NCBI RefSeq assembly: GCF_008973485.1
Contig: NZ_CP031223.1
Location: 744,001 to 808,000 of the forward strand
Direction: 5' to 3'
Length of the DNA stretch: 64,000 bases
Source of the DNA: Psychrobacillus glaciei
Lineage (GTDB): Bacteria > Bacillota > Bacilli > Bacillales_A > Planococcaceae
This document shows positions 1 through 64,000 of the stretch, one piece after another; within the stretch, counting starts at the first letter, position 1; every line of letters begins with the position of its first letter. The position numbers and the translations under genes are program-made. Below the pieces are notes generated by a model that was not told the DNA's origin, searched no databases, and saw only the letters and a list, made by a program, of their open reading frames with translations.

Positions 1-866
1 TGGTCGTTGGTACACTCATCCTTTTAATCGCGGTTATTATCGCGGGCGGCGGCGTGCCGAATATTATGCAGGACTTACTTGCAGAAAATCCAAACCTTGT
101 GACGCCATACGGCAATGAAGGAAATTTATCTGCTGCGTATGTGTCATCCTTTTGGATACTGGTCGGAGTAGGGGTCGTTGGACTTCCACAAATGGCGGTG
201 CGTGCAATGTCGTATAAAAACACCCGCTCGATGCACCGAGCACTAGTGATCGGAACAATTGTCACTGGTTTTATTATGTTGAACATGCATTTAATTGGAG
301 TTTTCGCTCGTCCGATTTTACCTGGCATTAAAGTGGCAGATACTGTCATTCCACTTGTTGCACTCAAGGTTCTTCCAGCTTGGCTTGCGGGAATTGTGTT
401 GGCAGCTCCACTTGCGGCAATCATGTCGACAGTCGATTCATTGCTCATTTTAGTGAGTTCTTCTATTGTAAAGGATGTTTACATAAATTATTTAAATCCT
501 AATGCCAGCGAGAAAAAAGTTAAAAATCTAAGCTTTGGCATGACAACTCTTTTAGGAACGGTTGTATTTTTATTGGCATTAAATCCTCCTGACTTGCTTA
601 TTTTCTTAAATCTTTTTGCGTTCGGTGGCCTTGAAGAAGCCTTTATTTGGCCGGTTGTTTTAGGTCTATACTGGTCATATGGCAATAAATACGGAGCGAT
701 TGCATCGATGCTGACCGGAATAATTACTTATATTGCCCTTCATTTTTATAATCAAGCAAATGGTAATCTATTCGGTGTACATACGGTAGTAGTGCCAGTA
801 ATCTTATCGCTTATCGCATATGTAATATGTAGTTTAGTCATTAAAAAAACAAAATATATTTTTTAA
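1..866 (+). CDS. panF: Sodium/pantothenate symporter, C-terminal part (5' end outside window)
   Basis: This is the C-terminal part of a sodium:solute symporter (SSF family), best matching PanF, which takes up pantothenate for coenzyme A synthesis. The reading frame is open from base 3, so the start lies upstream of the window; a GTG at 54 is internal, not the start. Several hydrophobic segments are visible, and the SSF-like stretch 'AAPLAAIMSTVDSLLILVSS' follows the loop after 'GVFARPILPG'. The protein ends in a short basic tail (KKTKYIF). The next gene starts 16 bases on with its own strong ribosome site, so the two may be co-transcribed. The PanF substrate call rests on family resemblance; another SSF substrate is possible. 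Confidence 0.85.
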   Translation, partial: VVGTLILLIAVIIAGGGVPNIMQDLLAENPNLVTPYGNEGNLSAAYVSSFWILVGVGVVGLPQMAVRAMSYKNTRSMHRALVIGTIVTGFIMLNMHLIGVFARPILPGIKVADTVIPLVALKVLPAWLAGIVLAAPLAAIMSTVDSLLILVSSSIVKDVYINYLNPNASEKKVKNLSFGMTTLLGTVVFLLALNPPDLLIFLNLFAFGGLEEAFIWPVVLGLYWSYGNKYGAIASMLTGIITYIALHFYNQANGNLFGVHTVVVPVILSLIAYVICSLVIKKTKYIF

Positions 867-881
867 TAAGGAGGTCCTCAG

Positions 882-1799
882 ATGAAACAATGGAAAATTT
901 ATATAATGCTCGTCTTCGTTATGTTCGCCTGGGGAGCAAACTTACCGATACTCAAATATTTAGTAACCATCGTTCCCCCTGTCACCTTAACAGCGTTTCG
1001 AGTGCTCACTGCAGGATTGGTAGTGTTAGTTATTTTGTGGCAAATGAAACTACTCCGATTGCCAACTAAGCAGGAATGGAAATATATATTACTAGGGGCA
1101 CTGACGAATGTAGTGCTTCATCACTATTTTCTAAATATGGGACTTTCTATCACAAGCGGAACTCATGGTGGACTAATCTTAGGAACTGGGCCTATGCTAA
1201 CGGCAATTTCAGCGGCAATTATTTTGAAATATTTCCCGTCGCGTTATCAATGGCTTGGACTTGTATTAGGTCTTGCCGGAGTAAGTGTATCTATCTTAGT
1301 GGGGGGCGGCGAATCAAACGGAGCGAACATTGGAGACCTCTTCGTATTCCTAGCAATATTAGCGCAAGTGCTAAGCTATATGGTCGTAAGTAAGGCAGCT
1401 AAAACACTCGACCCAAGACTTCTAACCGCATATATGATGCTAGTCGGTGCAGTAGTTTTGATCGTCATCAGCTTCGTGCAAGAGCCAGGAGGAGTAACTG
1501 CATTTACACAGACAACCCCCTTTTTCTGGTGGTTATTCTTAGCATCCGCTGTCATTTCTACAGCTATCGGGCATCTGATATATAACTACGCTGTAGGCAA
1601 AGCAGGTCCAACAAAATCGGCTATCTTCATGAACCTAAACCCGGTATTTTCGCTCATTCTCTCCGCCATTTTTCTTGGAGAAATTCTGAACTTCCGTCAT
1701 GTCATTGGACTTATCTTCATAATAGCCGGTGTCCTACTCGGATCTGGAGCAGCTGAAGACCTATGGAAAAAATACAAACAAAAAAGGGCGACCCCCTAA
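882..1799 (+). CDS. EamA/DMT-family transporter
   Basis: A 305-residue protein with about ten transmembrane helices in two EamA repeats (roughly residues 5-140 and 150-290), the arrangement of drug/metabolite transporters. The second repeat carries the typical 'AVISTAIGHLIYNYAVGKAGPTKSAIF' region (split here: GHLIYNYAV, then GPTKSA) and the family's usual 'LNPVFSLILSAIFLGE' stretch. It is a membrane permease, probably an exporter of a small metabolite; the substrate cannot be told from sequence. AAGGAGG stands just before the ATG at 882. The stop codon lies inside the loop of the downstream terminator. Placement after panF hints at a shared transcript but no functional link is evident. Confidence 0.85.
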   Translation: MKQWKIYIMLVFVMFAWGANLPILKYLVTIVPPVTLTAFRVLTAGLVVLVILWQMKLLRLPTKQEWKYILLGALTNVVLHHYFLNMGLSITSGTHGGLILGTGPMLTAISAAIILKYFPSRYQWLGLVLGLAGVSVSILVGGGESNGANIGDLFVFLAILAQVLSYMVVSKAAKTLDPRLLTAYMMLVGAVVLIVISFVQEPGGVTAFTQTTPFFWWLFLASAVISTAIGHLIYNYAVGKAGPTKSAIFMNLNPVFSLILSAIFLGEILNFRHVIGLIFIIAGVLLGSGAAEDLWKKYKQKRATP

Positions 1800-1814
1800 A
1801 GGTCGCTCTTTTTT
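1786..1814 (+). terminator. Rho-independent terminator after the EamA transporter
   Basis: An 8-bp stem (GGGCGACC / GGTCGCTC, one G-U pair) with a 7-base loop is followed by six T. The stem starts inside the last codons of the transporter gene. Confidence 0.85.
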
Positions 1815-1928
1815 CAAATAAAAATAAAGCTTAACCCAAGTAAAATGTTAAATAAACCTAAAAATTAACCAGTAAATTGACTGAACGGGACAAACTAAAA
1901 CGCAATAAAAACTTTATTAAAAATATTC

Positions 1929-1965
1929 ACCCCCGACCCCCATAAACCAGACCCATCAAAACGAA
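1929..1965 (+). promoter_or_regulatory. Possible SigI-type promoter
   Basis: Two ACCCCC boxes (1929-1934 and 1936-1941) are followed by CGAA at 1962-1965, with an A-rich tract just upstream. Published SigI promoters have a C-rich -35 box of the ACCCCC type, a CGAA-like -10 box and an upstream A-tract. The spacer here is 20 bases from the second box, which may be long, so this is a candidate only. It precedes the secreted protein at 2017, and sigI lies 0.9 kb downstream. Confidence 0.4.
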
Positions 1966-2016
1966 TAATATAGTGTTCAGGAAAAAGAAGGACAAAATCT
2001 AATTCGAGGTGATTTA

Positions 2017-2808
2017 ATGAAATGGAAAAAAACGGGAGCAGCATTGCTTGTGACTACTTTAACGGTAACAAGTGCGGGGTATGCATTCGCAAACAATCAG
2101 TTATTTGATACGGTGGATTTGAGCAAATTAAATCAACAACCGGCAAAAACTACTGTAGTTAGCACAGTTTCAGAGAAGCCAGTTACTCCTTCAACAACTA
2201 ATGTAGTGAAGACGACCAATCAAACAAACAATCTACAAGAAAATGGGCTGCCTGTAATTCCAGCGGATTACCCATACGACAATCTAAAGGGCTTGTACAA
2301 AGCATACGAAAATGCACAAAACCCTAAAGCAAAAGAAGAGATCAAGCAAAAAATCCAATATTTAATTGCTAAATATGAGGCATCGAAAAAGTATAATAAT
2401 AATGACTTAACAGAAGTGGTTACTGGACTTCCAGAAATTCCAGCGGACTACCCATACGACAATTTAAAAGGCTTATACAAAGCTTATGAGAATGCACAAA
2501 ACCCTAAAGCGAAAGAAAATATAAAGCTAAAGATTGAATATTTAATTGCTAAATATGAAACGGTGAAAAAATACCAAAGTGATGATGTCAAAGAACATTC
2601 GAAAGACCAGGAAAAGTTAAAAAAAGAAATGCTTAAGGAACAGGAAGAAGTAAAAAAAGAAGCACTTAAAGAAAAAAAAGAAAAAGAGAAAGAATTACGA
2701 AAAGCACAACAAGAACTACATAAGAAATTGAAAGAAAAAGAAAAGGAATTACGCAAAGAAGAAAAAAATAAGTACAAAAACAAACAAGAAGATAATGACG
2801 AAGATTAA
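2017..2808 (+). CDS. Secreted protein with duplicated domain and K/E-rich tail
   Basis: A 263-residue exported protein I cannot assign to a named family. Residues 1-26 form a signal peptide (basic MKWKK, hydrophobic core, AFA/N). Two copies of a roughly 50-residue unit follow (about 77-126 and 137-186), each beginning GLP-x-IPADYPYDNLKGLYKA and ending LIAKYE; they are about 85% identical. The rest, from about 190, is a lysine/glutamate-rich, probably helical or disordered tail. The tail closely resembles in composition the extracellular tail of RsgI encoded 0.9 kb downstream, which together with the SigI-like promoter suggests a SigI-controlled envelope protein. The start is fixed by GAGGTGA six bases before ATG. 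Confidence 0.7.
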   Translation: MKWKKTGAALLVTTLTVTSAGYAFANNQLFDTVDLSKLNQQPAKTTVVSTVSEKPVTPSTTNVVKTTNQTNNLQENGLPVIPADYPYDNLKGLYKAYENAQNPKAKEEIKQKIQYLIAKYEASKKYNNNDLTEVVTGLPEIPADYPYDNLKGLYKAYENAQNPKAKENIKLKIEYLIAKYETVKKYQSDDVKEHSKDQEKLKKEMLKEQEEVKKEALKEKKEKEKELRKAQQELHKKLKEKEKELRKEEKNKYKNKQEDNDED

Positions 2809-2896
2809 TCATGTTTCAATATAACCTCTTTTCATTCTCCAATCAGCCAGGTACAATTATAGGCTAAAGGAAAAAAATGAGAACGGGAGGATATGT

Positions 2897-3670
2897 ATGC
2901 TTTTGTCCATTATTCAAGGAATTCTCAAAACAAAACAAACTTCAAAACAAACTTCAAAACAAAAACAAATAACGACAGAACTTGCTCAAAAGGCAAAAGC
3001 TGGTAATCAGGAGGTTTTAAATGACCTCCTTTTTTCCTATACCCCATTTATGAAAAAAACTGCTTCCTTTGTTTGTAAGCGACCCATTGATGAACAGGAT
3101 GAGGAGTTTAGTGTGGCCATGAATGGATTTCACGAAGCTATAATGAGTTTTAATCCCGAAGAAAATGCCAGCTTGCAAACCTATGCCCATCTAATAATAA
3201 AGAGGCGCATCATTGACTATATTCGAAAAGAATCCGCAAGAAATGAGAAAATTTCATACATACATACGTCGAGAGAAGATGCTTCAACTGAACATCAACT
3301 TTTAGACGAGAAAGCAATTCATACTTATTCCATAGAACAACAGTCAATAGCTAGAAAAGAGGAGTTAATCCACTACACCCAATTGCTGGGCAAATTTGGA
3401 TTATCTTTTGAAGAGTTAACACAAGTAGCACCGAAACATGCGGATGCAAGAAGAACGGCATTTCAAACTGCGCAAATCATTGCAGAAACAGAAGAATTCT
3501 ATGACTTTTTAATTAGACACAAACGTTTACCACTAAAAGATATCGAAGCAATAGTCGAAGTATCTCGCAAAACACTTGAACGGCAAAGAAAATATTTAAT
3601 TGCAGTTGTTTTATTATTAAAAAGTGATTTCGTTTATATAAAAGAATATGTCAAAGGAGAAATCGTATGA
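2897..3670 (+). CDS. sigI: RNA polymerase sigma factor SigI
   Basis: A 257-residue sigma factor of the SigI family, which in Bacillus and Clostridium responds to heat and cell-wall stress. The sigma region 2 core is visible at about residues 30-120 (NDLLFSYTPF, FHEAIMSFNP, LQTYAHLIIKRRIIDYIRKE), and a SigI-specific C-terminal domain with a helix-turn-helix-like 'LPLKDIEAIVEVSRKTLERQRKYL' region (about 215-240) replaces a normal region 4. GGGAGG lies six bases before the ATG. The N-terminus contains a short KQTSKQ direct repeat, coded by a repeated stretch of DNA near 2935-2965. The gene overlaps rsgI by four bases (ATGA), the usual layout for a sigma factor and its membrane anti-sigma factor. 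Confidence 0.92.
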   Translation: MLLSIIQGILKTKQTSKQTSKQKQITTELAQKAKAGNQEVLNDLLFSYTPFMKKTASFVCKRPIDEQDEEFSVAMNGFHEAIMSFNPEENASLQTYAHLIIKRRIIDYIRKESARNEKISYIHTSREDASTEHQLLDEKAIHTYSIEQQSIARKEELIHYTQLLGKFGLSFEELTQVAPKHADARRTAFQTAQIIAETEEFYDFLIRHKRLPLKDIEAIVEVSRKTLERQRKYLIAVVLLLKSDFVYIKEYVKGEIV

Positions 3671-4758
3671 TGCGCGTATATAAAGGCATTGTTTGCGAAA
3701 AGAAAAATAAATATAGCGTTTTCATTACGAAAGAGGGCGAATTTCTCCGAGGAATTCCTTTAGAAGCGAATCCTGAAATAGGAGAAGAAGCGCACTTTCA
3801 CTTATTTGAGGCGACCACTCAAGGTAGAAAGTGGTTGAAGCCGTCCATATTAGGACCAGTTTTTGTAGCAGCAATGCTTTTCATATTTATCATCGTTTCA
3901 TTCATTCCAAATCCAGATATAGCATTAGCCTATGTTCAAGTGGATGGAAAAAACGCGATAGAATTAGGTGTAAATAAAAACGGCCAAGTAGTAACCCTGC
4001 GATCATTAACTGAAACTCCAATTGAGTTAGATGATTGGGAAGGACATCCATTTGACCTCGTGCTAGAAAAAGCGATAGCGACAGCGCAAATGAGCCCTAT
4101 TACCAAACAACTAGCGATAACAACCATTTATGAAAATGAAAAAAAACCTGGTAACATGAGAAAAATGATTGAAAATGCTGTAGAAGAAGTTCAAAACGAC
4201 CATAAAGATAAACTTTTCCTAATGAAGGAAAGTACAATAGAAGAAAGGAACAAAGCCAACAAACGAAACACATCCATTCAAAAGCTCAAACAAAAAGAGC
4301 GACAAATAAATAATGGAAGAAAAAAACTAGACAACTATATAAAGGACGTTAATAAAGAAAATCACCAAAACAAAAAGGACGACTTCAAGGATAAATACAT
4401 GCCATCCAACCAAAAGAACGAAAATAATAAAGAATCTATGGAAAAAAATAAAGAAAAACGGATAAAAGAACAAGTAAAATTGAAAGAAGAACAAGAAAAA
4501 CAAAAAGCGAAACAAGCAAAAGAATTAGAAAAACAACAAGAAAATCTAAACAAATCAAATGAACAAGCAACAAAAGAAAGGGAAAAGGTAGAGAAAGAGA
4601 AGGAGAAAGAAAGGGAAAAGGCAGAGAAAGAGAAGGAGAAAGAAAAGGAAAAGGCAGAGAAAGAGAAGGAAAAAGAAAGGGAACAAGCAGAGAAAGAGAA
4701 AGAAAAAGAAAGCAAGGATAAACAACATAAAAATGACGACGAAGATCGTGATGAGTAA
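3667..4758 (+). CDS. rsgI: Membrane anti-sigma-I factor RsgI with long K/E-rich tail
   Basis: A 363-residue membrane protein that should hold SigI inactive. Residues 1-56 match the cytoplasmic RsgI N-terminal domain (MMRVYKGIVCEKKNKYSVF), 61-80 form one transmembrane helix, and about 85-165 form the juxtamembrane extracellular domain. The remainder is almost purely K/E/Q, ending in tandem EKEKEREKAEKE-type units. In B. subtilis RsgI a disordered extracellular tail is reported to be needed for sensing wall defects, so the tail fits the role. Oddity: the family motif VD-x-NP-S-IEL, where RsgI proteins self-cleave between Asn and Pro, reads VDGKNAIEL here, so the Asn-Pro bond is missing. AAAGGAG stands 7 bases before the ATG. 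Confidence 0.9.
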   Translation: MMRVYKGIVCEKKNKYSVFITKEGEFLRGIPLEANPEIGEEAHFHLFEATTQGRKWLKPSILGPVFVAAMLFIFIIVSFIPNPDIALAYVQVDGKNAIELGVNKNGQVVTLRSLTETPIELDDWEGHPFDLVLEKAIATAQMSPITKQLAITTIYENEKKPGNMRKMIENAVEEVQNDHKDKLFLMKESTIEERNKANKRNTSIQKLKQKERQINNGRKKLDNYIKDVNKENHQNKKDDFKDKYMPSNQKNENNKESMEKNKEKRIKEQVKLKEEQEKQKAKQAKELEKQQENLNKSNEQATKEREKVEKEKEKEREKAEKEKEKEKEKAEKEKEKEREQAEKEKEKESKDKQHKNDDEDRDE

Positions 4759-4775
4759 AAAATACAGCACTACCA

Positions 4776-4807
4776 AAAGAGCAAACTCCAAGTTCGCTCT
4801 TTTTTTA
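4776..4807 (+). terminator. Terminator after rsgI
   Basis: Stem AAAGAGCAAAC / GTTCGCTCTTT with one A-C mismatch and a 5-base loop, running into a T tract. Confidence 0.8.
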
Positions 4808-4837
4808 TGGGAATAATTGGTTGAATGCGAAAAACCG

Positions 4838-4906
4838 CTACACGAACGCGACCTTTTCCCCCCCCTGAACGCAACAAACTCACTCCCGAATGTGACAAAC
4901 CCACCA
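4838..4906. repeat. Degenerate ~21-bp units containing CGACAAAC
   Basis: Three imperfect units (ACGAACGCGACC, TGAACGCAACAAAC, CGAATGTGACAAAC) stand about 21-29 bases apart. Related single units occur at 1884, 54206-54232 and 61965-61996. A short ORF can be read through it but has no ribosome site or protein-like composition. The rest of the rsgI-argC gap holds a terminator, a palindrome and the argC promoter. Confidence 0.55.
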
Positions 4907-4912
4907 AAACCT

Positions 4913-4963
4913 ATGTTACAGAATTATTACTGGTGCCAGGCACCAGTAATAATTCTGTAACAT
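4913..4963. repeat. Perfect 51-bp palindrome with GGTGCC-A-GGCACC core
   Basis: Two perfectly complementary 25-base arms flank a single central A at 4938. The core GGTGCCAGGCACC recurs at 9231, 9348 and (with T in the centre) 47913, while the outer arm sequence differs between copies. It resembles REP/RAYT-type palindromic elements in form. Confidence 0.85.
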
Positions 4964-5023
4964 TACCACCTAATGTATTTTTTCATATCATTTCTTGCTC
5001 AAAATAAAACTATAAAAATACAG

Positions 5024-5052
5024 TTGACTTTATAAATATACAATTATATAAT
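5024..5052 (+). promoter_or_regulatory. Sigma-A promoter of the arg operon
   Basis: TTGACT (5024-5029), a 17-base spacer and TATAAT (5047-5052). The AT-rich palindrome-like sequence through and upstream of it (CTATAAAAATACAGT and TTTATAAATATA) is a plausible but unproven arginine-repressor (AhrC/ArgR) site. Confidence 0.75.
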
Positions 5053-5082
5053 AATTTTTAACTTAGCAACGAGGTGAAGGAT

Positions 5083-6117
5083 ATGAAAGTTGGTATTATT
5101 GGTGCGACAGGATATGGCGGTCTTGAACTAATAAGATTACTACATAATCATCCGGAGATCGAAAACATTGACCTATTCACCTCTTCGGATGAAGGAAACA
5201 ACTTTTCAAATAAATATACACATTTACTGAATATCCATGACGAACCGCTTCTTAAAATAGAGCATGCCAAACTCGCGCACTACGATGTAATTTTCACAAG
5301 CACACCATCGGGGATTTCGAGAGAGTTGCTCCCATCTTTAATAGGGAAAGGTCCGAAACTCATCGATTTGTCAGGCGACTTCCGTCTAAAAGACCCAGCT
5401 CAATACGAACATTGGTACAAAAAAACTCCTGCACCAACTCAAGCACTAGAAAAAAGTGTATACGGTTTAACCGAATGGAACAGGAAGGCGATAGAACACG
5501 CAACCATAATCGCAAACCCTGGTTGCTATCCGACCGCTGTTTTGCTCTCGCTACTCCCGCTTATCAAAGAAAACTTAATTGATGCAACACAACTCATCAT
5601 CGACGCCAAAAGTGGCATCTCAGGAGCAGGAAATAAACCAACACAAATGACCCATTTCAGTGAAACGAATGAAAACACCGCCATCTACAAATTACATCAA
5701 CACCAACATATACCAGAAATTGAGCAAGCAATCGAAACCTTTACAAACCAATCAACGCTTATCACATTCACGACTCATCTCGTGCCGATGACAAGAGGGA
5801 TTCTCACGACGAGCTATGCTCACGTAAACGAAGGAATAACCGAAAAACATCTCACAAACGCATTACAAGACACATACGCTAATCAACCATTCGTCCGGAT
5901 CATCGAACAAACCGACAAATTCGGAACAAACCAAGTATACGGCTCCAACTTCTGCGACATTCACGTTAAGGTAGACCCGCGTACAAACCGAGCAACAATA
6001 GTCTCTGTCATTGACAATTTAGTCAAAGGAGCAGCTGGCCAGGCAATTCAAAATATGAACGTTCAATGCAATCTAGATCAAACAACCGGTCTCTCGCTCG
6101 TCCCTTTATTCATTTAA
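5083..6117 (+). CDS. argC: N-acetyl-gamma-glutamyl-phosphate reductase
   Basis: The third step of arginine synthesis: NADPH-dependent reduction of N-acetylglutamyl-phosphate to the semialdehyde, in the cytoplasm. The 344-residue protein starts with the nucleotide-binding motif GATGYGGLE and carries the catalytic-cysteine motif NPGCYPTA near residue 146, then the SGISGAG loop. I chose ATG 5083, preceded by AGGTGA at 5-base spacing; the GTG at 5074 lies within that ribosome site. It is the first gene of argCJBD and has its own promoter. The gene is followed 18 bases later by argJ. Confidence 0.95.
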   Translation: MKVGIIGATGYGGLELIRLLHNHPEIENIDLFTSSDEGNNFSNKYTHLLNIHDEPLLKIEHAKLAHYDVIFTSTPSGISRELLPSLIGKGPKLIDLSGDFRLKDPAQYEHWYKKTPAPTQALEKSVYGLTEWNRKAIEHATIIANPGCYPTAVLLSLLPLIKENLIDATQLIIDAKSGISGAGNKPTQMTHFSETNENTAIYKLHQHQHIPEIEQAIETFTNQSTLITFTTHLVPMTRGILTTSYAHVNEGITEKHLTNALQDTYANQPFVRIIEQTDKFGTNQVYGSNFCDIHVKVDPRTNRATIVSVIDNLVKGAAGQAIQNMNVQCNLDQTTGLSLVPLFI

Positions 6118-6135
6118 CTTAGGAGGAATGAACTC

Positions 6136-7362
6136 TTGTCCACAACCACCATGCCCATGAAACGAATTTCATATAAAAACATTGCTTCACCAAAAGGCTT
6201 CCAAGCAACTGGCATTCATTGCGGCCTAAAGCACAAGAAAAAGGACCTCGCCCTTCTTATCAGTGAAGTACCAGCTAGCGTTGCAGGTGTTTTCACAACA
6301 AACGCCATCAAAGCCGCGCCACTTCTAGTCACAAAAGACGTCGTATACCAAACCGGCAAAATGCAAGCAATCATCATCAATGCTGGAAACGCCAATGCAT
6401 GCACTGGAAAACAAGGGATGACTGACGCATACGCGATGCAAAAGTTAACAGCAGAAAAATTTGGAATCGCCAACAATTTAGTGGGTGTCGCTTCCACAGG
6501 CGTCATCGGCGAAATCATGAAAATGGAACCTGTAACAAATGGTATCCAACAATTAGAACCTATCGACGAGTTAGAAGGGGCTATTTCTTTCTCTCAAGCA
6601 ATCATGACAACGGACACTGTAACGAAAAACACGTCTTATCAAACGATAATCGATGGAAAAGAGGTAATCATCGCAGGAACTGCAAAAGGCTCTGGAATGA
6701 TTGAACCGAACATGGCGACGATGCTTGGATTTATTACAACAGACGCAAACATTGAGTCCAGCCATCTTCAAACGGCCCTAACATCCATCACTGACATAAC
6801 ATTCAACGCAATTACGGTTGACGGTGACACATCCACTAACGATATGGTGATCGTTATGGCAAACGGTTTGGCAGAAAATAAAACACTGACACCTGACCAC
6901 CCAGATTGGGAAGATTTCATCCAAACACTCCACGCCGTAGCTCAAGATCTTGCTAAAATGATTGCAAAAGATGGAGAAGGCGCAACGAAATTAATTGAAG
7001 TGGAAGTAAAGGGAGCTATTTCCAATGCAGAAGCCCGCAAAATCGCGAAAACAGTCGTAGGCTCACCACTTGTGAAAACAGCCGTTTTTGGCAATGACGC
7101 GAATTGGGGCAGAATTATTGCAGCGGTCGGCTATAGCGGCGCAACCCTTGATCCATACGCAATCACAATTCATATTGGTGTAACAAAGGTTGTGGAAAAT
7201 GGGGAACCAGTACCTTTCTCAGAAAAAGATTTAATCGTCTACTTAAAACAGCCAGAAGTTAAAATTTTTGTAGATATTCATCAAGGTAACGGCCAAGGAA
7301 CTGCATGGGGGTGCGATTTGACATATGACTACGTTCAAATCAATGCAACATACCGCTCCTAA
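6136..7362 (+). CDS. argJ: Bifunctional ornithine acetyltransferase / N-acetylglutamate synthase
   Basis: ArgJ moves the acetyl group from N-acetylornithine to glutamate, recycling it in the arginine pathway, and in some species also makes N-acetylglutamate from acetyl-CoA. The 408-residue precursor has the self-cleavage motif GMIEPNMATML (cleavage before the Thr in ATML, near residue 197) that yields alpha and beta chains, and the GDGEGATK and NDANWGRI motifs of the family. The TTG start at 6136 is nine bases after AGGAGG; the next ATG (6151) is too far from it. argB starts inside its last 38 bases, so translation is coupled. Confidence 0.95.
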   Translation: MSTTTMPMKRISYKNIASPKGFQATGIHCGLKHKKKDLALLISEVPASVAGVFTTNAIKAAPLLVTKDVVYQTGKMQAIIINAGNANACTGKQGMTDAYAMQKLTAEKFGIANNLVGVASTGVIGEIMKMEPVTNGIQQLEPIDELEGAISFSQAIMTTDTVTKNTSYQTIIDGKEVIIAGTAKGSGMIEPNMATMLGFITTDANIESSHLQTALTSITDITFNAITVDGDTSTNDMVIVMANGLAENKTLTPDHPDWEDFIQTLHAVAQDLAKMIAKDGEGATKLIEVEVKGAISNAEARKIAKTVVGSPLVKTAVFGNDANWGRIIAAVGYSGATLDPYAITIHIGVTKVVENGEPVPFSEKDLIVYLKQPEVKIFVDIHQGNGQGTAWGCDLTYDYVQINATYRS

Positions 7363-8104
7363 ACGCATCGTCATCAAGCTAGGGGGAAGTATGCTCGAAC
7401 GTCTGAATGAAAACTTTTTCACCAATTTCAAGAAACTTCAAGCTGCTGGCAATGAACTCATCATCGTCCACGGTGGAGGCCCTGCAATCAATGAAGCGCT
7501 AGCCAAAAATAACATCACTTCGACCACTGTAAACGGCATCCGCGTAACATCTGCAGAAGCAGTCGGTATCGTCCAGTCGACACTCATCGGCAAAGTTAAT
7601 CCCGCTCTCGTTTATGAGCTGAATAAAAGTGGCATTGCTGCAATCGGCTTAAACGGCTACGACAGCAAGTTATTACAATGCACTATATTGCATAAAGAAA
7701 CATACGGCTTCGTCGGGGAAATAAAAAAAGTGAATAGCTCACTACTAAAAACACTACTCGCGAATGGCATCACGCCAGTCATCTCTAGTATTAGCTGCAC
7801 CGAAGAAGGTACGCCACTAAACATCAACGCCGACACCGTAGCGAGCGAAATTGCTCTAGCGATAAAAGCAGAAAGTCTGCAATTTGTAACAGACATCCCA
7901 GGCATCCAAATCAAAGGGGAAGTACAACAAATTGCCACCCCTTCTGCAATCTCAGATTGGATGGTATCAGGTGACGTCTACGGAGGTATGATACCAAAAG
8001 TAACTGCTGCACTAGATTGCTTAGAAGCCGGAATTCCATCTGTCCAAATAGTTGGAGATCAACTAGAAGGAACAACCATTATTCAGCAGGAGGTAATCGT
8101 ATGA
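7325..8104 (+). CDS. argB: Acetylglutamate kinase
   Basis: The second arginine-pathway step: ATP-dependent phosphorylation of N-acetylglutamate. The protein is 259 residues, an amino-acid-kinase fold with the phosphate-binding KLGGSML near residue 18, the substrate loop VHGGGPAIN and NADTVASEIA near the middle, and a C-terminal GGMIPKV loop. The ATG at 7325 lies within argJ, with GGGGGTG upstream; a second in-frame ATG at 7343 is an alternative. It has no N-terminal arginine-binding helix, so it looks like the non-feedback-inhibited short form (inference). Its stop overlaps the argD start (ATGA). Confidence 0.94.
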   Translation: MTTFKSMQHTAPKRIVIKLGGSMLERLNENFFTNFKKLQAAGNELIIVHGGGPAINEALAKNNITSTTVNGIRVTSAEAVGIVQSTLIGKVNPALVYELNKSGIAAIGLNGYDSKLLQCTILHKETYGFVGEIKKVNSSLLKTLLANGITPVISSISCTEEGTPLNINADTVASEIALAIKAESLQFVTDIPGIQIKGEVQQIATPSAISDWMVSGDVYGGMIPKVTAALDCLEAGIPSVQIVGDQLEGTTIIQQEVIV

Positions 8105-9267
8105 GCACTTTATTCCCAAATTACGCACGCCGTCCGGTCCATTTAGTGGAAGGAAAAGGCACAATCGTAACGGATAACAATGGAAAAGAGTATCTCGATT
8201 TCACAAGTGGAATCGCCGTACTCAGCCTTGGCCATGCACATCCAGCGATAGTAGAAGCAATCCAGCGCCAAAGCGAAAAACTTTGGCACACATCAAATCT
8301 ATTCGAAAGTCCAGAACAAGAAAAACTTGCTTCATCCCTAATAAAAGAGACGCATTTTGCTCACGCATTTTTCTGCAATAGTGGAGCAGAAGCGAATGAA
8401 GCAGCCATAAAGCTCGCACGCAAACATACCGGCAAGCATGTTATCATCACATTTGAAAACTCATTTCACGGTCGCACATTTGGAGCCATGTCCGCAACAG
8501 GCCAAGAAAAAGTACGCAACGGATTCGGCCCGCTTCTCGAAACCTTCCGAACTGTTCCATTCAATGATATCGAAAAATTAGGGGCAGCAATCGACGAGAG
8601 TGTAGGGGCAATCATGCTCGAAATTATCCAAGGAGAGGGAGGGGTCAACCAAATAACACCAGCATTCACACGAGCTATTGCTGATATATGCAAATCAAAA
8701 GGAATCCTACTAATCGTCGACGAAGTCCAAACAGGCATCGGCCGCACTGGAACCCGCTACGCATTCGAGCAAACCGTACTCCAACCAGACATCATAACGC
8801 TCGCAAAAGGACTTGGCGGTGGCTTTCCCATCGGCGCAATGCTTGGCACAAGTGAACTACATGACACATTCGGCCCAGGAACACACGGCACAACATTCGG
8901 CGGAAACCCACTAGCAGTCGCCGTCGCACAAGCAGTTCTAGATAATATATTCACTAACGAATTTTTATTCGCAATCAATGAAAAATCGTCTTACTTTATG
9001 GATAAACTAAAAGAAGCATTACCAGCATACAAAATCGTAGGATCCGGCTTAATACTCGGCATTATCTGTCCAGACGAAGTCGCTCCATACATAACTCAAG
9101 CCGAACAAGCCGGCCTACTACTAGTCGCCGCAGGACCAAACGTCATCCGTCTCCTGCCGCCACTAACCGTCACAACCCAAGAAATCAACCAAGCCATCAA
9201 CATTATTGCAAGTATATTAAGGGTGCCGAGTATGTTACAGGTGCCAGGCACCCGTAACATTATATAG
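8101..9267 (+). CDS. argD: Acetylornithine aminotransferase
   Basis: A PLP-dependent class-III aminotransferase that converts N-acetylglutamate semialdehyde to N-acetylornithine. The 388-residue protein starts at ATG 8101 behind CAGGAGGT; a longer frame from 8017 overlaps argB and is not used. It has NSGAEANEAAIKLAR, the PLP aspartate motif LIVDEVQTGIGRTG and the PLP-lysine motif LAKGLGGGFPIGA. Oddity: the last ~15 residues (after INIIASIL) are encoded by a GGTGCC-type palindromic repeat that runs into and past the stop codon, so the natural C-terminus was replaced or extended. It is the last gene of the operon; argF and carAB are not in the window. Confidence 0.94.
   Translation: MSTLFPNYARRPVHLVEGKGTIVTDNNGKEYLDFTSGIAVLSLGHAHPAIVEAIQRQSEKLWHTSNLFESPEQEKLASSLIKETHFAHAFFCNSGAEANEAAIKLARKHTGKHVIITFENSFHGRTFGAMSATGQEKVRNGFGPLLETFRTVPFNDIEKLGAAIDESVGAIMLEIIQGEGGVNQITPAFTRAIADICKSKGILLIVDEVQTGIGRTGTRYAFEQTVLQPDIITLAKGLGGGFPIGAMLGTSELHDTFGPGTHGTTFGGNPLAVAVAQAVLDNIFTNEFLFAINEKSSYFMDKLKEALPAYKIVGSGLILGIICPDEVAPYITQAEQAGLLLVAAGPNVIRLLPPLTVTTQEINQAINIIASILRVPSMLQVPGTRNII
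9231..9260. repeat. GGTGCC-core palindrome inside the 3' end of argD
   Basis: Arms of 14 bases with one mismatch around a central A (9246), core GGTGCCAGGCACC. A half copy (GGGTGCCGAGTATG) precedes it at 9221. The element is translated as the end of ArgD. Confidence 0.8.
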
Positions 9268-9317
9268 AAGAAACCCACTTGAATTAAAGCGCTCAGCGAA
9301 CCGCTATTCAAAACCCA

Positions 9318-9346
9318 GGACCCACCTTCAAGGCGGGTCCTTTATT
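9318..9346 (+). terminator. Terminator of argCJBD
   Basis: Stem GGACCCACC / GGCGGGTCC with one A-C mismatch and a TTCAA loop, followed by TTTATTT. Confidence 0.8.
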
Positions 9347-9347
9347 T

Positions 9348-9364
9348 CAGGTGCCAGGCACCTG
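9348..9364. repeat. Short GGTGCC-core palindrome
   Basis: A perfect 17-base palindrome around a central A, adjoining the argD terminator tail. It is a second copy within 120 bases of the one in argD, followed by a loosely repeated GTAATATT. Confidence 0.7.
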
Positions 9365-9563
9365 TAATATTCCCGTAATATTTCATCCGAAAAAAGGCTG
9401 TTCAAGTCCAGCTTCCCCCTCGAACACTACAAACTAACCATCAAATAAGACTAAATACCTAACACCCCCGAAAAATCTCATTGCATTCACTCCGAATTAT
9501 GGTACAATTTAGAAAAATTCAAACTTAATCGCTTCTCAACAATCGATGAAAAGGGGTAAGCAC

Positions 9564-10019
9564 TTGTTAACTTGGCACAAAGAAATTATCATTCCAACAG
9601 CAATTGACCGAGTATGGAATCTCTTTGAATTGGATCAAATTCAAAGAATTATGCCAAACGTCGTCAAGCATAAACCGTTAGAAATAAAAGAAGAAGTTAT
9701 CGGTTCAACATACGAACAAACCTATCGAGAAGGCAAAAGAACCGAAACGTATATCGTGACGGATATCGAATATGAAAATACCAAACAAAAGAAACATAAA
9801 AAAGTAGAGTTTGCATTAGCAAAAGCGTTTAAAATCCAAACAGCATTTACCCTCATCAAACTAGATGATAAATCCACGAAATTTATTTATACTGGCCAGA
9901 ATGAAGGATTAAATCTGATGGGAAAAACGTTCATCAAACTAGGTTCAAAGAAGAGAAACGATAAAGTAGTAGACGCGTTTGTCGAATTGGTTCGTTCAGA
10001 AGCACTTAAAGATTCATAA
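9564..10019 (+). CDS. SRPBCC-fold (START/Bet v1-like) protein
   Basis: A 151-residue cytoplasmic protein of the SRPBCC superfamily, whose members bind hydrophobic ligands in a helix-grip cavity. The diagnostic start is the N-terminal 'HKEIIIPTAIDRVWNLF' followed by alternating beta strands (TYEQTYREGKRTETYIVTDIEY, TKFIYTGQNEG) and a long C-terminal helix. No ligand can be inferred. I chose TTG 9564, eight bases after AAGGGG; the ATG at 9546 has no ribosome site. It is followed 15 bases later by a small membrane protein, so the two form a likely operon. Confidence 0.7.
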   Translation: MLTWHKEIIIPTAIDRVWNLFELDQIQRIMPNVVKHKPLEIKEEVIGSTYEQTYREGKRTETYIVTDIEYENTKQKKHKKVEFALAKAFKIQTAFTLIKLDDKSTKFIYTGQNEGLNLMGKTFIKLGSKKRNDKVVDAFVELVRSEALKDS

Positions 10020-10034
10020 TTTAGGAGGATTTAC

Positions 10035-10415
10035 ATGACGATTGACTGGGGTAACTTGAATTACGTAGCTATAATTATAGGTGGATTCTTATACATGATT
10101 TACGGTACAATCTATTATTCAATCTTATTATCAAATAAAAAAGGACAACAAACGAAAGGGCCGATAAAATACATTTATTCGGTCATCATTGCATTCATCA
10201 GTTCATTTCTTGTAGCCATTCTAATCAATACAACGGGAGCAGAAACCCTTCTTCAAGGTGCACTAATCGGCTTCATCATCGGAATTATCATTAAAATGGT
10301 CTATGTAAAAAATGCATTGTTTGGTCTCATCTCTATGAAATCAACAATAATCGCGATTTGCGATCACGTCATCATCTTTACTTTACTCGGCGCTCTTCAC
10401 GGCTGGTTATCTTAA
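10035..10415 (+). CDS. DUF1761-like four-helix membrane protein
   Basis: A 126-residue integral membrane protein with four predicted helices (about 9-30, 45-66, 70-90, 100-124). The layout and the N-terminal 'NLNYVAIIIGGFLYMIYGTIYYS' resemble the DUF1761 family, of unknown function. TAGGAGG precedes the ATG. It follows the SRPBCC gene closely and ends at a strong bidirectional hairpin. Confidence 0.65.
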   Translation: MTIDWGNLNYVAIIIGGFLYMIYGTIYYSILLSNKKGQQTKGPIKYIYSVIIAFISSFLVAILINTTGAETLLQGALIGFIIGIIIKMVYVKNALFGLISMKSTIIAICDHVIIFTLLGALHGWLS

Positions 10416-10422
10416 CAAATCA

Positions 10423-10456
10423 AAAAGCCCTTTGAGTCTATCAAAGGGCCATTTTT
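10423..10456. terminator. Bidirectional terminator between convergent genes
   Basis: A perfect 9-bp stem GCCCTTTGA / TCAAAGGGC (10427-10435, 10441-10449) has A residues on its left and T residues on its right. It can therefore end both the DUF1761 gene and the XRE-cupin gene on the other strand. Confidence 0.85.
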
Positions 10457-10510
10457 ATGCAAATAAAATTACTACCAAAATCCAAAATTTAAGAACCACC
10501 CAACAAACCC

Positions 10511-11065
10511 CTAAAAGCTATGCGTCATCGCCCAAATCGCCACAGCGTCCACTTTACCAGTATTCATAAACCGGTGTGGCAGCGAGCTATCAAAGTAAAT
10601 ACTATCGCCTTCATAAATCATATGCGTCTCACCCTCGACCTCAATACGTATGCTACCACACAGCATAATCCCGCATTCCTCACCCGAATGATACATAAAC
10701 GGTGTATCTAATTCCTCACCGGGCTCGACGACCATCTTGAAAAAGCTCATTTGCTTCCCTGTGCCAGGAGATAACAATTGATAACTTACATTCGGCCGAA
10801 CACGTTTAATCAGTTTCTCCTCGCCAGACCGGCAAATCGTCACAGCATTTGATTCTTCTGGTTCAAAAAAGGAAAACACTGGAACCTTCAAACTATGACT
10901 TAACTTCCAAAGGGTTTCCAACGAAGGGGACACTTGACCTCGCTCTATTTGTGAAATCATACTTTGGCTGACTCCGGTAAGTTTAGCAAGCTCATCTGAT
11001 GTTAAGCCTTGTAGCCTACGTAAATATCTGACTCGCTTGCCGACTTCTTCTTTAGGAAATTCCAT
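10511..11065 (-). CDS. XRE-cupin transcriptional regulator
   Basis: A 184-residue DNA-binding regulator with an N-terminal helix-turn-helix (residues 7-62: VGKRVRYLRRLQGLTSDELA, then GVSQSMISQIERGQVSPSL) and a C-terminal cupin barrel (about 105-175: HSGEECGIMLCGSIRIEVEG, SLPHRFMNTG) that probably senses a small ligand. Members often control amino-acid or polyamine genes. I took the start at MEFPKEE (11065), behind AAAGGGGTG; the longer frame adds a hydrophobic stretch without a ribosome site. It is divergent from the amino-acid ABC transporter across an AT-rich 258-base spacer, which makes that operon its likely target (inference). Confidence 0.85.
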   Translation of the reverse strand: MEFPKEEVGKRVRYLRRLQGLTSDELAKLTGVSQSMISQIERGQVSPSLETLWKLSHSLKVPVFSFFEPEESNAVTICRSGEEKLIKRVRPNVSYQLLSPGTGKQMSFFKMVVEPGEELDTPFMYHSGEECGIMLCGSIRIEVEGETHMIYEGDSIYFDSSLPHRFMNTGKVDAVAIWAMTHSF

Positions 11066-11323
11066 AAAAAACACCCCTTTGAATAAAAATACAATTAGCA
11101 GAATAATTAAACACATTATAATTACTTACTAAGTAATAATATAATCAAATTTAATCAATGTCTACCAATTAATTCAATATTAATTTAAATAGAGTCAATA
11201 ATAAAAATATTATGTACAATTATTTTTTATGTAGACACGTGAATAATAATAACTTATACTCTTAATAATTCAGTAGTTTCATAAAGGGGACTAAGGAAAA
11301 CAAAAAAATGGGGGTAAATGTTC

Positions 11324-12148
11324 ATGAAATTGAGAAAATGGTTAGCAGCACTATTAATGATTACCGTTTTAATGGTTGCAGGATGTAGCAATGATTCTGG
11401 GGGCGTATCAACAGAAAACTCGACATTACAAAAAGTATTAAAAAATAAAAAATTGGTTATTGGGATGTCTTCTGGGTATTTCCCGTTTGATATGAAAGAT
11501 CCAAAAGGCGACTTCGTTGGGTATGATGTAGATTTCGCAAACGCACTAGGGAAAGCACTAGGAGTAAAAGTAGAATATAAACAATTTACATTTGATGGTT
11601 TAATTCCTGCACTTCAAACAGGAGAAATTGATATGATTTTCGCTGGTATGACAATTCGTGGAGATCGTGCATTAGCAGTAAGTTTTGCAAACCCTTACTT
11701 TAAAACAGGTCAAGCAGTAATGTTGCCTTCGTCTGATAAGAAAACAAAAACATGGCAAGAACTTGATGTAAAAGGGAACAAAATTGCGGTAGGTATCGGA
11801 ACAACTGGTGCCTTACTTGCGAAAGATGTATTCAAAAACGCAGAAGTTCTAGATTTTGAAGATTTCCCAGCTGCAGCAGCGGCTCTAGGTCTAGGTAAAG
11901 CAAATGCAGTTGTATATGACGAGCCTGCAATCGCAGTTTGGAACCTTAAAAATGCTGGCCAAGTTCAAGAGTTAGAAGGATTAATTTCTTCTGAAAACCT
12001 TGGTATCGCTGTGAAGAAAAATGATTTCGAAACAGTACAATGGATTAACTCATTCCTAAACAGCTATATTGAAAGTCCATCGGAATTAGCTTCTCGTCAC
12101 AAATGGTTTGAAACTTCTGATTGGTTAAGTGAAGTAGTAGAAGAATAG
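11324..12148 (+). CDS. Amino-acid ABC transporter, substrate-binding lipoprotein
   Basis: An extracytoplasmic solute-binding protein (SBP family 3) for polar amino acids. Residues 1-20 are a lipoprotein signal with lipobox VAGC, then the family opening KKLVIGMSSGYFPFDM, DFVGYDVDFANALGKALG and the GEIDMIFAGMTIRGDRA loop. ATG 11324 is nine bases after the GGGGGT ribosome site; the ATG at 11318 is too close. It is first of a three-gene operon with permease and ATPase. The particular amino acid is not clear; glutamine/arginine/histidine-type relatives exist. Confidence 0.92.
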   Translation: MKLRKWLAALLMITVLMVAGCSNDSGGVSTENSTLQKVLKNKKLVIGMSSGYFPFDMKDPKGDFVGYDVDFANALGKALGVKVEYKQFTFDGLIPALQTGEIDMIFAGMTIRGDRALAVSFANPYFKTGQAVMLPSSDKKTKTWQELDVKGNKIAVGIGTTGALLAKDVFKNAEVLDFEDFPAAAAALGLGKANAVVYDEPAIAVWNLKNAGQVQELEGLISSENLGIAVKKNDFETVQWINSFLNSYIESPSELASRHKWFETSDWLSEVVEE

Positions 12149-12178
12149 GCACTCTGACAACTTAGAGGGGGATTAAAT

Positions 12179-12835
12179 ATGACTTATGACTGGAGTGTAA
12201 TCCCGCGTAATATGGACGTCTTTATCTATGGGGCGCTTAAAACACTGGAAATTTCGGCGTTAGCAATTCTTATTGCGATTCCAATAGGTATTATCTTTGG
12301 CTTGGGACGTATCTCGAAAAATAAATTTTTTAAATTAATATCTTCTGTTTATGTAGAAATTATTCGCGGCGTGCCGCTGCTTGTACTACTTCTTTGGATA
12401 TTCTTTGTACTAGGACAATTCTTCAGCCTAGGTTCTTTCTGGGGGGCTATAGTAGGACTTGCGATATTTGCAGGTGCATTTATAGCTGAAATCGTACGTA
12501 CTGGAATTCAAGCGGTACCGAGAGGACAAATGGAAGCGGCACGATCACTTGGAATGTCCCATGGAAAAGCGATGACACATATTATATTGCCGCAAGCATT
12601 TAGACGCGTATTGCCGCCACTTGCATCCCAATTTATTATGTTAATTAAAGATTCATCGCTCATATCCGTAATAGCGGCTGGAGAATTAACGCTAGCTGCA
12701 AAAAACTTAGTGGCAACATCATTCCGTTCAATCGAAGTATGGACATTTGTTGCGCTAATCTATTTCCTCATGACATTCAGCTTATCGCTAATCATTCGAT
12801 ACTTCGAAAAACGATTACTGAAGAGTGAAGCATAA
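12179..12835 (+). CDS. Polar amino-acid ABC transporter permease (HisMQ type)
   Basis: A 218-residue inner-membrane permease of the His/Glu/Gln/Arg family. It opens with a hydrophobic segment (IYGALKTLEISALAILIAIPIG) and carries the EVIRGVPLLVLL-type motif (EIIRGVPLLVLLLW) and the ATPase-contact EAA loop 'EAARSLGMSHGKAMTHIILPQAF'. GAGGGGG precedes the ATG. It probably works as a homodimer since only one permease gene is present. Confidence 0.93.
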   Translation: MTYDWSVIPRNMDVFIYGALKTLEISALAILIAIPIGIIFGLGRISKNKFFKLISSVYVEIIRGVPLLVLLLWIFFVLGQFFSLGSFWGAIVGLAIFAGAFIAEIVRTGIQAVPRGQMEAARSLGMSHGKAMTHIILPQAFRRVLPPLASQFIMLIKDSSLISVIAAGELTLAAKNLVATSFRSIEVWTFVALIYFLMTFSLSLIIRYFEKRLLKSEA

Positions 12836-12856
12836 CGTTAAGGAGGGTGTACCCAA

Positions 12857-13585
12857 ATGATATCTATTAAAAATGTCAATAAAAGCTTCGGCGACCACCA
12901 CGTCCTAACCGACGTTTCGCTCGAAATACCAAAATCGAATGTTGTCGCATTAATTGGACCAAGTGGAGCAGGGAAATCCACACTCATTCGGACAATCAAT
13001 GCATTAGAACCAATCGACAACGGAGAAATCACAGTCGATGGAATATCCATCCATGACAAAAAAACGGACATCAACGTAGCACGTACAAATATCGGTTTCG
13101 TATTCCAAAGTTTCAACCTATTTCCGTTCTTAACGGCACTAGAAAATGTCACAATGGCACCAATGAAAGTAAAAGGACTAAGCAAAGAAGCAGCTGAAAA
13201 AAGAGGGAAAGAACTACTCGTTTCCCTTGGATTAGGTGACAAATTCGATGCCTACCCTAGCCGACTTTCTGGTGGTCAGCAACAACGTGTAGCTATAGCG
13301 CGTGCACTAGCAATGGATCCAACCGTCATGCTATTTGACGAACCGACATCCGCACTCGACCCAGAAATGGTAACCGAAGTGCTCGATGCCATTCGAAAAC
13401 TAGCAAAAGACGGCATGACCATGGTCGTCGTAACACACGAAATGGGCTTCGCCAAAGAAATATGCGACGAAATCGTATTCATGGCAGAAGGCAAAATAGT
13501 CGAACGCGCAGCGCCATCGAAATTCTTCACAAACCCAGACACACAACGCGCCCAAGACTTCCTATCCAAAGTCCTAAACCACTAG
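12857..13585 (+). CDS. Polar amino-acid ABC transporter ATPase (GlnQ type)
   Basis: A 242-residue ATPase powering the transporter encoded just upstream. Walker [10 protein letters not shown] (residues 34-42), Q-loop FQSFNLFP, signature [15 protein letters not shown], Walker [15 protein letters not shown] and the switch His in VVTHEM are all intact. AGGAGGGTG lies before the ATG. The last codons form the left arm of the terminator. Confidence 0.95.
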
Positions 13586-13607
13586 AGAAATCTAGTGGTT
13601 TTTCTTA
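13576..13607 (+). terminator. Terminator of the amino-acid transporter operon
   Basis: A perfect 11-bp stem AAACCACTAGA / TCTAGTGGTTT with a GAAA loop, then TTCTT; the stop codon lies in the stem. Confidence 0.85.
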
Positions 13608-13675
13608 TGTCCACTATCTTTTCCCCACTTTCTCCGCTCGCTTTCATCTCTCGCTTTCTACGATGTTGCGGGAAT

Positions 13676-13700
13676 GTTACTGGTGCCTAGAATCAGTAAC
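13676..13700. repeat. Degenerate GGTGCC-type palindrome
   Basis: Outer arms GTTACTG / CAGTAAC remain paired, but the core reads GGTGCCTAGAAT and has lost its symmetry. A decayed copy of the 4913/47913 family. Confidence 0.6.
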
Positions 13701-13724
13701 GCAAATGTAATATTTCTTTTCAAA

Positions 13725-13763
13725 CAAAAAAACACGCCTTACAATCGAGGCGTAATTTTTTTG
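13725..13763. terminator. Bidirectional terminator-like hairpin
   Basis: Stem ACGCCT / AGGCGT with A7 on the left and T7 on the right. It would serve the reverse-strand Rpn remnant, whose 3' end is at 13805. Confidence 0.7.
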
Positions 13764-13804
13764 TTGCTATTATATTAGAAGTAATATTGGCGAATTAAGG
13801 AATA

Positions 13805-14236
13805 TTAACTCATAAAATTAATAAGGCCCTCAATCTGCTCGATAGGTATAACTGTTAATTGACTAATAGTTTCTAGAAATGCTCCATTTTTGCTCATATT
13901 CATAATGACCTTAGAAATTCCATTTTCAATTCCTTTTTCAATACCTTCTTCTAGAATATCTAACATAGATAGTTTGTCTTCTTCATACTCCCGACCCATC
14001 TCGGTATTCTCAAATTTAATATCCTTGATCCCATCAGCACCTGTCCGCTTCAAAATAGAATTGAGAAAAACAATGGTAATTTCCTTATTCTTTTCACTTC
14101 CAAACAACTGCTTAAAGGCATAATCCACCTTCAAATCAAGCAAACCATTTAGTAAAACTGGTTTAAAACCCTTTGGATGCACTTTTCTTGCACAGTACTG
14201 TTCTTCATCCTCTTTTACTGAATAAACAAGCTTCAC
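13805..14236 (-). pseudogene. Internally deleted Rpn/PD-(D/E)XK nuclease-family protein
   Basis: The 143-residue frame joins the N-terminal part of a Rpn family (recombination-promoting nuclease/putative transposase) protein (LLDLKVDYAFKQLFGSEKNKEI, then FLNSILKRTG and the KLSMLDI strand) directly to the C-terminal helical part (LEEGIEKGIENG, LTVIPIEQIEGLINFM). Normal members are about 280-300 residues. The missing middle holds the catalytic PD-(D/E)XK acidic residues and the IEIQ motif, so it should be inactive. The frame is kept, so a short product could still be made. Its 30-residue leader looks unusual. No clear ribosome site precedes the ATG. It borders a decayed region. Confidence 0.65.
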
Positions 14237-14286
14237 ACCGTCCTTTTAACCATTTATAGAACATGTATTCTTATCAGTCGATTTTA

Positions 14287-14397
14287 TTACCGAGTTAAAC
14301 TCAGCTGTTCGGACATTATCAAAACAATACCGACAAATCCAATCAATGCAAAAGGCGTATAATGGCCCAGTACAAAGCTAAATGTACCCAGTGTACC
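14287..14397 (-). pseudogene. C-terminal scrap of a membrane protein
   Basis: On the reverse strand 36 codons read GTLGTFSFVLGHYTPFALIG followed by VGIVLIMSEQ and a short polar end, then stop. It has the look of the last helix of a transporter (MFS- or DMT-like), with no start or upstream frame. The parent family is uncertain. Confidence 0.35.
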
Positions 14398-15022
14398 GAG
14401 TCATAATTTCTGAAGTATCGATTCGAATGATTGTTGAATTATTAGGAGATCGAATTTACACAGAATATAAGCAATTCCAAATTGCTTTATTGGGAATAGA
14501 GGCAATACTAACGCATGAGGCAATTCACTACATAAACCCAAGCGACTACCACATACTATAAAATACTTCTATATAATATAGAAGAAACCGATAGATTATT
14601 TAACATGACAAATTAATTACACCACATACCATTGAGTAATCAAGGTTTAATAGAACAAATGGGTTTAGCGGAATAAAGAGTGGGTTAATGGAACTAAATA
14701 CAATGACTTTACTACTCTAATGGAAACAAGTTAGTGTGAGGATGCATATTTTGAATCTGAATTTTTGAATGCAAGAGATTAAATGATTTCTACAAATAAA
14801 AAAGCAGTCAAAGATAAAATTCGGGCTACACGTTCCACGAATGACTATATGATTGGACTTATTATTGCTTGAGTAGCCTAAAAGTGAAAAACGGCCAAAG
14901 GATATAAAAAAATATAGCTACAATATTTGGATAAGCGCAACGATCTCGCATTCCAATTAGTACCTCATGGCCCGCTAATTCAATAACCTTGATCCTGGGC
15001 TTTAGTAATATCTCTGTAAAAT

Positions 15023-15061
15023 AAGAAGAGAAGCATCCGAAATTCAGATGCTTCTCTTCTT
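15023..15061. repeat. Perfect 15-bp inverted repeat
   Basis: AAGAAGAGAAGCATC and its complement are separated by nine bases. There is no T-tract on either side, so it is probably a leftover terminator or palindrome rather than a working terminator. Confidence 0.6.
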
Positions 15062-15407
15062 GAGCGATAAAACGAAGGAAGTAGAAGGCTGCACATTAAT
15101 AAATGTACAAACAAGTTTACGGCGTTACACGTCTATAAGTAACCTTCTATACTGTAAATCATAACACAAAAAAAAAAAAATGCACGCATTAATTATGAGA
15201 AAAAGTAAAAAAAAAAAAGAAATAATATTTGCGCTATTCAAAAGTGGGAAATGAAGAAAAACTATAAATCTAAAATTGGTAAGAATTATTCAGAAAAAAA
15301 AGGTGGCGCAAATGGAATTATTCCTGTAATATGGAATATGTAATCGTGTCCTTGGTGCTTCCACAATATCATCCTCAAAATAAACTGGTAATCTTTAAGG
15401 ATATTAG

Positions 15408-15436
15408 TTGATTTTAGCATATGAGTTTTGTATACT
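15408..15436 (+). promoter_or_regulatory. Strong sigma-A promoter of the main S-layer gene
   Basis: TTGATT (15408-15413), a 17-base spacer and TATACT (15431-15436). It would give an untranslated leader of about 90 bases before ATG 15536, as is common for stable S-layer mRNAs. It also rules out the ORF start at 15428. Confidence 0.75.
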
Positions 15437-15535
15437 CATATATTAGTTAGGGTGACGATATTGGACGCTATCAGGCGACCGGTGTTACACACTAAAAAAA
15501 ATTGCAACACACAAGCGAAGGGAGATCACAAGTTT

Positions 15536-17539
15536 ATGAAGAAAAAAGCTATCAAAATTGCAGCTTCAACTGCAGTAGCAGCTTCAGCATTCGTTGCAGC
15601 AGCACCAGCACACCAAGCTGACGCAGCAGTAAACGTAAATCAATTAGTATCAGACGCACAAAATGCAGGTACAGTATTAAAATGGGCTATCTCAGTAGAA
15701 GGTTCAGCTGATTTCGTAACTCAACCATTTGCACAATACAATGCAGCTAAAAAATCAATTGCAGCAGCAGAAGCAGCAGCAGCTAAACTTTCAGTTTCTG
15801 AAAAATTAAGCGTTGACGCTAAACTTGTAGATGCAAAAATCCAAGTTACTCGTGCTGGATACTACATCGATGCAATTACTTCAAGTAACAAAATTAAAGC
15901 TTTAACAACTACACTTGATGCAGCAATCGCATCAGGAGATATTGAAAAAGTAGAAGCTGCTTACCACCCTGCAACAGGTGAGTTCCGTAAACAAGCTAAA
16001 CTTTTAGACCGTGTATATGGTCAAACAACTCGTGACGAAATCCGTAACGCAGTTAAACCTGCTCTTGAAAAATCAGTAGCTTCAGTTAAAAACGAAGTAA
16101 CAGTTAACATGCTTGTTAAAGCAGCAGCAGCAGACGTTAAAGCAGGAAAAATTGCAGATGCACATGCGAAACTTGCAGAAGCGCAAGCAATTCTTGATGC
16201 AAACAAACTAAAATGGGCAACTGAATTGCAAAAATCAGTTACTGACGCAAAAACTGCAGCACCAGCAATTCCTGGAAATATCACTGTTGATACAGCAGCA
16301 TTCCACGGTGAAAAAGGCCAAACTTATGCAGTAACTGCTAATATTAAAACTACTACAGGCGCAGCTTACAATGGTGTAGTAGAGGTTTCTTTCGACGGTA
16401 AAGGGAAAAATGGAAACGGCGATTTAGCAAATACTTATCAATTTGTAAAAGTAGGCGCAAATACTGTTAATACATCTACTCCAACAACTGTTGATGTTGT
16501 TAACGGGCAATTAGTTTTAACTGTTACTAGTGCATCTGAAATCGCAGGTGGAAAAATCAAGTTTAAAACTCTAGCAGCTAATGGTAATGCCATTGATACT
16601 CAGTCTTCAGGAACATTGAATTTCTATGATAAAGAAACTGGTACTGCTAACTTAGATTCAAAAGAAGTAAAATATGTTGACGCAGCTAACAATTATTTTG
16701 TTACTACTGATCTTAAAAAATATACATTAAGTGCAAACGGAAATGTATTCCAAGATACAAACAATGCAGTTATCACTTTAGATGCATTTAAAGCTAAGTT
16801 AGCTGCTGGTGACCTTCTTAGAGGATCTTATAACTACAACGGTGGATCAGTTATTCAACTTTGGGTTCATAAAGTAGCAGAAGCTGAATTCGCGCTAGAT
16901 CAAGAAGTTAAAGCTGGAACACCTGCTTACCGTGTAGAAGGAAATACAGTTACTTTATCAGGTTCTGGAGAAGCTGGTAAATTAGTTTATATTTACAAAG
17001 GAACAGACAATGTAGGTGCTCTTACTCAAGTACAAGTAGGGTCAAATGGTCTATGGTCTACTTCAGTTGCAGTAACAACGGACAACACTATTTTCACTGT
17101 TCGTCAAGCAACTTCTGTAAATGAAACTCCTAAAACATATAGCCAAGCAGTTGCTACTGGTGAGACTGAAAAAGTAACAGTTACTCCTGGTAAATTTGTA
17201 GCTACAACATCATATGTTGGTGATAATTCAAAATCATTAGCTGGAAAAACAGTAGTATTTGCTTCTACAAAAGATGGAGCAAGTACGGCTGTAGTAGCTT
17301 CAAATGCTCAAATTACACTATTAGATGGCGATTTAACACGTGCAACTTATGTTAATGGTGTAAATGGTACTACAATTGTAGAATCAGCTGCTGGTTTTGA
17401 CATTAAATTTGGTGCACCATCAACTATCTCTGGTGGTAATGGAGTATTAGATGGTCAATTAACTGTTACATCTGTAACTGGAATTACAAATGCATATAAA
17501 TTACAAGTTAATGCTTCAGGAACTATTTCTGGTTATTAA
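15536..17539 (+). CDS. SbsC-type S-layer protein (probable main subunit)
   Basis: A 667-residue exported protein that should form the paracrystalline surface layer. Residues 1-31 are a signal peptide (MKKKAIKIAAST ... ADA/A). About 32-245 is an alanine-rich helical domain like the N-terminal wall-binding part of Geobacillus SbsC, with VSDAQNAGTVLKWAISVEG and FRKQAKLLDRVYGQTTRDEI as markers; no SLH motifs are present. The rest is beta-rich, ending VTGITNAYKLQVNASGTISGY. Codon use is strongly biased (CGT for Arg, GCA/GCT for Ala), a sign of very high expression. A strong promoter, long leader and 14-bp terminator isolate it. The glycan cluster lies directly downstream. AAGGGAG precedes the ATG. 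Confidence 0.85.
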   Translation: MKKKAIKIAASTAVAASAFVAAAPAHQADAAVNVNQLVSDAQNAGTVLKWAISVEGSADFVTQPFAQYNAAKKSIAAAEAAAAKLSVSEKLSVDAKLVDAKIQVTRAGYYIDAITSSNKIKALTTTLDAAIASGDIEKVEAAYHPATGEFRKQAKLLDRVYGQTTRDEIRNAVKPALEKSVASVKNEVTVNMLVKAAAADVKAGKIADAHAKLAEAQAILDANKLKWATELQKSVTDAKTAAPAIPGNITVDTAAFHGEKGQTYAVTANIKTTTGAAYNGVVEVSFDGKGKNGNGDLANTYQFVKVGANTVNTSTPTTVDVVNGQLVLTVTSASEIAGGKIKFKTLAANGNAIDTQSSGTLNFYDKETGTANLDSKEVKYVDAANNYFVTTDLKKYTLSANGNVFQDTNNAVITLDAFKAKLAAGDLLRGSYNYNGGSVIQLWVHKVAEAEFALDQEVKAGTPAYRVEGNTVTLSGSGEAGKLVYIYKGTDNVGALTQVQVGSNGLWSTSVAVTTDNTIFTVRQATSVNETPKTYSQAVATGETEKVTVTPGKFVATTSYVGDNSKSLAGKTVVFASTKDGASTAVVASNAQITLLDGDLTRATYVNGVNGTTIVESAAGFDIKFGAPSTISGGNGVLDGQLTVTSVTGITNAYKLQVNASGTISGY

Positions 17540-17557
17540 TTAGTAGTTTGAAAGATT

Positions 17558-17597
17558 TAAAACTGTTTCCCAACTATGTTGGGAAACAGTTTTTTTA
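17558..17597 (+). terminator. Terminator of the S-layer gene
   Basis: A perfect 14-bp stem AACTGTTTCCCAAC / GTTGGGAAACAGTT with a 3-base loop and a T7 tail, among the strongest hairpins in the window. Confidence 0.95.
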
Positions 17598-17747
17598 GTT
17601 TAATAAGCTTTATAATTGATCAAGGACGAGGAATTAGAAAATTATACAGTTCAAGGTAAGGTATATCATTACAGGATACTTTTGTATATAATAGTAATAG
17701 GGTGGAAAATGTGAAAAAACTGTAGTAGAAAGGTAGAGAGTAGTTGT

Positions 17748-18242
17748 ATGAAAATTTCAGATACAGCAATACGATATATAGTGTGCGCTATAGTTGCAGT
17801 ATTACTAATAGGACTTGGATATGCATCATTTGCAAGTAAAAAACAGGATGAACAATTTTTAGCTGACCAAGCAACTTATAATCAATCGCTACAGTATCTT
17901 CAGGAGGAGGACTTTGGTCAAGCAATACTACTGTTGCAACAGGTTGAAATAAATAATTCAAATAATGCAATTGTAAAATATTACTTAGGATTAGCACATG
18001 CAAATACAGGTGAGTGGAGTAAAGCTACTATGGAGTTTCAAACGGTACTCGATTTGAATCCATATAAGGTTAAAGATGGAGTGTTTATGATACAATTTGC
18101 AAATATACTGGTTGATGCAAAAAAACTAGATCAAGCAAAAGTTGTCCTTGAACATTGTCAAACATTACCCAACCCAGGACAAATGCCTGATTACCAGGAA
18201 CAAATTAATGCATTATTAAAGCGAATCTCAGTGGGTTCATGA
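17748..18242 (+). CDS. Membrane-anchored TPR protein
   Basis: A 164-residue protein with one N-terminal transmembrane helix (residues 9-29) and two to three tetratricopeptide repeats outside it (QSLQYLQEEDFGQAILLLQQ, KYYLGLAHANTGEWSKATME, and about 115-160). It probably scaffolds other proteins at the outer face of the membrane. The gene lies 13 bases ahead of the O-antigen-ligase homologue. Pairing of a TPR protein with such ligases is common in surface-glycan loci, so a role in glycan transfer or polymerisation is likely (inference). The ribosome site is weak. Confidence 0.65.
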   Translation: MKISDTAIRYIVCAIVAVLLIGLGYASFASKKQDEQFLADQATYNQSLQYLQEEDFGQAILLLQQVEINNSNNAIVKYYLGLAHANTGEWSKATMEFQTVLDLNPYKVKDGVFMIQFANILVDAKKLDQAKVVLEHCQTLPNPGQMPDYQEQINALLKRISVGS

Positions 18243-18258
18243 TAAGGAGTTACTATTG

Positions 18259-19827
18259 ATGAGTTATACTTTACATAGAAATGTACGTATTAAACGTGAT
18301 GAAAAAGAAGATCAACGTTCACAACAGCGAATAGATAAATGGATTTTTTATATTTTGATTACGGCTATCATTTTTATACCTTTACTTATTGGAGGACATG
18401 TAACAGAGGTAGTGAGTCCCCTGATAGCTGATGTTGATCGACTAATATCAGGTGGGCAAATTGATTTTTTTACATTCTATAAGTTTATAGCACTAGTAAC
18501 TTTAACTATAGCTGCGGTTTGTTTATTTTTGTATAAGTTATTTTTCTTAAATTATTTTTTACCGAAGCGACCAATATTATGGTTTTTTACTATTTTTTTA
18601 GTTGCGGTTTTACTTTCGACTATCCTTTCTCCAAATAAGTCAATAGCATTGCTTGGACAATATAACCGTTCAGATGGTGGGATTTCATACATATGCTACA
18701 TTTTATTAATGTTTGTTGCAATGCACATTAAATATCCTAAAAAAGTAATAGAATATGTGCTTTATTCCTTTTATCCATTAGTTATAGTTAATTTCATTTT
18801 AACCACAATGAATTTTACAGGGCATGATGCACTAACTTATAGTCTTGTTAAAAATGCTATGACGGCCTTTTCTCCAGAGATAGTGATTGGAGATAATTCA
18901 AAACTGATAGGTACACTTAATCACTGGAACTATATGAGCGGAATGTTTGCTCTAGTTACAGTTATGTACCTTTCATGGATTGTTATTGATACAAACAAAT
19001 TACGTAGACTAATTAATTTAGTTGCTGCGCTACTTTCATTTACGACTATGTTAATAGGTATGTCATCAAGCGGTTTTGTTACGTTTGTTTGTATTACTCC
19101 GTTAGTATTATGGATTGCAATTAGATCAACTAACAAAAAAATGGCATTCATATCCCTAGCTATTTTTTATGTTTTAGCGTTGCCTGTCTTCCATGTATTG
19201 TCGGTTAAAGATCCCAAAGTCTGGGATGAGTCAGTGGGATTCTTTCTTCCAGAAAATCCTTACGTTGTTGAACTGCCAAAAGATACTTCGTTAAAAGAGA
19301 TTAATGATTGGCATGTTTCAAAATTTTTCTTTAGTACTGTATTTGCAGCAGATGCTGCGTTTACATTGCCGGAGTTACCAAAAAATGCGTGGGGACCAGG
19401 AACTGGACGTATCTATATTTGGCAGAAAACACTTCAGTTAGTAAGTGAACGGCCTTTGTTTGGCTATGGATTAGATACTCTAATTTATAATTTTCCACAC
19501 TATGATATTGAAGCGCAAGGGAATTTAAATGAATTAACTATAGTTGATAAACCGCATAATTTATACGTCGGTATTGTTTATGGGACAGGAATAATCGGGT
19601 TATTTGGATTTTTGGGTATTGTCTTTAATATAGTTTGGGTTGCATTAAAAAAAATCTTTAGTTACAACAAATTATCATCACTTACCATAGTTTTGTGCGT
19701 TACATGGTTAGCATTTTTATTTCAAGCATTATTTAATGACTCTTTGCCCGGAACTACTACGCCAGTTTTTATTATAGGTGGGATAATAATGGGGCTGATT
19801 TACAACGACAAAGAAGCTTTGGAGTAA
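18259..19827 (+). CDS. O-antigen ligase/polymerase family protein (candidate S-layer oligosaccharyltransferase)
   Basis: A 522-residue protein with about twelve hydrophobic segments and a large extracellular loop (roughly 320-400), the layout of the Wzy_C/WaaL superfamily. The loop and following helix contain WGPGTGRIYIWQKTLQLV, FGYGLDTL and the KPHNLYVGIVYGTG motif with the conserved His typical of ligases. In Geobacillus stearothermophilus the equivalent WsaB transfers the finished glycan to the S-layer protein, which fits the position next to the S-layer gene and Wzm/Wzt. A Wzy-type polymerase is the alternative, though an ABC-export route makes ligase likelier. ATG 18259 follows AAGGAG; the TTG three bases upstream is possible. 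Confidence 0.75.
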   Translation: MSYTLHRNVRIKRDEKEDQRSQQRIDKWIFYILITAIIFIPLLIGGHVTEVVSPLIADVDRLISGGQIDFFTFYKFIALVTLTIAAVCLFLYKLFFLNYFLPKRPILWFFTIFLVAVLLSTILSPNKSIALLGQYNRSDGGISYICYILLMFVAMHIKYPKKVIEYVLYSFYPLVIVNFILTTMNFTGHDALTYSLVKNAMTAFSPEIVIGDNSKLIGTLNHWNYMSGMFALVTVMYLSWIVIDTNKLRRLINLVAALLSFTTMLIGMSSSGFVTFVCITPLVLWIAIRSTNKKMAFISLAIFYVLALPVFHVLSVKDPKVWDESVGFFLPENPYVVELPKDTSLKEINDWHVSKFFFSTVFAADAAFTLPELPKNAWGPGTGRIYIWQKTLQLVSERPLFGYGLDTLIYNFPHYDIEAQGNLNELTIVDKPHNLYVGIVYGTGIIGLFGFLGIVFNIVWVALKKIFSYNKLSSLTIVLCVTWLAFLFQALFNDSLPGTTTPVFIIGGIIMGLIYNDKEALE

Positions 19828-19930
19828 CAATATTTAGTCAGTGTTGATTAGTTCTGTAAAATAAATAATATTATTAGAGTGTTTGAATTTTGAATCAACT
19901 CTACATTAAATAGATTTGAGTAGGTGGCTT

Positions 19931-20725
19931 ATGTACCAAGGAAAAATACACGAATTAAAGCAAATAGCTAAATTGACAATAGAATTATCTAAAAGTGATT
20001 TAAAAAATAGATATGTAGGCTCTATACTAGGAGTTTTGTGGGGATTTATTCAACCTTTAATAACAATTTTGATTTTTTGGTTTGTTTTTCAAGTAGGCTT
20101 TAAGTCGATGCCTATTGATGATTTTCCATTTATATTATGGCTATTGTGTGCAATGATACCATGGTTCTTTTTTTCTGATGGATTAAATGGTGCTACGAAT
20201 TCAATAATAGAAAATAGTTATTTAGTTAAGAAAATGAATTTCAAAGTCGGAATATTACCGATAGTAAAAATACTATCTGCATTTTATATACATATATTTT
20301 TTATTGTATTTTTATTTTTTATGTTTTTCATTTACGGGTACGATTTTAGTATTTACAACTTGCAAATAGTGTATTACTTAATAGCTTCAATCTTGCTGTT
20401 ATTGGGTTTTTCCTACCTAACTTCAAGTCTAGTCATATTTTTAAAAGATATTGGTCATTTTGTAAATATGGTATTACAGTTTTGTTTTTGGATCACTCCA
20501 ATATTTTGGTCAATAGATATACTTCCGGAGAAATATATATTTTTAATAAAATTAAATCCGATATATTACATTACAGAAGGGTATAGATCCTCCTTAGTAT
20601 ACCACCAATGGTTTTGGGAGAAGCCGAATCTTACTTTATATTTTTGGGCATTTACCTTATTAAATATAATTGTTGGTTTTTATGTATATAGGAAATTAAG
20701 AGCACATTTTGCAGACGTATTATAG
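19931..20725 (+). CDS. wzm: ABC-2 type glycan exporter permease
   Basis: A 264-residue membrane protein of the ABC-2 polysaccharide exporter family, with an N-terminal amphipathic helix, the LKNRYVGSILGVLWGFIQP motif and six transmembrane segments. With Wzt it flips the lipid-linked glycan to the outside. I take ATG 19931, with TAGGTGG just upstream, over TTG 19916. The ATPase gene starts 10 bases after its stop. Confidence 0.9.
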   Translation: MYQGKIHELKQIAKLTIELSKSDLKNRYVGSILGVLWGFIQPLITILIFWFVFQVGFKSMPIDDFPFILWLLCAMIPWFFFSDGLNGATNSIIENSYLVKKMNFKVGILPIVKILSAFYIHIFFIVFLFFMFFIYGYDFSIYNLQIVYYLIASILLLLGFSYLTSSLVIFLKDIGHFVNMVLQFCFWITPIFWSIDILPEKYIFLIKLNPIYYITEGYRSSLVYHQWFWEKPNLTLYFWAFTLLNIIVGFYVYRKLRAHFADVL

Positions 20726-20735
20726 GAGTAGAAAA

Positions 20736-22004
20736 ATGGAAAATTTCGCAATTGTCGCAAGTAAAGTTACTAAAAAATACAAACTATATGATAAACCTAT
20801 TGATAGACTAAAAGATTCATTAAGTTTTTCAAAAAAAGAAAGTTATTCAAGAGAATTTTATGCTTTAAATGATATAAACTTTGATATTAAAAAAGGCGAA
20901 TCCGTTGGTATTATAGGTAAAAATGGATCTGGGAAATCTACATTACTCAAAATAATTACAGGGGTTCTAACTCCAACGTCAGGTTATATAAAAGTGGATG
21001 GAAAAATTTCTGCGATTTTGGAATTAGGAGCAGGGTTTAATCCGGATTACACTGGACTTCAGAATATCTTTTTAAGCGGAACAATCATGGGGTATTCAAA
21101 AGAGCAAATGGAGAGTAAGATACCAGAGATAATTGAGTTTGCTGATATTGGAGAGTTTATTAATCAACCTGTAAAAAACTATTCCAGTGGTATGTATGTC
21201 AGATTAGCGTTTTCGGTAGCCATAAGTGTTGATCCAGATATACTTATCGTGGATGAAGCTTTAAGTGTAGGCGATATTAGATTCCAACAAAAATGCTTAA
21301 GAAAAATAGAAGATATGAAGAAAAATAAAACTATCTTATTTGTTTCGCATGACCTCCTACAATTAAAAAAATTCTGTGATAGACTTATTTGGATAAATGA
21401 AGGTCATCTACAAGATTCTGGAGACCCAGAGGACATATCCAAGAAGTACCAAGCATTTATGGCAGGGAGTACTTTAGATAATTATGTGGAAGATGAATTA
21501 AATGATATACAGACTAAATCTACAGAAATTGATCCGATTGACAAAAGCCTTCAAATGTTTGGAGATAATAAAGCAAAAATACTAGGAATAAGTATGTTTG
21601 ATGATAAAAAAAATAAGATTTTTCAAACAGAGATGGGCGAAAGAGTAAATATTTCCATAAATGTGAGTTATAAAGAGGTCTTACAGAATCCGATAATTGG
21701 ATTTAGTGTAAAAGATAGGATTGGTAATATTGTGACTCAAACAAATACATTTGCTATAAAGCAATCTATGACAGATACTTTTGCAAACAAAAATTACATT
21801 TATAATTTTGAATTCATAGTACCACCATTAAAAAGAGGTAATTATTCAATTTCACCTGCCGTTGCATCGGGAACTCAACTTGAGCATACACAGCACTGTT
21901 GGGTTCATGATGCACTAATAATAAAAGTAGATGATAAGCAAGATCATGATTTAGAGGGGTTTATGGTTCTAGATAACGTATCTTTCGATGCAATACAAAA
22001 ATAA
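20736..22004 (+). CDS. wzt: ABC glycan exporter ATPase with C-terminal carbohydrate-binding domain
   Basis: A 422-residue partner of Wzm. The ATPase half (1-245) has Walker A GKNGSGKSTLLK, signature YSSGMYVRLAFSVA and Walker B ILIVDEALSVGD. The C-terminal ~150 residues are a beta-sandwich of the Wzt_C type, which in O8/O9a-like systems recognises the non-reducing-end cap (for example O-methyl) of the finished glycan. A methyltransferase domain in the next gene supplies a plausible cap. ATG 20736 is seven bases after AGGAG; the longer frame overlaps wzm. Confidence 0.92.
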   Translation: MENFAIVASKVTKKYKLYDKPIDRLKDSLSFSKKESYSREFYALNDINFDIKKGESVGIIGKNGSGKSTLLKIITGVLTPTSGYIKVDGKISAILELGAGFNPDYTGLQNIFLSGTIMGYSKEQMESKIPEIIEFADIGEFINQPVKNYSSGMYVRLAFSVAISVDPDILIVDEALSVGDIRFQQKCLRKIEDMKKNKTILFVSHDLLQLKKFCDRLIWINEGHLQDSGDPEDISKKYQAFMAGSTLDNYVEDELNDIQTKSTEIDPIDKSLQMFGDNKAKILGISMFDDKKNKIFQTEMGERVNISINVSYKEVLQNPIIGFSVKDRIGNIVTQTNTFAIKQSMTDTFANKNYIYNFEFIVPPLKRGNYSISPAVASGTQLEHTQHCWVHDALIIKVDDKQDHDLEGFMVLDNVSFDAIQK

Positions 22005-22014
22005 GGAGAATACA

Positions 22015-25000
22015 ATGGACTTTACTGGAGAAAGATTTATCCCAAATGTTATAGAAGAAGATGATGAAATAAAATCAGAACACTTACAAAGGTATCAATC
22101 CATAAAAGATCTGGTAAAAGGGAAAGTTGTATTAGATGCTGCTTGTGGAGAAGGTTATGGTTCGGATATATTGGCAAATCAGGCGCAAAAAATATACGGA
22201 ATAGATATTGACTCGGAATCAATAAGTCATGCTGAACAAAAATACATTAAACCCAATCTTCAATTCTTAACAGGAAGTATAGATAAACTACCATTCGAGG
22301 ATAGTTTTTTCGACATTATTATATCTTTTGAAACGATAGAGCATGTTGAAGAATATGTTCAAAATCTTTTTCTAAAAGAAATAAAAAGAGTAATGAAAGA
22401 AGATGGAATCTTAATAATCTCTACTCCAAACAAAAAGATATATACTGACGAAAGAAAATACAAAAATCCATTTCATGTAAAAGAATTTTATGAAGAAGAG
22501 TTTTATGGATTTTTAAAGCCTCATTTTAATAGTGTTGAATTTTTCTACCAACTAAAAGAAAATGTTCATGTATTGAGTAGAAAAAATGGGACTATATTAA
22601 ATAATTTAGATTCGGATGCTAATATTGGTGATAACGGTAAATATATAATAGCTATTTGCTCCGATTTAACGGACCAGGAGTATAATATTAACTCAGTAAT
22701 TATAGAAAACGGGAAATATAAAAAGAGTATTAATAGAATTGTAACACTTCAAGATGAAGTTGAAAGCCGGAACAACCATATAGCCTTTCAAGATAAAGAA
22801 ATTTTAGAGAAAAATAGTTCAATTAATTTAATCGAAAAAGAAAAAAATGAATATAAAATTCAATTAAATAACATGATTGAAGAATTAGAAGTTGTAAAGA
22901 AAAAAGAAAAAAATGAGTATGAAATTCGATTTAATAACATAATTAAAGAGTTAGAAAGTGTAAAAAAAGTAGAAATTGATTCGCTAAAAAATCAAATTAT
23001 ACAAGGCGAAGAACAAAATGAAAACTTAAGAGAAAAAGAAAGAATGTTAAACAATATCTTTGAATCAGATGGTTGGAAAATTCTTTTAAAATACTATAAA
23101 TGGAGAGATAAAATATTACCTTCTACTGGAAAAAGTAGATTATTTGTTAAGTTGTTCAAAAAGATTATTGTAAATAGAAACTTTAAATTGTTGAATAAAG
23201 AAAATGTGAAAAAGTTTATCTACTATACTAAAAATCAAAACTTCTCCATGTTAGAAAGTCGTGTTGACGATTATATTGAGAGAAATACATCTGATGCATC
23301 TGAACTTAAACTTGCGATTACACAAATTGAGCAAGAGTATCATCAAATTACTTTTAAAAGGTATCCATCACCAACAGTATCTATTGTTATTCCGGTATAC
23401 AATCAGTGGGATTACACTTATTCATGTTTAAAATCTATACTCACGAATACAGATCAAGTATCTTATGAAATTATTATTGCAGATGACATGTCAACAGATG
23501 AAACAACTAGAATTTCTGAATATGTAGAGAACATTAAGGTAGTTAGAGATGGAGAAAATAGAGGTTTCCTTTTAAATTGTAATAATGCTACAAAGTATGC
23601 TGAAGGAAAGTTTATTTTATTCCTCAATAATGACACTCAGGTCCAAGAAGGATGGCTAGATTCGCTAGTCGAATTGATAGAAAGTGATAGCCAAATTGGA
23701 ATGGTAGGTTCTAAATTAGTTTACCCAGATGGACGACTTCAAGAGGCTGGTGGGATCATTTGGAATGATGCCAGTGGATGGAACTTTGGTAGATTAGATG
23801 ATCCAGCTAAGTCAGAATATAATTACGTGAAAGAAGTGGACTATATATCTGGTGCAGCAATTATGATTAAAAAAGAACTATGGGAAGATATTGGTGGGTT
23901 TGATGAAAGATATGTGCCAGCATATTATGAGGACACAGATTTAGCATTTGAGGTCAGAAAACATGGATACAAAGTGATGTATCAACCAAAATCAGTAGTG
24001 GTGCATTTTGAAGGAATATCTCATGGTACCGATGAAAGCAGCAATATTAAGAAATATCAAGGCAAGAATAAAAATGTGTTTGTTAAAAAATGGGAAATTG
24101 AATTACAAAACTTTCATTTAATAAATGGAAAAGATGTTTTTTGGGCAAGGGATAGAAGTAGACTTTCGAAAACAATAGTAGTAGTTGACCATTATGTTCC
24201 GCACTATGACAAAGATGCAGGTGGAAGATGCACTTTCCAGTATCTAAAGTTATTTAGATCATTAGGGTTTAATGTGATATTCATTGGTGATAATTTTTAT
24301 CGACACGAGCCATATACTTCCGAACTACAAGCATTAGGGATAGAGGTTTTGTATGGAAATAACTATTCTAAAAATATTGAACAGTGGTTTAAGGAAAATG
24401 GAGAATATTTAGACTATGTTTATCTGAATAGACCCCATATAGCTATTAAATATATTGATATGGCAAGAAAACATACTCAAGCAAAAATTATTTACTTTGG
24501 GCTTGATTTGCATTATCTAAGAGAACTCAGAAACTATGAAGTAGAAAAAAATGAAGAACTATTAAAGTCATCAAAAGAGTGGAAGAAAATTGAATTTGAT
24601 TTATTTTCTAAAGCAGATGTGATACATGTAGTAGGCTCTTATGAACAAAATTTGTTGCAACAAGAATTTCCAAATAAAATTATTAGAAATCTACCTTTGT
24701 TTATGTTTAATGATGAAGAAATAGATATAGAAAATAAAAGTTTTGATAGTCGAGAAAATATATTATTTGTAGGTGGTTTCAATCATAAGCCTAATTATGA
24801 TGGTGTACTATGGTTTGTTAATGAAATTTTTCCGAATATACTGAGTGCAAAACCTAATATAAAATTCTACATTGTAGGTTCTAATCCACCTAACGACATA
24901 ATGGCGCTAAATTCTAAAAATATAATTGTGACGGGTTATGTGACTGAGGAAAAGCTGATGCAATATTATAGCGACTGTAGGATAGTAGTTGTTCCTTTAA

Positions 25001-25269
25001 GGTATGGAGCTGGTGTAAAAGGTAAAGTAGTTGAGGCGACATCCCATCATGTTCCGATCGTAACAACACCAATAGGATCAGAAGGTTTAATAGATTTTGA
25101 GCAGTACTCACTAATTGCAAAGGATAGTGAGGAATTTTCTCGAATGGTTATTGACCTATATGATGATATTGAAATGTGGACCAATCTATCAATGAAATCA
25201 AAAGACTATATAAGTAAGTACTTTACAACTAATGCAGCCCTTGAACAGATTAAGTTAGATATTAATTAG
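22015..25269 (+). CDS. Methyltransferase-coiled coil-GT2-GT4 fusion (WsaE-like)
   Basis: A 1084-residue multidomain glycan enzyme. Residues ~25-210 form a class I SAM methyltransferase (VVLDAACGEGYG, then the YGIDIDSESI acidic loop). About 236-355 is a charged coiled coil. About 450-690 is a GT2 glycosyltransferase (SIVIPVYNQWDYT, ILFLNNDTQ, YYEDTDLAFE). About 715-1084 is a GT4 transferase (DAGGRCTFQYLKLF, GAGVKGKVVEATS). The domain order and length match WsaE of G. stearothermophilus, which elongates the S-layer rhamnan and methylates the terminal residue. ATG 22015 is six bases after AAGGAG. Specificity for D- or L-rhamnose cannot be read from sequence. The coiled coil may act as a chain-length ruler, as in WbdD (inference). 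Confidence 0.88.
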   Translation: MDFTGERFIPNVIEEDDEIKSEHLQRYQSIKDLVKGKVVLDAACGEGYGSDILANQAQKIYGIDIDSESISHAEQKYIKPNLQFLTGSIDKLPFEDSFFDIIISFETIEHVEEYVQNLFLKEIKRVMKEDGILIISTPNKKIYTDERKYKNPFHVKEFYEEEFYGFLKPHFNSVEFFYQLKENVHVLSRKNGTILNNLDSDANIGDNGKYIIAICSDLTDQEYNINSVIIENGKYKKSINRIVTLQDEVESRNNHIAFQDKEILEKNSSINLIEKEKNEYKIQLNNMIEELEVVKKKEKNEYEIRFNNIIKELESVKKVEIDSLKNQIIQGEEQNENLREKERMLNNIFESDGWKILLKYYKWRDKILPSTGKSRLFVKLFKKIIVNRNFKLLNKENVKKFIYYTKNQNFSMLESRVDDYIERNTSDASELKLAITQIEQEYHQITFKRYPSPTVSIVIPVYNQWDYTYSCLKSILTNTDQVSYEIIIADDMSTDETTRISEYVENIKVVRDGENRGFLLNCNNATKYAEGKFILFLNNDTQVQEGWLDSLVELIESDSQIGMVGSKLVYPDGRLQEAGGIIWNDASGWNFGRLDDPAKSEYNYVKEVDYISGAAIMIKKELWEDIGGFDERYVPAYYEDTDLAFEVRKHGYKVMYQPKSVVVHFEGISHGTDESSNIKKYQGKNKNVFVKKWEIELQNFHLINGKDVFWARDRSRLSKTIVVVDHYVPHYDKDAGGRCTFQYLKLFRSLGFNVIFIGDNFYRHEPYTSELQALGIEVLYGNNYSKNIEQWFKENGEYLDYVYLNRPHIAIKYIDMARKHTQAKIIYFGLDLHYLRELRNYEVEKNEELLKSSKEWKKIEFDLFSKADVIHVVGSYEQNLLQQEFPNKIIRNLPLFMFNDEEIDIENKSFDSRENILFVGGFNHKPNYDGVLWFVNEIFPNILSAKPNIKFYIVGSNPPNDIMALNSKNIIVTGYVTEEKLMQYYSDCRIVVVPLRYGAGVKGKVVEATSHHVPIVTTPIGSEGLIDFEQYSLIAKDSEEFSRMVIDLYDDIEMWTNLSMKSKDYISKYFTTNAALEQIKLDIN

Positions 25270-25338
25270 ACGTGAAAATAAAATCTAGGTAAAATTTTAT
25301 AGTTTTTTAGAAACGACGATAGAAAGGAAGATTAATAA

Positions 25339-26712
25339 TTGATAAATGTAATATTATGTGGTGGAAATGGTACAAGACTTTGGCCAATATCTCGTACGTT
25401 ATTTCCGAAACAATTTAGTAAGTTTGGCAACACCTCTTTCTTTCAAGACACAGTTTTAAGAAATTCAAAATTTTCTTCAAAACATCTAATTATCACCAAT
25501 TTAGACCAACAATTTTTGGCTAAAGATCAATTGAGTGAAATTCAAAATTTTACATCTAGTTATATTTTAGAGCCAATAGGAAGAAATACAGCATCAGCAA
25601 TAGCCCTAGCTTGTCATAGTTTAGATAGAGATGAAATCATATTAGTTACTCCATCAGACCATCGCATTCAAAATGAACAAGAATATGAAAAAATTATCGA
25701 TCAAGGAAAAAAATTAGCAGAAGAGGGTTATATAGTTACATTTGGAATTAAGCCTACACATCCAGAGACAGGATATGGATATATTCAAGCAAATAATAAC
25801 TCGGTAGTTTCATTTAAAGAAAAACCTAATTTAGAAGTTGCTACACAATACATTGATACAGGTAATTATTATTGGAATAGTGGAATGTTTATGTTTAATT
25901 CAGGTAAATTCTTAAGTGAGTTAAAGAAATATGCTCCAGAAATATATACTAAAACTAAAGAAGCTTTTGTATCTGCTGAAAAATATGATCAAAACATTGT
26001 TATTCAACACGAAAAAATGATGAGTATCCCTGATGTTAGTGTAGATTATGCAGTAATGGAAAAATCCGATTCTATAAAAATAATACCCTCGGATATAGGT
26101 TGGTCGGATATGGGAAGCTTTGAATCATTATATGAAAACTTAGATTTACCTAAAGATAATCACGGGAATATTTCAAAAAATAAAAATATTAATGTGAATT
26201 CTAAAAAAAACTTAATACTATCAAATAAAACAGTAGCCACAATTGGTATTGAAGATTTAATTATAGTAGATACACCAGATGCATTATTGGTAAGTTCAAA
26301 AGGATTTTCCCATGAAGTAAAAGAAGTTGTCAATCAATTGAAGGTTGAAAACCCAAACTTGGTAAATGTTCATTTAACTGCACATCGTCCATGGGGGGTC
26401 TACACAATTTTAGAAGAAGGTCCTAGCTATAAAATTAAAAAAATAATTGTTAGTCCTGGAAAAAAACTTTCACTACAAAAACATCATCATCGAAATGAAC
26501 ACTGGGTTGTTGTTAGTGGTACGGCAAATGTGACTATAGGTGAAAATGAATTTATCGTAAGACCTAACGAATCAACTTATATAAAAATGGGAGAAGTGCA
26601 TCGTCTACAAAATTCAGGAAAAATAGATTTAGTACTAATTGAGGTTCAAGTGGGAGAATATTTGGAAGAAGATGATATTTTTCGTATTGAAGATGATTTC
26701 AATAGAGATTAA
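25339..26712 (+). CDS. manC: Mannose-1-phosphate guanylyltransferase / mannose-6-phosphate isomerase
   Basis: A type II bifunctional enzyme of 457 residues that makes GDP-mannose. The guanylyltransferase part (1-~335) starts VILCGGNGTRLWPISRT with the FPKQF motif. The C-terminal cupin (~345-455) has RPWGVYTILEEG and the metal-binding LSLQKHHHRNEHWVVV of isomerases. It feeds the Gmd and Rmd enzymes encoded next. The TTG at 25339 follows AAAGGAAG. A 69-base gap after the fusion gene and a 354-base gap before gmd make co-transcription uncertain. Confidence 0.93.
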   Translation: MINVILCGGNGTRLWPISRTLFPKQFSKFGNTSFFQDTVLRNSKFSSKHLIITNLDQQFLAKDQLSEIQNFTSSYILEPIGRNTASAIALACHSLDRDEIILVTPSDHRIQNEQEYEKIIDQGKKLAEEGYIVTFGIKPTHPETGYGYIQANNNSVVSFKEKPNLEVATQYIDTGNYYWNSGMFMFNSGKFLSELKKYAPEIYTKTKEAFVSAEKYDQNIVIQHEKMMSIPDVSVDYAVMEKSDSIKIIPSDIGWSDMGSFESLYENLDLPKDNHGNISKNKNINVNSKKNLILSNKTVATIGIEDLIIVDTPDALLVSSKGFSHEVKEVVNQLKVENPNLVNVHLTAHRPWGVYTILEEGPSYKIKKIIVSPGKKLSLQKHHHRNEHWVVVSGTANVTIGENEFIVRPNESTYIKMGEVHRLQNSGKIDLVLIEVQVGEYLEEDDIFRIEDDFNRD

Positions 26713-28035
<1,323 letters not shown>

Positions 28036-28050
28036 TCGAGAGTGATATAA

Positions 28051-29004
28051 ATGAGAGCATTAATTACGGGAGTTATGGGTTTTGTAGGTAAATATTTAGC
28101 AGAGCACTTATTGTCACAAGGAATAGAGGTATGGGGGACTTCACGAATGGAATCCCCTTTGCTTCGTTTAAAAAACGGCAACTTAAAAATAGTACAGAAT
28201 AATTTAGACAGCACAGACGATATTCACAACCTGCTTTGCTCGATTAAACCGAACTACATTTTCCATTTAGCAGGCCAAAGCAATGTAAAACTTTCATGGG
28301 AAGATAAAGAAGGCACATTTTATGCAAATGTAAATAAAACTATTTTTTTATTAGATGCGTGTGTGAAATACCAGCAAGAGAATCCAAGAATGCGAATATT
28401 AACAGTAGGTTCTTCAGAGGAATATGGGAAAGTGGAGTCAAGCGAGCTACCAATTAAAGAAACGACAATTCTACGACCTATGAGTCCTTATGGTGCTTCA
28501 AAGGCAGCGGTTTCAATGTTAATCCAACAATATCATAAAGCTCATGGATTAAATGTCATTCATGTTAGACCATTTAATCATATTGGTCCTGGACAATCTT
28601 TAGGATTTGTAGTTCCTGATTTTACAAAACAATTAGTTCAAATTGAAAAAGGGGAAAAAGAGAAGGTATTAAAAGTTGGAAATTTATCAGCAATGCGAGA
28701 CTTTACGGATGTAAGAGATATAGTTGAAGGTTATTACGAATTGGTTTTATATGGAAAGTTAGGAGAAATTTATAATATTTGTTCTGGAGATGGAGTTTCA
28801 ATTAATGAGATATTAAATAAATTGATTGAATTATCTTCATCCAATGCGATAGTAGAAGTTTGTGAATCTAAAATTAGACCAATTGATATTCCAAACTATA
28901 TTGGAGAGAATTCAAAAATAAAATCTGATACTGACTGGATTCCTAAATATGAAATAATACGAACTTTAGAGGATTCATTAAACGAAGGAAGAAGTCGTAA
29001 ATAG
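28051..29004 (+). CDS. rmd: GDP-4-keto-6-deoxy-D-mannose reductase (GDP-D-rhamnose forming)
   Basis: A 317-residue extended short-chain reductase that most likely makes GDP-D-rhamnose from the Gmd product. N-terminal TGVMGFVGKYLAEHL, the RMD-type active-site segment VGSSEEYGKV, YGASK catalytic pair and RPFNHIGPGQ substrate loop are visible. RMD proteins rather than fucose synthases (GMER/Fcl, opening GGSGLVG) share the SSEEYG motif; a 6-deoxytalose-forming reductase is a less likely alternative. A gmd-rmd pair makes the D-rhamnose of some Aneurinibacillus S-layer glycans. The ribosome site is weak (GAGAGTGAT). Confidence 0.85.
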   Translation: MRALITGVMGFVGKYLAEHLLSQGIEVWGTSRMESPLLRLKNGNLKIVQNNLDSTDDIHNLLCSIKPNYIFHLAGQSNVKLSWEDKEGTFYANVNKTIFLLDACVKYQQENPRMRILTVGSSEEYGKVESSELPIKETTILRPMSPYGASKAAVSMLIQQYHKAHGLNVIHVRPFNHIGPGQSLGFVVPDFTKQLVQIEKGEKEKVLKVGNLSAMRDFTDVRDIVEGYYELVLYGKLGEIYNICSGDGVSINEILNKLIELSSSNAIVEVCESKIRPIDIPNYIGENSKIKSDTDWIPKYEIIRTLEDSLNEGRSRK

Positions 29005-29548
29005 TTGATGACTGCATTGTTTAAAGAAACTTGTCGATCTAGAGAGTTCTATAATACTTCAATTAATCATGTTATTCGTATATATAGTTTTTTTGGTGCT
29101 TGTTAAAATGACTGTGGATAATCATCCAATCTTTTTATTTTCTACTTTAGTGAATGGAATAAGTAGATTGTAAACACTAATTTGTACAGTTTTTTTTAGG
29201 AATGTTACTTAAAATCCTCTGAGGTTAAATCCTACTGTGTTCCACTAGTTCGAATGTTATTAAACATATGAACGTAATTTTCCAAGAATGCAAAATAAAC
29301 GAGCAAGGCTGAGCTTCTGCCTTATGTTGTATTGAAAGTAAAACTACAAGCTATTCATAATAAGTTGTCTAAATAATGGGGAAGCTTAGTGTATACATAG
29401 ATTTGATAACTTGGGACAAAAAGCGAAACTCAATTGTGATAACGGACTTCATGCTTGTTATATCTAAAAATATAAAAAAATGTTTTAACTTATTATCCCT
29501 AAGTAAAACAATAAGTACAAATCTAACTTAGAGGAGTTTTGAATAACG
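29005..29548. other. 544-base gap without a gene
   Basis: AT-rich sequence between rmd and the acyltransferase. I see no gene, clear terminator or repeat in it. It may hold the promoter for the acyltransferase, but no convincing -35/-10 pair stood out. Confidence 0.5.
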
Positions 29549-30550
29549 TTGGGAAAGTATGTTAACTTTGGTGCTTGGAGGTTTTTTTTAGCCTTCCTAG
29601 TAGTTATATCCCATTTATGGGCAGACATGATTCATGGTCCTGCTGCGTATGCGGTATGGGGCTTTTATGTTCTTAGTGGTTACTTAATGACCTATGTTTT
29701 GAGAAATAAATATGGGTTTAATAAAGAAGGATTAATTTCCTATGCATTTAATCGTTTTCTAAGAATAATGCCACTTTATTATGTGGCATTAATTTTAGGC
29801 ATTGTAACATTGTACTTTATATCTAAGGGAGATATTTTACAGAGCCTTAATGGTCAGTTTGCTTTCCCTCAAGGAACTGGTTGGTTGTTTGCATTGACGC
29901 TATTACCTATATTCCCGGTGGGTAATACCCTTGTACCTGTATCTAATGCTTTAGGAATAGAAGTAGGAGCATACTTTTTATTGCCTCTAATAGCAATGAA
30001 TCGCTCTACTGCATGGATTACCGTTATTATAGGAGTATTTATTAATTCGAATCATGGTTTTGATCTTTTAACTTTTGAAACAAGGTACGCTACGTTTCTT
30101 CCATGTATTCTGTCCTTTGCAATAGGGTCCTTAGTTTGTCATTATAAAGATGAACTTAAAAAATTTGCATTTCCAACCTTAAGTATAGTTATTTGGCTTA
30201 TTCACGCATTACTTTGGTTAAAATTCCCTTATTGGCCATGGACTTATGGATTGTACATATCTATGATTCTGTCGGCGTGGGTTGTTATTTCTATTGATTC
30301 AAGAGAAACTTCCAAATTTGATAAAACATTAGGTGATTTCTCTTATCCTATTTATTTAATTCACACAACAGTTGGAGCATGGTTTTATGAGTATTTTAAT
30401 TTTGAAAGAAGCTTTGAATTCTTTGTTGTATCTTTTTCCGTGACACTTATAGTATCTTGGCTGCTAGTTAAAGTAATCGATAAACCTTTATACTCCATAA
30501 AGAAACCTGGAATATTGCTACCAAACACTTTTAGGGTCAAATCAAGGTAG
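29549..30550 (+). CDS. Acyltransferase family 3 membrane protein
   Basis: A 333-residue integral membrane acyltransferase (PF01757 type) with about ten helices. The N-terminus has the typical layout 'GAWRFFLAFLVVISHLW' with the conserved His, followed by GFYVLSGYLMTYVLR and the arginine-containing FNRFLRIMPLYY. Such enzymes add acetyl or other acyl groups to surface glycans, and its place within the glycan island suggests the S-layer glycan or wall polymer as the acceptor (inference). The TTG start is 12 bases after GAGGAG, a little far. It stands alone, with spacers of 544 and 258 bases around it. Confidence 0.85.
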   Translation: MGKYVNFGAWRFFLAFLVVISHLWADMIHGPAAYAVWGFYVLSGYLMTYVLRNKYGFNKEGLISYAFNRFLRIMPLYYVALILGIVTLYFISKGDILQSLNGQFAFPQGTGWLFALTLLPIFPVGNTLVPVSNALGIEVGAYFLLPLIAMNRSTAWITVIIGVFINSNHGFDLLTFETRYATFLPCILSFAIGSLVCHYKDELKKFAFPTLSIVIWLIHALLWLKFPYWPWTYGLYISMILSAWVVISIDSRETSKFDKTLGDFSYPIYLIHTTVGAWFYEYFNFERSFEFFVVSFSVTLIVSWLLVKVIDKPLYSIKKPGILLPNTFRVKSR

Positions 30551-30808
30551 CAGTAAATAATAATGCTTAAGAAGTAGCGTAAAGAGATCCGAAGCGAAAT
30601 TTACAAACTAGATATACTCATCCTTTCTTTAACAGTTCAATCTCTTGAAAAAGAGAATTACTTATATTGCCTTAATAATATATAGATCTATAGCTACTTT
30701 ATTATTTAAATGACTAAACATAAAAAAACTGTCAATTTTAGTGTTGACAATATGAAGAATGACTCCAAAAGTAGAAGTAGTTATTTTGTTTTGAGGGGGA
30801 AAAAGAAA

Positions 30809-31681
30809 ATGAAAGGTATTATCTTAGCAGGAGGAAGCGGTACACGCCTCTATCCACTAACTAGGTCGGTTTCAAAACAGTTACTTCCAATTTATGACAA
30901 GCCGATGATTTATTATCCTCTTTCCATATTAATGCTTGCAGGCATTAAGGATATATTGATTATCTCAACGCCTGAAGATACTCCTCGGTTCGAGCAACTT
31001 TTGGGAGATGGTCAGGATCTTGGTATTCAATTATCTTATGCTGTTCAACAGACCCCAGATGGCTTAGCTCAAGCCTTTATTATCGCAGAAGAGTTTATTG
31101 GTAAGGATTCTGTAGCACTTATTTTAGGTGACAATATATTTTATGGTCACAAGTTTACAACAATGCTGGAAAGAGCTGCTTCAAGAGAGAGTGGAGCAAC
31201 CGTTTTTGGATATAATGTAAAAGATCCAGAGCGATTTGGTGTTGTTGAATTTAATGATGAAGGAAAAGCTATTTCTATTGAAGAGAAACCAGCGGTACCT
31301 AAGTCAAGCTATGCTGTGACAGGCTTATACTTTTATGATAATAGCGTCGTTGAAATTGCAAAGTCTATAAAACCTTCTTTGCGAGGGGAATTAGAAATTA
31401 CGGATGTGAATAAAGCTTATTTAGAATTAGGAAGCCTTCATGTGGAATTACTTGGTCGTGGTTTTGCTTGGTTAGATACAGGTACTCACGAATCTCTTTT
31501 AGAGGCATCTACGTTTATCGAAACAATAGAAAGACGACAAAGTTTGAAGGTAGCTTGTTTAGAGGAAATTGCTTATCGAAAAGGCTATATATCTAAAGAA
31601 CAATTAGTAAATCTTGCAGATCCATTGAAAAAAAATGGCTATGGGCAGTATCTAATCGAATTGGCAAATAGAAAACTGTGA
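30809..31681 (+). CDS. rmlA: Glucose-1-phosphate thymidylyltransferase
   Basis: First step of dTDP-L-rhamnose synthesis. The 290-residue protein opens [17 protein letters not shown] with the nucleotide-binding GGxGTR, then [25 protein letters not shown] and the [15 protein letters not shown] region, all diagnostic of RmlA. I take ATG 30809, eight bases after GAGGGGGA; the frame upstream from 30710 has no ribosome site and no family match. It heads the tightly packed rmlACBD operon. Confidence 0.95.
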
Positions 31682-31695
31682 GGTGACATATTAAA

Positions 31696-32259
31696 GTGAA
31701 ATTCATTAGTACAAGTTTAATTGATGCATATATCTTAGAACCAAATGTATATGGTGACCATCGTGGCTTTTTTATGGAAAGCTTTAGCGCAAAAATTTTT
31801 GAAGAACATGGATTTTCGTTTGATTTTGTTCAGGATAATCACTCTTTATCAGCGGAAAGTGGAACAATACGAGGCATACACTATCAATTAGAACCTTATG
31901 CACAGACGAAACTTCTTAGAGTTACTAGAGGAGCCGTCTATGATGTAATTGTAGACATAAGGAATGGATCTCCTACTTATGGTAAGTGGGAAGGATTTAT
32001 TTTAAGTGAGGATAATAAGAAACAACTACTTGTGCCAAAGGGATTTGCTCATGGTTTTTGTACTTTAGTGAAAGATACTGAAGTTCAGTATAAAGTAGAT
32101 AATTATTATTCCCCAGAACATGACAGAGGAATTTCTTGGAACGATCCTCAACTAAATATTCCTTGGCCGACTAATAATCCAATCCTTTCTGAAAAAGACA
32201 AAAAACAACCAAATTTAGTAGATATAGATTATCAATTTACTTTTAAAAGTAAGGAATGA
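31696..32259 (+). CDS. rmlC: dTDP-4-dehydrorhamnose 3,5-epimerase
   Basis: A 187-residue cupin-fold epimerase with FVQDNHSLSAESGTIRGIHYQ, KLLRVTRGAVYDVIVDIR and PKGFAHGFCTL, which include the catalytic His and Tyr/Asp contexts of RmlC. The GTG start is nine bases after AGGTGA. The stop overlaps the next frame, and the operon order A-C-B-D is the usual one. Confidence 0.95.
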   Translation: MKFISTSLIDAYILEPNVYGDHRGFFMESFSAKIFEEHGFSFDFVQDNHSLSAESGTIRGIHYQLEPYAQTKLLRVTRGAVYDVIVDIRNGSPTYGKWEGFILSEDNKKQLLVPKGFAHGFCTLVKDTEVQYKVDNYYSPEHDRGISWNDPQLNIPWPTNNPILSEKDKKQPNLVDIDYQFTFKSKE

Positions 32260-32264
32260 TTAAA

Positions 32265-33287
32265 ATGAGAATATTAGTAACTGGAGGAGCAGGATTTATA
32301 GGAAGTAATTTCGTAAATTATATGGTCCGTAAGTATACAGAGTATGAGATTATCAATTTAGATACTCTTACATATGCTGGAAACCTCGAAAATTTAAAGA
32401 AATCCGAAGGAAAAAGCAATTATCGTTTTGTGAAAGGTGATATTACGGACAAGGAATTCATTGAATCTATTTTTACTGAGAAGATAGATATAGTGGTGAA
32501 CTTTGCGGCTGAATCACATGTCGATCGCAGCATAACTAATCCAGGGATATTTGTAAGTACTAATATTCAAGGAACTCAAGTATTATTAGACGCTGCAAGA
32601 AAAAATAATATAAAAAAATATGTTCAAGTTTCAACTGATGAGGTCTATGGATCTTTAGGAAAAGAAGGCTACTTTACTGAGGAAACTCCTTTAGCACCAA
32701 ATAGTCCGTACAGTGCAAGTAAAGCGGGGGCAGATTTACTTGTTCATGCGTACTACGAGACATATGGATTGCCTATTAATATTACTAGATGCTCAAATAA
32801 TTATGGACCATTTCATTTTCCAGAAAAGCTAATTCCTTTAATGATTATTAATGCACTGAACAAAAAAAAGCTTCCAATCTACGGGGATGGGCTTAATGTC
32901 CGAGACTGGTTGCATGTTGAGGATCATTGTAGTGCAATAGATTTAGTATTGCATAAAGGAAAGAATGGGGAAGTTTATAATGTTGGTGGACATAACGAAA
33001 AAACCAATATGGAAGTTGTTAAGGAAATATTAACTCAACTTGAAAAATCCGAAGAACTAATAGAATATGTAAATGATCGATTAGGGCATGACCGACGCTA
33101 TGCTATTGATCCTACTAAGCTAGAAACGGAGCTTGGTTGGAATCCTAAATATACTTTTGAGACCGGCTTGAAAGAGACTGTCGAATGGTATCTTAACAAT
33201 CGTTCTTGGTGGGAAAATATTATCTCTGGTGATTATAAACACTATTATACCGAGCAGTATGGTAAACAGCTGGAGAATGATGAATGA
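32265..33287 (+). CDS. rmlB: dTDP-glucose 4,6-dehydratase
   Basis: A 340-residue NAD-dependent dehydratase with the Rossmann motif TGGAGFIGSNFVNY, the NFAAESHVDRSI motif, STDEVYGSLG active-site loop and YSASKAG pair, plus the RmlB marker NNYGPFHFPEKLIPL. ATG 32265 is nine bases after AAGGA; the ATG at 32256 lies directly on that site. It overlaps rmlD by four bases. Confidence 0.95.
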   Translation: MRILVTGGAGFIGSNFVNYMVRKYTEYEIINLDTLTYAGNLENLKKSEGKSNYRFVKGDITDKEFIESIFTEKIDIVVNFAAESHVDRSITNPGIFVSTNIQGTQVLLDAARKNNIKKYVQVSTDEVYGSLGKEGYFTEETPLAPNSPYSASKAGADLLVHAYYETYGLPINITRCSNNYGPFHFPEKLIPLMIINALNKKKLPIYGDGLNVRDWLHVEDHCSAIDLVLHKGKNGEVYNVGGHNEKTNMEVVKEILTQLEKSEELIEYVNDRLGHDRRYAIDPTKLETELGWNPKYTFETGLKETVEWYLNNRSWWENIISGDYKHYYTEQYGKQLENDE

Positions 33288-34132
33288 AAATAATTATTAC
33301 TGGAGCGAATGGTCAGTTAGGAAGAGAATTAGTTAACCAGCTTGAAACAAGTGAAATGTTAATCTATTCTTTTACTAAAGAAGAATTGGATATAACTGAC
33401 TTAGATGAAGTACTTAAAACTGTCGATGAAATTTGCCCTGATGTTATTATAAATGCTGCTGCTTTTACAAATGTTGATAAAGCAGAAACTGAAAAAGATT
33501 TAGCTTTTTCTATCAACGCTTTTGGTTCAAGAAACTTAGCTGTAGCTGCAGAAAAAGTAGACGCTAAAATCTGTTATATAAGCACTGATTACGTGTTTGA
33601 TGGTAATGGACAGCAACCTTATGGAGAATATTTTCCAGTGAATCCTTTAGGGGTATACGGAACTTCCAAATATGTAGGCGAGCAGTTAACGCAGAGCGTA
33701 AGTTCAAAATATTATATTGTTCGAACTGCTTGGGTATATGGAGAGCACGGAAACAACTTTGTTAAAACGATGTTGAAATTGGCAAGTGACAAGAGTGAAA
33801 TTGGAGTAGTACATGACCAAGTTGGCTCTCCAACTTATACGGTAGATTTGGCATCTTTTATTATTAATCTAGTTCAAACTGAAAAATATGGAATTTACCA
33901 TTGTACTAATAGCGGTTCTTGTTCTTGGTATGAGTTCGCTAAAGCTATCTTCGCAGAAGCAGGTATAGAAATTGATTTGAGTCCTTTGACATCAGAACAA
34001 TTTCCAAGACCAGCGAAAAGACCGAATTATTCAGTTCTAGATAATATGTCACTTCGTATAAATGGTTTTTCACAACCCAGACATTGGAGAGAGGCACTGC
34101 ACTCGTTTATGTCAAAAAAGTCAAATGAGTGA
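33284..34132 (+). CDS. rmlD: dTDP-4-dehydrorhamnose reductase
   Basis: The last step to dTDP-L-rhamnose. The 282-residue reductase has TGANGQLGRELVNQL at its start, NAAAFTNVDKAE, the STDYVFDG loop, YGTSKYVGE catalytic pair and VRTAWVYGEHG. GGAG lies eight bases before the ATG. It closes the rml operon, with a hairpin downstream at 34151. Confidence 0.95.
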   Translation: MKIIITGANGQLGRELVNQLETSEMLIYSFTKEELDITDLDEVLKTVDEICPDVIINAAAFTNVDKAETEKDLAFSINAFGSRNLAVAAEKVDAKICYISTDYVFDGNGQQPYGEYFPVNPLGVYGTSKYVGEQLTQSVSSKYYIVRTAWVYGEHGNNFVKTMLKLASDKSEIGVVHDQVGSPTYTVDLASFIINLVQTEKYGIYHCTNSGSCSWYEFAKAIFAEAGIEIDLSPLTSEQFPRPAKRPNYSVLDNMSLRINGFSQPRHWREALHSFMSKKSNE

Positions 34133-34148
34133 ATTTTTCACTATATGA

Positions 34149-34183
34149 AGAGGTGAGTGCGGAAATGCGCTCACCTTCTTTTA
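34149..34183 (+). terminator. Terminator after rmlD
   Basis: A 10-bp stem AGGTGAGTGC / GCGCTCACCT (one G-U pair) with a 6-base loop, followed by TCTTTT. Confidence 0.75.
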
Positions 34184-34312
34184 CGTTCAAACTAATGAAT
34201 AGCACTTTCAAATTAAGAGGAAGATTGATAAAATAAGGATTAATTAGAAAATATTTTATTAGTTATAGATTTAAAGAAAAATATGCTTGGGTGAAAAGAG
34301 GAAAAATCAGTA

Positions 34313-35179
34313 ATGGATCTTAGTATTATCATTGTTAATTTTAATACAAAAAAGCTAACACTGGAGTGTATTCAATCTGTATATGATTCTAGTACATCGT
34401 ATCAAGTAGAAATATTTGTTGTGGATAATAATTCATCAGATGGTTCTGTGGATGTAATTAAAAGAAATTTTCCGAATGTTCACGTCATTGAAAATGGCCT
34501 AAATGTTGGATTTTCAAAAGCAAATAACCAAGCGATGTCGAAATCAAAAGGACGCTATGTATTATTGTTAAATTCTGATACAATAGTCATGAAGGGTACT
34601 ATTTCCAAAATAGTAGAGTTTATGGATAAAGATGATAGTATTGGTGCTACTGGTTGTAAAGTGGTATTACCAGACGGCAGTTTAGATAAAGCTTGTCACC
34701 GTGGATTTCCTACTCCAGAAGCTTCTTTTTATTATATAACAGGCTTGGCTAAAAAGTTTCCAAACAATCCTAGATTGAATGGTTATCATAGAAGTTATTT
34801 AAACATGGACGTGACTCATGAGATTGATTGTTTAGTTGGAGCATTTATGATGGTGCGACGTGAAACAATCGAGGAAATTGGAATGTTAGATGAGACTTTT
34901 TTTATGTATGGTGAAGATATTGATTGGTGCTATCGGATAAAGGAAGCTGGCTGGAAGATTTACTACAATCCGCTTGTTTCCATAGTGCATTATAAAGGTG
35001 CCAGTAGTCGCAAAAAACCATTGAAAATAGTGTACGAATTCCACCGAGCAATGTTTTTATTTCACAAAATGCATTTTGCTAAAAAATATAACTTTCTTAT
35101 AAACATATTTGTTTATACAGGGATTATTGTAAAACTTTCATTGTCGATTGCAGCAAATATATTCAGGAATGGTCGTTAA
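34313..35179 (+). CDS. GT2 glycosyltransferase, probable rhamnosyltransferase
   Basis: A 288-residue GT2 enzyme. It opens DLSIIIVNFNTKKLTLECI, has the nucleotide-binding VVDNNSSDGS, the metal motif LLLNSDT, and the acceptor-side segments LVGAFMMVRRE and MYGEDIDWCYRI, then ends with a basic hydrophobic tail that could sit on the membrane. The pattern is that of WbbL/WsaD-type rhamnosyltransferases using dTDP-L-rhamnose, fitting its position after rmlACBD. Donor and linkage are inferred. Confidence 0.85.
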   Translation: MDLSIIIVNFNTKKLTLECIQSVYDSSTSYQVEIFVVDNNSSDGSVDVIKRNFPNVHVIENGLNVGFSKANNQAMSKSKGRYVLLLNSDTIVMKGTISKIVEFMDKDDSIGATGCKVVLPDGSLDKACHRGFPTPEASFYYITGLAKKFPNNPRLNGYHRSYLNMDVTHEIDCLVGAFMMVRRETIEEIGMLDETFFMYGEDIDWCYRIKEAGWKIYYNPLVSIVHYKGASSRKKPLKIVYEFHRAMFLFHKMHFAKKYNFLINIFVYTGIIVKLSLSIAANIFRNGR

Positions 35180-35232
35180 ATCCATTTATAAATCTAATAA
35201 AAATATGTTTTTTCGAATGTAAGGTGAAAATG

Positions 35233-36642
35233 ATGATTAGAGGAAAAGAACGATTTATCACACAGCTCTATATGGGTGTTGATTTTACTTTCATCCAAAT
35301 TTCTTTCTTTATTGCTTGGTTTGTTCGCTTTTATTTAATAAATGATGAACAGTTAGGGGCTTATTTACCTCGTTCAAGTTATTTTCTTTGGAATTTAGTT
35401 TATTCCATTAGTTATCTTTTAGTTGCTTTTGTAATCGGGCTTTATGCTCCAAAACGTAGATTAAAATTTGCTAGGGAAGTAACTAAGATCTTTCAAGCGC
35501 ATCTATTTAGTATGTTTATCTTGCTTAGCATACTCTTTATAGTTAAGACGATTGATATTTCTCGTATATTTCTAGTGCTCTATTTTACTATTGGTATAAT
35601 GGTGGCTGTTATTTATCGCTTTATTGTAAAACAAAGCTTACGTAACTTAAGACGTAAGGGATATAATAGACAATTTGTGTTAATTTTAGGTGCAGGTTCA
35701 ATTGGAAAAAGGTATATGCAAAATTTACTTCAACATCCTGAATACGGTTTAGAAGTGTTAGGATTTTTAGATGACAATAGAACGGAATATGATTTAGATG
35801 TTGAAATTCGAAAAAAAGTTCTTGGGTCAATAGATATCCTGACTAGAATATTGTCAGAAAGAATTGTAGACGAGGTAGTTGTTGCTCTTCCATTAACTGC
35901 ATTTCCAAAATATCAGCAAATTATTTTTATTTGTGAAAAAGCAGGAATAAGAGTTTCGATCGTTCCAGATTTTTATGATATCTTACCAGCGAGCCCTCAT
36001 TTTGAAAAGTTTGGGGATCTTCCTATTATTAATGTCCGAGACGTTCCTTTAGATGATTTTGTTAACGGTATATTAAAAAGGGCTTTTGATATAGGATTCT
36101 CATTAGTTGCTATTATACTAACTTCACCAATTCTTGTGTTTATAGCTATTGGAGTGAAGTTGACTTCTCCTGGTTCAGTATTATTTAAACAGGAGAGAGT
36201 GGGGTTAAATCGACGAACATTTTATATGTACAAATTCCGTTCTATGAAGTTTATGCCAGAATCGGCTTCGAACACAGAATGGACGGTTGAAGATGATCCG
36301 AGACGAACCAAATTTGGAACATTTCTAAGAAAGACTAGCTTAGATGAGCTTCCTCAATTTTTTAATGTGTTAAAAGGTGATATGAGTGTAGTAGGTCCCC
36401 GACCAGAACGCCCATTTTTTGTTGATCAGTTTAAAGATGAAATTCCGAAATATATGGTAAAACACCAAGTATCACCTGGAATTACTGGTTGGGCACAAGT
36501 TTGCGGTTTACGTGGGGATACTTCTATTAGGAAACGAATTGATCACGACATTTATTATATAGAAAACTGGACATTATTATTTGATATGAAAATTATTTGG
36601 AAGACGGTTGTAAAGGGTTTTATGAACAAAAATGCTTATTAG
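35233..36642 (+). CDS. Undecaprenyl-phosphate sugar phosphotransferase (WsaP-like)
   Basis: A 469-residue initiating enzyme that should load the first sugar phosphate (Gal or Glc type) onto undecaprenyl phosphate. Residues 1-~130 hold four to five transmembrane helices. About 140-260 is a CoA-binding-like Rossmann domain (FVLILGAGSIGKRYMQ). About 275-469 is the catalytic domain with KRAFDIGFSLVAIILTSPIL, KFRSM, RKTSLDELPQFFNVLKGDMS and VGPRPERP, all intact. WsaP of G. stearothermophilus starts the S-layer glycan the same way. I take ATG 35233, five bases after AGGTGA; GTG 35224 and ATG 35230 are less well placed. Confidence 0.9.
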   Translation: MIRGKERFITQLYMGVDFTFIQISFFIAWFVRFYLINDEQLGAYLPRSSYFLWNLVYSISYLLVAFVIGLYAPKRRLKFAREVTKIFQAHLFSMFILLSILFIVKTIDISRIFLVLYFTIGIMVAVIYRFIVKQSLRNLRRKGYNRQFVLILGAGSIGKRYMQNLLQHPEYGLEVLGFLDDNRTEYDLDVEIRKKVLGSIDILTRILSERIVDEVVVALPLTAFPKYQQIIFICEKAGIRVSIVPDFYDILPASPHFEKFGDLPIINVRDVPLDDFVNGILKRAFDIGFSLVAIILTSPILVFIAIGVKLTSPGSVLFKQERVGLNRRTFYMYKFRSMKFMPESASNTEWTVEDDPRRTKFGTFLRKTSLDELPQFFNVLKGDMSVVGPRPERPFFVDQFKDEIPKYMVKHQVSPGITGWAQVCGLRGDTSIRKRIDHDIYYIENWTLLFDMKIIWKTVVKGFMNKNAY

Positions 36643-36660
36643 TAATGAATGATAAATTAT

Positions 36661-36707
36661 ATAAAATAAGAGGATTCGTCAGCCTTTGATGGATTCTTTT
36701 ATTTTAT
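36661..36707 (+). terminator. Long hairpin terminator after the WsaP-like gene
   Basis: A 17-bp stem including G-U pairs (ATAAAATAAGAGGATTC / GGATTCTTTTATTTTAT) with a 13-base loop. Its 3' arm itself is T-rich. Confidence 0.7.
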
Positions 36708-36737
36708 ATTAAATGAAAAAAATTGTGAGGTCAGATA

Positions 36738-37706
36738 ATGATATTAGTCGTTGGTGGTGCAGGCTATATAGGAAGTCATTTTGTGGAGGAATTAATAAAA
36801 GAACAAGAGGTTTTAGTATTAGATAACTTTTCAACAGGTCATAAACATCTATTAAATGAAAAAGCTCAATTTATTGAAGGTAATTTAGGAGACGAGCAAT
36901 TATTAAATGATATTTTTAGTAACTATAAGATTAATGCAGTGATTCATTTTGCGGCTTCTAGTTTAGTTGGAGAATCAGTACTAAATCCAATGAAATATTA
37001 TGAGAATAATGTAAGTGCTACGATTACTTTGTTGAAAGTGATGATGGAGCATCATGTGAAGAAGTTTATATTTTCTTCCACTGCAGCAACTTATGGCATT
37101 CCTACTACAGATTTTATCACAGAAGAAACTGCTATTAACCCAATTAACCCATATGGAAAATCGAAGTTAATGGTGGAATGGATGTTAGAAGATTTCTCTA
37201 AAAGTTATGGTTTGTCTTATGTTATCCTTAGATATTTTAATGCAGCTGGTGCACATGTGAATGGTAGAATCGGTGAAAATCATTCTCCAGAAACACATCT
37301 TATTCCTATTGTATTAGAGCATTTACTAGGTATAAGAGAATCCATTTCTGTATTCGGCAATGATTACCCTACAGAAGATGGGACATGTATTCGCGATTAT
37401 ATCCATGTGACTGATCTTGCAAATGCCCATTTACTTTCTTTAAATGCTTTACTTGAAAATAAGATTCATACGGATGTATTTAATTTAGGTAATGGTTCAG
37501 GGTATTCTGTAATGGAAGTTATCAAAACATGTGAGGATGTTACGAAAAAAAGTGCGTCCATTGTTATAGAAGCAAGGAGAACTGGAGATCCATCAAGATT
37601 AGTTGCATCTTCAGAGAAAATTACTGCAACGCTTGGATGGAAGCCAGTATTTGACTTAGTTTCTATAGTAGAAACAGCATGGAAATGGCATTCCAGTCGC
37701 ATTTGA
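36738..37706 (+). CDS. galE: UDP-glucose 4-epimerase
   Basis: A 322-residue epimerase interconverting UDP-glucose and UDP-galactose. It has VVGGAGYIGSHFVEEL, the HFAASSLVGESV motif, FSSTAATYG, YGKSKLMVEW catalytic pair and RYFNAAGAHVNGRIGE. It can supply UDP-Gal for the initiating transferase encoded just upstream. GAGGT precedes the ATG. It is separated from the WsaP-like gene by a terminator, so it may have its own promoter. Confidence 0.92.
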   Translation: MILVVGGAGYIGSHFVEELIKEQEVLVLDNFSTGHKHLLNEKAQFIEGNLGDEQLLNDIFSNYKINAVIHFAASSLVGESVLNPMKYYENNVSATITLLKVMMEHHVKKFIFSSTAATYGIPTTDFITEETAINPINPYGKSKLMVEWMLEDFSKSYGLSYVILRYFNAAGAHVNGRIGENHSPETHLIPIVLEHLLGIRESISVFGNDYPTEDGTCIRDYIHVTDLANAHLLSLNALLENKIHTDVFNLGNGSGYSVMEVIKTCEDVTKKSASIVIEARRTGDPSRLVASSEKITATLGWKPVFDLVSIVETAWKWHSSRI

Positions 37707-37798
37707 AATGATCCGGGACAAGTGTAATTAGAAATGGTACTGCTTTTGTTATGGTGGTACAATGAGTTTTATAGTATTCGTTTTGAAAGGATGTTCCA

Positions 37799-38638
37799 AT
37801 GTTTAAGTCAAATAATGCACCTCAACCAAAGTCAGCCAATACATTAAAAACTACGTTAGAATTTAGTGATCTGTGGAATCTTAATGAAAAAGAACGCTAC
37901 GCATTTCAAGCTGCTCACAATAAATTAAAAGGTTTAATCCCAAATCAAATTAGTATTCACGGAGTTAAGCTTCATAAAACAAATGACGGATTCATCATGA
38001 CAGCAATAATTCGCCAATCTTTGCAAAAGAATTTAGCTTTAGCTGATATTCGATTAATAGTTCGTGATACAGACGGAAAAGATATTGCAAAGAAAGATTT
38101 TAATATGGAATATTACGGTGAACTAGCTTCACTAAGAGCCCGTCCTTGGATGTTCGAGTTTGATAATGAATTTTTACTCGTCTCCCATGATGAAATAATG
38201 GATCAAATGGAATTTGAAGTAGTTTTCGAATACGAACAAGAATCTATATCTCATTTCTCTTTACAATTAGATGAAAAGTGGTCGCAAGAATTAACAGACG
38301 AACAAAAAGATTCTTTAAAGAAAACACTTGATTCTTTAAATCCATTAGCAGTTAATGATATATCAATTTCTACTATTAACTTAACAGAACAAGAAAATGG
38401 TGTTACCATTGACTTTTTAATACGTAATTCTTTCAATAAGGGAGTTACACTTAATAATATACCTTTACAATTGTTTGATGCAGCCGAAGATATGGTTGCA
38501 CAATATGACTTCCTATTAGAACAATTTGACATTAGTCCAAACTATGGTCGCCCAGTGAGTCTGTTTTTTCCAAAAGAAATATTTAAGAAAGAAAATCCAG
38601 ACTGGACAAAATGGAAAATTGAAACTACATCAAATTAA
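37799..38638 (+). CDS. SLAP-domain protein (accessory Sec system S-layer assembly type)
   Basis: A 279-residue, signal-less protein made of two homologous ~120-residue halves. Both halves begin with an acidic helix, then an 'IxIHGVKLHKT..GFIMTAIIRQSLQKN' strand pattern, and end in an aromatic 'RPWMFEFDNEFLL' or 'RPVSLFFPKEIFKKENPDW' strand. This is the duplicated SLAP architecture described for 'accessory Sec system S-layer assembly proteins', which usually sit near secA2. No secA2 is in the window. It precedes the second S-layer gene, and a paralogue (62059-62880) lies next to the third SbsC-type gene. It probably helps export or assemble S-layer proteins (inference). GAAAGGA precedes the ATG. 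Confidence 0.75.
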   Translation: MFKSNNAPQPKSANTLKTTLEFSDLWNLNEKERYAFQAAHNKLKGLIPNQISIHGVKLHKTNDGFIMTAIIRQSLQKNLALADIRLIVRDTDGKDIAKKDFNMEYYGELASLRARPWMFEFDNEFLLVSHDEIMDQMEFEVVFEYEQESISHFSLQLDEKWSQELTDEQKDSLKKTLDSLNPLAVNDISISTINLTEQENGVTIDFLIRNSFNKGVTLNNIPLQLFDAAEDMVAQYDFLLEQFDISPNYGRPVSLFFPKEIFKKENPDWTKWKIETTSN

Positions 38639-38948
38639 TATGTTGGGTGCGCTATATCAACTAGAAAACTGAATAAATACGTAAGATCCCAGATACTAAT
38701 CGGTACCTGGGATTTTGTATTTTCTAACCTATGAAACCTTCTTTCATATTACACGTACTAATAAATAACCTGTAAAAATAGGTAGCAAAACCAAATAATT
38801 CTCCCTGTCGAAAAGGTATATCGGCATGCCTTGTAGAAAGTAAATAATGCGTGAATGTAGGAATTAGAAAATAATTGAAAATTGTCTGTGTTTTTGTTCT
38901 ATAATAAAAGTAGGGTTAAATTTTATTTGGGAATTAAGGAGAGATTTT
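38639..38948. other. Spacer upstream of the second S-layer gene
   Basis: 310 bases without a gene. A weak hairpin (ATCCCAG / CTGGGAT, 38686-38713, followed by TTTTGTATTTT) may terminate the SLAP gene. A TATAAT at 38900-38905 with TTGAAA 19 bases upstream is a poor promoter candidate for the S-layer gene. The ribosome site is AAGGAG. Confidence 0.5.
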
Positions 38949-41201
38949 ATGAATAACAAAACGGTGAAAATAATCGTTTCTTCAGCAATAGCTGCGTCAG
39001 CATTTGTTTCAGCAGGAATAAGTCAGCAAGCGGAAGCGGCGAAAAATATTGATGCATTAGTAATTGACGCTCAAAAGGCAGGTACTGTTTTAAAATGGAC
39101 CATCTCTATTGAAGGTACTGCAGATGGGGTAACGCAACCGTGGGCTCAATTTGATGCGGCAAAAGATGCGATTGCCAAAGTGGAAGCATCTTTGAATGGA
39201 GCAAGCTATTCAGATAAGCTGAAATATGATGCGTTATTAATAGAACCAAAAACCCAGCTTCAACGTGCGCAAGGTTATTTGGATGCAATTACAGCTAGTG
39301 CGAAAATCAAAGAGAAAACAAAAGCACTTACAGAAGCAGTACCTACAAATAATTTAGATCAAGTGGAAGCTGCATATCACGCAATGACGGCAGAATTCCG
39401 TAAACAAACGATCTTATTGGATCGTGTATACGGCCAATCAACTCGTGATCGAATTCGTAATGTTGTAAAAGGGCCAGCAGAGGAATTGATTAATTATCTA
39501 AAAAATGACGTGACTGCACATATGTTTACAAAAGCAGCAGCAACAGACATTAAGTTTGGCAGAATTCAAGAAGCAACAAACAATATAAACCAGGTGCAGG
39601 CGCTTATCAACACGAACACATTATTATGGGGAAGCTTATTGAAAAAAAATCTGGATGCAGTCAATGCAACACAGCCAGTACAGATGACTTCTATTTCTCG
39701 TGTAGATAGTACAACTGTAACGATAAAGCTAAATAGAGCTGTTTCGAGTGTTCAAGTAAGTGAGTTTGCATTCGATAATGCGTTGTCAGTGTCGAAAGCA
39801 TCGTTAAGTAACGATGGTACAACTGTAACATTAACAACTTCCATACAAACACCAGGTGTTAAATATACAGTGCAATTCAAAGGGAATTCAGCTAGCTTTA
39901 CAGCTCCAGGAAGTGTTGTACCAATTCAAATTGGCGATCAAACGATTCAACATAGAGAAACAACAGAAGTACTTTCTATGGTTGCTAACTTCTCAGCATC
40001 CAATAACCAACCATCTAGAGCTACAGTGCGTGTCGATATTCCAGCAGGTATTAAGGTAGTTTCGGTTAATGGTATTGAAAATAATATTTCTGGCGCAAGA
40101 AGCATCAACATAACTCCAGAAAAAAATGGAAATGTGACAATTGCTTTTACTGCTAAAGATGCAAATATCGCTTCAATCGACAATATAATTACTTTCAACA
40201 GAATGGAAGGAAGTACAGTAGTAGAGTCAAAATCATCAGCAAAACTAAACTTCTATGCACCTGCAAAGGCCGGAACCTTTTCTAATAAGAAGATTTATTA
40301 TGTAGATGTTATTAATAACTATTTTGTTACTTCTGATGGTATGAAATATAAGTTGAGAACTTCAGGGGATATTTATCGAAATGAAGGAATCGCAATAGGG
40401 TTTGATTCGTTCAAATCAGCATTAGACGTAGAAGATACAATTTCTGGAACATATCAACCGACAGCTGTTTCCACATTTGAGATTACATCGAATTTCTATT
40501 TTGTTGATTTATGGCTTGATTCAAAATTTGCATACCGATCTGGAACTGCTGGATACCGTTTGGATGCGAGTAGAATTGACTTAAACGGTATGGCACAACC
40601 AAACTATGAAATTATCTTTTATAAAAATGGTGCATATATTGGCAAAACAAAAGTGAATACAAATGGAGTATGGAACTATTCAACAAACTTAGACCAAAAC
40701 GCAATAAGTGATTATTCGTTTATTCAACAAGATGCTGGAAAAGCTGTTCCAACAACTCCAGGCTGGGAAGCAAAAACATTAAGAGTTGTAGAAGGATCGC
40801 TTGACCTTTTCTCTATTAGTGCTGGAACTACAGAAGACGATAATTTAACTAATGAGGCATTTTTATTTACAGTCGCTCCATTAAAAAATAAAAACGGCTT
40901 AGTTCTCGCTCAAGACCAAGTAGTTGCTTTAGCAAATGCATCTGTTGTCGTACAGGATAATGATGGAACAAAAATCAGATTCACAAACAACCAAGACAAC
41001 ACCAAATTCACACCTGTAAGCGACGGTTTCCAATTGAATTTTGGTACAATTGATCCTGGTAAAGGTAGCGCAGTTACAATATCATATGGAAAAGATGGTC
41101 TACTTTCGGGACCATTAAAAGTCATCTCTATCGATGGCATCCAAAATGCATATGGTCTGGACATGAATATAGGTACTGGATTCCAAATTACAGGGTATTA
41201 A
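38949..41201 (+). CDS. Second SbsC-type S-layer protein
   Basis: A 750-residue exported paralogue of the protein at 15536. The signal peptide is about residues 1-30 (QQAEA/A). The SbsC-like helical wall-binding domain follows (~31-240, IDAQKAGTVLKWTISIEGTA, FRKQTILLDRVYGQSTRDRI). Then come beta-rich domains, including a bacterial-Ig-like start (VDSTTVTIKLNRAVSSVQV) absent from the first paralogue. A shared middle block (KLNFYAPAKAG, YYVDVINNYFVTSDGMKYKL) and a shared end (GIQNAYGLDMNIGTGFQITGY) follow. Codon bias is milder than in the first gene, so expression is probably lower or conditional. It may be an alternative or minor S-layer subunit (inference). AAGGAG precedes ATG. Confidence 0.82.
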   Translation: MNNKTVKIIVSSAIAASAFVSAGISQQAEAAKNIDALVIDAQKAGTVLKWTISIEGTADGVTQPWAQFDAAKDAIAKVEASLNGASYSDKLKYDALLIEPKTQLQRAQGYLDAITASAKIKEKTKALTEAVPTNNLDQVEAAYHAMTAEFRKQTILLDRVYGQSTRDRIRNVVKGPAEELINYLKNDVTAHMFTKAAATDIKFGRIQEATNNINQVQALINTNTLLWGSLLKKNLDAVNATQPVQMTSISRVDSTTVTIKLNRAVSSVQVSEFAFDNALSVSKASLSNDGTTVTLTTSIQTPGVKYTVQFKGNSASFTAPGSVVPIQIGDQTIQHRETTEVLSMVANFSASNNQPSRATVRVDIPAGIKVVSVNGIENNISGARSINITPEKNGNVTIAFTAKDANIASIDNIITFNRMEGSTVVESKSSAKLNFYAPAKAGTFSNKKIYYVDVINNYFVTSDGMKYKLRTSGDIYRNEGIAIGFDSFKSALDVEDTISGTYQPTAVSTFEITSNFYFVDLWLDSKFAYRSGTAGYRLDASRIDLNGMAQPNYEIIFYKNGAYIGKTKVNTNGVWNYSTNLDQNAISDYSFIQQDAGKAVPTTPGWEAKTLRVVEGSLDLFSISAGTTEDDNLTNEAFLFTVAPLKNKNGLVLAQDQVVALANASVVVQDNDGTKIRFTNNQDNTKFTPVSDGFQLNFGTIDPGKGSAVTISYGKDGLLSGPLKVISIDGIQNAYGLDMNIGTGFQITGY

Positions 41202-41307
41202 ATTTTTGAATAGTGACATGTCAGTGTTAGAAGTAATTGCACACTATTCTGACAAACGACTACTATAAAGTTGATAATAGAGTAGAAATAATCAATTGAA
41301 AGAGCGT

Positions 41308-41355
41308 TTCTGTGACAGATCTAATTGTCCCAAAATTGTGGCTGACATAGGGACG
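41308..41355. repeat. GCGTCCCTGTGTCAG-type imperfect inverted repeat
   Basis: Arms resembling GCGTTTCTGTGACAG and TGGCTGACATAGGGACG flank an ATTGTCCCAAAATTGT centre. Related copies are at 48288, 55575 and 61897. Confidence 0.7.
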
Positions 41356-41368
41356 TTCTTTAAAATAA

Positions 41369-41413
41369 AATAAGAAGTAGCCGGGATTAATATCTCGGCT
41401 ACTTCTTATTTAT
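41369..41413. terminator. Bidirectional terminator between S-layer and sipW genes
   Basis: A perfect 15-bp stem AATAAGAAGTAGCCG / CGGCTACTTCTTATT, with A-rich sequence on the left and T-rich on the right. It can serve both converging genes. Confidence 0.8.
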
Positions 41414-41476
41414 AATATCATCGAAGTTATTGAATATGTGTTTATTTGTGAAGTTTTATCGCCACGAACAAACGAC

Positions 41477-42586
41477 TCAAAATGGCAAGCTACTAATCAA
41501 CTTATTCTTTTTCTTCCTTAAAACGCTCATCATTTTTCTTCTCATTTTTCCATCAATGAATGGGTAAAGCATTAAAGGTAATCCAGGCAATAAGGAAACA
41601 ACGGCAAGTGCTAACCAATAACTTTTCTGCGCAAGAAAATAAATAAAAGAAGAAGGTAAAAACGGATAAAATAATCCTACTTGAATAGAAGATACATACT
41701 TACCAGGTTTTTCAGCTTTTACCGTAAAAGTGGTTTCGATCTGATCTCCTTTTGCAAGGGGTATTTTTGTATGGCTAACCTGAATTTGTTCATCATTCGT
41801 TGTAATAGTGCCGATTAGTTTGAAGACACCACCATTATTAAGCTCTGATAACGGTCGAGTAATTTCGTCTCCAACCATTAAAATTCCTACTACACTCCCC
41901 ATTAATACACCCTGACTTGTATCAGAAACTTCATAGTCTATCGTTAACCTTTGGCCAGAAGCAATCATCGTTGAACCCATAATAACGGAAATAGTTAACC
42001 CCGCTGCTATATAGATAAGTTGTAACTCTAATCCTTTATTTTTCTTTTTACGTTTTTGCCCTGACTTTATTTCCCCAAGTCCAATGATTACAGCAAGGAT
42101 TACGGCGAAAATCGGTAAAATATATGGGTTTTTTTGATACTTTTCCATCCATAAAGATAAATAGCCTAATTTAGGAATGACAATCGGTTTTCCTCCTATT
42201 GTTAAGGCTCTACCGGTTATCCATTCTCGTTGAATTGGACCGTCACCGCCTAATTCCTGGTCTGTATAATCATTTGCATCCCCCTTCGTCGTATAACCTT
42301 CAGTAGCATTTCCAGCCAATACTCTGTGAGCAATCCATCCTTTTGTAGCCAAACTACCTTCTTTAGATTTAAAAAATACAATATCTCCAATTTCTATACT
42401 TTTATTTTCTTTCATATTCTCAACAATTACCATATCCCCGCGTTCCCAAACAGGATACATACTATTCGAACGAATGACAGAAAGTAAAATCGGTTCTTTT
42501 GTAATAGCAGATCCAATTGCAGAAATTAGTGTTAATAAGATAGCTATGACAATTGCGGTATTAATTATTCTAGATACTATTTTCAT
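41477..42586 (-). CDS. sipW: SipW-type signal peptidase I with extended C-terminal half
   Basis: A membrane signal peptidase of the ER/archaeal type. Residues 8-28 form the anchor, Ser42 lies in RSNSMYPVWERGDMV, and the active-site His87 lies in GWIAHRVL; the missing lysine box marks the SipW class, which uses Ser-His. GYTTKGDAND follows. Usual SipW proteins are about 190 residues; here another ~170 add at least three membrane segments and a beta-rich extracellular domain (about 215-300), so this is a 369-residue variant. It faces away from two short secreted proteins that are its likely substrates, as SipW processes TasA/YqxM in B. subtilis biofilm formation. The ATG at 42586 follows a GGGGG ribosome site. 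Confidence 0.85.
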   Translation of the reverse strand: MKIVSRIINTAIVIAILLTLISAIGSAITKEPILLSVIRSNSMYPVWERGDMVIVENMKENKSIEIGDIVFFKSKEGSLATKGWIAHRVLAGNATEGYTTKGDANDYTDQELGGDGPIQREWITGRALTIGGKPIVIPKLGYLSLWMEKYQKNPYILPIFAVILAVIIGLGEIKSGQKRKKKNKGLELQLIYIAAGLTISVIMGSTMIASGQRLTIDYEVSDTSQGVLMGSVVGILMVGDEITRPLSELNNGGVFKLIGTITTNDEQIQVSHTKIPLAKGDQIETTFTVKAEKPGKYVSSIQVGLFYPFLPSSFIYFLAQKSYWLALAVVSLLPGLPLMLYPFIDGKMRRKMMSVLRKKKNKLISSLPF

Positions 42587-42746
42587 GGAATACCCCCTAC
42601 CTTCTATTTTATTGCAAATTCAGAAAAGTATAATTCCTCTAAAGTAGAACTAATCTGGCTCTAAAGTATACCTTTCATATACCTCAGAACTAGTTTTCAG
42701 TATAAAAAGTAGAAGTGGAAAGTAGACAAGAGATATGTAAAAAGCC

Positions 42747-42835
42747 CTCTTCCGAGTGAGGCTAACAAACTGAAATCCTCCTATACTAAGGTTAGTTCCA
42801 ATAACGGTGAAGAGCCGAAAAAAACATTAGGAGGA
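42747..42835 (+). promoter_or_regulatory. Structured leader that could mask the ribosome site of the SipW-substrate gene
   Basis: The leader can form nested stems CTCTTC (42747-42752) with GAAGAG (42809-42814) and CTAAC (42762-42766) with GTTAG (42791-42795). Within the inner loop TCCTCCTA (42776-42783) is an exact complement of the ribosome site TAGGAGGA (42828-42835). It looks like an alternative fold controlling translation, but I cannot match it to a known riboswitch class. Confidence 0.4.
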
Positions 42836-42843
42836 ATTTTTAA

Positions 42844-43413
42844 ATGAAGATGAAAAAAGGTTTATTATCAGTGGTATTTCTATTAGCAACATCCAGTGCA
42901 ATGGCAGCAATGTCATTCTCAAGTGCAGCGGTGACAGCGGATGCAACATATTCGGTCAAGAATACAAATGAGTCATTACTTGCACTTGTTGGTAATCCTT
43001 ATCACAGCGCAACTGAAGATCTCAATGTGCATGGTGAATTGGTACTTAATTTGGATAAAGGGTTAAATAAGAATGCGTTTGGTGTACAAGAAGAAAGTGT
43101 CTACTCTTGGAATAATATATTCTATATTAAAAATAACTCGGAAAATACGATTACTGCAAAAGTGTATGCTAAATCGAGTGACGCAGTAAATGTAAGTTCT
43201 CTTGAGTATGATACTGCATCTAAAGAACTTAAGACTCTTGCTGGTCTTGAAAAAAATAACTTGGAAATTCTTAATGGTTATGGAATAGGAGAATCTACTT
43301 ATACAATACCGGCTGGAGGACAAGTTGGTGTAGATATGACTTTACTTAACTATAAAGGTGGATTTGAAAACAACAAAAAAGTGGATATCATTGTTACAGC
43401 TGCAAAAAAATAA
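42844..43413 (+). CDS. Small secreted protein, likely SipW substrate
   Basis: A 189-residue exported protein of unknown family. The N-terminus has a signal peptide (MKMKKGLLSVVFLLATSSAM) followed by SFSSAAVTADATYSVKN, similar to the start of the next secreted protein and to the region after SipW-type cleavage sites. The rest is predicted beta sandwich (LVLNLDKGLN, NNIFYIKNNSENTITAKVYAK, GQVGVDMTLL), reminiscent of TasA/CalY-like and archaeal DUF1102-like proteins. It probably assembles or decorates the cell surface (inference). It is divergent from sipW across 257 bases. TAGGAGGA precedes the ATG, and it has its own terminator. Confidence 0.65.
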   Translation: MKMKKGLLSVVFLLATSSAMAAMSFSSAAVTADATYSVKNTNESLLALVGNPYHSATEDLNVHGELVLNLDKGLNKNAFGVQEESVYSWNNIFYIKNNSENTITAKVYAKSSDAVNVSSLEYDTASKELKTLAGLEKNNLEILNGYGIGESTYTIPAGGQVGVDMTLLNYKGGFENNKKVDIIVTAAKK

Positions 43414-43429
43414 TATAGATAATATTATG

Positions 43430-43462
43430 ATAGCTCTATGAAATACATAGAGCTATTTTTTA
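43430..43462 (+). terminator. Terminator of the small secreted protein gene
   Basis: A perfect 11-bp stem ATAGCTCTATG / CATAGAGCTAT, loop AAATA, followed by TTTTTAT. The rest of the 395-base gap up to 43809 has no gene. It holds a hairpin TACATCC / GGATGTA near 43690-43720, possibly a structured leader for the next gene. Confidence 0.85.
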
Positions 43463-43808
43463 TATTGCACTGGTTAAAATACATATTAAATTAATTCCAC
43501 ACATACTATTACAAAAATAGTATATTTTCATCCTCCTTAAGAAATCAGAGCTATGTGAATCACCGATAGACACAACATCTTCTTTTTAGACAAAAAAAGA
43601 ACCTAGAAAACCGCATAGAATGACGTTATATTTGGGGGAATTTGGTTATACTGAACTATGAAAAGTAATATATATCGGAAACTGTGAAGTACATCCTCTA
43701 TTTGGGCACCTGGGATGTATGGAGTTAATGGTGCAACCGGCCTGATTGAAATTGGATTTATATATCCGATTTAATTGGGCTTTTATTATGTATAAAGGAG
43801 GAAAAGCA

Positions 43809-44390
43809 TTGAGGTCTATTTTTTTACTATCAGCACTTTTTATATCTTTCTCATTTCTTGTAATACAAAGTGATAGCTATTCAATAGCAGGAATAAGCAG
43901 TGATGCGACTATAAGTCTGGTTCCAGAGGGGGAAGCTTTAATTGCAATAAACTATGATGTAGAAAATAGAAAAATAATGCTTACTAATAATACGGAAAAA
44001 ACGGGATATATAGAAAGCATAAATCCAGATGGCTATTTTGAACTTTTACAGGGAGTAATCGGCTCAGGAGAAACAATCGTGTCTGATGTTATTGGGAAAT
44101 CAGATGATTTAAGTGGGCAGAATATAAGTATAAAAGTTCGTTGGAGTGAGGGAAGTGCTCTAATATCCTCCATTCTACCAGTGTTTGCAGAAGAGTTAAT
44201 AGAAGAATCGCTGGTAGAACCGACAGAAGGTGAAGTTGATAATGAGGAACCAATAGAAGTAGAACCAGAAGAAACAACGACACCTGAAGAAAACGAAGAG
44301 GCAGATGCAGATGGAGATGCAGATGCTAAGGTAGAAGAAATACAAAAAATCGATGAACCAATCACCATACAACCAGATGTAAAAAAATAA
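43809..44390 (+). CDS. Secreted protein with acidic Pro/Glu tail, likely SipW substrate
   Basis: A 193-residue exported protein. The TTG at 43809 is seven bases after AAAGGAGG; the longer frame from 43746 runs through that site. A signal peptide (RSIFLLSALFISFSFLVIQS) is followed by SIAGISSDATISLVPEG, which resembles the VTADATYSV segment of the neighbouring protein. The folded part (to ~125) is beta-rich, and the last ~70 residues are an acidic Glu/Pro/Thr tail (EPIEVEPEETTTPEENEE). The tail could be a spacer or a binding surface outside the cell. Family not recognised. It is 46 bases ahead of the DUF5305 gene, so they form one operon with the two-component genes. Confidence 0.65.
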   Translation: MRSIFLLSALFISFSFLVIQSDSYSIAGISSDATISLVPEGEALIAINYDVENRKIMLTNNTEKTGYIESINPDGYFELLQGVIGSGETIVSDVIGKSDDLSGQNISIKVRWSEGSALISSILPVFAEELIEESLVEPTEGEVDNEEPIEVEPEETTTPEENEEADADGDADAKVEEIQKIDEPITIQPDVKK

Positions 44391-44436
44391 GTACAAATGA
44401 TTGAGCAATGATTAGACAAAAAGAGGGGCGATAAAA

Positions 44437-45558
44437 TTGAAAGAAGTCGTAGAAAAGTTACTAAAGCGAGATAAGAAGAAGGTTAGTTTCATCTTATTAC
44501 TATTACTCACTATGTCAGCAATTATTTCTGTATATTCTTGGTCAATGACATCCTCCGACACGACACAAATAAATGAAAATGTGTCGCAAATTCAATCAAG
44601 CTATGATTACAAGGCAACACTTATACCTAATATCCTTTATCCTAAAGGGGGTACAGTGGAAGTAGGAAATACGATTATGAAGAAAGTTACAAAAGAGATT
44701 CCTTTTACTCTTCTAACAACCATAAATTCGGGGGTGCCTGTAAGTGCAAAAGTGTCCCATGAAGTAAATTTACTACTAAGAGCGGGAGAGTATTGGGAGA
44801 GATCTTTCCCTTTAGAACAAAAGAAGACATTTGAAAAAACAGGGGCAGAAGTGTCTATTATTAATGGAAATTATAAAATTGATTTAGAGATGATTAAAAA
44901 TTTTATTACGAAGGTAGAAGATGAAACTGGAGTAAGAGCGGATAAGTATACGATGGAAATTGTTCCAAATGTCCAAGGAACAATTAGTTATAACGGGACT
45001 GTGAAGGATATTCAAATGGAGGATCACTTAATTTTTCAGCTTTCATATGATGAAATTTTATTAGCTAGTGAGAAAGAATTTGCTTCTTCCGTACCATTTA
45101 TATCTACAAAAGTTAGTTCTAATACAATTAGTTTGTTCGGGTTTGATACATCTCCAGTTCCTGTTCGTATCACGAGTACTGTGTTCGTTCTTCTCTTTGT
45201 TGTATTAATTAGCTATTTGAATAAAGACTTTATGGCTAATCGAAAAAGGATTGTTCCATCTCAAGGGGAAAAAATTATTAAAAAGTATGGAAATAGATTA
45301 ATACCAGTGTCCAATAAAGTAGAAATTGATCGAAAATCGATCGTTACCTTAAATTCGTTTAAAGCGATCATCCAAATTGCAGATGCAAAAGAGTTGCCTA
45401 TTTTTTACTATGAAAGTAAGTTGTATTTCATCATAGATGGGGATTATATGTATCAATACGAAATTAATGAAATGGAATTATCACGGAGTCGCAGTAGAAG
45501 TCGGAGTAAAAATAGTAAAGATGAAACAGAGAGTGATCCATCATATGCACTGGAATAA
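44437..45558 (+). CDS. DUF5305-type bitopic membrane protein
   Basis: A 373-residue protein with an N-terminal membrane helix (about 17-36), a beta-rich extracellular domain of ~205 residues beginning SYDYKATLIPNILYPKGGTVEV (in two parts SYDYKATLIPN and LYPKGGTVE), a second helix (about 246-263) and a cytoplasmic tail. This layout is that of DUF5305, known beside SipW-type peptidases in archaea and some Firmicutes; its function is unknown. The tail ends in an odd SRSRSRSRSK repeat. It overlaps the sensor-kinase gene, hinting at coupled translation and possibly a sensory partnership (inference). TTG start seven bases after AGAGGGG. Confidence 0.75.
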   Translation: MKEVVEKLLKRDKKKVSFILLLLLTMSAIISVYSWSMTSSDTTQINENVSQIQSSYDYKATLIPNILYPKGGTVEVGNTIMKKVTKEIPFTLLTTINSGVPVSAKVSHEVNLLLRAGEYWERSFPLEQKKTFEKTGAEVSIINGNYKIDLEMIKNFITKVEDETGVRADKYTMEIVPNVQGTISYNGTVKDIQMEDHLIFQLSYDEILLASEKEFASSVPFISTKVSSNTISLFGFDTSPVPVRITSTVFVLLFVVLISYLNKDFMANRKRIVPSQGEKIIKKYGNRLIPVSNKVEIDRKSIVTLNSFKAIIQIADAKELPIFYYESKLYFIIDGDYMYQYEINEMELSRSRSRSRSKNSKDETESDPSYALE

Positions 45559-47263
45559 TCACTTTTATTCCTTCATACGAAAGAATCCTTCTAGTAAAAC
45601 GCATCTAGTGCTTATCTATCGATCTATTTCTTTTCTATTAACATCTTGCTTTTTTTTATTAGGACCACCTCAATCGTCATTTGTTTTTAAATTAGGGTTA
45701 GTTGTATCGCTTGGAGTAGCGGCTTGGATCTTAACGGATTTACAACGAAGAAATAGAGAAAATAATAGAATATTAAAGACGATTGTTTTAACTGAAACGG
45801 TTGGTTTGACTTTATTACTCATTCCAACAGGTGGTATTGCAAGTCCATTTATATGGTATGCGCTGAATCCTGTATTAGTAGCAGCAAGTTTTCTAACGCC
45901 TTCCTTTTGTTGGTGGGTATTAACTTTCTATTTAAGTAGTGCGACATTCATTTCTTTTACTTTATTTAATACAACCGATATACTTCACATATTACAAGAA
46001 AATTCCTACGTTTATCTAGTTAGTTTACTAACTGCCGTTCTTGTCATGTTATTTTCGGGTCTCATGAAAGGAATGGATTTGAAGGCAACTATACTAAAAA
46101 GTCAGCAAGAGGAATTATTACTTGTAAATAAAAAGCTGTCAGAAGCAAACGAAATGTATGCAGATACTTTAGAACATATCATGTCTCTATATCATTTAAT
46201 GGATAATTTTTCATCGGATAAAAGCCCTGAAAAGTTAACAACTGAAATTACATCCTCACTCATTAGATGCACCCAAAAACAATCGGCTTTCTTTTGGTTA
46301 ATAGATCTTCATCAACAGAAAAGTTATCTAGCAAATACTACTAACATCTTGAACATGGAAGAGGAACTCAAAAAAGAGTGGCATCATATTAGTCAAAATA
46401 ACCAATCGTTTATGGATAAGATTCACGATGAATACTTTTGGATGAAAATAATTAGAACATCTAAAAATGTAGGAGTAGTCGGTATAAAGGTTAGCAGTTT
46501 CAGTGAGGTAAGTGATACTTACTTACTAAACCGCACATTTGAATTTATAGCAGAACTTAGTGAAATCATGTTGGAAAGAATACACATGGACCACATGATG
46601 GATCAGCTAATTATCATTGAGGAACAAAATCGCATCGCCAATGAAATTCACGACAGTGTTTCTCAGAAACTATTTGGAATTGTCTACTCATTGCATAGTC
46701 TACAAGTTAAGAGTCGGAATATTTCGAAAGAAGAGTTAGAAAAGGAGTATCAATTTCTATCAAAGACCGCAAATTCGACTATAAAAGAACTTAGAGCTGC
46801 TATTTATCGACTCAGCTCAGTGAAAAAAGGTGATAAACCATTTTTAGTACTTGTCAAAAACTATTTAGAAGAATACGCCAAGCTAAATGAAGTACAAATT
46901 AACTACCAAATAACGGGAGATGAATCATTCATTTCTTCTAAACTAAAAACAGAGCTCTATCGAATTATTTGTGAGGCGTGTGGAAATGCAGTTCGACACG
47001 GGGAATGTAGTGCGATGGAGATAAGATTATCTTTACAAGAAGAAAAAACATTACTTGTATTGCAAGACAATGGGATTGGGTATAATCTTCAAAATCAAGA
47101 AGAAAAACAGGAAAAGGGAATAGGTCTTTTTAACATAAGAAGTATTGTAAATTCATATAATGGAACATTCTTGATAGACGGGAAACTAGGAGTAGGAACA
47201 AAAATTCAAATAGACATTCCAAATGAGTATACGTTAAAAAAACAAGAGGTGCTTAGTTCATGA
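45521..47263 (+). CDS. NarL-family sensor histidine kinase
   Basis: A membrane sensor kinase of about 580 residues. Roughly the first 190 hold six hydrophobic segments, then a coiled linker (LLVNKKLSEANEMYADTLEH) and a GAF-like region (~225-355). The HisKA_3 domain has the phospho-acceptor in NRIANEIHDSVSQKLFG (His ~377), and the ATPase domain has EACGNAVRHG, DNGIGYN and KGIGLFNIRS. The start is uncertain: ATG 45521 (with GGAG 14 bases before) or ATG 45545, both within the end of the DUF5305 gene. The ATG of the response regulator overlaps its stop. Its signal is unknown; the locus suggests a surface or secretion stress. Confidence 0.9.
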   Translation: MKQRVIHHMHWNNHFYSFIRKNPSSKTHLVLIYRSISFLLTSCFFLLGPPQSSFVFKLGLVVSLGVAAWILTDLQRRNRENNRILKTIVLTETVGLTLLLIPTGGIASPFIWYALNPVLVAASFLTPSFCWWVLTFYLSSATFISFTLFNTTDILHILQENSYVYLVSLLTAVLVMLFSGLMKGMDLKATILKSQQEELLLVNKKLSEANEMYADTLEHIMSLYHLMDNFSSDKSPEKLTTEITSSLIRCTQKQSAFFWLIDLHQQKSYLANTTNILNMEEELKKEWHHISQNNQSFMDKIHDEYFWMKIIRTSKNVGVVGIKVSSFSEVSDTYLLNRTFEFIAELSEIMLERIHMDHMMDQLIIIEEQNRIANEIHDSVSQKLFGIVYSLHSLQVKSRNISKEELEKEYQFLSKTANSTIKELRAAIYRLSSVKKGDKPFLVLVKNYLEEYAKLNEVQINYQITGDESFISSKLKTELYRIICEACGNAVRHGECSAMEIRLSLQEEKTLLVLQDNGIGYNLQNQEEKQEKGIGLFNIRSIVNSYNGTFLIDGKLGVGTKIQIDIPNEYTLKKQEVLSS

Positions 47264-47904
47264 AGGTAGTTATTATTGATGATCATCCATTAATTAGAAA
47301 AGGACTAAGATCATTATTTTCTTTAGATGAGTTAATGGAGGTTCTTGGAGAAGCTACGAATAGAAGAGAAGCATTAGAACTTCTTAGAACAGTAAAACCG
47401 GATATTGCGATAGTAGATCTTCGTTTAGGGGATGACTCAGGATTAGATTTAATAATGGAGGCTTCTCGTGTAGGAACAACATGCAAATTTGTTGTGTTAA
47501 CTTCCTCCACAAATGAAGAAGACTTTAACCAAGCGAAAGAAATTGGTGTAGCTGGCTATTTATTAAAAGAAGCCCTTCCAGAAGAGTTAATACATGCTCT
47601 GCAAATGATAAACAAAGGACGTAAATACTACGATCCGACCGTATTAGATTTAATCATGAATGCGAAATCTCCCTTTGAAGAAGATGGGCATATTGAACAA
47701 CTAACGCCAAAAGAAAAAGAAATATTAATAGAACTTGGCAAAGGGCATTCCAATAAGGAAATTTCAAAAACACTCTATATAACCGAATTTACAGTAAAAA
47801 AACACGTCAGCCAAGTGTTCGCAAAATTAGGTCTAGCCGACAGAACCCAAGCAGCCCTATACGCAAATGCAAAAGGCCTAGTCAAATACGTCATAAACTC
47901 CTAA
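47260..47904 (+). CDS. NarL/LuxR-family response regulator
   Basis: A 214-residue DNA-binding response regulator paired with the kinase encoded upstream. The receiver domain (1-120) has the acidic pair IIDDHP, phospho-acceptor Asp53 in AIVDLRLGDD, Thr/Ser in VVLTSS and the Lys in GYLLKEA. The LuxR-type helix-turn-helix (147-214) has LTPKEKEILIELGKGHSNKEI and TEFTVKKHVSQVFAKLGLADRTQA. It may control the SipW-substrate genes and sipW (inference from position). The operon ends at the hairpin 47991-48030. Confidence 0.93.
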   Translation: MKVVIIDDHPLIRKGLRSLFSLDELMEVLGEATNRREALELLRTVKPDIAIVDLRLGDDSGLDLIMEASRVGTTCKFVVLTSSTNEEDFNQAKEIGVAGYLLKEALPEELIHALQMINKGRKYYDPTVLDLIMNAKSPFEEDGHIEQLTPKEKEILIELGKGHSNKEISKTLYITEFTVKKHVSQVFAKLGLADRTQAALYANAKGLVKYVINS

Positions 47905-47912
47905 ATATAAAA

Positions 47913-47963
47913 TTATGACAAAGTTGTTACGGGTGCCTGGCACCCGTAACAACTTTGTCATAA
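47913..47963. repeat. Perfect 51-bp palindrome with GGTGCC-T-GGCACC core
   Basis: Two exactly complementary 25-base arms around a central T (47938). It has the same length and core as the palindrome at 4913-4963, but different outer arms that are still self-complementary. Confidence 0.88.
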
Positions 47964-47990
47964 ACGGTGTAAGTACTATTGCTAATTCGA

Positions 47991-48030
47991 ACAAAAACCA
48001 CTCAAGCATTTATACTTGAGTGGTTTTTGT
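47991..48030. terminator. Bidirectional terminator of the two-component operon
   Basis: A perfect 16-bp stem ACAAAAACCACTCAAG / CTTGAGTGGTTTTTGT with an 8-base loop. T-runs follow on either strand. Confidence 0.85.
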
Positions 48031-48183
48031 TTTTAATAAATTGGAAGTTTTAGCTCCTCGTAAGAAGAGGAGTGTCATGTAGAACTTTGATCCAATACAG
48101 TGCCATGTAGGTAATTAACTGCAAAACCCTTTTAGAAATCAAGAGCTGCTTAACTATGTGTATTTATTTACACTTTATGAAAC

Positions 48184-48284
48184 TTCGAGACCAATTGTAT
48201 TGAAGTCGAGACCAATTTAAAGTGAAGCGAGGCCTGTTTATCTAGACCCGAGACCAGTTTCTTCGAATCCGAGATGGAATCTAG
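48184..48284. repeat. Degenerate tandem array, ~21-bp CGAGACC units
   Basis: Five imperfect units begin TCGAGACCAATT, TCGAGACCAATT, CGAGGCCTGTTT, CCGAGACCAGTT and CCGAGATGG at about 21-22-base intervals. The 658-base gap between the response regulator and the subtilase otherwise holds a palindrome, a terminator, a short CTCCTC/GAGGAG hairpin near 48055-48073 and an inverted-repeat relic, with no gene. Confidence 0.65.
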
Positions 48285-48287
48285 CGT

Positions 48288-48316
48288 CTTTGTGTCAGCC
48301 ACAGGGACGCGGGTAA
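48288..48316. repeat. Shortened GCGTCCCTGTGTCAG-type repeat
   Basis: TAGCGTCTTTGTGTCAGCCAC runs directly into AGGGACGCGGGTAA. The two outer arms of the family are present but the ATTGT-CCC centre is missing. Confidence 0.6.
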
Positions 48317-48562
48317 GTAAATTAAATCATTTGTAGCACTACAGCTAAATGTATAATTGTGTGGGAATTTTGTAGGTGAATGTCGCCGGAAATTAGTCAT
48401 AGCAAAGTATACTAGCACATACATTAGGAAAGTACCATATTAGGTATACTTTACTTCATTTCATAGGAAGGATGCGGTCCCTATAAAACAATACTAGCAA
48501 TTAGGGTAGAAAAACTCATAGTTTCATAAAGCGAAATTATCTGTACTAAAGGGGGAATTATA

Positions 48563-51500
48563 TTGAAGAAAAAATTAGTTAATCGATTATTTAGTGCGTT
48601 AATGGTACTAGCTATGGTATTCTCGTTGGTTGGTCCGACGATGAGTGCATCTGCAAATACCGATGTAAAACCATTCAAACAAACTATTCCGAACGAAAGT
48701 ACGATGCAGTTAAAGGCAGCGATTGCGGAGCAACTAGATTTGTTGGATGGTGGACCAAAGTTACACAAAGACTTACAAAATTTATCGGGCAATAAAGAAA
48801 TTGCGGTAATCATTCAATTATCTGAAAAACCGGTTGCCCTTGAAAAAGGGATAAATGAATTAAATGGAAAAAAACTCTCAATCTCAGAACAGAATCAAAT
48901 AAGAACGAAAGTACTAGCACAACAAACATCTGTAAAAAAAGAATTAGCAATAAAAAACATTATTATTAAGCAAGGCTATACATTTGATACCGTTTTGAAT
49001 GGTTTTGCAGCGGTTGTTAAAGCGAATGACCTCCAAAAATTACTTACTATTCAAGGAGTAACATTAGTAGAACCTGATGTAATTGTGTATGCATCGGGAG
49101 AATCAAGACTATCTAAACCAACTAAATCCATCATGCCAACGAAAGAAGATATTATAGATGCAAAGATGAATACAAGTATTTCATTTCTAGGAATTGAAAA
49201 GCTTTGGAACGAAGGGATTCAAGGACAAGGCATTAAAGTTGCAGTACTTGATACTGGAATCGATGCGAACCATCCGGAATTTGAAGGGATTTACAAAGGT
49301 GGAAAGAACTTTGTCCCGAATTCATCTACCTATACAAGAAATCGTGCAGATAATGATGCGTCGGAAACTTCACCAGTAGAACGCCCAGCTGGAACACCTG
49401 AGTTTAATGATAAAGGTAGTGCGTTCTATACTTCTCATGGCACACATGTATCGGGTATTATCGCAGCTGGTGGAGCGAACGAATACGGCATTAAAGGGAT
49501 TGCACCGAAAGTGGACCTGTATATGTACCGTGTACTTGGAGCATACGGAAGTGGATCTAACTCTGGTATTATAAAAGCGATTGATACTGCTGTAATTGAA
49601 AAGATGGATGTTATTAACCTATCACTTGGTGGGGAGAATAACTCAGAAACGGATAGCGGATCTTTCGCAATCAATAACGCTATGATGGCTGGGACAATTG
49701 CTGTTGTAGCAACAGGAAACTCAGGTCCAAATAGAGGAACAATAGGAACACCGTCTACATCTCGACTAGGAATTGCGGTTGGAAACACAACAAACCCTGA
49801 AACGATGTATAACGGAGAAGTGAATGTCACAGTTGGTGCCTATAATCTTACGAAAAAACTACAATTAATGGGAACTACTTTTGGGAAAAATTTAGCAACA
49901 CAACTTCCAGGTGAATTTGACTTAGTTGCAATTCCTGGAAACGGAGAAGCAAAGGATTATGAAGGAATCGATGTAAAGGGCAAGGTTGCACTGATTTCTA
50001 GAGGTAACATTGCATTTGTCGATAAAATTGAGTATGCAAGAGCGAATGGAGCAGTAGCAACAATCATTCACAACTCTGCAGCGGGGTCCAATTCACCAAA
50101 AGAATCAGGAGTATTCCTAGGTGATTCATTTGCATTCATTCCAACATTTGATATGTCTTATACAGACGGAGTTGCAGTACGTGCAGCGTTAAATGGTGGG
50201 AAAGGTAATGTTTCTTTTGGTAACTTTGGTTCAACAAAAACATTGGGGGATGAAGTAAACGATTCAAGCTCACGTGGGCCATCCACACCGAACTTTGATA
50301 TCAAACCAGATGTAACTGCCCCTGGTACAAATATTATGTCAACAATCCCAATGTACAAAGCGGATTTCCCAAATGCTGTTTATAATGAAGCATATGATCG
50401 TAAAACGGGAACATCGATGGCTACACCGCATATCGCAGGAATCGCGGCACTTGTCAAACAAGCGAATCCAACTTGGAATGCATTCGATGTGAAAGTAGCG
50501 CTTTCAAATACAGCGAAAATTCTGGATAAAGCGAAATATGATGTATTCGCTCAAGGTGCTGGACGTGTTGATGCATATGCGGCCGCTCACCCAAGTGTAC
50601 TTGCTTATGCGACTGATAAGGCAGTTTTAGACAGTAAAGGTACAGTTGTAGACAACATAAAAGGAACTGTTACTTTCGGTCCACAGCCACTATCAGCAAA
50701 TATTTCGGTTACGAAACAAGTCCTTGTAAAAGATTTGAAGGGTAACGGTGGAAATTATAATGTGACAGTGGATGTTACCAAGACATTTGGTGATGCCAAA
50801 GTGACTGTTGACAAACCGACATTCACGTTGGCTGGTGAACAATTGTTAAATGTTAAATTAACTGGATCAAAAGCTACGGCTCCAAAAGGGTCAGAAATAC
50901 TAGGATATATCCGTATTAACGGTGGAGGTTCCGAAATTTCATTGCCATTTGCAGCTGATTTAACTACCGTAGTTCCAATAGCAATTAAGGATATGAAAAT
51001 AACAGAAACAGACCTATCCTTTAATGGAGATGGTGTGAAAGATGAGGCTGTTCTTTCCTGGACTCTGACCGGCAATGTAACAACCAACTATATTGAGATT
51101 TGGGATATTATGAATCCTGACGGTGGAGAATACGGGGATGGATATATCGGCTATATACATGCAGCTGCTTCACTTCGTGCTGGTTCATATACGCTAGCAG
51201 TAAAAGGACCGTACAAACCATGGAGCAGTGCACCTGTAACAACGATTCCAGATGGTTTATATACGATGGACTTTTCTGCAGCGACATCTACAGGACCAAT
51301 TGGTGCCTACGTTGGACCAATTATTGTTAAAACAACAAAACCAGTAATTACAGGTTCTGTGAAAGATAAAGTTGCAAAAGGGCAAGTGTCCGACAAATAT
51401 ATCGATTACAATAAAGAATTATATAAGTATGATTTGGATTATGATTTGAATGTAAAACTACACGCTTCTTATATTGCGACTATCAATGGGGTAGCAAAAG

Positions 51501-54085
51501 AAGCAGTGAAATTCAATTTAGCACAAGATGGATCATTCTCATTCCCTGTAACTGATGAGACAAATTCTGTAACCGTTAAAGTTACGGATGAGGCAGGCAA
51601 TTTTGGAGAAGCATTAATTTATGAAAAGAAAGAGCCAGAAGCAGTAGTAACACTTTCTGTAAACCCAACAGAACTTGATTTAACTACTGGTGGAACAGTT
51701 CAACTTGCTGTTACAGAAACTTCCACACCAGCAACAGGGCAAGCTACGAACAAAGACGTAACTGCAGCAGCTACGTACGTTGTATCAGATGAATCAGTTG
51801 CAAAAGTTACGAACGGACTTGTAACGGCAGTGGCAAAAGGCTCCACTACAATTACTATTTCTCATGGTGTCAATAAAGTGACTGTAAATGTGACGGTAAA
51901 AGATCCTGTAGTCGAAGCACCAGTAGTAACACTTACTGTGAATCCAACAGAACTTAACTTAGCTACTGGCGGAAAAGTTCAACTTGCTGTTACAGAAACT
52001 TCCACACCAGCAACAGGGCAAGCTACGAACAAAGACGTAACTGCAGCAGCTACGTACGTTGTATCAGATGAATCAGTTGCAAAAGTTACGAACGGACTTG
52101 TAACGGCAGTGGCAAAAGGCTCCACTACGATTACTATTTCTCATGGTGTCAATAAAGTGACTGTAAATGTGACGGTAAAAGATCCTGTAGTTGTGGTGCC
52201 AGGAGTGACACTGACTGCGAACAACACACAACTTGGTTTAGAACCTGGAAAAGAAGCGCAACTTACGATTACAGAAGTAACAACAACTTCAGATGGAAAA
52301 ACAACGCAAAAAGACGTAACAAAAGCTGCTACGTATAAAGTAGTGGATAGTAAAGTGGCTTCTGTAACGAATGGTTTAGTAAAGGCAAAAAATGAAGGAA
52401 ATACAACAATCACAGTTAAATATGGTAAAAATGAATTAACTGTAAATGTGACAGTTAAAGCACCAGTGGTAACACTGACTGCAAACAAAACACAAATTAG
52501 CCTAGAACCAGGAAAAGAAGCACAACTGACGATTAAAGAAGTAATAACAGCAGCAGACGGAACAACAACACAAACAGACGTAACAAAAGCCGCAACGTAT
52601 AAAGTAGCAGATGGTAAAGTGGTTTCCGTAAAGGATGGTTTAGTAACAGCAAAAGCTGCAGGAAGTACAGCAATCACCGTTAAACATGGTAAAAATGAGT
52701 TAACTGTAAATGTGAATGTGATCGAACCAGTGGTGACACTAACTACAAACAAAACAGACATAGTTCTCGATCCAGGAAAAGAGTCCCAACTGACGATTAA
52801 AGAAGTAACAACAGGGGCAGATGGAAAAGAAAAACAGACAGACGTCACAAAATTTGCAACGTATGTAGTAGCAGATGAAAAAGTAGCTTCTGTAAAAAGT
52901 GGTTTAGTTATAGCAAAAGCTGCAGGAAGTACAAAAATCACCGTTAAATATGGTAAAAATGAATTAAATGTAAATGTGAAGGTTATAGAACCGCAAGTAA
53001 CACTGACTACAAACAAAACAGACATTGTTCTTGAACCAGAAAAAGAATCAAAATTAGTGATTAAACAAGTAACTACAACGGCAGACGGTAAAACAAAAGA
53101 AGTAGACGTCACAAATTTTGCAACCTATACAGTAGCAAATAGCAAAGTGGCTTCCGTAAGTAGTACTGGTATAGTAAGAGCAGAAGCTGTAGGCGGAACA
53201 ACAGTCACTGTTAAATACGGGAATAATGAGTTGACTGTCAATGTGAAGGTTGCAGAACCAGTAGTGACACTATCTGTAAACAAAACACAAATTGATTTGG
53301 AACCAGGAAAAGAATCACAACTGACGGTTAAAGAGTTAACTATATCGTTGGATGGAAAAATAACAGAAAAAAATGTAACAAAAGCCGCAACGTATACAGT
53401 TGAAAATAGTAAAGTGGCATCTGTAACGGATGGTTTAATAAGAGCAAAAGCAGTAGGAAGTACAAAAATTACTGTGAAACATGGTAAAAATGAATTAACT
53501 GTAAATGTGACAGTTACAGAACCAGAAGTAACACTGACTGCTAACCAAACACAACTTGATTTGGAACCAGGAAATGAAGTACAACTGACCATGAAAGAAG
53601 TAACAACAACGGTAGATGGAAAAACAACCGAAAGAGATGTTACAACCGCTGCAACGTATAAAGTAGCAGATGGTAAAGTGGCTTCCGTAACGAGTGGCTT
53701 AGTAAAAGCAAAAGCAGAAGGCAATACCATAATCACTGTTAAATACGGTAAAAATGAAGTAACTGTAAATGTGAACGTTAAAGCACCAGTTGTGACATTG
53801 TCCGTAAACCAGACAAAACTTGAGATGAAACCAGGAAAAGAAATACAACTGACTATGAAAGAAGTAACAACAATGGCAGATGGAACAACAACCGAAAGAG
53901 ACGTTACCACCGCTGCAACATATAAAGTAGCAGATAGTAAAGTAGCTTCTGTAAGTAACGGTTTAGTAAGAGCAAAAGCAGAAGGAAATACAACGATCAC
54001 CGTTAAATACGGTAAAATGGAAGTGACAATTGAAGTGATCGTTGGAAATCCTTTAATAATAGGAGATATTCTAAAAGTTAACTGA
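48563..54085 (+). CDS. Giant secreted subtilase with PA insert and nine Ig-like repeats
   Basis: An 1840-residue exported S8 serine protease related to Vpr-type cell-envelope proteases. Signal peptide 1-32 (ASA/N); an inhibitor-like propeptide to ~180; catalytic domain ~205-665 with Asp230 (VAVLDTGID), His292 (SHGTHVSG) and Ser618 (GTSMATPH), interrupted by a protease-associated insert at ~410-560. Fn3-like and Ig-like modules follow, then nine BIG_2-type repeats of 85-93 residues (about 1026-1825), each with an ATYKVADSKVASVTNGLV-type core and a TVKYGKNELTVNV end. No LPXTG, SLH or other anchor is seen, so it may be released or held by the repeats. TTG 48563 is eight bases after AAAGGGGGA. 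Neighbouring regulators may control it. Confidence 0.93.
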   Translation: MKKKLVNRLFSALMVLAMVFSLVGPTMSASANTDVKPFKQTIPNESTMQLKAAIAEQLDLLDGGPKLHKDLQNLSGNKEIAVIIQLSEKPVALEKGINELNGKKLSISEQNQIRTKVLAQQTSVKKELAIKNIIIKQGYTFDTVLNGFAAVVKANDLQKLLTIQGVTLVEPDVIVYASGESRLSKPTKSIMPTKEDIIDAKMNTSISFLGIEKLWNEGIQGQGIKVAVLDTGIDANHPEFEGIYKGGKNFVPNSSTYTRNRADNDASETSPVERPAGTPEFNDKGSAFYTSHGTHVSGIIAAGGANEYGIKGIAPKVDLYMYRVLGAYGSGSNSGIIKAIDTAVIEKMDVINLSLGGENNSETDSGSFAINNAMMAGTIAVVATGNSGPNRGTIGTPSTSRLGIAVGNTTNPETMYNGEVNVTVGAYNLTKKLQLMGTTFGKNLATQLPGEFDLVAIPGNGEAKDYEGIDVKGKVALISRGNIAFVDKIEYARANGAVATIIHNSAAGSNSPKESGVFLGDSFAFIPTFDMSYTDGVAVRAALNGGKGNVSFGNFGSTKTLGDEVNDSSSRGPSTPNFDIKPDVTAPGTNIMSTIPMYKADFPNAVYNEAYDRKTGTSMATPHIAGIAALVKQANPTWNAFDVKVALSNTAKILDKAKYDVFAQGAGRVDAYAAAHPSVLAYATDKAVLDSKGTVVDNIKGTVTFGPQPLSANISVTKQVLVKDLKGNGGNYNVTVDVTKTFGDAKVTVDKPTFTLAGEQLLNVKLTGSKATAPKGSEILGYIRINGGGSEISLPFAADLTTVVPIAIKDMKITETDLSFNGDGVKDEAVLSWTLTGNVTTNYIEIWDIMNPDGGEYGDGYIGYIHAAASLRAGSYTLAVKGPYKPWSSAPVTTIPDGLYTMDFSAATSTGPIGAYVGPIIVKTTKPVITGSVKDKVAKGQVSDKYIDYNKELYKYDLDYDLNVKLHASYIATINGVAKEAVKFNLAQDGSFSFPVTDETNSVTVKVTDEAGNFGEALIYEKKEPEAVVTLSVNPTELDLTTGGTVQLAVTETSTPATGQATNKDVTAAATYVVSDESVAKVTNGLVTAVAKGSTTITISHGVNKVTVNVTVKDPVVEAPVVTLTVNPTELNLATGGKVQLAVTETSTPATGQATNKDVTAAATYVVSDESVAKVTNGLVTAVAKGSTTITISHGVNKVTVNVTVKDPVVVVPGVTLTANNTQLGLEPGKEAQLTITEVTTTSDGKTTQKDVTKAATYKVVDSKVASVTNGLVKAKNEGNTTITVKYGKNELTVNVTVKAPVVTLTANKTQISLEPGKEAQLTIKEVITAADGTTTQTDVTKAATYKVADGKVVSVKDGLVTAKAAGSTAITVKHGKNELTVNVNVIEPVVTLTTNKTDIVLDPGKESQLTIKEVTTGADGKEKQTDVTKFATYVVADEKVASVKSGLVIAKAAGSTKITVKYGKNELNVNVKVIEPQVTLTTNKTDIVLEPEKESKLVIKQVTTTADGKTKEVDVTNFATYTVANSKVASVSSTGIVRAEAVGGTTVTVKYGNNELTVNVKVAEPVVTLSVNKTQIDLEPGKESQLTVKELTISLDGKITEKNVTKAATYTVENSKVASVTDGLIRAKAVGSTKITVKHGKNELTVNVTVTEPEVTLTANQTQLDLEPGNEVQLTMKEVTTTVDGKTTERDVTTAATYKVADGKVASVTSGLVKAKAEGNTIITVKYGKNEVTVNVNVKAPVVTLSVNQTKLEMKPGKEIQLTMKEVTTMADGTTTERDVTTAATYKVADSKVASVSNGLVRAKAEGNTTITVKYGKMEVTIEVIVGNPLIIGDILKVN
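51644..52201 (+). repeat. Near-identical 279-bp tandem duplication in the subtilase gene
   Basis: Ig-like repeats 1 and 2 lie 279 bp (93 codons) apart. They are almost identical in DNA from CAACTTGCTGTTACAG to GTAAAAGATCCTGTAG, including synonymous sites. The other seven repeats have diverged, so this pair arose by recent duplication or gene conversion. Confidence 0.85.
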
Positions 54086-54160
54086 TTTCTATTCACTTTG
54101 ATAAAATGCTGGCAAACTCTACACCTAATAGAGATTAGCGAATGGTTCATATGATATAAG

Positions 54161-54197
54161 ACGAAGTAGCCAGAAACTTGGCTACTTCGTTTTTATT
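54161..54197 (+). terminator. Terminator of the subtilase gene
   Basis: A perfect 12-bp stem ACGAAGTAGCCA / TGGCTACTTCGT with a 6-base loop, followed by TTTTATTT. Just downstream (54206-54232) are two CGAACGCGAG / AGCGACAAAC units of the dispersed repeat seen at 4838. Confidence 0.88.
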
Positions 54198-54247
54198 TCA
54201 TTACCGAACGCGAGCACTCCGCCTAGAAGAGAGCGACAAACGCCCAT

Positions 54248-54736
54248 TTAATTCTTCTTAGGCATATTCTCCCGTAACTTAGTCAACAATCGTTCTCTTC
54301 TTTTCTTTATACCTGGAATTGTAATTCCTGCTCGTGTTGCTGCTTGTTGTAGCGAGATTCCTTCGACGAAGATCCATAAGATCAGTTCTCGTTCGTTTGT
54401 TGTTAACTTTTCTAATGCGAAAGCTAAAGATTCATGGTGGATGCTTTGGGTTAATGTTTGCTCTATTAGAAATGTCAGTTTTTCTTCTTCCATGGGATCA
54501 ATCGTTTCTTCTATTTGTTTTTCTTTTTTTAATTCGTCTAGAATCCCTCCGTAAATGCATCTGTATGCATATGGGGCAAAATCACCTCTCTCCGCATCGA
54601 ATTTTACCCATGCTTTCCACAACGCAATTCTCCCAGCTTGTCTATATAATTCATGATTTTTGTAGATAGATAATTTTCGAATGCATGCAGAAATCATTGG
54701 TTCAAATTGTACTAAATTCTCTTCGAATGTTGACAC
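54248..54736 (-). CDS. Small sigma-70 family RNA polymerase sigma factor
   Basis: A 162-residue sigma factor with only regions 2 and 4. Region 2 is ~8-75 (HELYRQAGRIALWKAWVKFD, YAYRCIYGGILDELKKEKQ), and region 4 is ~108-158 (LEKLTTNERELILWIFVEGI, GIKKRRERLL). It is as short as ECF factors but its region 2 resembles SigH/ComX-like Firmicutes factors. It is divergent from the comK homologue, with a 272-base spacer. The start is GTG 54736 behind AAAGGAAA. A role in competence is plausible because staphylococcal SigH and streptococcal ComX drive competence genes, but that is inference. Confidence 0.8.
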   Translation of the reverse strand: MSTFEENLVQFEPMISACIRKLSIYKNHELYRQAGRIALWKAWVKFDAERGDFAPYAYRCIYGGILDELKKEKQIEETIDPMEEEKLTFLIEQTLTQSIHHESLAFALEKLTTNERELILWIFVEGISLQQAATRAGITIPGIKKRRERLLTKLRENMPKKN

Positions 54737-55008
54737 TGTACTTTCCTTTGGAGTCGTGCACGATTCAATTATTCCTAGGTAGCCTCAGCATAATCTGTCT
54801 TCACATTATTTACCAAAAGGGGAAATGGGACTTTTGCTTGTATAAACATGCTGTTCGTTCTACAAGAACTAATTGTTTAATATTGGGAATAATAACTAAT
54901 ACATAAAGAAAAAACTCATAATTACATATATTCAGTAAAATCAGACTATACAAATATATGAAAGTTTGGTAGTATATAACCATAGTAAAGGAAAAGGGGG
55001 ATTTAATT

Positions 55009-55479
55009 TTGAAAGACTGTGATTCTAATTTAATTAACAAGAAAACTTTGATGCTTGAATCAGTATTTACAGGAGAGTTTAAAACGAAAATTATTACAAC
55101 CCAAGGCATCTATCACTCCGAAATGACTGTGAAACAATTGCTCGGCAATGCATGCATTCTATTCGCTTCTACACTAGAAGGACGTATGCAAGCAATAAAA
55201 AAACTAATGAATTATGTCGTTAAAACACCTATACTCATTGATCCAAATGAGATAGGAGCATTTCCAACTATGTCCTATCAACACGTCGAATGTGTTTGGA
55301 TTTTTAATCACCAATTTGAAATAGAGGAAACAGGAAAAGGGGTATCCCTTGTTACATTTAGCAATGGAATGTCTGTTCAGGTTAATGTTTCTAAAAATGT
55401 CCTGTTGAAACAACAACAAAGACTACACACATTAATCGAGACTTACCGCATCATTCATCGTGATTTAGATCAGAAGTAG
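55009..55479 (+). CDS. comK: ComK-family competence transcription factor
   Basis: A 156-residue homologue of ComK, the master activator of DNA-uptake genes. The family's central motifs are present: ACILFASTLEGRMQAIKKLM (B. subtilis has CRFFGSSYAGR), the KTPILIDPNEIGAFPTMS stretch (KPPIMVDP...FPTLS) and VECVWIFNH followed by VTFSNGMSVQVNVS. It is shorter than B. subtilis ComK (192), lacking the C-terminal tail that serves degradation and multimer control there. TTG start eight bases after AAGGGGG. No obvious AAAA-N5-TTTT K-box pair was seen upstream, so autoregulation is uncertain. A strong terminator follows. Confidence 0.85.
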   Translation: MKDCDSNLINKKTLMLESVFTGEFKTKIITTQGIYHSEMTVKQLLGNACILFASTLEGRMQAIKKLMNYVVKTPILIDPNEIGAFPTMSYQHVECVWIFNHQFEIEETGKGVSLVTFSNGMSVQVNVSKNVLLKQQQRLHTLIETYRIIHRDLDQK

Positions 55480-55521
55480 GGAAATGAATGATGGCGGAAA
55501 TTTATAATAAGTAGCATACGT

Positions 55522-55563
55522 ATAAGCGGCTGAGTGATAAACCTCAGCCGCTTATTTTTTTGA
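55522..55563 (+). terminator. Terminator of comK
   Basis: A perfect 13-bp stem ATAAGCGGCTGAG / CTCAGCCGCTTAT, 8-base loop, T7 tail. Confidence 0.93.
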
Positions 55564-55574
55564 AAAGAAGATTC

Positions 55575-55634
55575 CCGCGTCCTTGTGTCAGTCTCAATTG
55601 TTCCCCAAATTGTGGCTAATACAGGGACGCGGGT
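55575..55634. repeat. GCGTCCCTGTGTCAG-type inverted repeat, most complete copy
   Basis: Arms CCCGCGTCCTTGTGTCAG and TGGCTAATACAGGGACGCGGG around CAATTGTTCCCCAAATTG. The outer GCGTCC/GGGACGC ends pair well. Related copies are at 41308, 48288 and 61897. Confidence 0.75.
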
Positions 55635-55722
55635 AATTATGAAACTAAAAAAGCCTTCAAGCAATTTTATACTTGAAAGCATATATTTATAGGCTACACC
55701 ACTTTTAACGAAGAATTTTATA

Positions 55723-55797
55723 GAGGATCTGGAAGTAGCTGAATCACTTCCAGATCCTCTTTTTTCGGTAACCTTGTGACAGATGTTTGTACGTCGC
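55723..55797. repeat. Hairpin-T6-CGGTAA element, copy A
   Basis: A perfect 14-bp hairpin (GAGGATCTGGAAGT and complement, 37 bases in all) is followed by TTTTTTCGGTAA and a GATGT-x-TGT-x-CGTCGC end. A homologous copy in the opposite orientation lies at 63781-63855; the 38-base tail differs at only six positions. Confidence 0.75.
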
Positions 55798-55800
55798 CGT

Positions 55801-55866
55801 TTAGTCCAAAGCACTCAGGAATTGGTGAAGACCAAATGTACTTAAAGGGCACTTGCGTTTTTCTTA
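55801..55866. repeat. GTCCAAAGCACT element, copy A
   Basis: A ~65-base sequence starting AGTCCAAAGCACTCAGGA and ending TTAAAGGGCACTTG, repeated in direct orientation at 63892-63945. It abuts the stop of the subtilisin gene. The comK-subtilisin gap contains only terminators and repeats. Confidence 0.65.
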
Positions 55867-55867
55867 T

Positions 55868-57154
55868 TTATTGTACACGTGCAAATCCAAATCCAGAAGC
55901 ATAGTCATCTCCTACTGAAGCACCAATGCCACCTTTAATGTCGACAGCTTTTGCTCGTTTTTGTAACTCAGCACGAAGTTGTATGTTTGTCCAAGATGGA
56001 TTCTGGGCCCAAATTTTTGCTGCTAAACCTGCAACGTGAGGAGTTGCCATGGATGTGCCGCTAATCGTATTGTATCCACCATTATTCCATGTAGAATAGA
56101 TGGAAGCACCTGGAGCGGAGACTTCCACATCCCCTTGTTGGATAATATAATCCCCAGCGGTTGTAGCATATCCGCGGGATGAGAAGTCTGCAACGCGATA
56201 TGTTCCATTTTGCTGAACGTTTTCAAGTGCCGCTACTGCTACAGAGCTGACCAAAGCTCCTGGGTAGCCAATGGAACCTTGGGATGGGCCTGAATTTCCA
56301 GCCGCCGCCACGATTAATACGCCTTTACCATAAGCGTAGTTTACTGCGCTTGAAATTAAAGAATCGTTTGCCGCAGATCCTAAAGACATATTAATCACGG
56401 TTTTTGTTCCAGTTGCTACTGCTTGATCGGCTACATGTCGGATACCGGCAGCAATATCATCCGAAAAACCTGATCCATTGTCACCTAAGACTTTATAAGC
56501 CCAAAGATTTGCCTCTGGTGCCACTCCGTAAATACCTGCTTTATCACTACCACCATCTGCTAATGCAGTACCAGATACATGCGTACCATGTCCATTGCCA
56601 TCGGAACAGCTTCCGTTAATGATAGAAGGAGTACTCGTAAAATTTTTACATTGGTTTACTCGACTGATTAAATCATAATGGCTGATGTTTGCACCTGTGT
56701 CTAGGACAGCTATGTTAATACCTTTTCCGCCAGAAGTAGTTGTTTGATTGCTATTGTTATAGATTGCTTTTATTCCCCATGGTGTTTGTTGGGTAGGGTA
56801 TTCTCCAGCAGTCGTTTCGAATTCTGTAGAGCGAGTATCTGTATCTAAATAAACTTCTTGTACTTTAGTAACAGTAATATTTTTGTTCTTTTGCAACGCT
56901 TCAAATTGCTTTTCATTCATTTCTGTAGAGAACCCATTCTCTGTTAGCTCCCAACGGACCTTATAGGATCCTTTTAAACTAGTTTTCATCGTTCTATTGT
57001 TTGCTTCTACATAAACTCGAAAAGTTTCCGAATCTTGTGTAGAGTTCATGTCATCAATAGGGGAAGTGGTGTTTGCTGCAAAGCTTCCTTGTACTGGTAC
57101 GGCTAATGATCCTACGAGTAGTGCACTTAACAATAAAATTTTCAATTTGCTCAT
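55868..57154 (-). CDS. Secreted subtilisin (sphericase-like S8 protease)
   Basis: A 428-residue exocellular serine protease. Signal peptide 1-26 (SFA/A); I9 inhibitor propeptide ~44-105; catalytic domain from ~112 with Asp152 (IAVLDTGA), His189 (GHGTHVSG), oxyanion Asn287 (AAGNSGP) and Ser368 (GTSMATPH). Cys169 and Cys183 sit as in sphericase and the cold-active subtilisins S39/S41, where they form a disulphide. AAGGAGCT precedes the ATG. It is divergent from an NprR-like regulator, with a 23-bp palindrome in the shared 127-base promoter region, so it is the likely target of the peptide quorum-sensing cassette, as nprA is of NprR (inference). Confidence 0.95.
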   Translation of the reverse strand: MSKLKILLLSALLVGSLAVPVQGSFAANTTSPIDDMNSTQDSETFRVYVEANNRTMKTSLKGSYKVRWELTENGFSTEMNEKQFEALQKNKNITVTKVQEVYLDTDTRSTEFETTAGEYPTQQTPWGIKAIYNNSNQTTTSGGKGINIAVLDTGANISHYDLISRVNQCKNFTSTPSIINGSCSDGNGHGTHVSGTALADGGSDKAGIYGVAPEANLWAYKVLGDNGSGFSDDIAAGIRHVADQAVATGTKTVINMSLGSAANDSLISSAVNYAYGKGVLIVAAAGNSGPSQGSIGYPGALVSSVAVAALENVQQNGTYRVADFSSRGYATTAGDYIIQQGDVEVSAPGASIYSTWNNGGYNTISGTSMATPHVAGLAAKIWAQNPSWTNIQLRAELQKRAKAVDIKGGIGASVGDDYASGFGFARVQ

Positions 57155-57194
57155 TGTCCTAGCTCCTTTTTATTTTTATTATTGGTACACTTTT

Positions 57195-57217
57195 AAACTA
57201 TCATATAAATATAGTTT
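57195..57217. promoter_or_regulatory. Candidate operator palindrome for the RNPP regulator
   Basis: AAACTAT-N9-ATAGTTT lies between the divergent subtilisin and regulator genes. It ends at the first base of the -35 box at 57217, a position suited to an activator of the regulator's own promoter. On the other strand it sits just upstream of weak -35/-10 sequences for the protease. Confidence 0.5.
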
Positions 57218-57245
57218 TGTTTATTGGGAAAATTTCGACTATTAT
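57217..57245 (+). promoter_or_regulatory. Promoter of the RNPP regulator gene
   Basis: TTGTTT (57217-57222), a 17-base spacer and TATTAT (57240-57245), 37 bases before the GTG start. Confidence 0.6.
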
Positions 57246-57281
57246 AGAGTTAATACTATTATTTATAAAGGAGGTGAGATT

Positions 57282-58499
57282 GTGCAAATAGGTTCGTTGA
57301 TAAAGTTTCATCGTTCAAAACAAGGAATGACTCAGAGTACGCTTTCTATGGGGATTTGTTCGATTCCCCACCTCAGTAAAATTGAGAATAATAGTAAAGA
57401 AGCAAATAAGGAAACAATACGATTATTGCTAGAACGATTAGCGATAAGCTTACAAAATGTAGAAGATAGTTCCCGAAACATTCGACATGTATTAGCCGAA
57501 TTTTTAGCTCATATTCAATATTGCGAGGAAGAGAAAGTAACAGAAGCGTTCTTGCAATTAGAATATTATCAAGAAATTGTTCTATTTACTGACTATATAT
57601 ATCTAAATGAATTATATAAACTGAGATACTATCTGTTTATAAAGGACATAGCTAAAGCTGAAAAACAGTTAAAGTGGTTGCAATTTCAAAAACAGAATTT
57701 TTCCCAACATGAAAAGTATTTACTTTCTTATTTTAGTGCGTTAATTTTAGTTTTAAGGGGGAGGTATGAAGAAGCTGATGAGCTACTTTCTAACGTTGTC
57801 CAAGAACATATAGGATTGGGTTCTTTTGAAGGAGAAATATATTATCATTTAGCAGTTGTGAAAGGATATTTAGATCAGTCTAGTCAGGCTATACTTTACG
57901 GTAAAAAAGCGTTGCAATTTTTTAAAGAACAATATAACTTTAAAAGAATTATTTATGCCCTCATGTCACTAGCGATCAATTATTCACGTTCAAAAGTTTA
58001 TAATGAAGCGCTTGAAACTTATAATTATCTTTTACGAATAACAGAAATGTTTCCTCATGGTAATTTGCTTCCTCAGATATATCATAATATTGGTGACCTA
58101 CATCATAATATGGGGAATTATTCAATTGCACTTGCTTATTTTAAAAAAAGCTCTACTATTATGCCTAAAAACAATGAAAACTATCTACTTTGTTTATATA
58201 ATGTTTCCCAGACTGAGTTCAGATTGGAGCAGTGGTCTGAAAGCAAAGAGAGTTTTGAACTTTTAAAAGAGGAAGCACTAAAAATGAAAGCGTTACATTA
58301 TCGGTTATACGCAATATTTTATTTATTATTGTTAAATGACCAAAAAGAAAAAGCCATGTTATTTTTAGAGAAAAAAATAATGCCATTTACATCCAAGCGA
58401 GGCGAGTTAAAAGAGGCACATCATCATTTTTCAAACATCTTAGCCGATTATTATAAACAAGAAGGAGAATTTGAAAAGGCTGTCCAATTTATTATGTAA
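57282..58499 (+). CDS. NprR-like RNPP transcriptional regulator (HTH + TPR)
   Basis: A 405-residue peptide-responsive regulator. The XRE helix-turn-helix is at 1-62 (QIGSLIKFHRSKQGMTQSTL, IPHLSKIENNSKEANKETI), and the rest is tandem tetratricopeptide-like helices to the end, for example IYYHLAVVKGYLDQSSQAIL, QIYHNIGDLHHNMGNYSIAL and FSNILADYYKQEGEFEKAV. Length and layout match NprR (about 420 residues) rather than PlcR (285). The real start is GTG 57282 behind AAAGGAGGTGA; the frame upstream from 57048 runs into the divergent protease gene. A 48-codon peptide gene follows 15 bases after its stop, the regulator-peptide order seen in RNPP systems. The likely target is the divergent subtilisin. 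Confidence 0.85.
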   Translation: MQIGSLIKFHRSKQGMTQSTLSMGICSIPHLSKIENNSKEANKETIRLLLERLAISLQNVEDSSRNIRHVLAEFLAHIQYCEEEKVTEAFLQLEYYQEIVLFTDYIYLNELYKLRYYLFIKDIAKAEKQLKWLQFQKQNFSQHEKYLLSYFSALILVLRGRYEEADELLSNVVQEHIGLGSFEGEIYYHLAVVKGYLDQSSQAILYGKKALQFFKEQYNFKRIIYALMSLAINYSRSKVYNEALETYNYLLRITEMFPHGNLLPQIYHNIGDLHHNMGNYSIALAYFKKSSTIMPKNNENYLLCLYNVSQTEFRLEQWSESKESFELLKEEALKMKALHYRLYAIFYLLLLNDQKEKAMLFLEKKIMPFTSKRGELKEAHHHFSNILADYYKQEGEFEKAVQFIM

Positions 58500-58514
58500 A
58501 GGAGGTGTATACTA

Positions 58515-58661
58515 ATGAAAAAAGCAATTCTTTTGATGCTAATAATGGCTATAGCTATAGCTACAAATATGAATGCTGAGAAAGTAGAGGCAGCAATAGA
58601 TTCTAATGAAATATACGAGATGAATTCCTTTCCGATCCATCCACCAATAGTCAAAGACTAA
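58515..58661 (+). CDS. Exported signalling-peptide precursor (NprX/PapR-like), 48 aa
   Basis: A short gene with an excellent ribosome site: AAAGGAGGTG overlapping the regulator's stop, seven bases before ATG. The 48-residue product has a Sec signal peptide (MKKAILLMLIMAIAIA), a polar middle (EKVEAAIDSNEIYEM) and the C-terminal end NSFPIHPPIVKD. In RNPP systems such pre-peptides are secreted, trimmed outside and re-imported by Opp to bind the TPR regulator; the active part lies at or near the C-terminus. The P-x-IV of HPPIVKD recalls the NprX heptapeptide SKPDIVG, which is suggestive only. A terminator follows at 58729, so regulator and peptide form one operon. Confidence 0.75.
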   Translation: MKKAILLMLIMAIAIATNMNAEKVEAAIDSNEIYEMNSFPIHPPIVKD

Positions 58662-58728
58662 TCACTGCAAATTTAGTAAGTATATATTATTTAAGCATTT
58701 ATAAATTTATAAAAGTAACAGAAAATGC

Positions 58729-58761
58729 AAGAGAGATCCAGTCAAGGGTCTCTCTTTTTAT
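58729..58761 (+). terminator. Terminator of the regulator-peptide operon
   Basis: An 11-bp stem AAGAGAGATCC / GGGTCTCTCTT (one wobble pair), 6-base loop, then TTTTA. Confidence 0.8.
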
Positions 58762-58916
58762 TAACTTCAAGTAAGATATGATTAGAAAAACTGTGTGCGA
58801 GATACATGATAAAAAATACCTTCCATTGCATGGAAATCCATATTTCTTTATTATAGGACTAAATACATAATAGTTTGAATGATGAAATCATTAATCTATC
58901 TTTTGGAGGAAAAAAA

Positions 58917-61838
58917 GTGAAAAAAGTTTCAAAAGTATTCGTGTCGCTCGTTTTGTTATTAAGTTTTTGCCCTACTTTAATAGGTACAGAACAAGCGAGT
59001 GCAAAAGTTGTGACGTCATCAAGTGAAAGTCTAGAAAAAGTTTTCCAGCAAGAGTCAATGGTATATATTGACCCTTCCTATGGGGGAGTGCTTACCTCAA
59101 CTTCTGATTTATATGGTATGTTAAATCAAGCAAAAAAACAATATAACAAAATGAGGAAAGAAATAGTAGAATCACACGATGTTAATAAGGAAACTCAACT
59201 AACATTATTGGATAGTCTATACGAAGAAAGAATTACAAAGGGCTTAGTTGGATATATTGACGCAATGAATTATGCAACAAAATATTTAGATCCTATTATG
59301 GAACAAATTCATGTTGCTGAACAAACAGGAAATTTGGATGAACTAGAAAAAGAGTATCATAAGTTGTCTTATCAATTAAAAGAAAGAACCTCCATCTTAT
59401 ATCGTTTTAGAGGAAAAGTGACACGAGATCTTATAGTTAGTAAATATAAACTCCCAGCAGATAGTAAAAGAGCCGAGTTAATCATACCTGTAACGATTAT
59501 TATGAAAACAAATGAAGCAGAATTATATCTGAGAGAAGGGAAAGTAGAGGAAGCAAGAAAGGTTATTCTTTTAGTCGAAGGGTTGATGACTAATTTGCCT
59601 GCTAATTCTACTAAACTAGTCTTATCTACATTAACCAAAAAAGTTGTCGATATTGAAAAACAATTAGGAACACAATCTACTCCTGTCCCAAACACAGGAT
59701 CGGAAGCAGAAGTGAGAATTTCCACAATTCAAGATGTCATTGTGAAGCAAGGATATGCATTGCCCACTACAGTTGCAGCTAAGATGAGTAATGGATCTAC
59801 ACGTAGTTATAGCGTACTTTGGCCGAAGCAATCGACCTTAATTTCCGGAGAATTTACTCCCGAAATTCAAGTGAACGGAAAGACATATATTATTCATTTA
59901 TCAGTTGTGGAGAATATTAATTATCAGAATGCTATGTCGTTGCAATCCATCGTAGAAACACTTCCAGAACTGATTGCAGTTAATAACTATGAAGACATAA
60001 ATACAGCTATTGGGCTATTTGGTAGTTTAAATGATGAAGGTTTATCTTTTGTTACTGAAGAAGTGAAAAACAAACTGGAACGACTTGTTCAAATGATGGA
60101 AGATCAACTAAAAGTTGCAAATGTCATCGGAAAAATTAATTCCATACCAGATGTCACTGAGTTAAGCGCAACAAATGTAGACAGCATTATGGAAACAAAA
60201 TTAGCTTTTGAAGAATTGTCGGAACAATTACAGCTCATGATTCCAACAGCATTAGGGGACAAACTTAAAGCAAGTATAGAATGGGTTGCTCTTCATACAG
60301 AAAAACAAGCATTAATCCAAGCTGCCAACGATGCACTAAGTAATTTACCTAGTCTTGTGAATGTCCAAACAGAAAACCTTGAAACCATTCAAACTTTAAT
60401 CACCGAAATTCAAGGGAAAATAGAGGTTGCTTTGTCAAAAGGGGCAACTTTAGAAAATTTCCCAAATTATTCAGCTTATCAAAACGTAATAGTAAAAGTG
60501 GAGGCTCTAAAAGTTCAGCAAGCTATTGCGAGTTTAACAGGACCAAATGATTTAAAGTTAATTGAAATACGAAATCGTTACAACTCGCTCTCAGAGGAGC
60601 AAAGAAGCTTTATCAGTAATTATAGTAAGTTATTAGTATTTGAAGATGCTACAAAGTTTTCACCGATTACATTAAATGAACATGGAGAGGTACAACTTCC
60701 TTATACAGTGGATGTAGAAATACTAGGCGATAATGGATGGACTTATACAGATGGTTTGCTAAAGGCTCCAATTTCAGAGACTGGTCGAGTATCAACAGTT
60801 CAACTGAAGCTTAGTTTGGATGGTAATTCGTGGACTTCCAACGAATTTGACATTGTTATTCCAGCAACCGATTTGCAAGCTCCAATTGCAAAAGTAGGAT
60901 TTCCACATACATTGAATATGACAAAAAATTCAGTTGCAGTGGAAATGGCATTTGACGAGAAAGTGAATGTACAAGCTCTTTTAGTTGAAGGAGATGGAGC
61001 AAATGATCCTACAATCGATGAGTTAATCTCGGCAGTAGGATCTTATAAACGTCTTGCTACGATCGAGGAAGATAGCAGTCAATCTTTTACTTTTGAAGGC
61101 CTAAGTGTAGGAAAAACCTATACCTTATTCTATTTTGCTGAAGATGAATTAGGTAATAAAATGAAGAATCTCGCAAAATATTCTTTTTCTATTCCAAATG
61201 TATCGACATTGGAAAGTCTAGCAGTTTCAAATTTTGATTATGCAACAATTTATGCTAGTCAAGCAGTTCTAATCAGTAAACCAATGGGTAGTTCAAATTT
61301 CCAAGGGAACAGTAAAAAATTCACTATAAATGATGGAGTAAATACGATAAATGTAGATTTATATTGGAATATACCTCAAAACGAATATGCAACTACTCCT
61401 GCGATGTCTATTGGGTCAGCTGTCGAAAGCTATATTCAAATGAATAATCTTTATGGACGTGCTACTTGGGCGGGCAGTTTTGGTGGAGATACTTTCAGAA
61501 TTGGAACATTCAATATAGGGAAATCTTCCTTTGTACATGTAAGTGGTCCAAACTGGAATGACTTCTTCGATACGGATCTTGCTATTGGTAGTGACGAGGA
61601 TACATCAAAGAATCGTAGTTTTAGTGTAAATGATGGCTTTAATATAGCAGAAATAAATTTAAACGACGATTATTACACGATGGATCAATTGTTGGAGAGC
61701 TTAAATAGTCAGTTGATTTCTGCGAATGTGAAGGTCGAAGCGATTAAAAAGAATGACAATCATTTCGTCTTAATAGCTACTGAGCTAAATGTTCATATTA
61801 CAGTAGATGGTAAGGATAAGAATGATTTTTTTAACTAG
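58917..61838 (+). CDS. Third SbsC-type surface protein
   Basis: A 973-residue exported protein with the SbsC-like N-terminal domain and different downstream modules. Signal peptide ~1-29 (ASA/K); wall-binding helical domain ~60-250 (YGMLNQAKKQYNKMRKEIVE, YHKLSYQLKERTSILYRFRG, KVTRDLIVSK). A short Ig-like domain (~265-330) and long helical segments (~335-565) follow, then beta domains. The last ~190 residues hold two similar modules opening KKFTINDGVNTINVDL and RSFSVNDGFNIAEINL, a pattern like the flagellin/hook-protein IN motif. It could be a minor S-layer component or a surface adhesin (inference). GTG 58917 is six bases after GGAGGA. Confidence 0.7.
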   Translation: MKKVSKVFVSLVLLLSFCPTLIGTEQASAKVVTSSSESLEKVFQQESMVYIDPSYGGVLTSTSDLYGMLNQAKKQYNKMRKEIVESHDVNKETQLTLLDSLYEERITKGLVGYIDAMNYATKYLDPIMEQIHVAEQTGNLDELEKEYHKLSYQLKERTSILYRFRGKVTRDLIVSKYKLPADSKRAELIIPVTIIMKTNEAELYLREGKVEEARKVILLVEGLMTNLPANSTKLVLSTLTKKVVDIEKQLGTQSTPVPNTGSEAEVRISTIQDVIVKQGYALPTTVAAKMSNGSTRSYSVLWPKQSTLISGEFTPEIQVNGKTYIIHLSVVENINYQNAMSLQSIVETLPELIAVNNYEDINTAIGLFGSLNDEGLSFVTEEVKNKLERLVQMMEDQLKVANVIGKINSIPDVTELSATNVDSIMETKLAFEELSEQLQLMIPTALGDKLKASIEWVALHTEKQALIQAANDALSNLPSLVNVQTENLETIQTLITEIQGKIEVALSKGATLENFPNYSAYQNVIVKVEALKVQQAIASLTGPNDLKLIEIRNRYNSLSEEQRSFISNYSKLLVFEDATKFSPITLNEHGEVQLPYTVDVEILGDNGWTYTDGLLKAPISETGRVSTVQLKLSLDGNSWTSNEFDIVIPATDLQAPIAKVGFPHTLNMTKNSVAVEMAFDEKVNVQALLVEGDGANDPTIDELISAVGSYKRLATIEEDSSQSFTFEGLSVGKTYTLFYFAEDELGNKMKNLAKYSFSIPNVSTLESLAVSNFDYATIYASQAVLISKPMGSSNFQGNSKKFTINDGVNTINVDLYWNIPQNEYATTPAMSIGSAVESYIQMNNLYGRATWAGSFGGDTFRIGTFNIGKSSFVHVSGPNWNDFFDTDLAIGSDEDTSKNRSFSVNDGFNIAEINLNDDYYTMDQLLESLNSQLISANVKVEAIKKNDNHFVLIATELNVHITVDGKDKNDFFN

Positions 61839-61896
61839 ACCTATAACGGCTTTAGCCTGTAAACATACTCGATAAAATTATGTTTTGTCTACTATC

Positions 61897-61946
61897 TCCA
61901 GCGTCCCTCTGTCCCACAAATTGTGGCTGACAGGGGGATGTTTTCA
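61897..61946. repeat. GCGTCCCTGTGTCAG-type inverted repeat, diverged
   Basis: CCAGCGTCCCTCTGTC, a central CCACAAATTGTGG palindrome and CTGACAGGGGGATG. It is the fourth member of the family at 41308, 48288 and 55575. A CGACAAAC-type unit pair follows at 61965-61996. Confidence 0.65.
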
Positions 61947-62010
61947 TTATCTAAAATATGTCAGAGCGAGATAAATCACACTGTGAACGCGACAAACCCG
62001 GCTTGTAAAA

Positions 62011-62047
62011 AAACAAAAAGCCGTTATAGGTCTTTCCTATAACGGCT
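62011..62047 (-). terminator. Terminator of the second SLAP gene
   Basis: A perfect 12-bp stem AGCCGTTATAGG / CCTATAACGGCT (62019-62030, 62036-62047). On the reverse strand it is followed by TTTTTGTTTTTTT. Confidence 0.85.
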
Positions 62048-62058
62048 ATACTAGTAAT

Positions 62059-62880
62059 TTATAAAGTTTGTGGAATCATTTCAATCATCCATGTGCTAAA
62101 ATCTGGATTTTCTTTCATGAATACTTCTTTTGGGAAAGATAAGCTTATTGGGCGAGCTTGTTTGGATTCAATTTCAAATTGACCTATTGGGAATCCAAGT
62201 TTACATACCATATCACCAGCTGCATCAAATAATTGAATTGGTAGGTTATCGATTGTTAATGTGTCTGCGTATGAATTGCGAATAATAATATAAACTTGAA
62301 TTACATTTTCCATTTCATGAAAATGGAATCCGACAATAGAGATTTCATTCTCTCTTAAAGGTTCTAAAGTAGCTACTAAACTTTTTACATAATTTTGTTG
62401 ATCCTCTGAAAGGCCACTTAACCAATTTTCATCTAGGTATAATTCAAAGTTTGTTATTGCTTTTTCGTAATACTCAAATACTATGTCGAAATCCATTTCA
62501 TTTGTTATTTCTTCATAAGGAACTAGCAAATCTTCCATTTCAAACAAAAAGTTCCAAGGACGCGCTGTACAAGCATCTAGTTCTCCAAATAATTCCATTT
62601 CAAATTGTTTCCTCGCTAGTTCTTTACCTTCTTTATCTTTCACGATTAAGACTACTTGATCTAGACGTAATTTCTTTGGTAAGGAGTGTCTAATAATAGC
62701 TGTTACAATAATGCCGGCTTCTACCGTATATAATTTTACCCCATGAATATGAAGCTGGTTAGCTACCAAATCTTCTAATTGCTGATGATAATATTGAAAA
62801 ATATACTTTTCTTGTGCTGGAACTTCCCACTCAGTAGAAAAGTCTAATTGTGTTTTATATGTGTCAGGTGAATTTGTCAT
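62059..62880 (-). CDS. Second SLAP-domain protein (S-layer assembly type)
   Basis: A 273-residue paralogue of the protein at 37799, alignable end to end: LDFSTEWEVPAQEKYIFQYY, QLHIHGVKLYTVEAGIIVTA, ARPWNFLFEMEDLLVPYEEI, LPIQLFDAAGDMVCKLGFPI and LSFPKEVFMKENPDFSTW. It has the same duplicated two-half structure and no signal peptide, so it should act in the cytoplasm or at the inner membrane face. It converges on the third SbsC-type gene, repeating the SLAP-next-to-S-layer arrangement. I take ATG 62880, behind GAGAGGA; the frame upstream has no support. Confidence 0.75.
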   Translation of the reverse strand: MTNSPDTYKTQLDFSTEWEVPAQEKYIFQYYHQQLEDLVANQLHIHGVKLYTVEAGIIVTAIIRHSLPKKLRLDQVVLIVKDKEGKELARKQFEMELFGELDACTARPWNFLFEMEDLLVPYEEITNEMDFDIVFEYYEKAITNFELYLDENWLSGLSEDQQNYVKSLVATLEPLRENEISIVGFHFHEMENVIQVYIIIRNSYADTLTIDNLPIQLFDAAGDMVCKLGFPIGQFEIESKQARPISLSFPKEVFMKENPDFSTWMIEMIPQTL

Positions 62881-63028
62881 TAGTAAATTCCTCTCTAAAT
62901 AAAAGTCATATTCTACTATTATAACACAACAAACCAAAACGCTTAACCCTCTACAATGAACTTCACAAGTAGAAGAAAAAGCCATTCTATTGTAAAATAA
63001 AAGAATATTCAGAAGGAGGAAATTAATA

Positions 63029-63427
63029 ATGATGAAGAAAACCGTTAAAATTACATTCGTATTTATTCTACTTATTTCATTTATGACATTTAATACAAAT
63101 CAAGCAAGTGCGAGTACCAAAGTAATGTGGGGAAAAACAGAATTAAAGGTAGGTCAAATTGGGAAAGTAACGATTGTTACAAACACAAGCTTATGGAAAC
63201 TAGAAAAAGATAATTCTTTGACAAAAATCCGTGAGCTGAAAAAAGGGGAAGAATACCGAGTATATAGCTATAAAAGCAATAATGGTGGACTTTACGGGGT
63301 AGGTGGAGGAGCATTCATTCAAAAAGGTGCTGCTATTAAGTATGAAACACCTTCTAAGAGTAAGCTGACCTTATTAAAACAGGTAATTGACGGAGAATCT
63401 CCTTTAGAAGTAATCTCTGTGGAGTAA
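63029..63427 (+). CDS. Small secreted SH3-like protein
   Basis: A 132-residue exported protein. Signal peptide 1-28 (ASA/S) is followed by one compact beta domain with KVMWGKTELKVGQIGKVTIV, SLWKLEKDNSLTKIRELKKG, YRVYSYKSNNGGLYGVGGGA. The same domain occurs at the front of some secreted Bacillus proteases and wall proteins, so it may bind the cell wall, though the function is unknown. AGAAGGAGG precedes the ATG. It is divergent from the SLAP gene and ends at its own terminator. Confidence 0.65.
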   Translation: MMKKTVKITFVFILLISFMTFNTNQASASTKVMWGKTELKVGQIGKVTIVTNTSLWKLEKDNSLTKIRELKKGEEYRVYSYKSNNGGLYGVGGGAFIQKGAAIKYETPSKSKLTLLKQVIDGESPLEVISVE

Positions 63428-63435
63428 ATGGAAAG

Positions 63436-63471
63436 AAGGACTGTCGTTTAAATAGATGACAGTCCTTTTAC
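63436..63471 (+). terminator. Terminator of the small secreted protein
   Basis: A 10-bp stem AAGGACTGTC / GACAGTCCTT with a 12-base loop, followed by TTAC. Confidence 0.75.
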
Positions 63472-63780
63472 TATTTAAACGTCATTTATTGAGGGGATTT
63501 TAATTTATAGCTTCATTCCCACACGCTAGTTTTTCAATGCCTACCAATTGATCTCAAAGTGCCATAAAGTGTTAAAAAATGCACCTGGTTATGCAACTTT
63601 TGAATGCTAAAAAGCATTTTGTAATTAGTCTTGGCATTAAAACGAAATAGATAGCATCCATTGATAAAGAAGCATTGAGCGGACGAAATTGACTCTTCGT
63701 CCGCTTTTAAAAGAGTAGGGAAAGATCCATTCTCTCATTAATCAACCTTCATGCACCGTGTCTCTACACATTTCAAGAGG

Positions 63781-63855
63781 GCGACGGACAGACATCCACC
63801 ACAAGATTACCGAAAAAAGTGGATCGTGAAGTGACGTAGTCATTTCACAATCCAC
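63781..63855. repeat. Hairpin-T6-CGGTAA element, copy B (inverted)
   Basis: Read on the reverse strand, it is a 37-base hairpin followed by TTTTTTCGGTAA and a 26-base end matching copy A at 55723-55797. The hairpin has 17-base arms with one mismatch and one wobble pair (GTGGATCGTGAAGTGAC on the forward strand). Confidence 0.75.
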
Positions 63856-63891
63856 AAAAATTCAAACGGTAATAGTGTAGTTGATATTTTG

Positions 63892-63955
63892 TCCAAAGCA
63901 CTTAGGAGATAGTAAAGACAAGATGCACTTAAAGGACACTTGAACATTCTTATCA
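63892..63955. repeat. GTCCAAAGCACT element, copy B
   Basis: Starts TTGTCCAAAGCACTTAGGA and ends CACTTAAAGGACACTTG, with the same orientation as the copy at 55801. It is separated from the hairpin element by about 36 bases. Confidence 0.6.
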
Positions 63956-64000
63956 GAATTGCATCGCTTGCCCTGCAACGATATACCAAGTAATTAATAA

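Follow-up and report, generated by a model that had tools for sequence, protein, structure and literature searches.

A putative RRNPP-type peptide circuit beside a sphericase-like subtilisin gene in Psychrobacillus glaciei and related bacteria

The locus described here lies in a window of Psychrobacillus glaciei DNA (the whole analysed stretch of 64,000 nucleotides), in which open reading frames, Pfam matches and a match to the solved structure 1ea7 confirm the three genes named in a preliminary description: an HTH-TPR regulator, a 48-codon peptide gene and a divergent sphericase-like subtilisin. The regulator, a predicted receptor and transcription factor of 405 aa (57282..58499, plus strand), has a GTG start codon at 57282 preceded by AAAGGAGGTGAGATT and a TAA stop at 58497-58499; it matches Pfam HTH_3, barely exceeding the cut-off, as well as TPR. 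As had been proposed, the ribosome site of the peptide gene overlaps this stop, since AAAGGAGGTG (58498..58507, plus strand; read from the sequence) begins inside the TAA. The peptide gene (58515..58661, plus strand) has its ATG at 58515, 15 bases past the regulator stop and in the same frame, five codons after the stop, and encodes 48 aa (MKKAILL... to ...SFPIHPPIVKD, the stop ending at 58661) comprising a Sec-type start, a spacer and a putative C-terminal pheromone core. A terminator-like hairpin is found 3' of this gene (58729..58756, plus strand; one found versus 0.6 expected in shuffles). Divergent from the regulator is the predicted target, a secreted subtilisin of 428 aa (55868..57154, minus strand; Pfam PF00082, Peptidase_S8), whose best solved relative is sphericase (1ea7; E 3.5e-158, query 121-428 versus chain 3-310).

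When the regulator was used in a structure search, NprR led the matches (5dbk and 4gpk, TM on target 0.84 and 0.80), Rap chains ranked next, and PlcR (3u3w) ranked 41st with a TM on target of 0.50; the superhelix aligns with NprR and Rap over about 345 columns. The protein has the N-terminal HTH and TPR superhelix required of an RRNPP(A) receptor and conforms to the NprR-subfamily architecture (HTH plus a nine-TPR-type superhelix with NprR as the nearest fold, the TPRs not being individually counted), and it does not meet the five-TPR criterion of the PlcR subfamily. The label "NprR-like" given earlier is appropriate for fold and architecture but not for the main ligand contacts: NprR residues R126, Y165, W167, H201 and R343, involved in peptide binding and the closed form according to the available part of PMC4970707, align with K121, G160, Y162, Y196 and A337 and are not conserved. 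N306 of NprR, a peptide-site residue in TPR-7, pairs with N300, N275 with N269 and D309 with L303, and two of the four Spo0F-contact residues are kept (D107, Y118, E188 and Y223 align with F102, K113, E183 and Y218). Individual positions in these comparisons may be misplaced because pairwise identity to NprR is low. N269 and R222 of the regulator are invariant, and R115 is nearly so. In a tree, the 32 rows of the PP-peptide group (including L083, L156 and the tandem copy of L051, which have no peptide) separate from NprR at 80/90, on a branch that is not starred and with long branches flagged.

The interpretation of the small gene as a signal precursor is supported by its conservation. Among the best 80 of 176 relatives, 76 regulator loci carry, just 3' of the regulator, a small Sec-like ORF whose final 16 residues contain P[IV]xPP, versus 2 of 7,779 control ORFs of 22-130 codons from the same loci, both of these being one stretch in two Neobacillus genomes; this difference favors the peptide quorum-sensing reading put forward in the preliminary description. 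The export signal was judged by a crude sequence pattern, without SignalP, and small ORFs failing the pattern were left out of all peptide counts. The core was seen in a dozen genera among these 80 loci, including Lysinibacillus sphaericus, and its persistence in the window's family as well as in Bacillaceae-type genera outside it answers the objection, raised in advance as a possible refutation, that the frame or its C-terminus might not be conserved. In a wider count, 112 of 116 loci have a peptide in which PP is followed by just a few C-terminal residues. Since the locus sets L078-L157 and L033-L068 overlap, these are not 116 independent cases; distinct propeptides number 93, a count from which L064, L069 and L070 were excluded as other receptors. 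Pro-Pro is invariant in all 93, as is I or V two residues before it, while the residue directly before PP varies (L, Q, H or Y); the core can be written PI[HYQL]PP[IV]. Based on these conserved columns and on the ordered tail in AlphaFold chains, the pheromone core at the present locus is predicted to be FPIHPPI (58629..58649, plus strand), without fixed mature ends. Of the C-terminal end originally singled out, FPIHPPIVKD, the PIHPPI portion is conserved and the final three residues, VKD, vary among relatives. The regulator occurs without a peptide in L156 and in Psychrobacillus antarcticus (L043/L083). Four distinct precursors contain three or four copies of the core each; a codon comparison of three of these shows copies with identical residues but different synonymous codons.

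The subtilisin is linked to the regulator in two gene orders. Among close loci (regulators of 49-66% identity), a divergent subtilisin adjoins the regulator in 22 of 23, while same-strand subtilisins are present in 34 of 61 Bacillaceae-type loci and in 11 of 13 distant loci of the family (by a script filter), to which L066, carrying two copies, is added. The remaining 27 of the 61 Bacillaceae-type loci have no subtilisin within the stretch examined, which for L121 ends 215 bases before the regulator. Within the genus, 7 of 19 genomes contain the subtilisin, and all seven contain the regulator. Further subtilisin loci, drawn from 19 genomes without an earlier regulator match plus a second copy in genome G078, have a related regulator and PP peptide alongside in 17 of 20 cases. 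That second copy (L218, 74% identical) and the subtilisin L210 in genome G016 both lack the box described below and adjoin another receptor.

Wherever regulator and subtilisin are divergent neighbors in a close relative, the subtilisin promoter contains a DNA box, TTTTCCCAATAA. At the present locus the predicted operator is TTTTCCCAATAAACAAAA, with core TTTCCCAA (57215..57232, minus strand); it rests on a conserved footprint, without binding data, and lies at a fixed spacing from a -10-like TATGAT of the subtilisin promoter (57200..57205, minus strand), recognized by column conservation in 22 unique close intergenic sequences including that of the window. Of the same-strand loci, 45 of 45 have the core TTTCCCAA 5' of the subtilisin (shuffle mean 0.58, maximum 3, using permuted two-base blocks that preserve dinucleotides only roughly), as do 16 of 17 further ones; in L199 it is present merely as a one-base variant. 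At loci without a subtilisin, the core lies within 300 bases 5' of the regulator in 26 of 28 loci, versus 14 of 649 other 300-base stretches. The former count still includes an eight-base match 5' of the orphan regulator in L083 that falls at the end of a coding frame and was not taken as an operator. Also in 26 of 28 loci without subtilisin, TTTCCCAA recurs at +418 within the regulator, where it encodes Phe-Ser-Gln, and these occurrences were not counted. An intergenic palindrome, AAACTAT-N9-ATAGTTT, whose exact form is unique in the genome, was considered as an operator but set aside in favor of the adjoining TTTTCCCAATAA box because, L036 apart, no relative has a similar one. No experimentally known site was found with which the box could be compared.

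The arrangement is most readily explained as a dedicated RRNPP-type peptide circuit that switches on the adjoining subtilisin, a reading to which a probability of roughly 0.83 is assigned; binding and activation are inferred, in the absence of expression, binding or mutant data. The 48-aa propeptide, which shows the features of a conserved propeptide adjoining an RRNPP(A) receptor (a basic start, a hydrophobic stretch and, at the C-terminus, the signal, with export judged by pattern), would leave the cell through Sec, be cut down extracellularly to a short form centered on FPIHPPI and be taken up again by an oligopeptide permease. The TPR superhelix of the regulator would then bind the peptide, and the loaded regulator would bind TTTTCCCAATAA beside the subtilisin -10 and activate that one promoter. 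While genes, peptide core, box, linkage and predicted fold can be read from the DNA itself, export, trimming, import, binding and activation rather than repression remain inferences without an experiment. The box lies 5' of the whole row in same-strand loci (subtilisin, regulator, peptide) and 5' of the regulator in most subtilisin-less loci, which probably makes the loop self-amplifying. The adjacency in two gene orders, the joint presence in the genus and the common promoter box support the earlier proposal that the subtilisin is the target.

Alternatively, the main role of the protease in the circuit may be to mature the propeptide, so that it is a target solely in that sense; this is compatible with a pheromone circuit and remains a tentative but real possibility. 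Precedents exist in the available parts of the literature, where PlcR-controlled NprB is reported to mature PapR at least partly (PMC4701985) and Vpr, AprE and Epr are named for PhrA and PhrC/CSF (PMC11343458), and in Psychrobacillus antarcticus peptide and subtilisin are absent together. Weighing against it, 25 of the 61 Bacillaceae-type loci have the peptide and the box core but no subtilisin within the stretch examined; other proteases could serve. A bolder combination, rather doubtful at present, is that the subtilisin is both the sole pheromone-induced gene and the enzyme that frees the pheromone, whose Pro-x-x-Pro-Pro core subtilisin could not destroy. If so, the multi-copy precursors would be polyproteins opened by the circuit's own product, and the whole would act as a positive feedback switch built on one gene, its PP-coded signal being common to two bacterial families apart from small dialect changes.

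The position of the box bears on whether the regulator might instead repress the subtilisin, with the imported peptide inactivating it and induction following by relief. RRNPP members include both activators and repressors, and in close relatives the box overlaps the place expected for the -35, where a bound protein could block polymerase. The same promoters, however, have no -35 consensus, as would be expected of dependence on an activator, and Mesobacillus-type loci have the box in an activator place, well upstream of a promoter-like TTGATA/TATACT pair; NprR, the closest fold, activates when peptide-bound (PMC4970707, as far as its available text goes). Orientation and -35 overlap suggest activation, and repression, while improbable, is not excluded. 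It is still less probable that TTTTCCCAATAA belongs to another factor, such as a global regulator or a sigma factor. Biochemical data that could decide the matter are lacking, but the 18-base form has a single exact copy in its own genome, and among the genomes scanned (25 of 32 close-relative genomes plus 11 genus members without regulator), 23 of the 25 bearing the regulator have the box at the regulator-subtilisin locus with at most one mismatch, while the 11 others have no exact copy and only two one-mismatch copies elsewhere. Reading the box as a core promoter element recognized by another sigma factor was rejected because the distance between box and -10 differs between groups.

In regulator-peptide read-through chains modeled with AlphaFold, the last 9 residues reach a pLDDT of 83, the two blocks before them 34 and 55, and in a replicate chain from Neobacillus niacini the last 10 residues reach 85, following blocks of 37 and 50, such that the pheromone tail is ordered and the preceding linker is not. 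Since the chains are covalent fusions and no coordinates were available, an ordered tail does not amount to a tail in the TPR groove. That the small ORF encodes a secreted peptide of another role (e.g., an antimicrobial or protease inhibitor), with the regulator sensing something else, can hardly be sustained even without direct binding data, given precursors of 24 to about 100 residues (including SHP-like 28-mers) that have the PIxPP-type core in common, the ordering of exactly this core and a gene order matching RRNPP pairs.

The proposed circuit can be compared with several known systems. Rap shares the superhelix with the present receptor but lacks an HTH; the receptor keeps two of the four Spo0F-contact residues of NprR. 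The nprB gene neighbors the PlcR-PapR genes, and PlcR responds to a different pheromone and has its own box. PlcR-PapR likewise joins receptor and peptide to a secreted protease under PlcR control, which is reported to be partly responsible for peptide maturation (PMC4701985, available part), but PlcR has a wide regulon and, in the available text of PMC12700828, five TPRs. NprR-NprX of the Bacillus cereus group is alike in its HTH and TPR-superhelix receptor, adjoining peptide gene and secreted protease target, and differs in its pheromone (SKPDIVG versus a PIxPP core) and in its target (the neutral protease NprA versus an S8 subtilisin). The NprR regulon comprises at least 41 genes (PMC3325205, of which the main text, as available, does not contain "box", "palindrom", "consensus" or "binding site"), whereas the 18-base box occurs once in the present genome, which suggests a circuit with a single target.

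Judged from partly available sources, the module would fit the definitions of the RRNPP_detector candidate subfamilies (PMC10075063) and of the NprR homologs in 21 genera (PMC9765709); PMC9765709 reports repeats in all 17 of the large NprR propeptides. The main texts of both papers, supplements not covered, do not mention Lysinibacillus, Planococcaceae, Solibacillus, Sporosarcina or subtilisin, and that of PMC10075063 does not mention Neobacillus or Mesobacillus; the receptors may already be listed in the supplements. Open literature searches gave nothing relevant for the peptide letters beyond one unrelated paper on epilepsy and autism, three unrelated papers for the box letters and no result for sphericase together with quorum, and for Lysinibacillus sphaericus quorum sensing nothing on a PIxPP-receptor system appeared among the matches listed. 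Of the "new regulator-peptide pair" originally claimed, the S8 subtilisin stands as a supported target, but the pair is not isolated: it belongs to a widespread subfamily and is a subfamily-level variant of RRNPP signaling, not a new kind.

Every element of one proposed communication system, from receptor and pheromone core to operator and target gene, can be read at this locus, and because these elements recur across many Bacillus relatives the code can be both read and tested. The peptide core is also present in Lysinibacillus sphaericus, the species group that yielded the crystallized protease sphericase. The core PI[HYQL]PP[IV] eases the choice of synthetic inducers, the box supplies a reporter, and a variable residue within a fixed frame makes pheromone specificity directly testable. 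The system looks like quorum sensing cut down to a single target, and in such a circuit the logic of a secreted protease as a public good could be tested in the absence of a large regulon. No match was found in phage records, and the six plasmid records with a match were all below 33% identity.

The regulator, peptide gene and subtilisin gene claimed in the preliminary description were all found in the window sequence where it had placed them. The regulator gene (57282-58499, + strand, GTG start) has a strong ribosome site before its start and encodes an HTH_3 domain and TPRs. The peptide gene (58515-58661, + strand) begins 15 bases past the regulator stop codon and in frame with the regulator, the first bases of its ribosome site lying inside that stop codon, and a terminator-like hairpin (58729-58756) is located on its 3' side. 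A secreted subtilisin, of which sphericase is the nearest solved relative, is encoded divergently from the regulator (55868-57154).

Relatives of the regulator were recovered from 45 of 261 family genomes at an E of 1e-40 or better, and a set of named loci was formed from the best 80 of 176 relatives. A small ORF of the signal-peptide type lies directly behind the regulator in 28 of 29 close relatives (L004-L032), and in 76 of the 80 named loci the downstream signal-type ORF carries P[IV]xPP within its last 16 residues, a test passed by only 2 of 7,779 other ORFs of these loci. The four misses are L084 (AIRPPV instead), L147 (contig end), and L083 and L156, where this survey found no peptide behind the regulator. 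Distant family receptors (~30% identity) are accompanied by peptide ends such as APHILPPL, GPNILPPI, SIPTILPPL, and PIEVMPPQT. A peptide satisfying the rule that the ending be PP plus up to eight residues is present in 112 of 116 loci. By this rule, Pro-Pro is present throughout the set of 93 distinct propeptides, amongst which the residue two before PP is I in 88 and V in 5, the residue immediately before PP is chiefly L, Q, H or Y, and 81 have V, I or L directly after PP. Outside this core the precursors are very unlike one another (e.g., SHP-like 28-mers in Lysinibacillus; many of about 40 to 55 residues), and four distinct precursors are multi-copy, bearing three IPIHPPIG or four FPIHPPIL. 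In the three multi-copy precursors compared by codon, the repeat copies share one amino-acid sequence but show several synonymous differences between them, which argues that selection acts on the peptide. As far as sequence can tell, the peptide is the genuine and conserved heart of the locus.

A divergent subtilisin, 63-78% identical, is present in 22 of 23 close loci. In distant family members the subtilisin gene shares the regulator's strand and lies upstream of it; the script's filter recognized this order in 11 of 13, to which L066 adds a locus with two copies. The same order is seen in 34 of 61 Bacillaceae-type loci; the other 27 have no subtilisin in the stretch examined around the regulator (that of L121 being short). 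The neighborhood is retained although the gene order is flipped. In L066, the two sphericase-like genes precede the regulator in tandem (L066:2040-4907). Within the genus (19 genomes), seven genomes carry the subtilisin, each of them together with the regulator; 11 lack both genes; and one, Psychrobacillus antarcticus (G125; locus L043/L083), has an intact regulator as an orphan receptor, with peptide, subtilisin and 18-base box (the predicted operator) all absent. Amongst 20 further subtilisin loci, 17 adjoin a related regulator and a PP peptide; the remaining three are L211, at a contig end, L210 (genome G016), where a boxless sphericase-like gene lies divergent from a distantly related receptor and the small ORF ends in VPEIIVEG, and L218, a second subtilisin copy in G078 beside a paralogous receptor, also without the box.

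When the divergent intergenic regions are aligned, a single stretch stands out as near-invariant: TTTTCCCAATAA[AT]CAAA, read on the strand of the subtilisin and shared by all close loci in which regulator and subtilisin are divergent. Its distance is steadier to the subtilisin than to the regulator (68 and 422 bases, respectively, in L040), the exceptions being the Chryseomicrobium group (>300 bases from the subtilisin, 145 from the regulator), and in close relatives a TATGnTA -10 follows it at fixed spacing. All 45 of the 45 same-strand loci have the core, TTTCCCAA, ahead of the subtilisin (300 shuffles: mean 0.58, maximum 3), and so do 16 of 17 further loci of this kind, the exception, L199, having TTTCCCGA at the same position. 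The core also occurs, on either strand, in the 300 bases preceding the regulator in 26 of the 28 named loci without subtilisin, compared with 14 of 649 other 300-base stretches of the same loci; one of the 26 matches, that of L083, falls within a coding frame. The protease is, by these sequence comparisons, tied to the peptide system in three ways: adjacency, joint presence, and a common putative promoter element. The full box occurs once in the genome of the window (57215-57232), with seven more places at two mismatches versus four for a reversed control pattern. With one mismatch allowed, it is present at this locus in 23 of 25 regulator-bearing genomes (the others being G125, where peptide and subtilisin are gone, and G070, with two differences in its box) and at four places elsewhere over all 36 genomes; no exact copy is present in the 11 genus members that lack the regulator. 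Of the 12 columns that are invariant among the aligned receptors, ten fall within the first 35 residues, the HTH part, as expected from a fixed operator. From the single occurrence of the 18-base form in the genome, a circuit with one target is inferred. The sequence TTTTCCCAAC, identical to the operator core, also occurs inside the regulator gene (57699-57708, codons of Phe140-Ser-Gln), where it is taken as coding; these codons are present in 26 of the 28 loci without subtilisin.

Most likely, the propeptide would be exported via Sec, trimmed to a peptide around FPIHPPI, imported, and bound by the receptor, which would then activate the subtilisin promoter at the box, every step being inferred, including binding and the sign of control. 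Activation is favored by the position of the box: in close relatives it overlaps the site where a -35 would be expected but is missing, and in Mesobacillus-type loci it stands upstream of a promoter-like pair. In same-strand loci, a subtilisin-regulator-peptide row would be driven from one box; since the box precedes this row, and precedes the regulator in most loci without subtilisin, positive feedback is likely. The Pro-rich core is expected to be a poor subtilisin substrate. NprB, a protease tied to an RRNPP system, is reported to mature PapR at least in part (PMC4701985), and Vpr, AprE, and Epr to mature Phr peptides (PMC11343458); because such proteases are reported as peptide-maturing, the subtilisin may, by analogy, be both target and maturation enzyme.

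The best structural matches of the receptor model are NprR, apo and peptide-bound, followed by Rap proteins, and NprR is also the nearest natural protein by sequence among solved structures, only an engineered TPR protein ranking higher. Five NprR residues with reported roles in peptide binding and in the closed form (R126, Y165, W167, H201, and R343; PMC4970707) align with K121, G160, Y162, Y196, and A337. Two NprR asparagines, by contrast, align with asparagines here: N275 with N269, which is invariant across the family alignment, and N306 with N300. Two of four Spo0F-contact residues are kept. From these aligned residues, the groove seems to be built like that of NprR but to read a different signal, and there is no support for a phosphatase role of the Rap kind. 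In a tree, the PP-peptide receptors form a group apart from NprR and from both paralogues in the window's genome; support for this is moderate, and long branches are flagged. Because the peptide gene is in frame, regulator and propeptide could be modeled as one chain with the stop read as a residue. In the window chain, receptor blocks score >80, the score drops to 34 and 55 across the linker, and it recovers to 83 over the final nine residues, PIHPPIVKD; in a Neobacillus niacini chain 39% identical to it, the last ten, QADPIYPPVG, score 85 after 37 and 50. By these scores, AlphaFold expects a fixed place for the pheromone core, although these models, covalent chains without coordinates, do not show its location.

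RRNPP systems are established knowledge, as are the order of their genes and the use of multi-copy precursors (PMC9765709, PMC10075063). NprR receptors are reported from 21 genera, and repeats from every one of 17 large NprR propeptides (PMC9765709), and 21 new candidate RRNPP subfamilies have been described (PMC10075063). The main texts of both papers do not mention Lysinibacillus, Planococcaceae, Solibacillus, Sporosarcina or subtilisin; their supplements, outside the search, may list these receptors. Searching the open literature by the letters of peptide core and box gave nothing relevant. Given this prior knowledge, the module is classed with the RRNPP systems, as a variant at subfamily level next to NprR and not as a new kind.

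A ComK homologue (Pfam PF06338, 55009-55479) lies just past the subtilisin gene, and the module is flanked on each side by a very large exported protein: a subtilase-like protein of ~1,840 aa with a long repeat array (48563-54085; judged by eye and a weak tblastn match) and one with SbsC_C and Big_4 domains (58911-61838). In Chryseomicrobium/Tetzosporium-type loci (L051:6646-7722, L052, L054, L055), a second receptor, ~35% identical, follows the peptide gene in tandem, with no PP peptide of its own detected by script. Another receptor type, represented by the genome's own paralogue (L070:5001-6299) and by L218:4987-6315 of G078, the latter adjoining the second, boxless sphericase-like gene, is followed by a different peptide, one containing a VPRPT or LPRPT stretch (...EEEVPRPTSIEYSSFI and ...ELPRPTEVKPFK), possibly a sister pheromone family.
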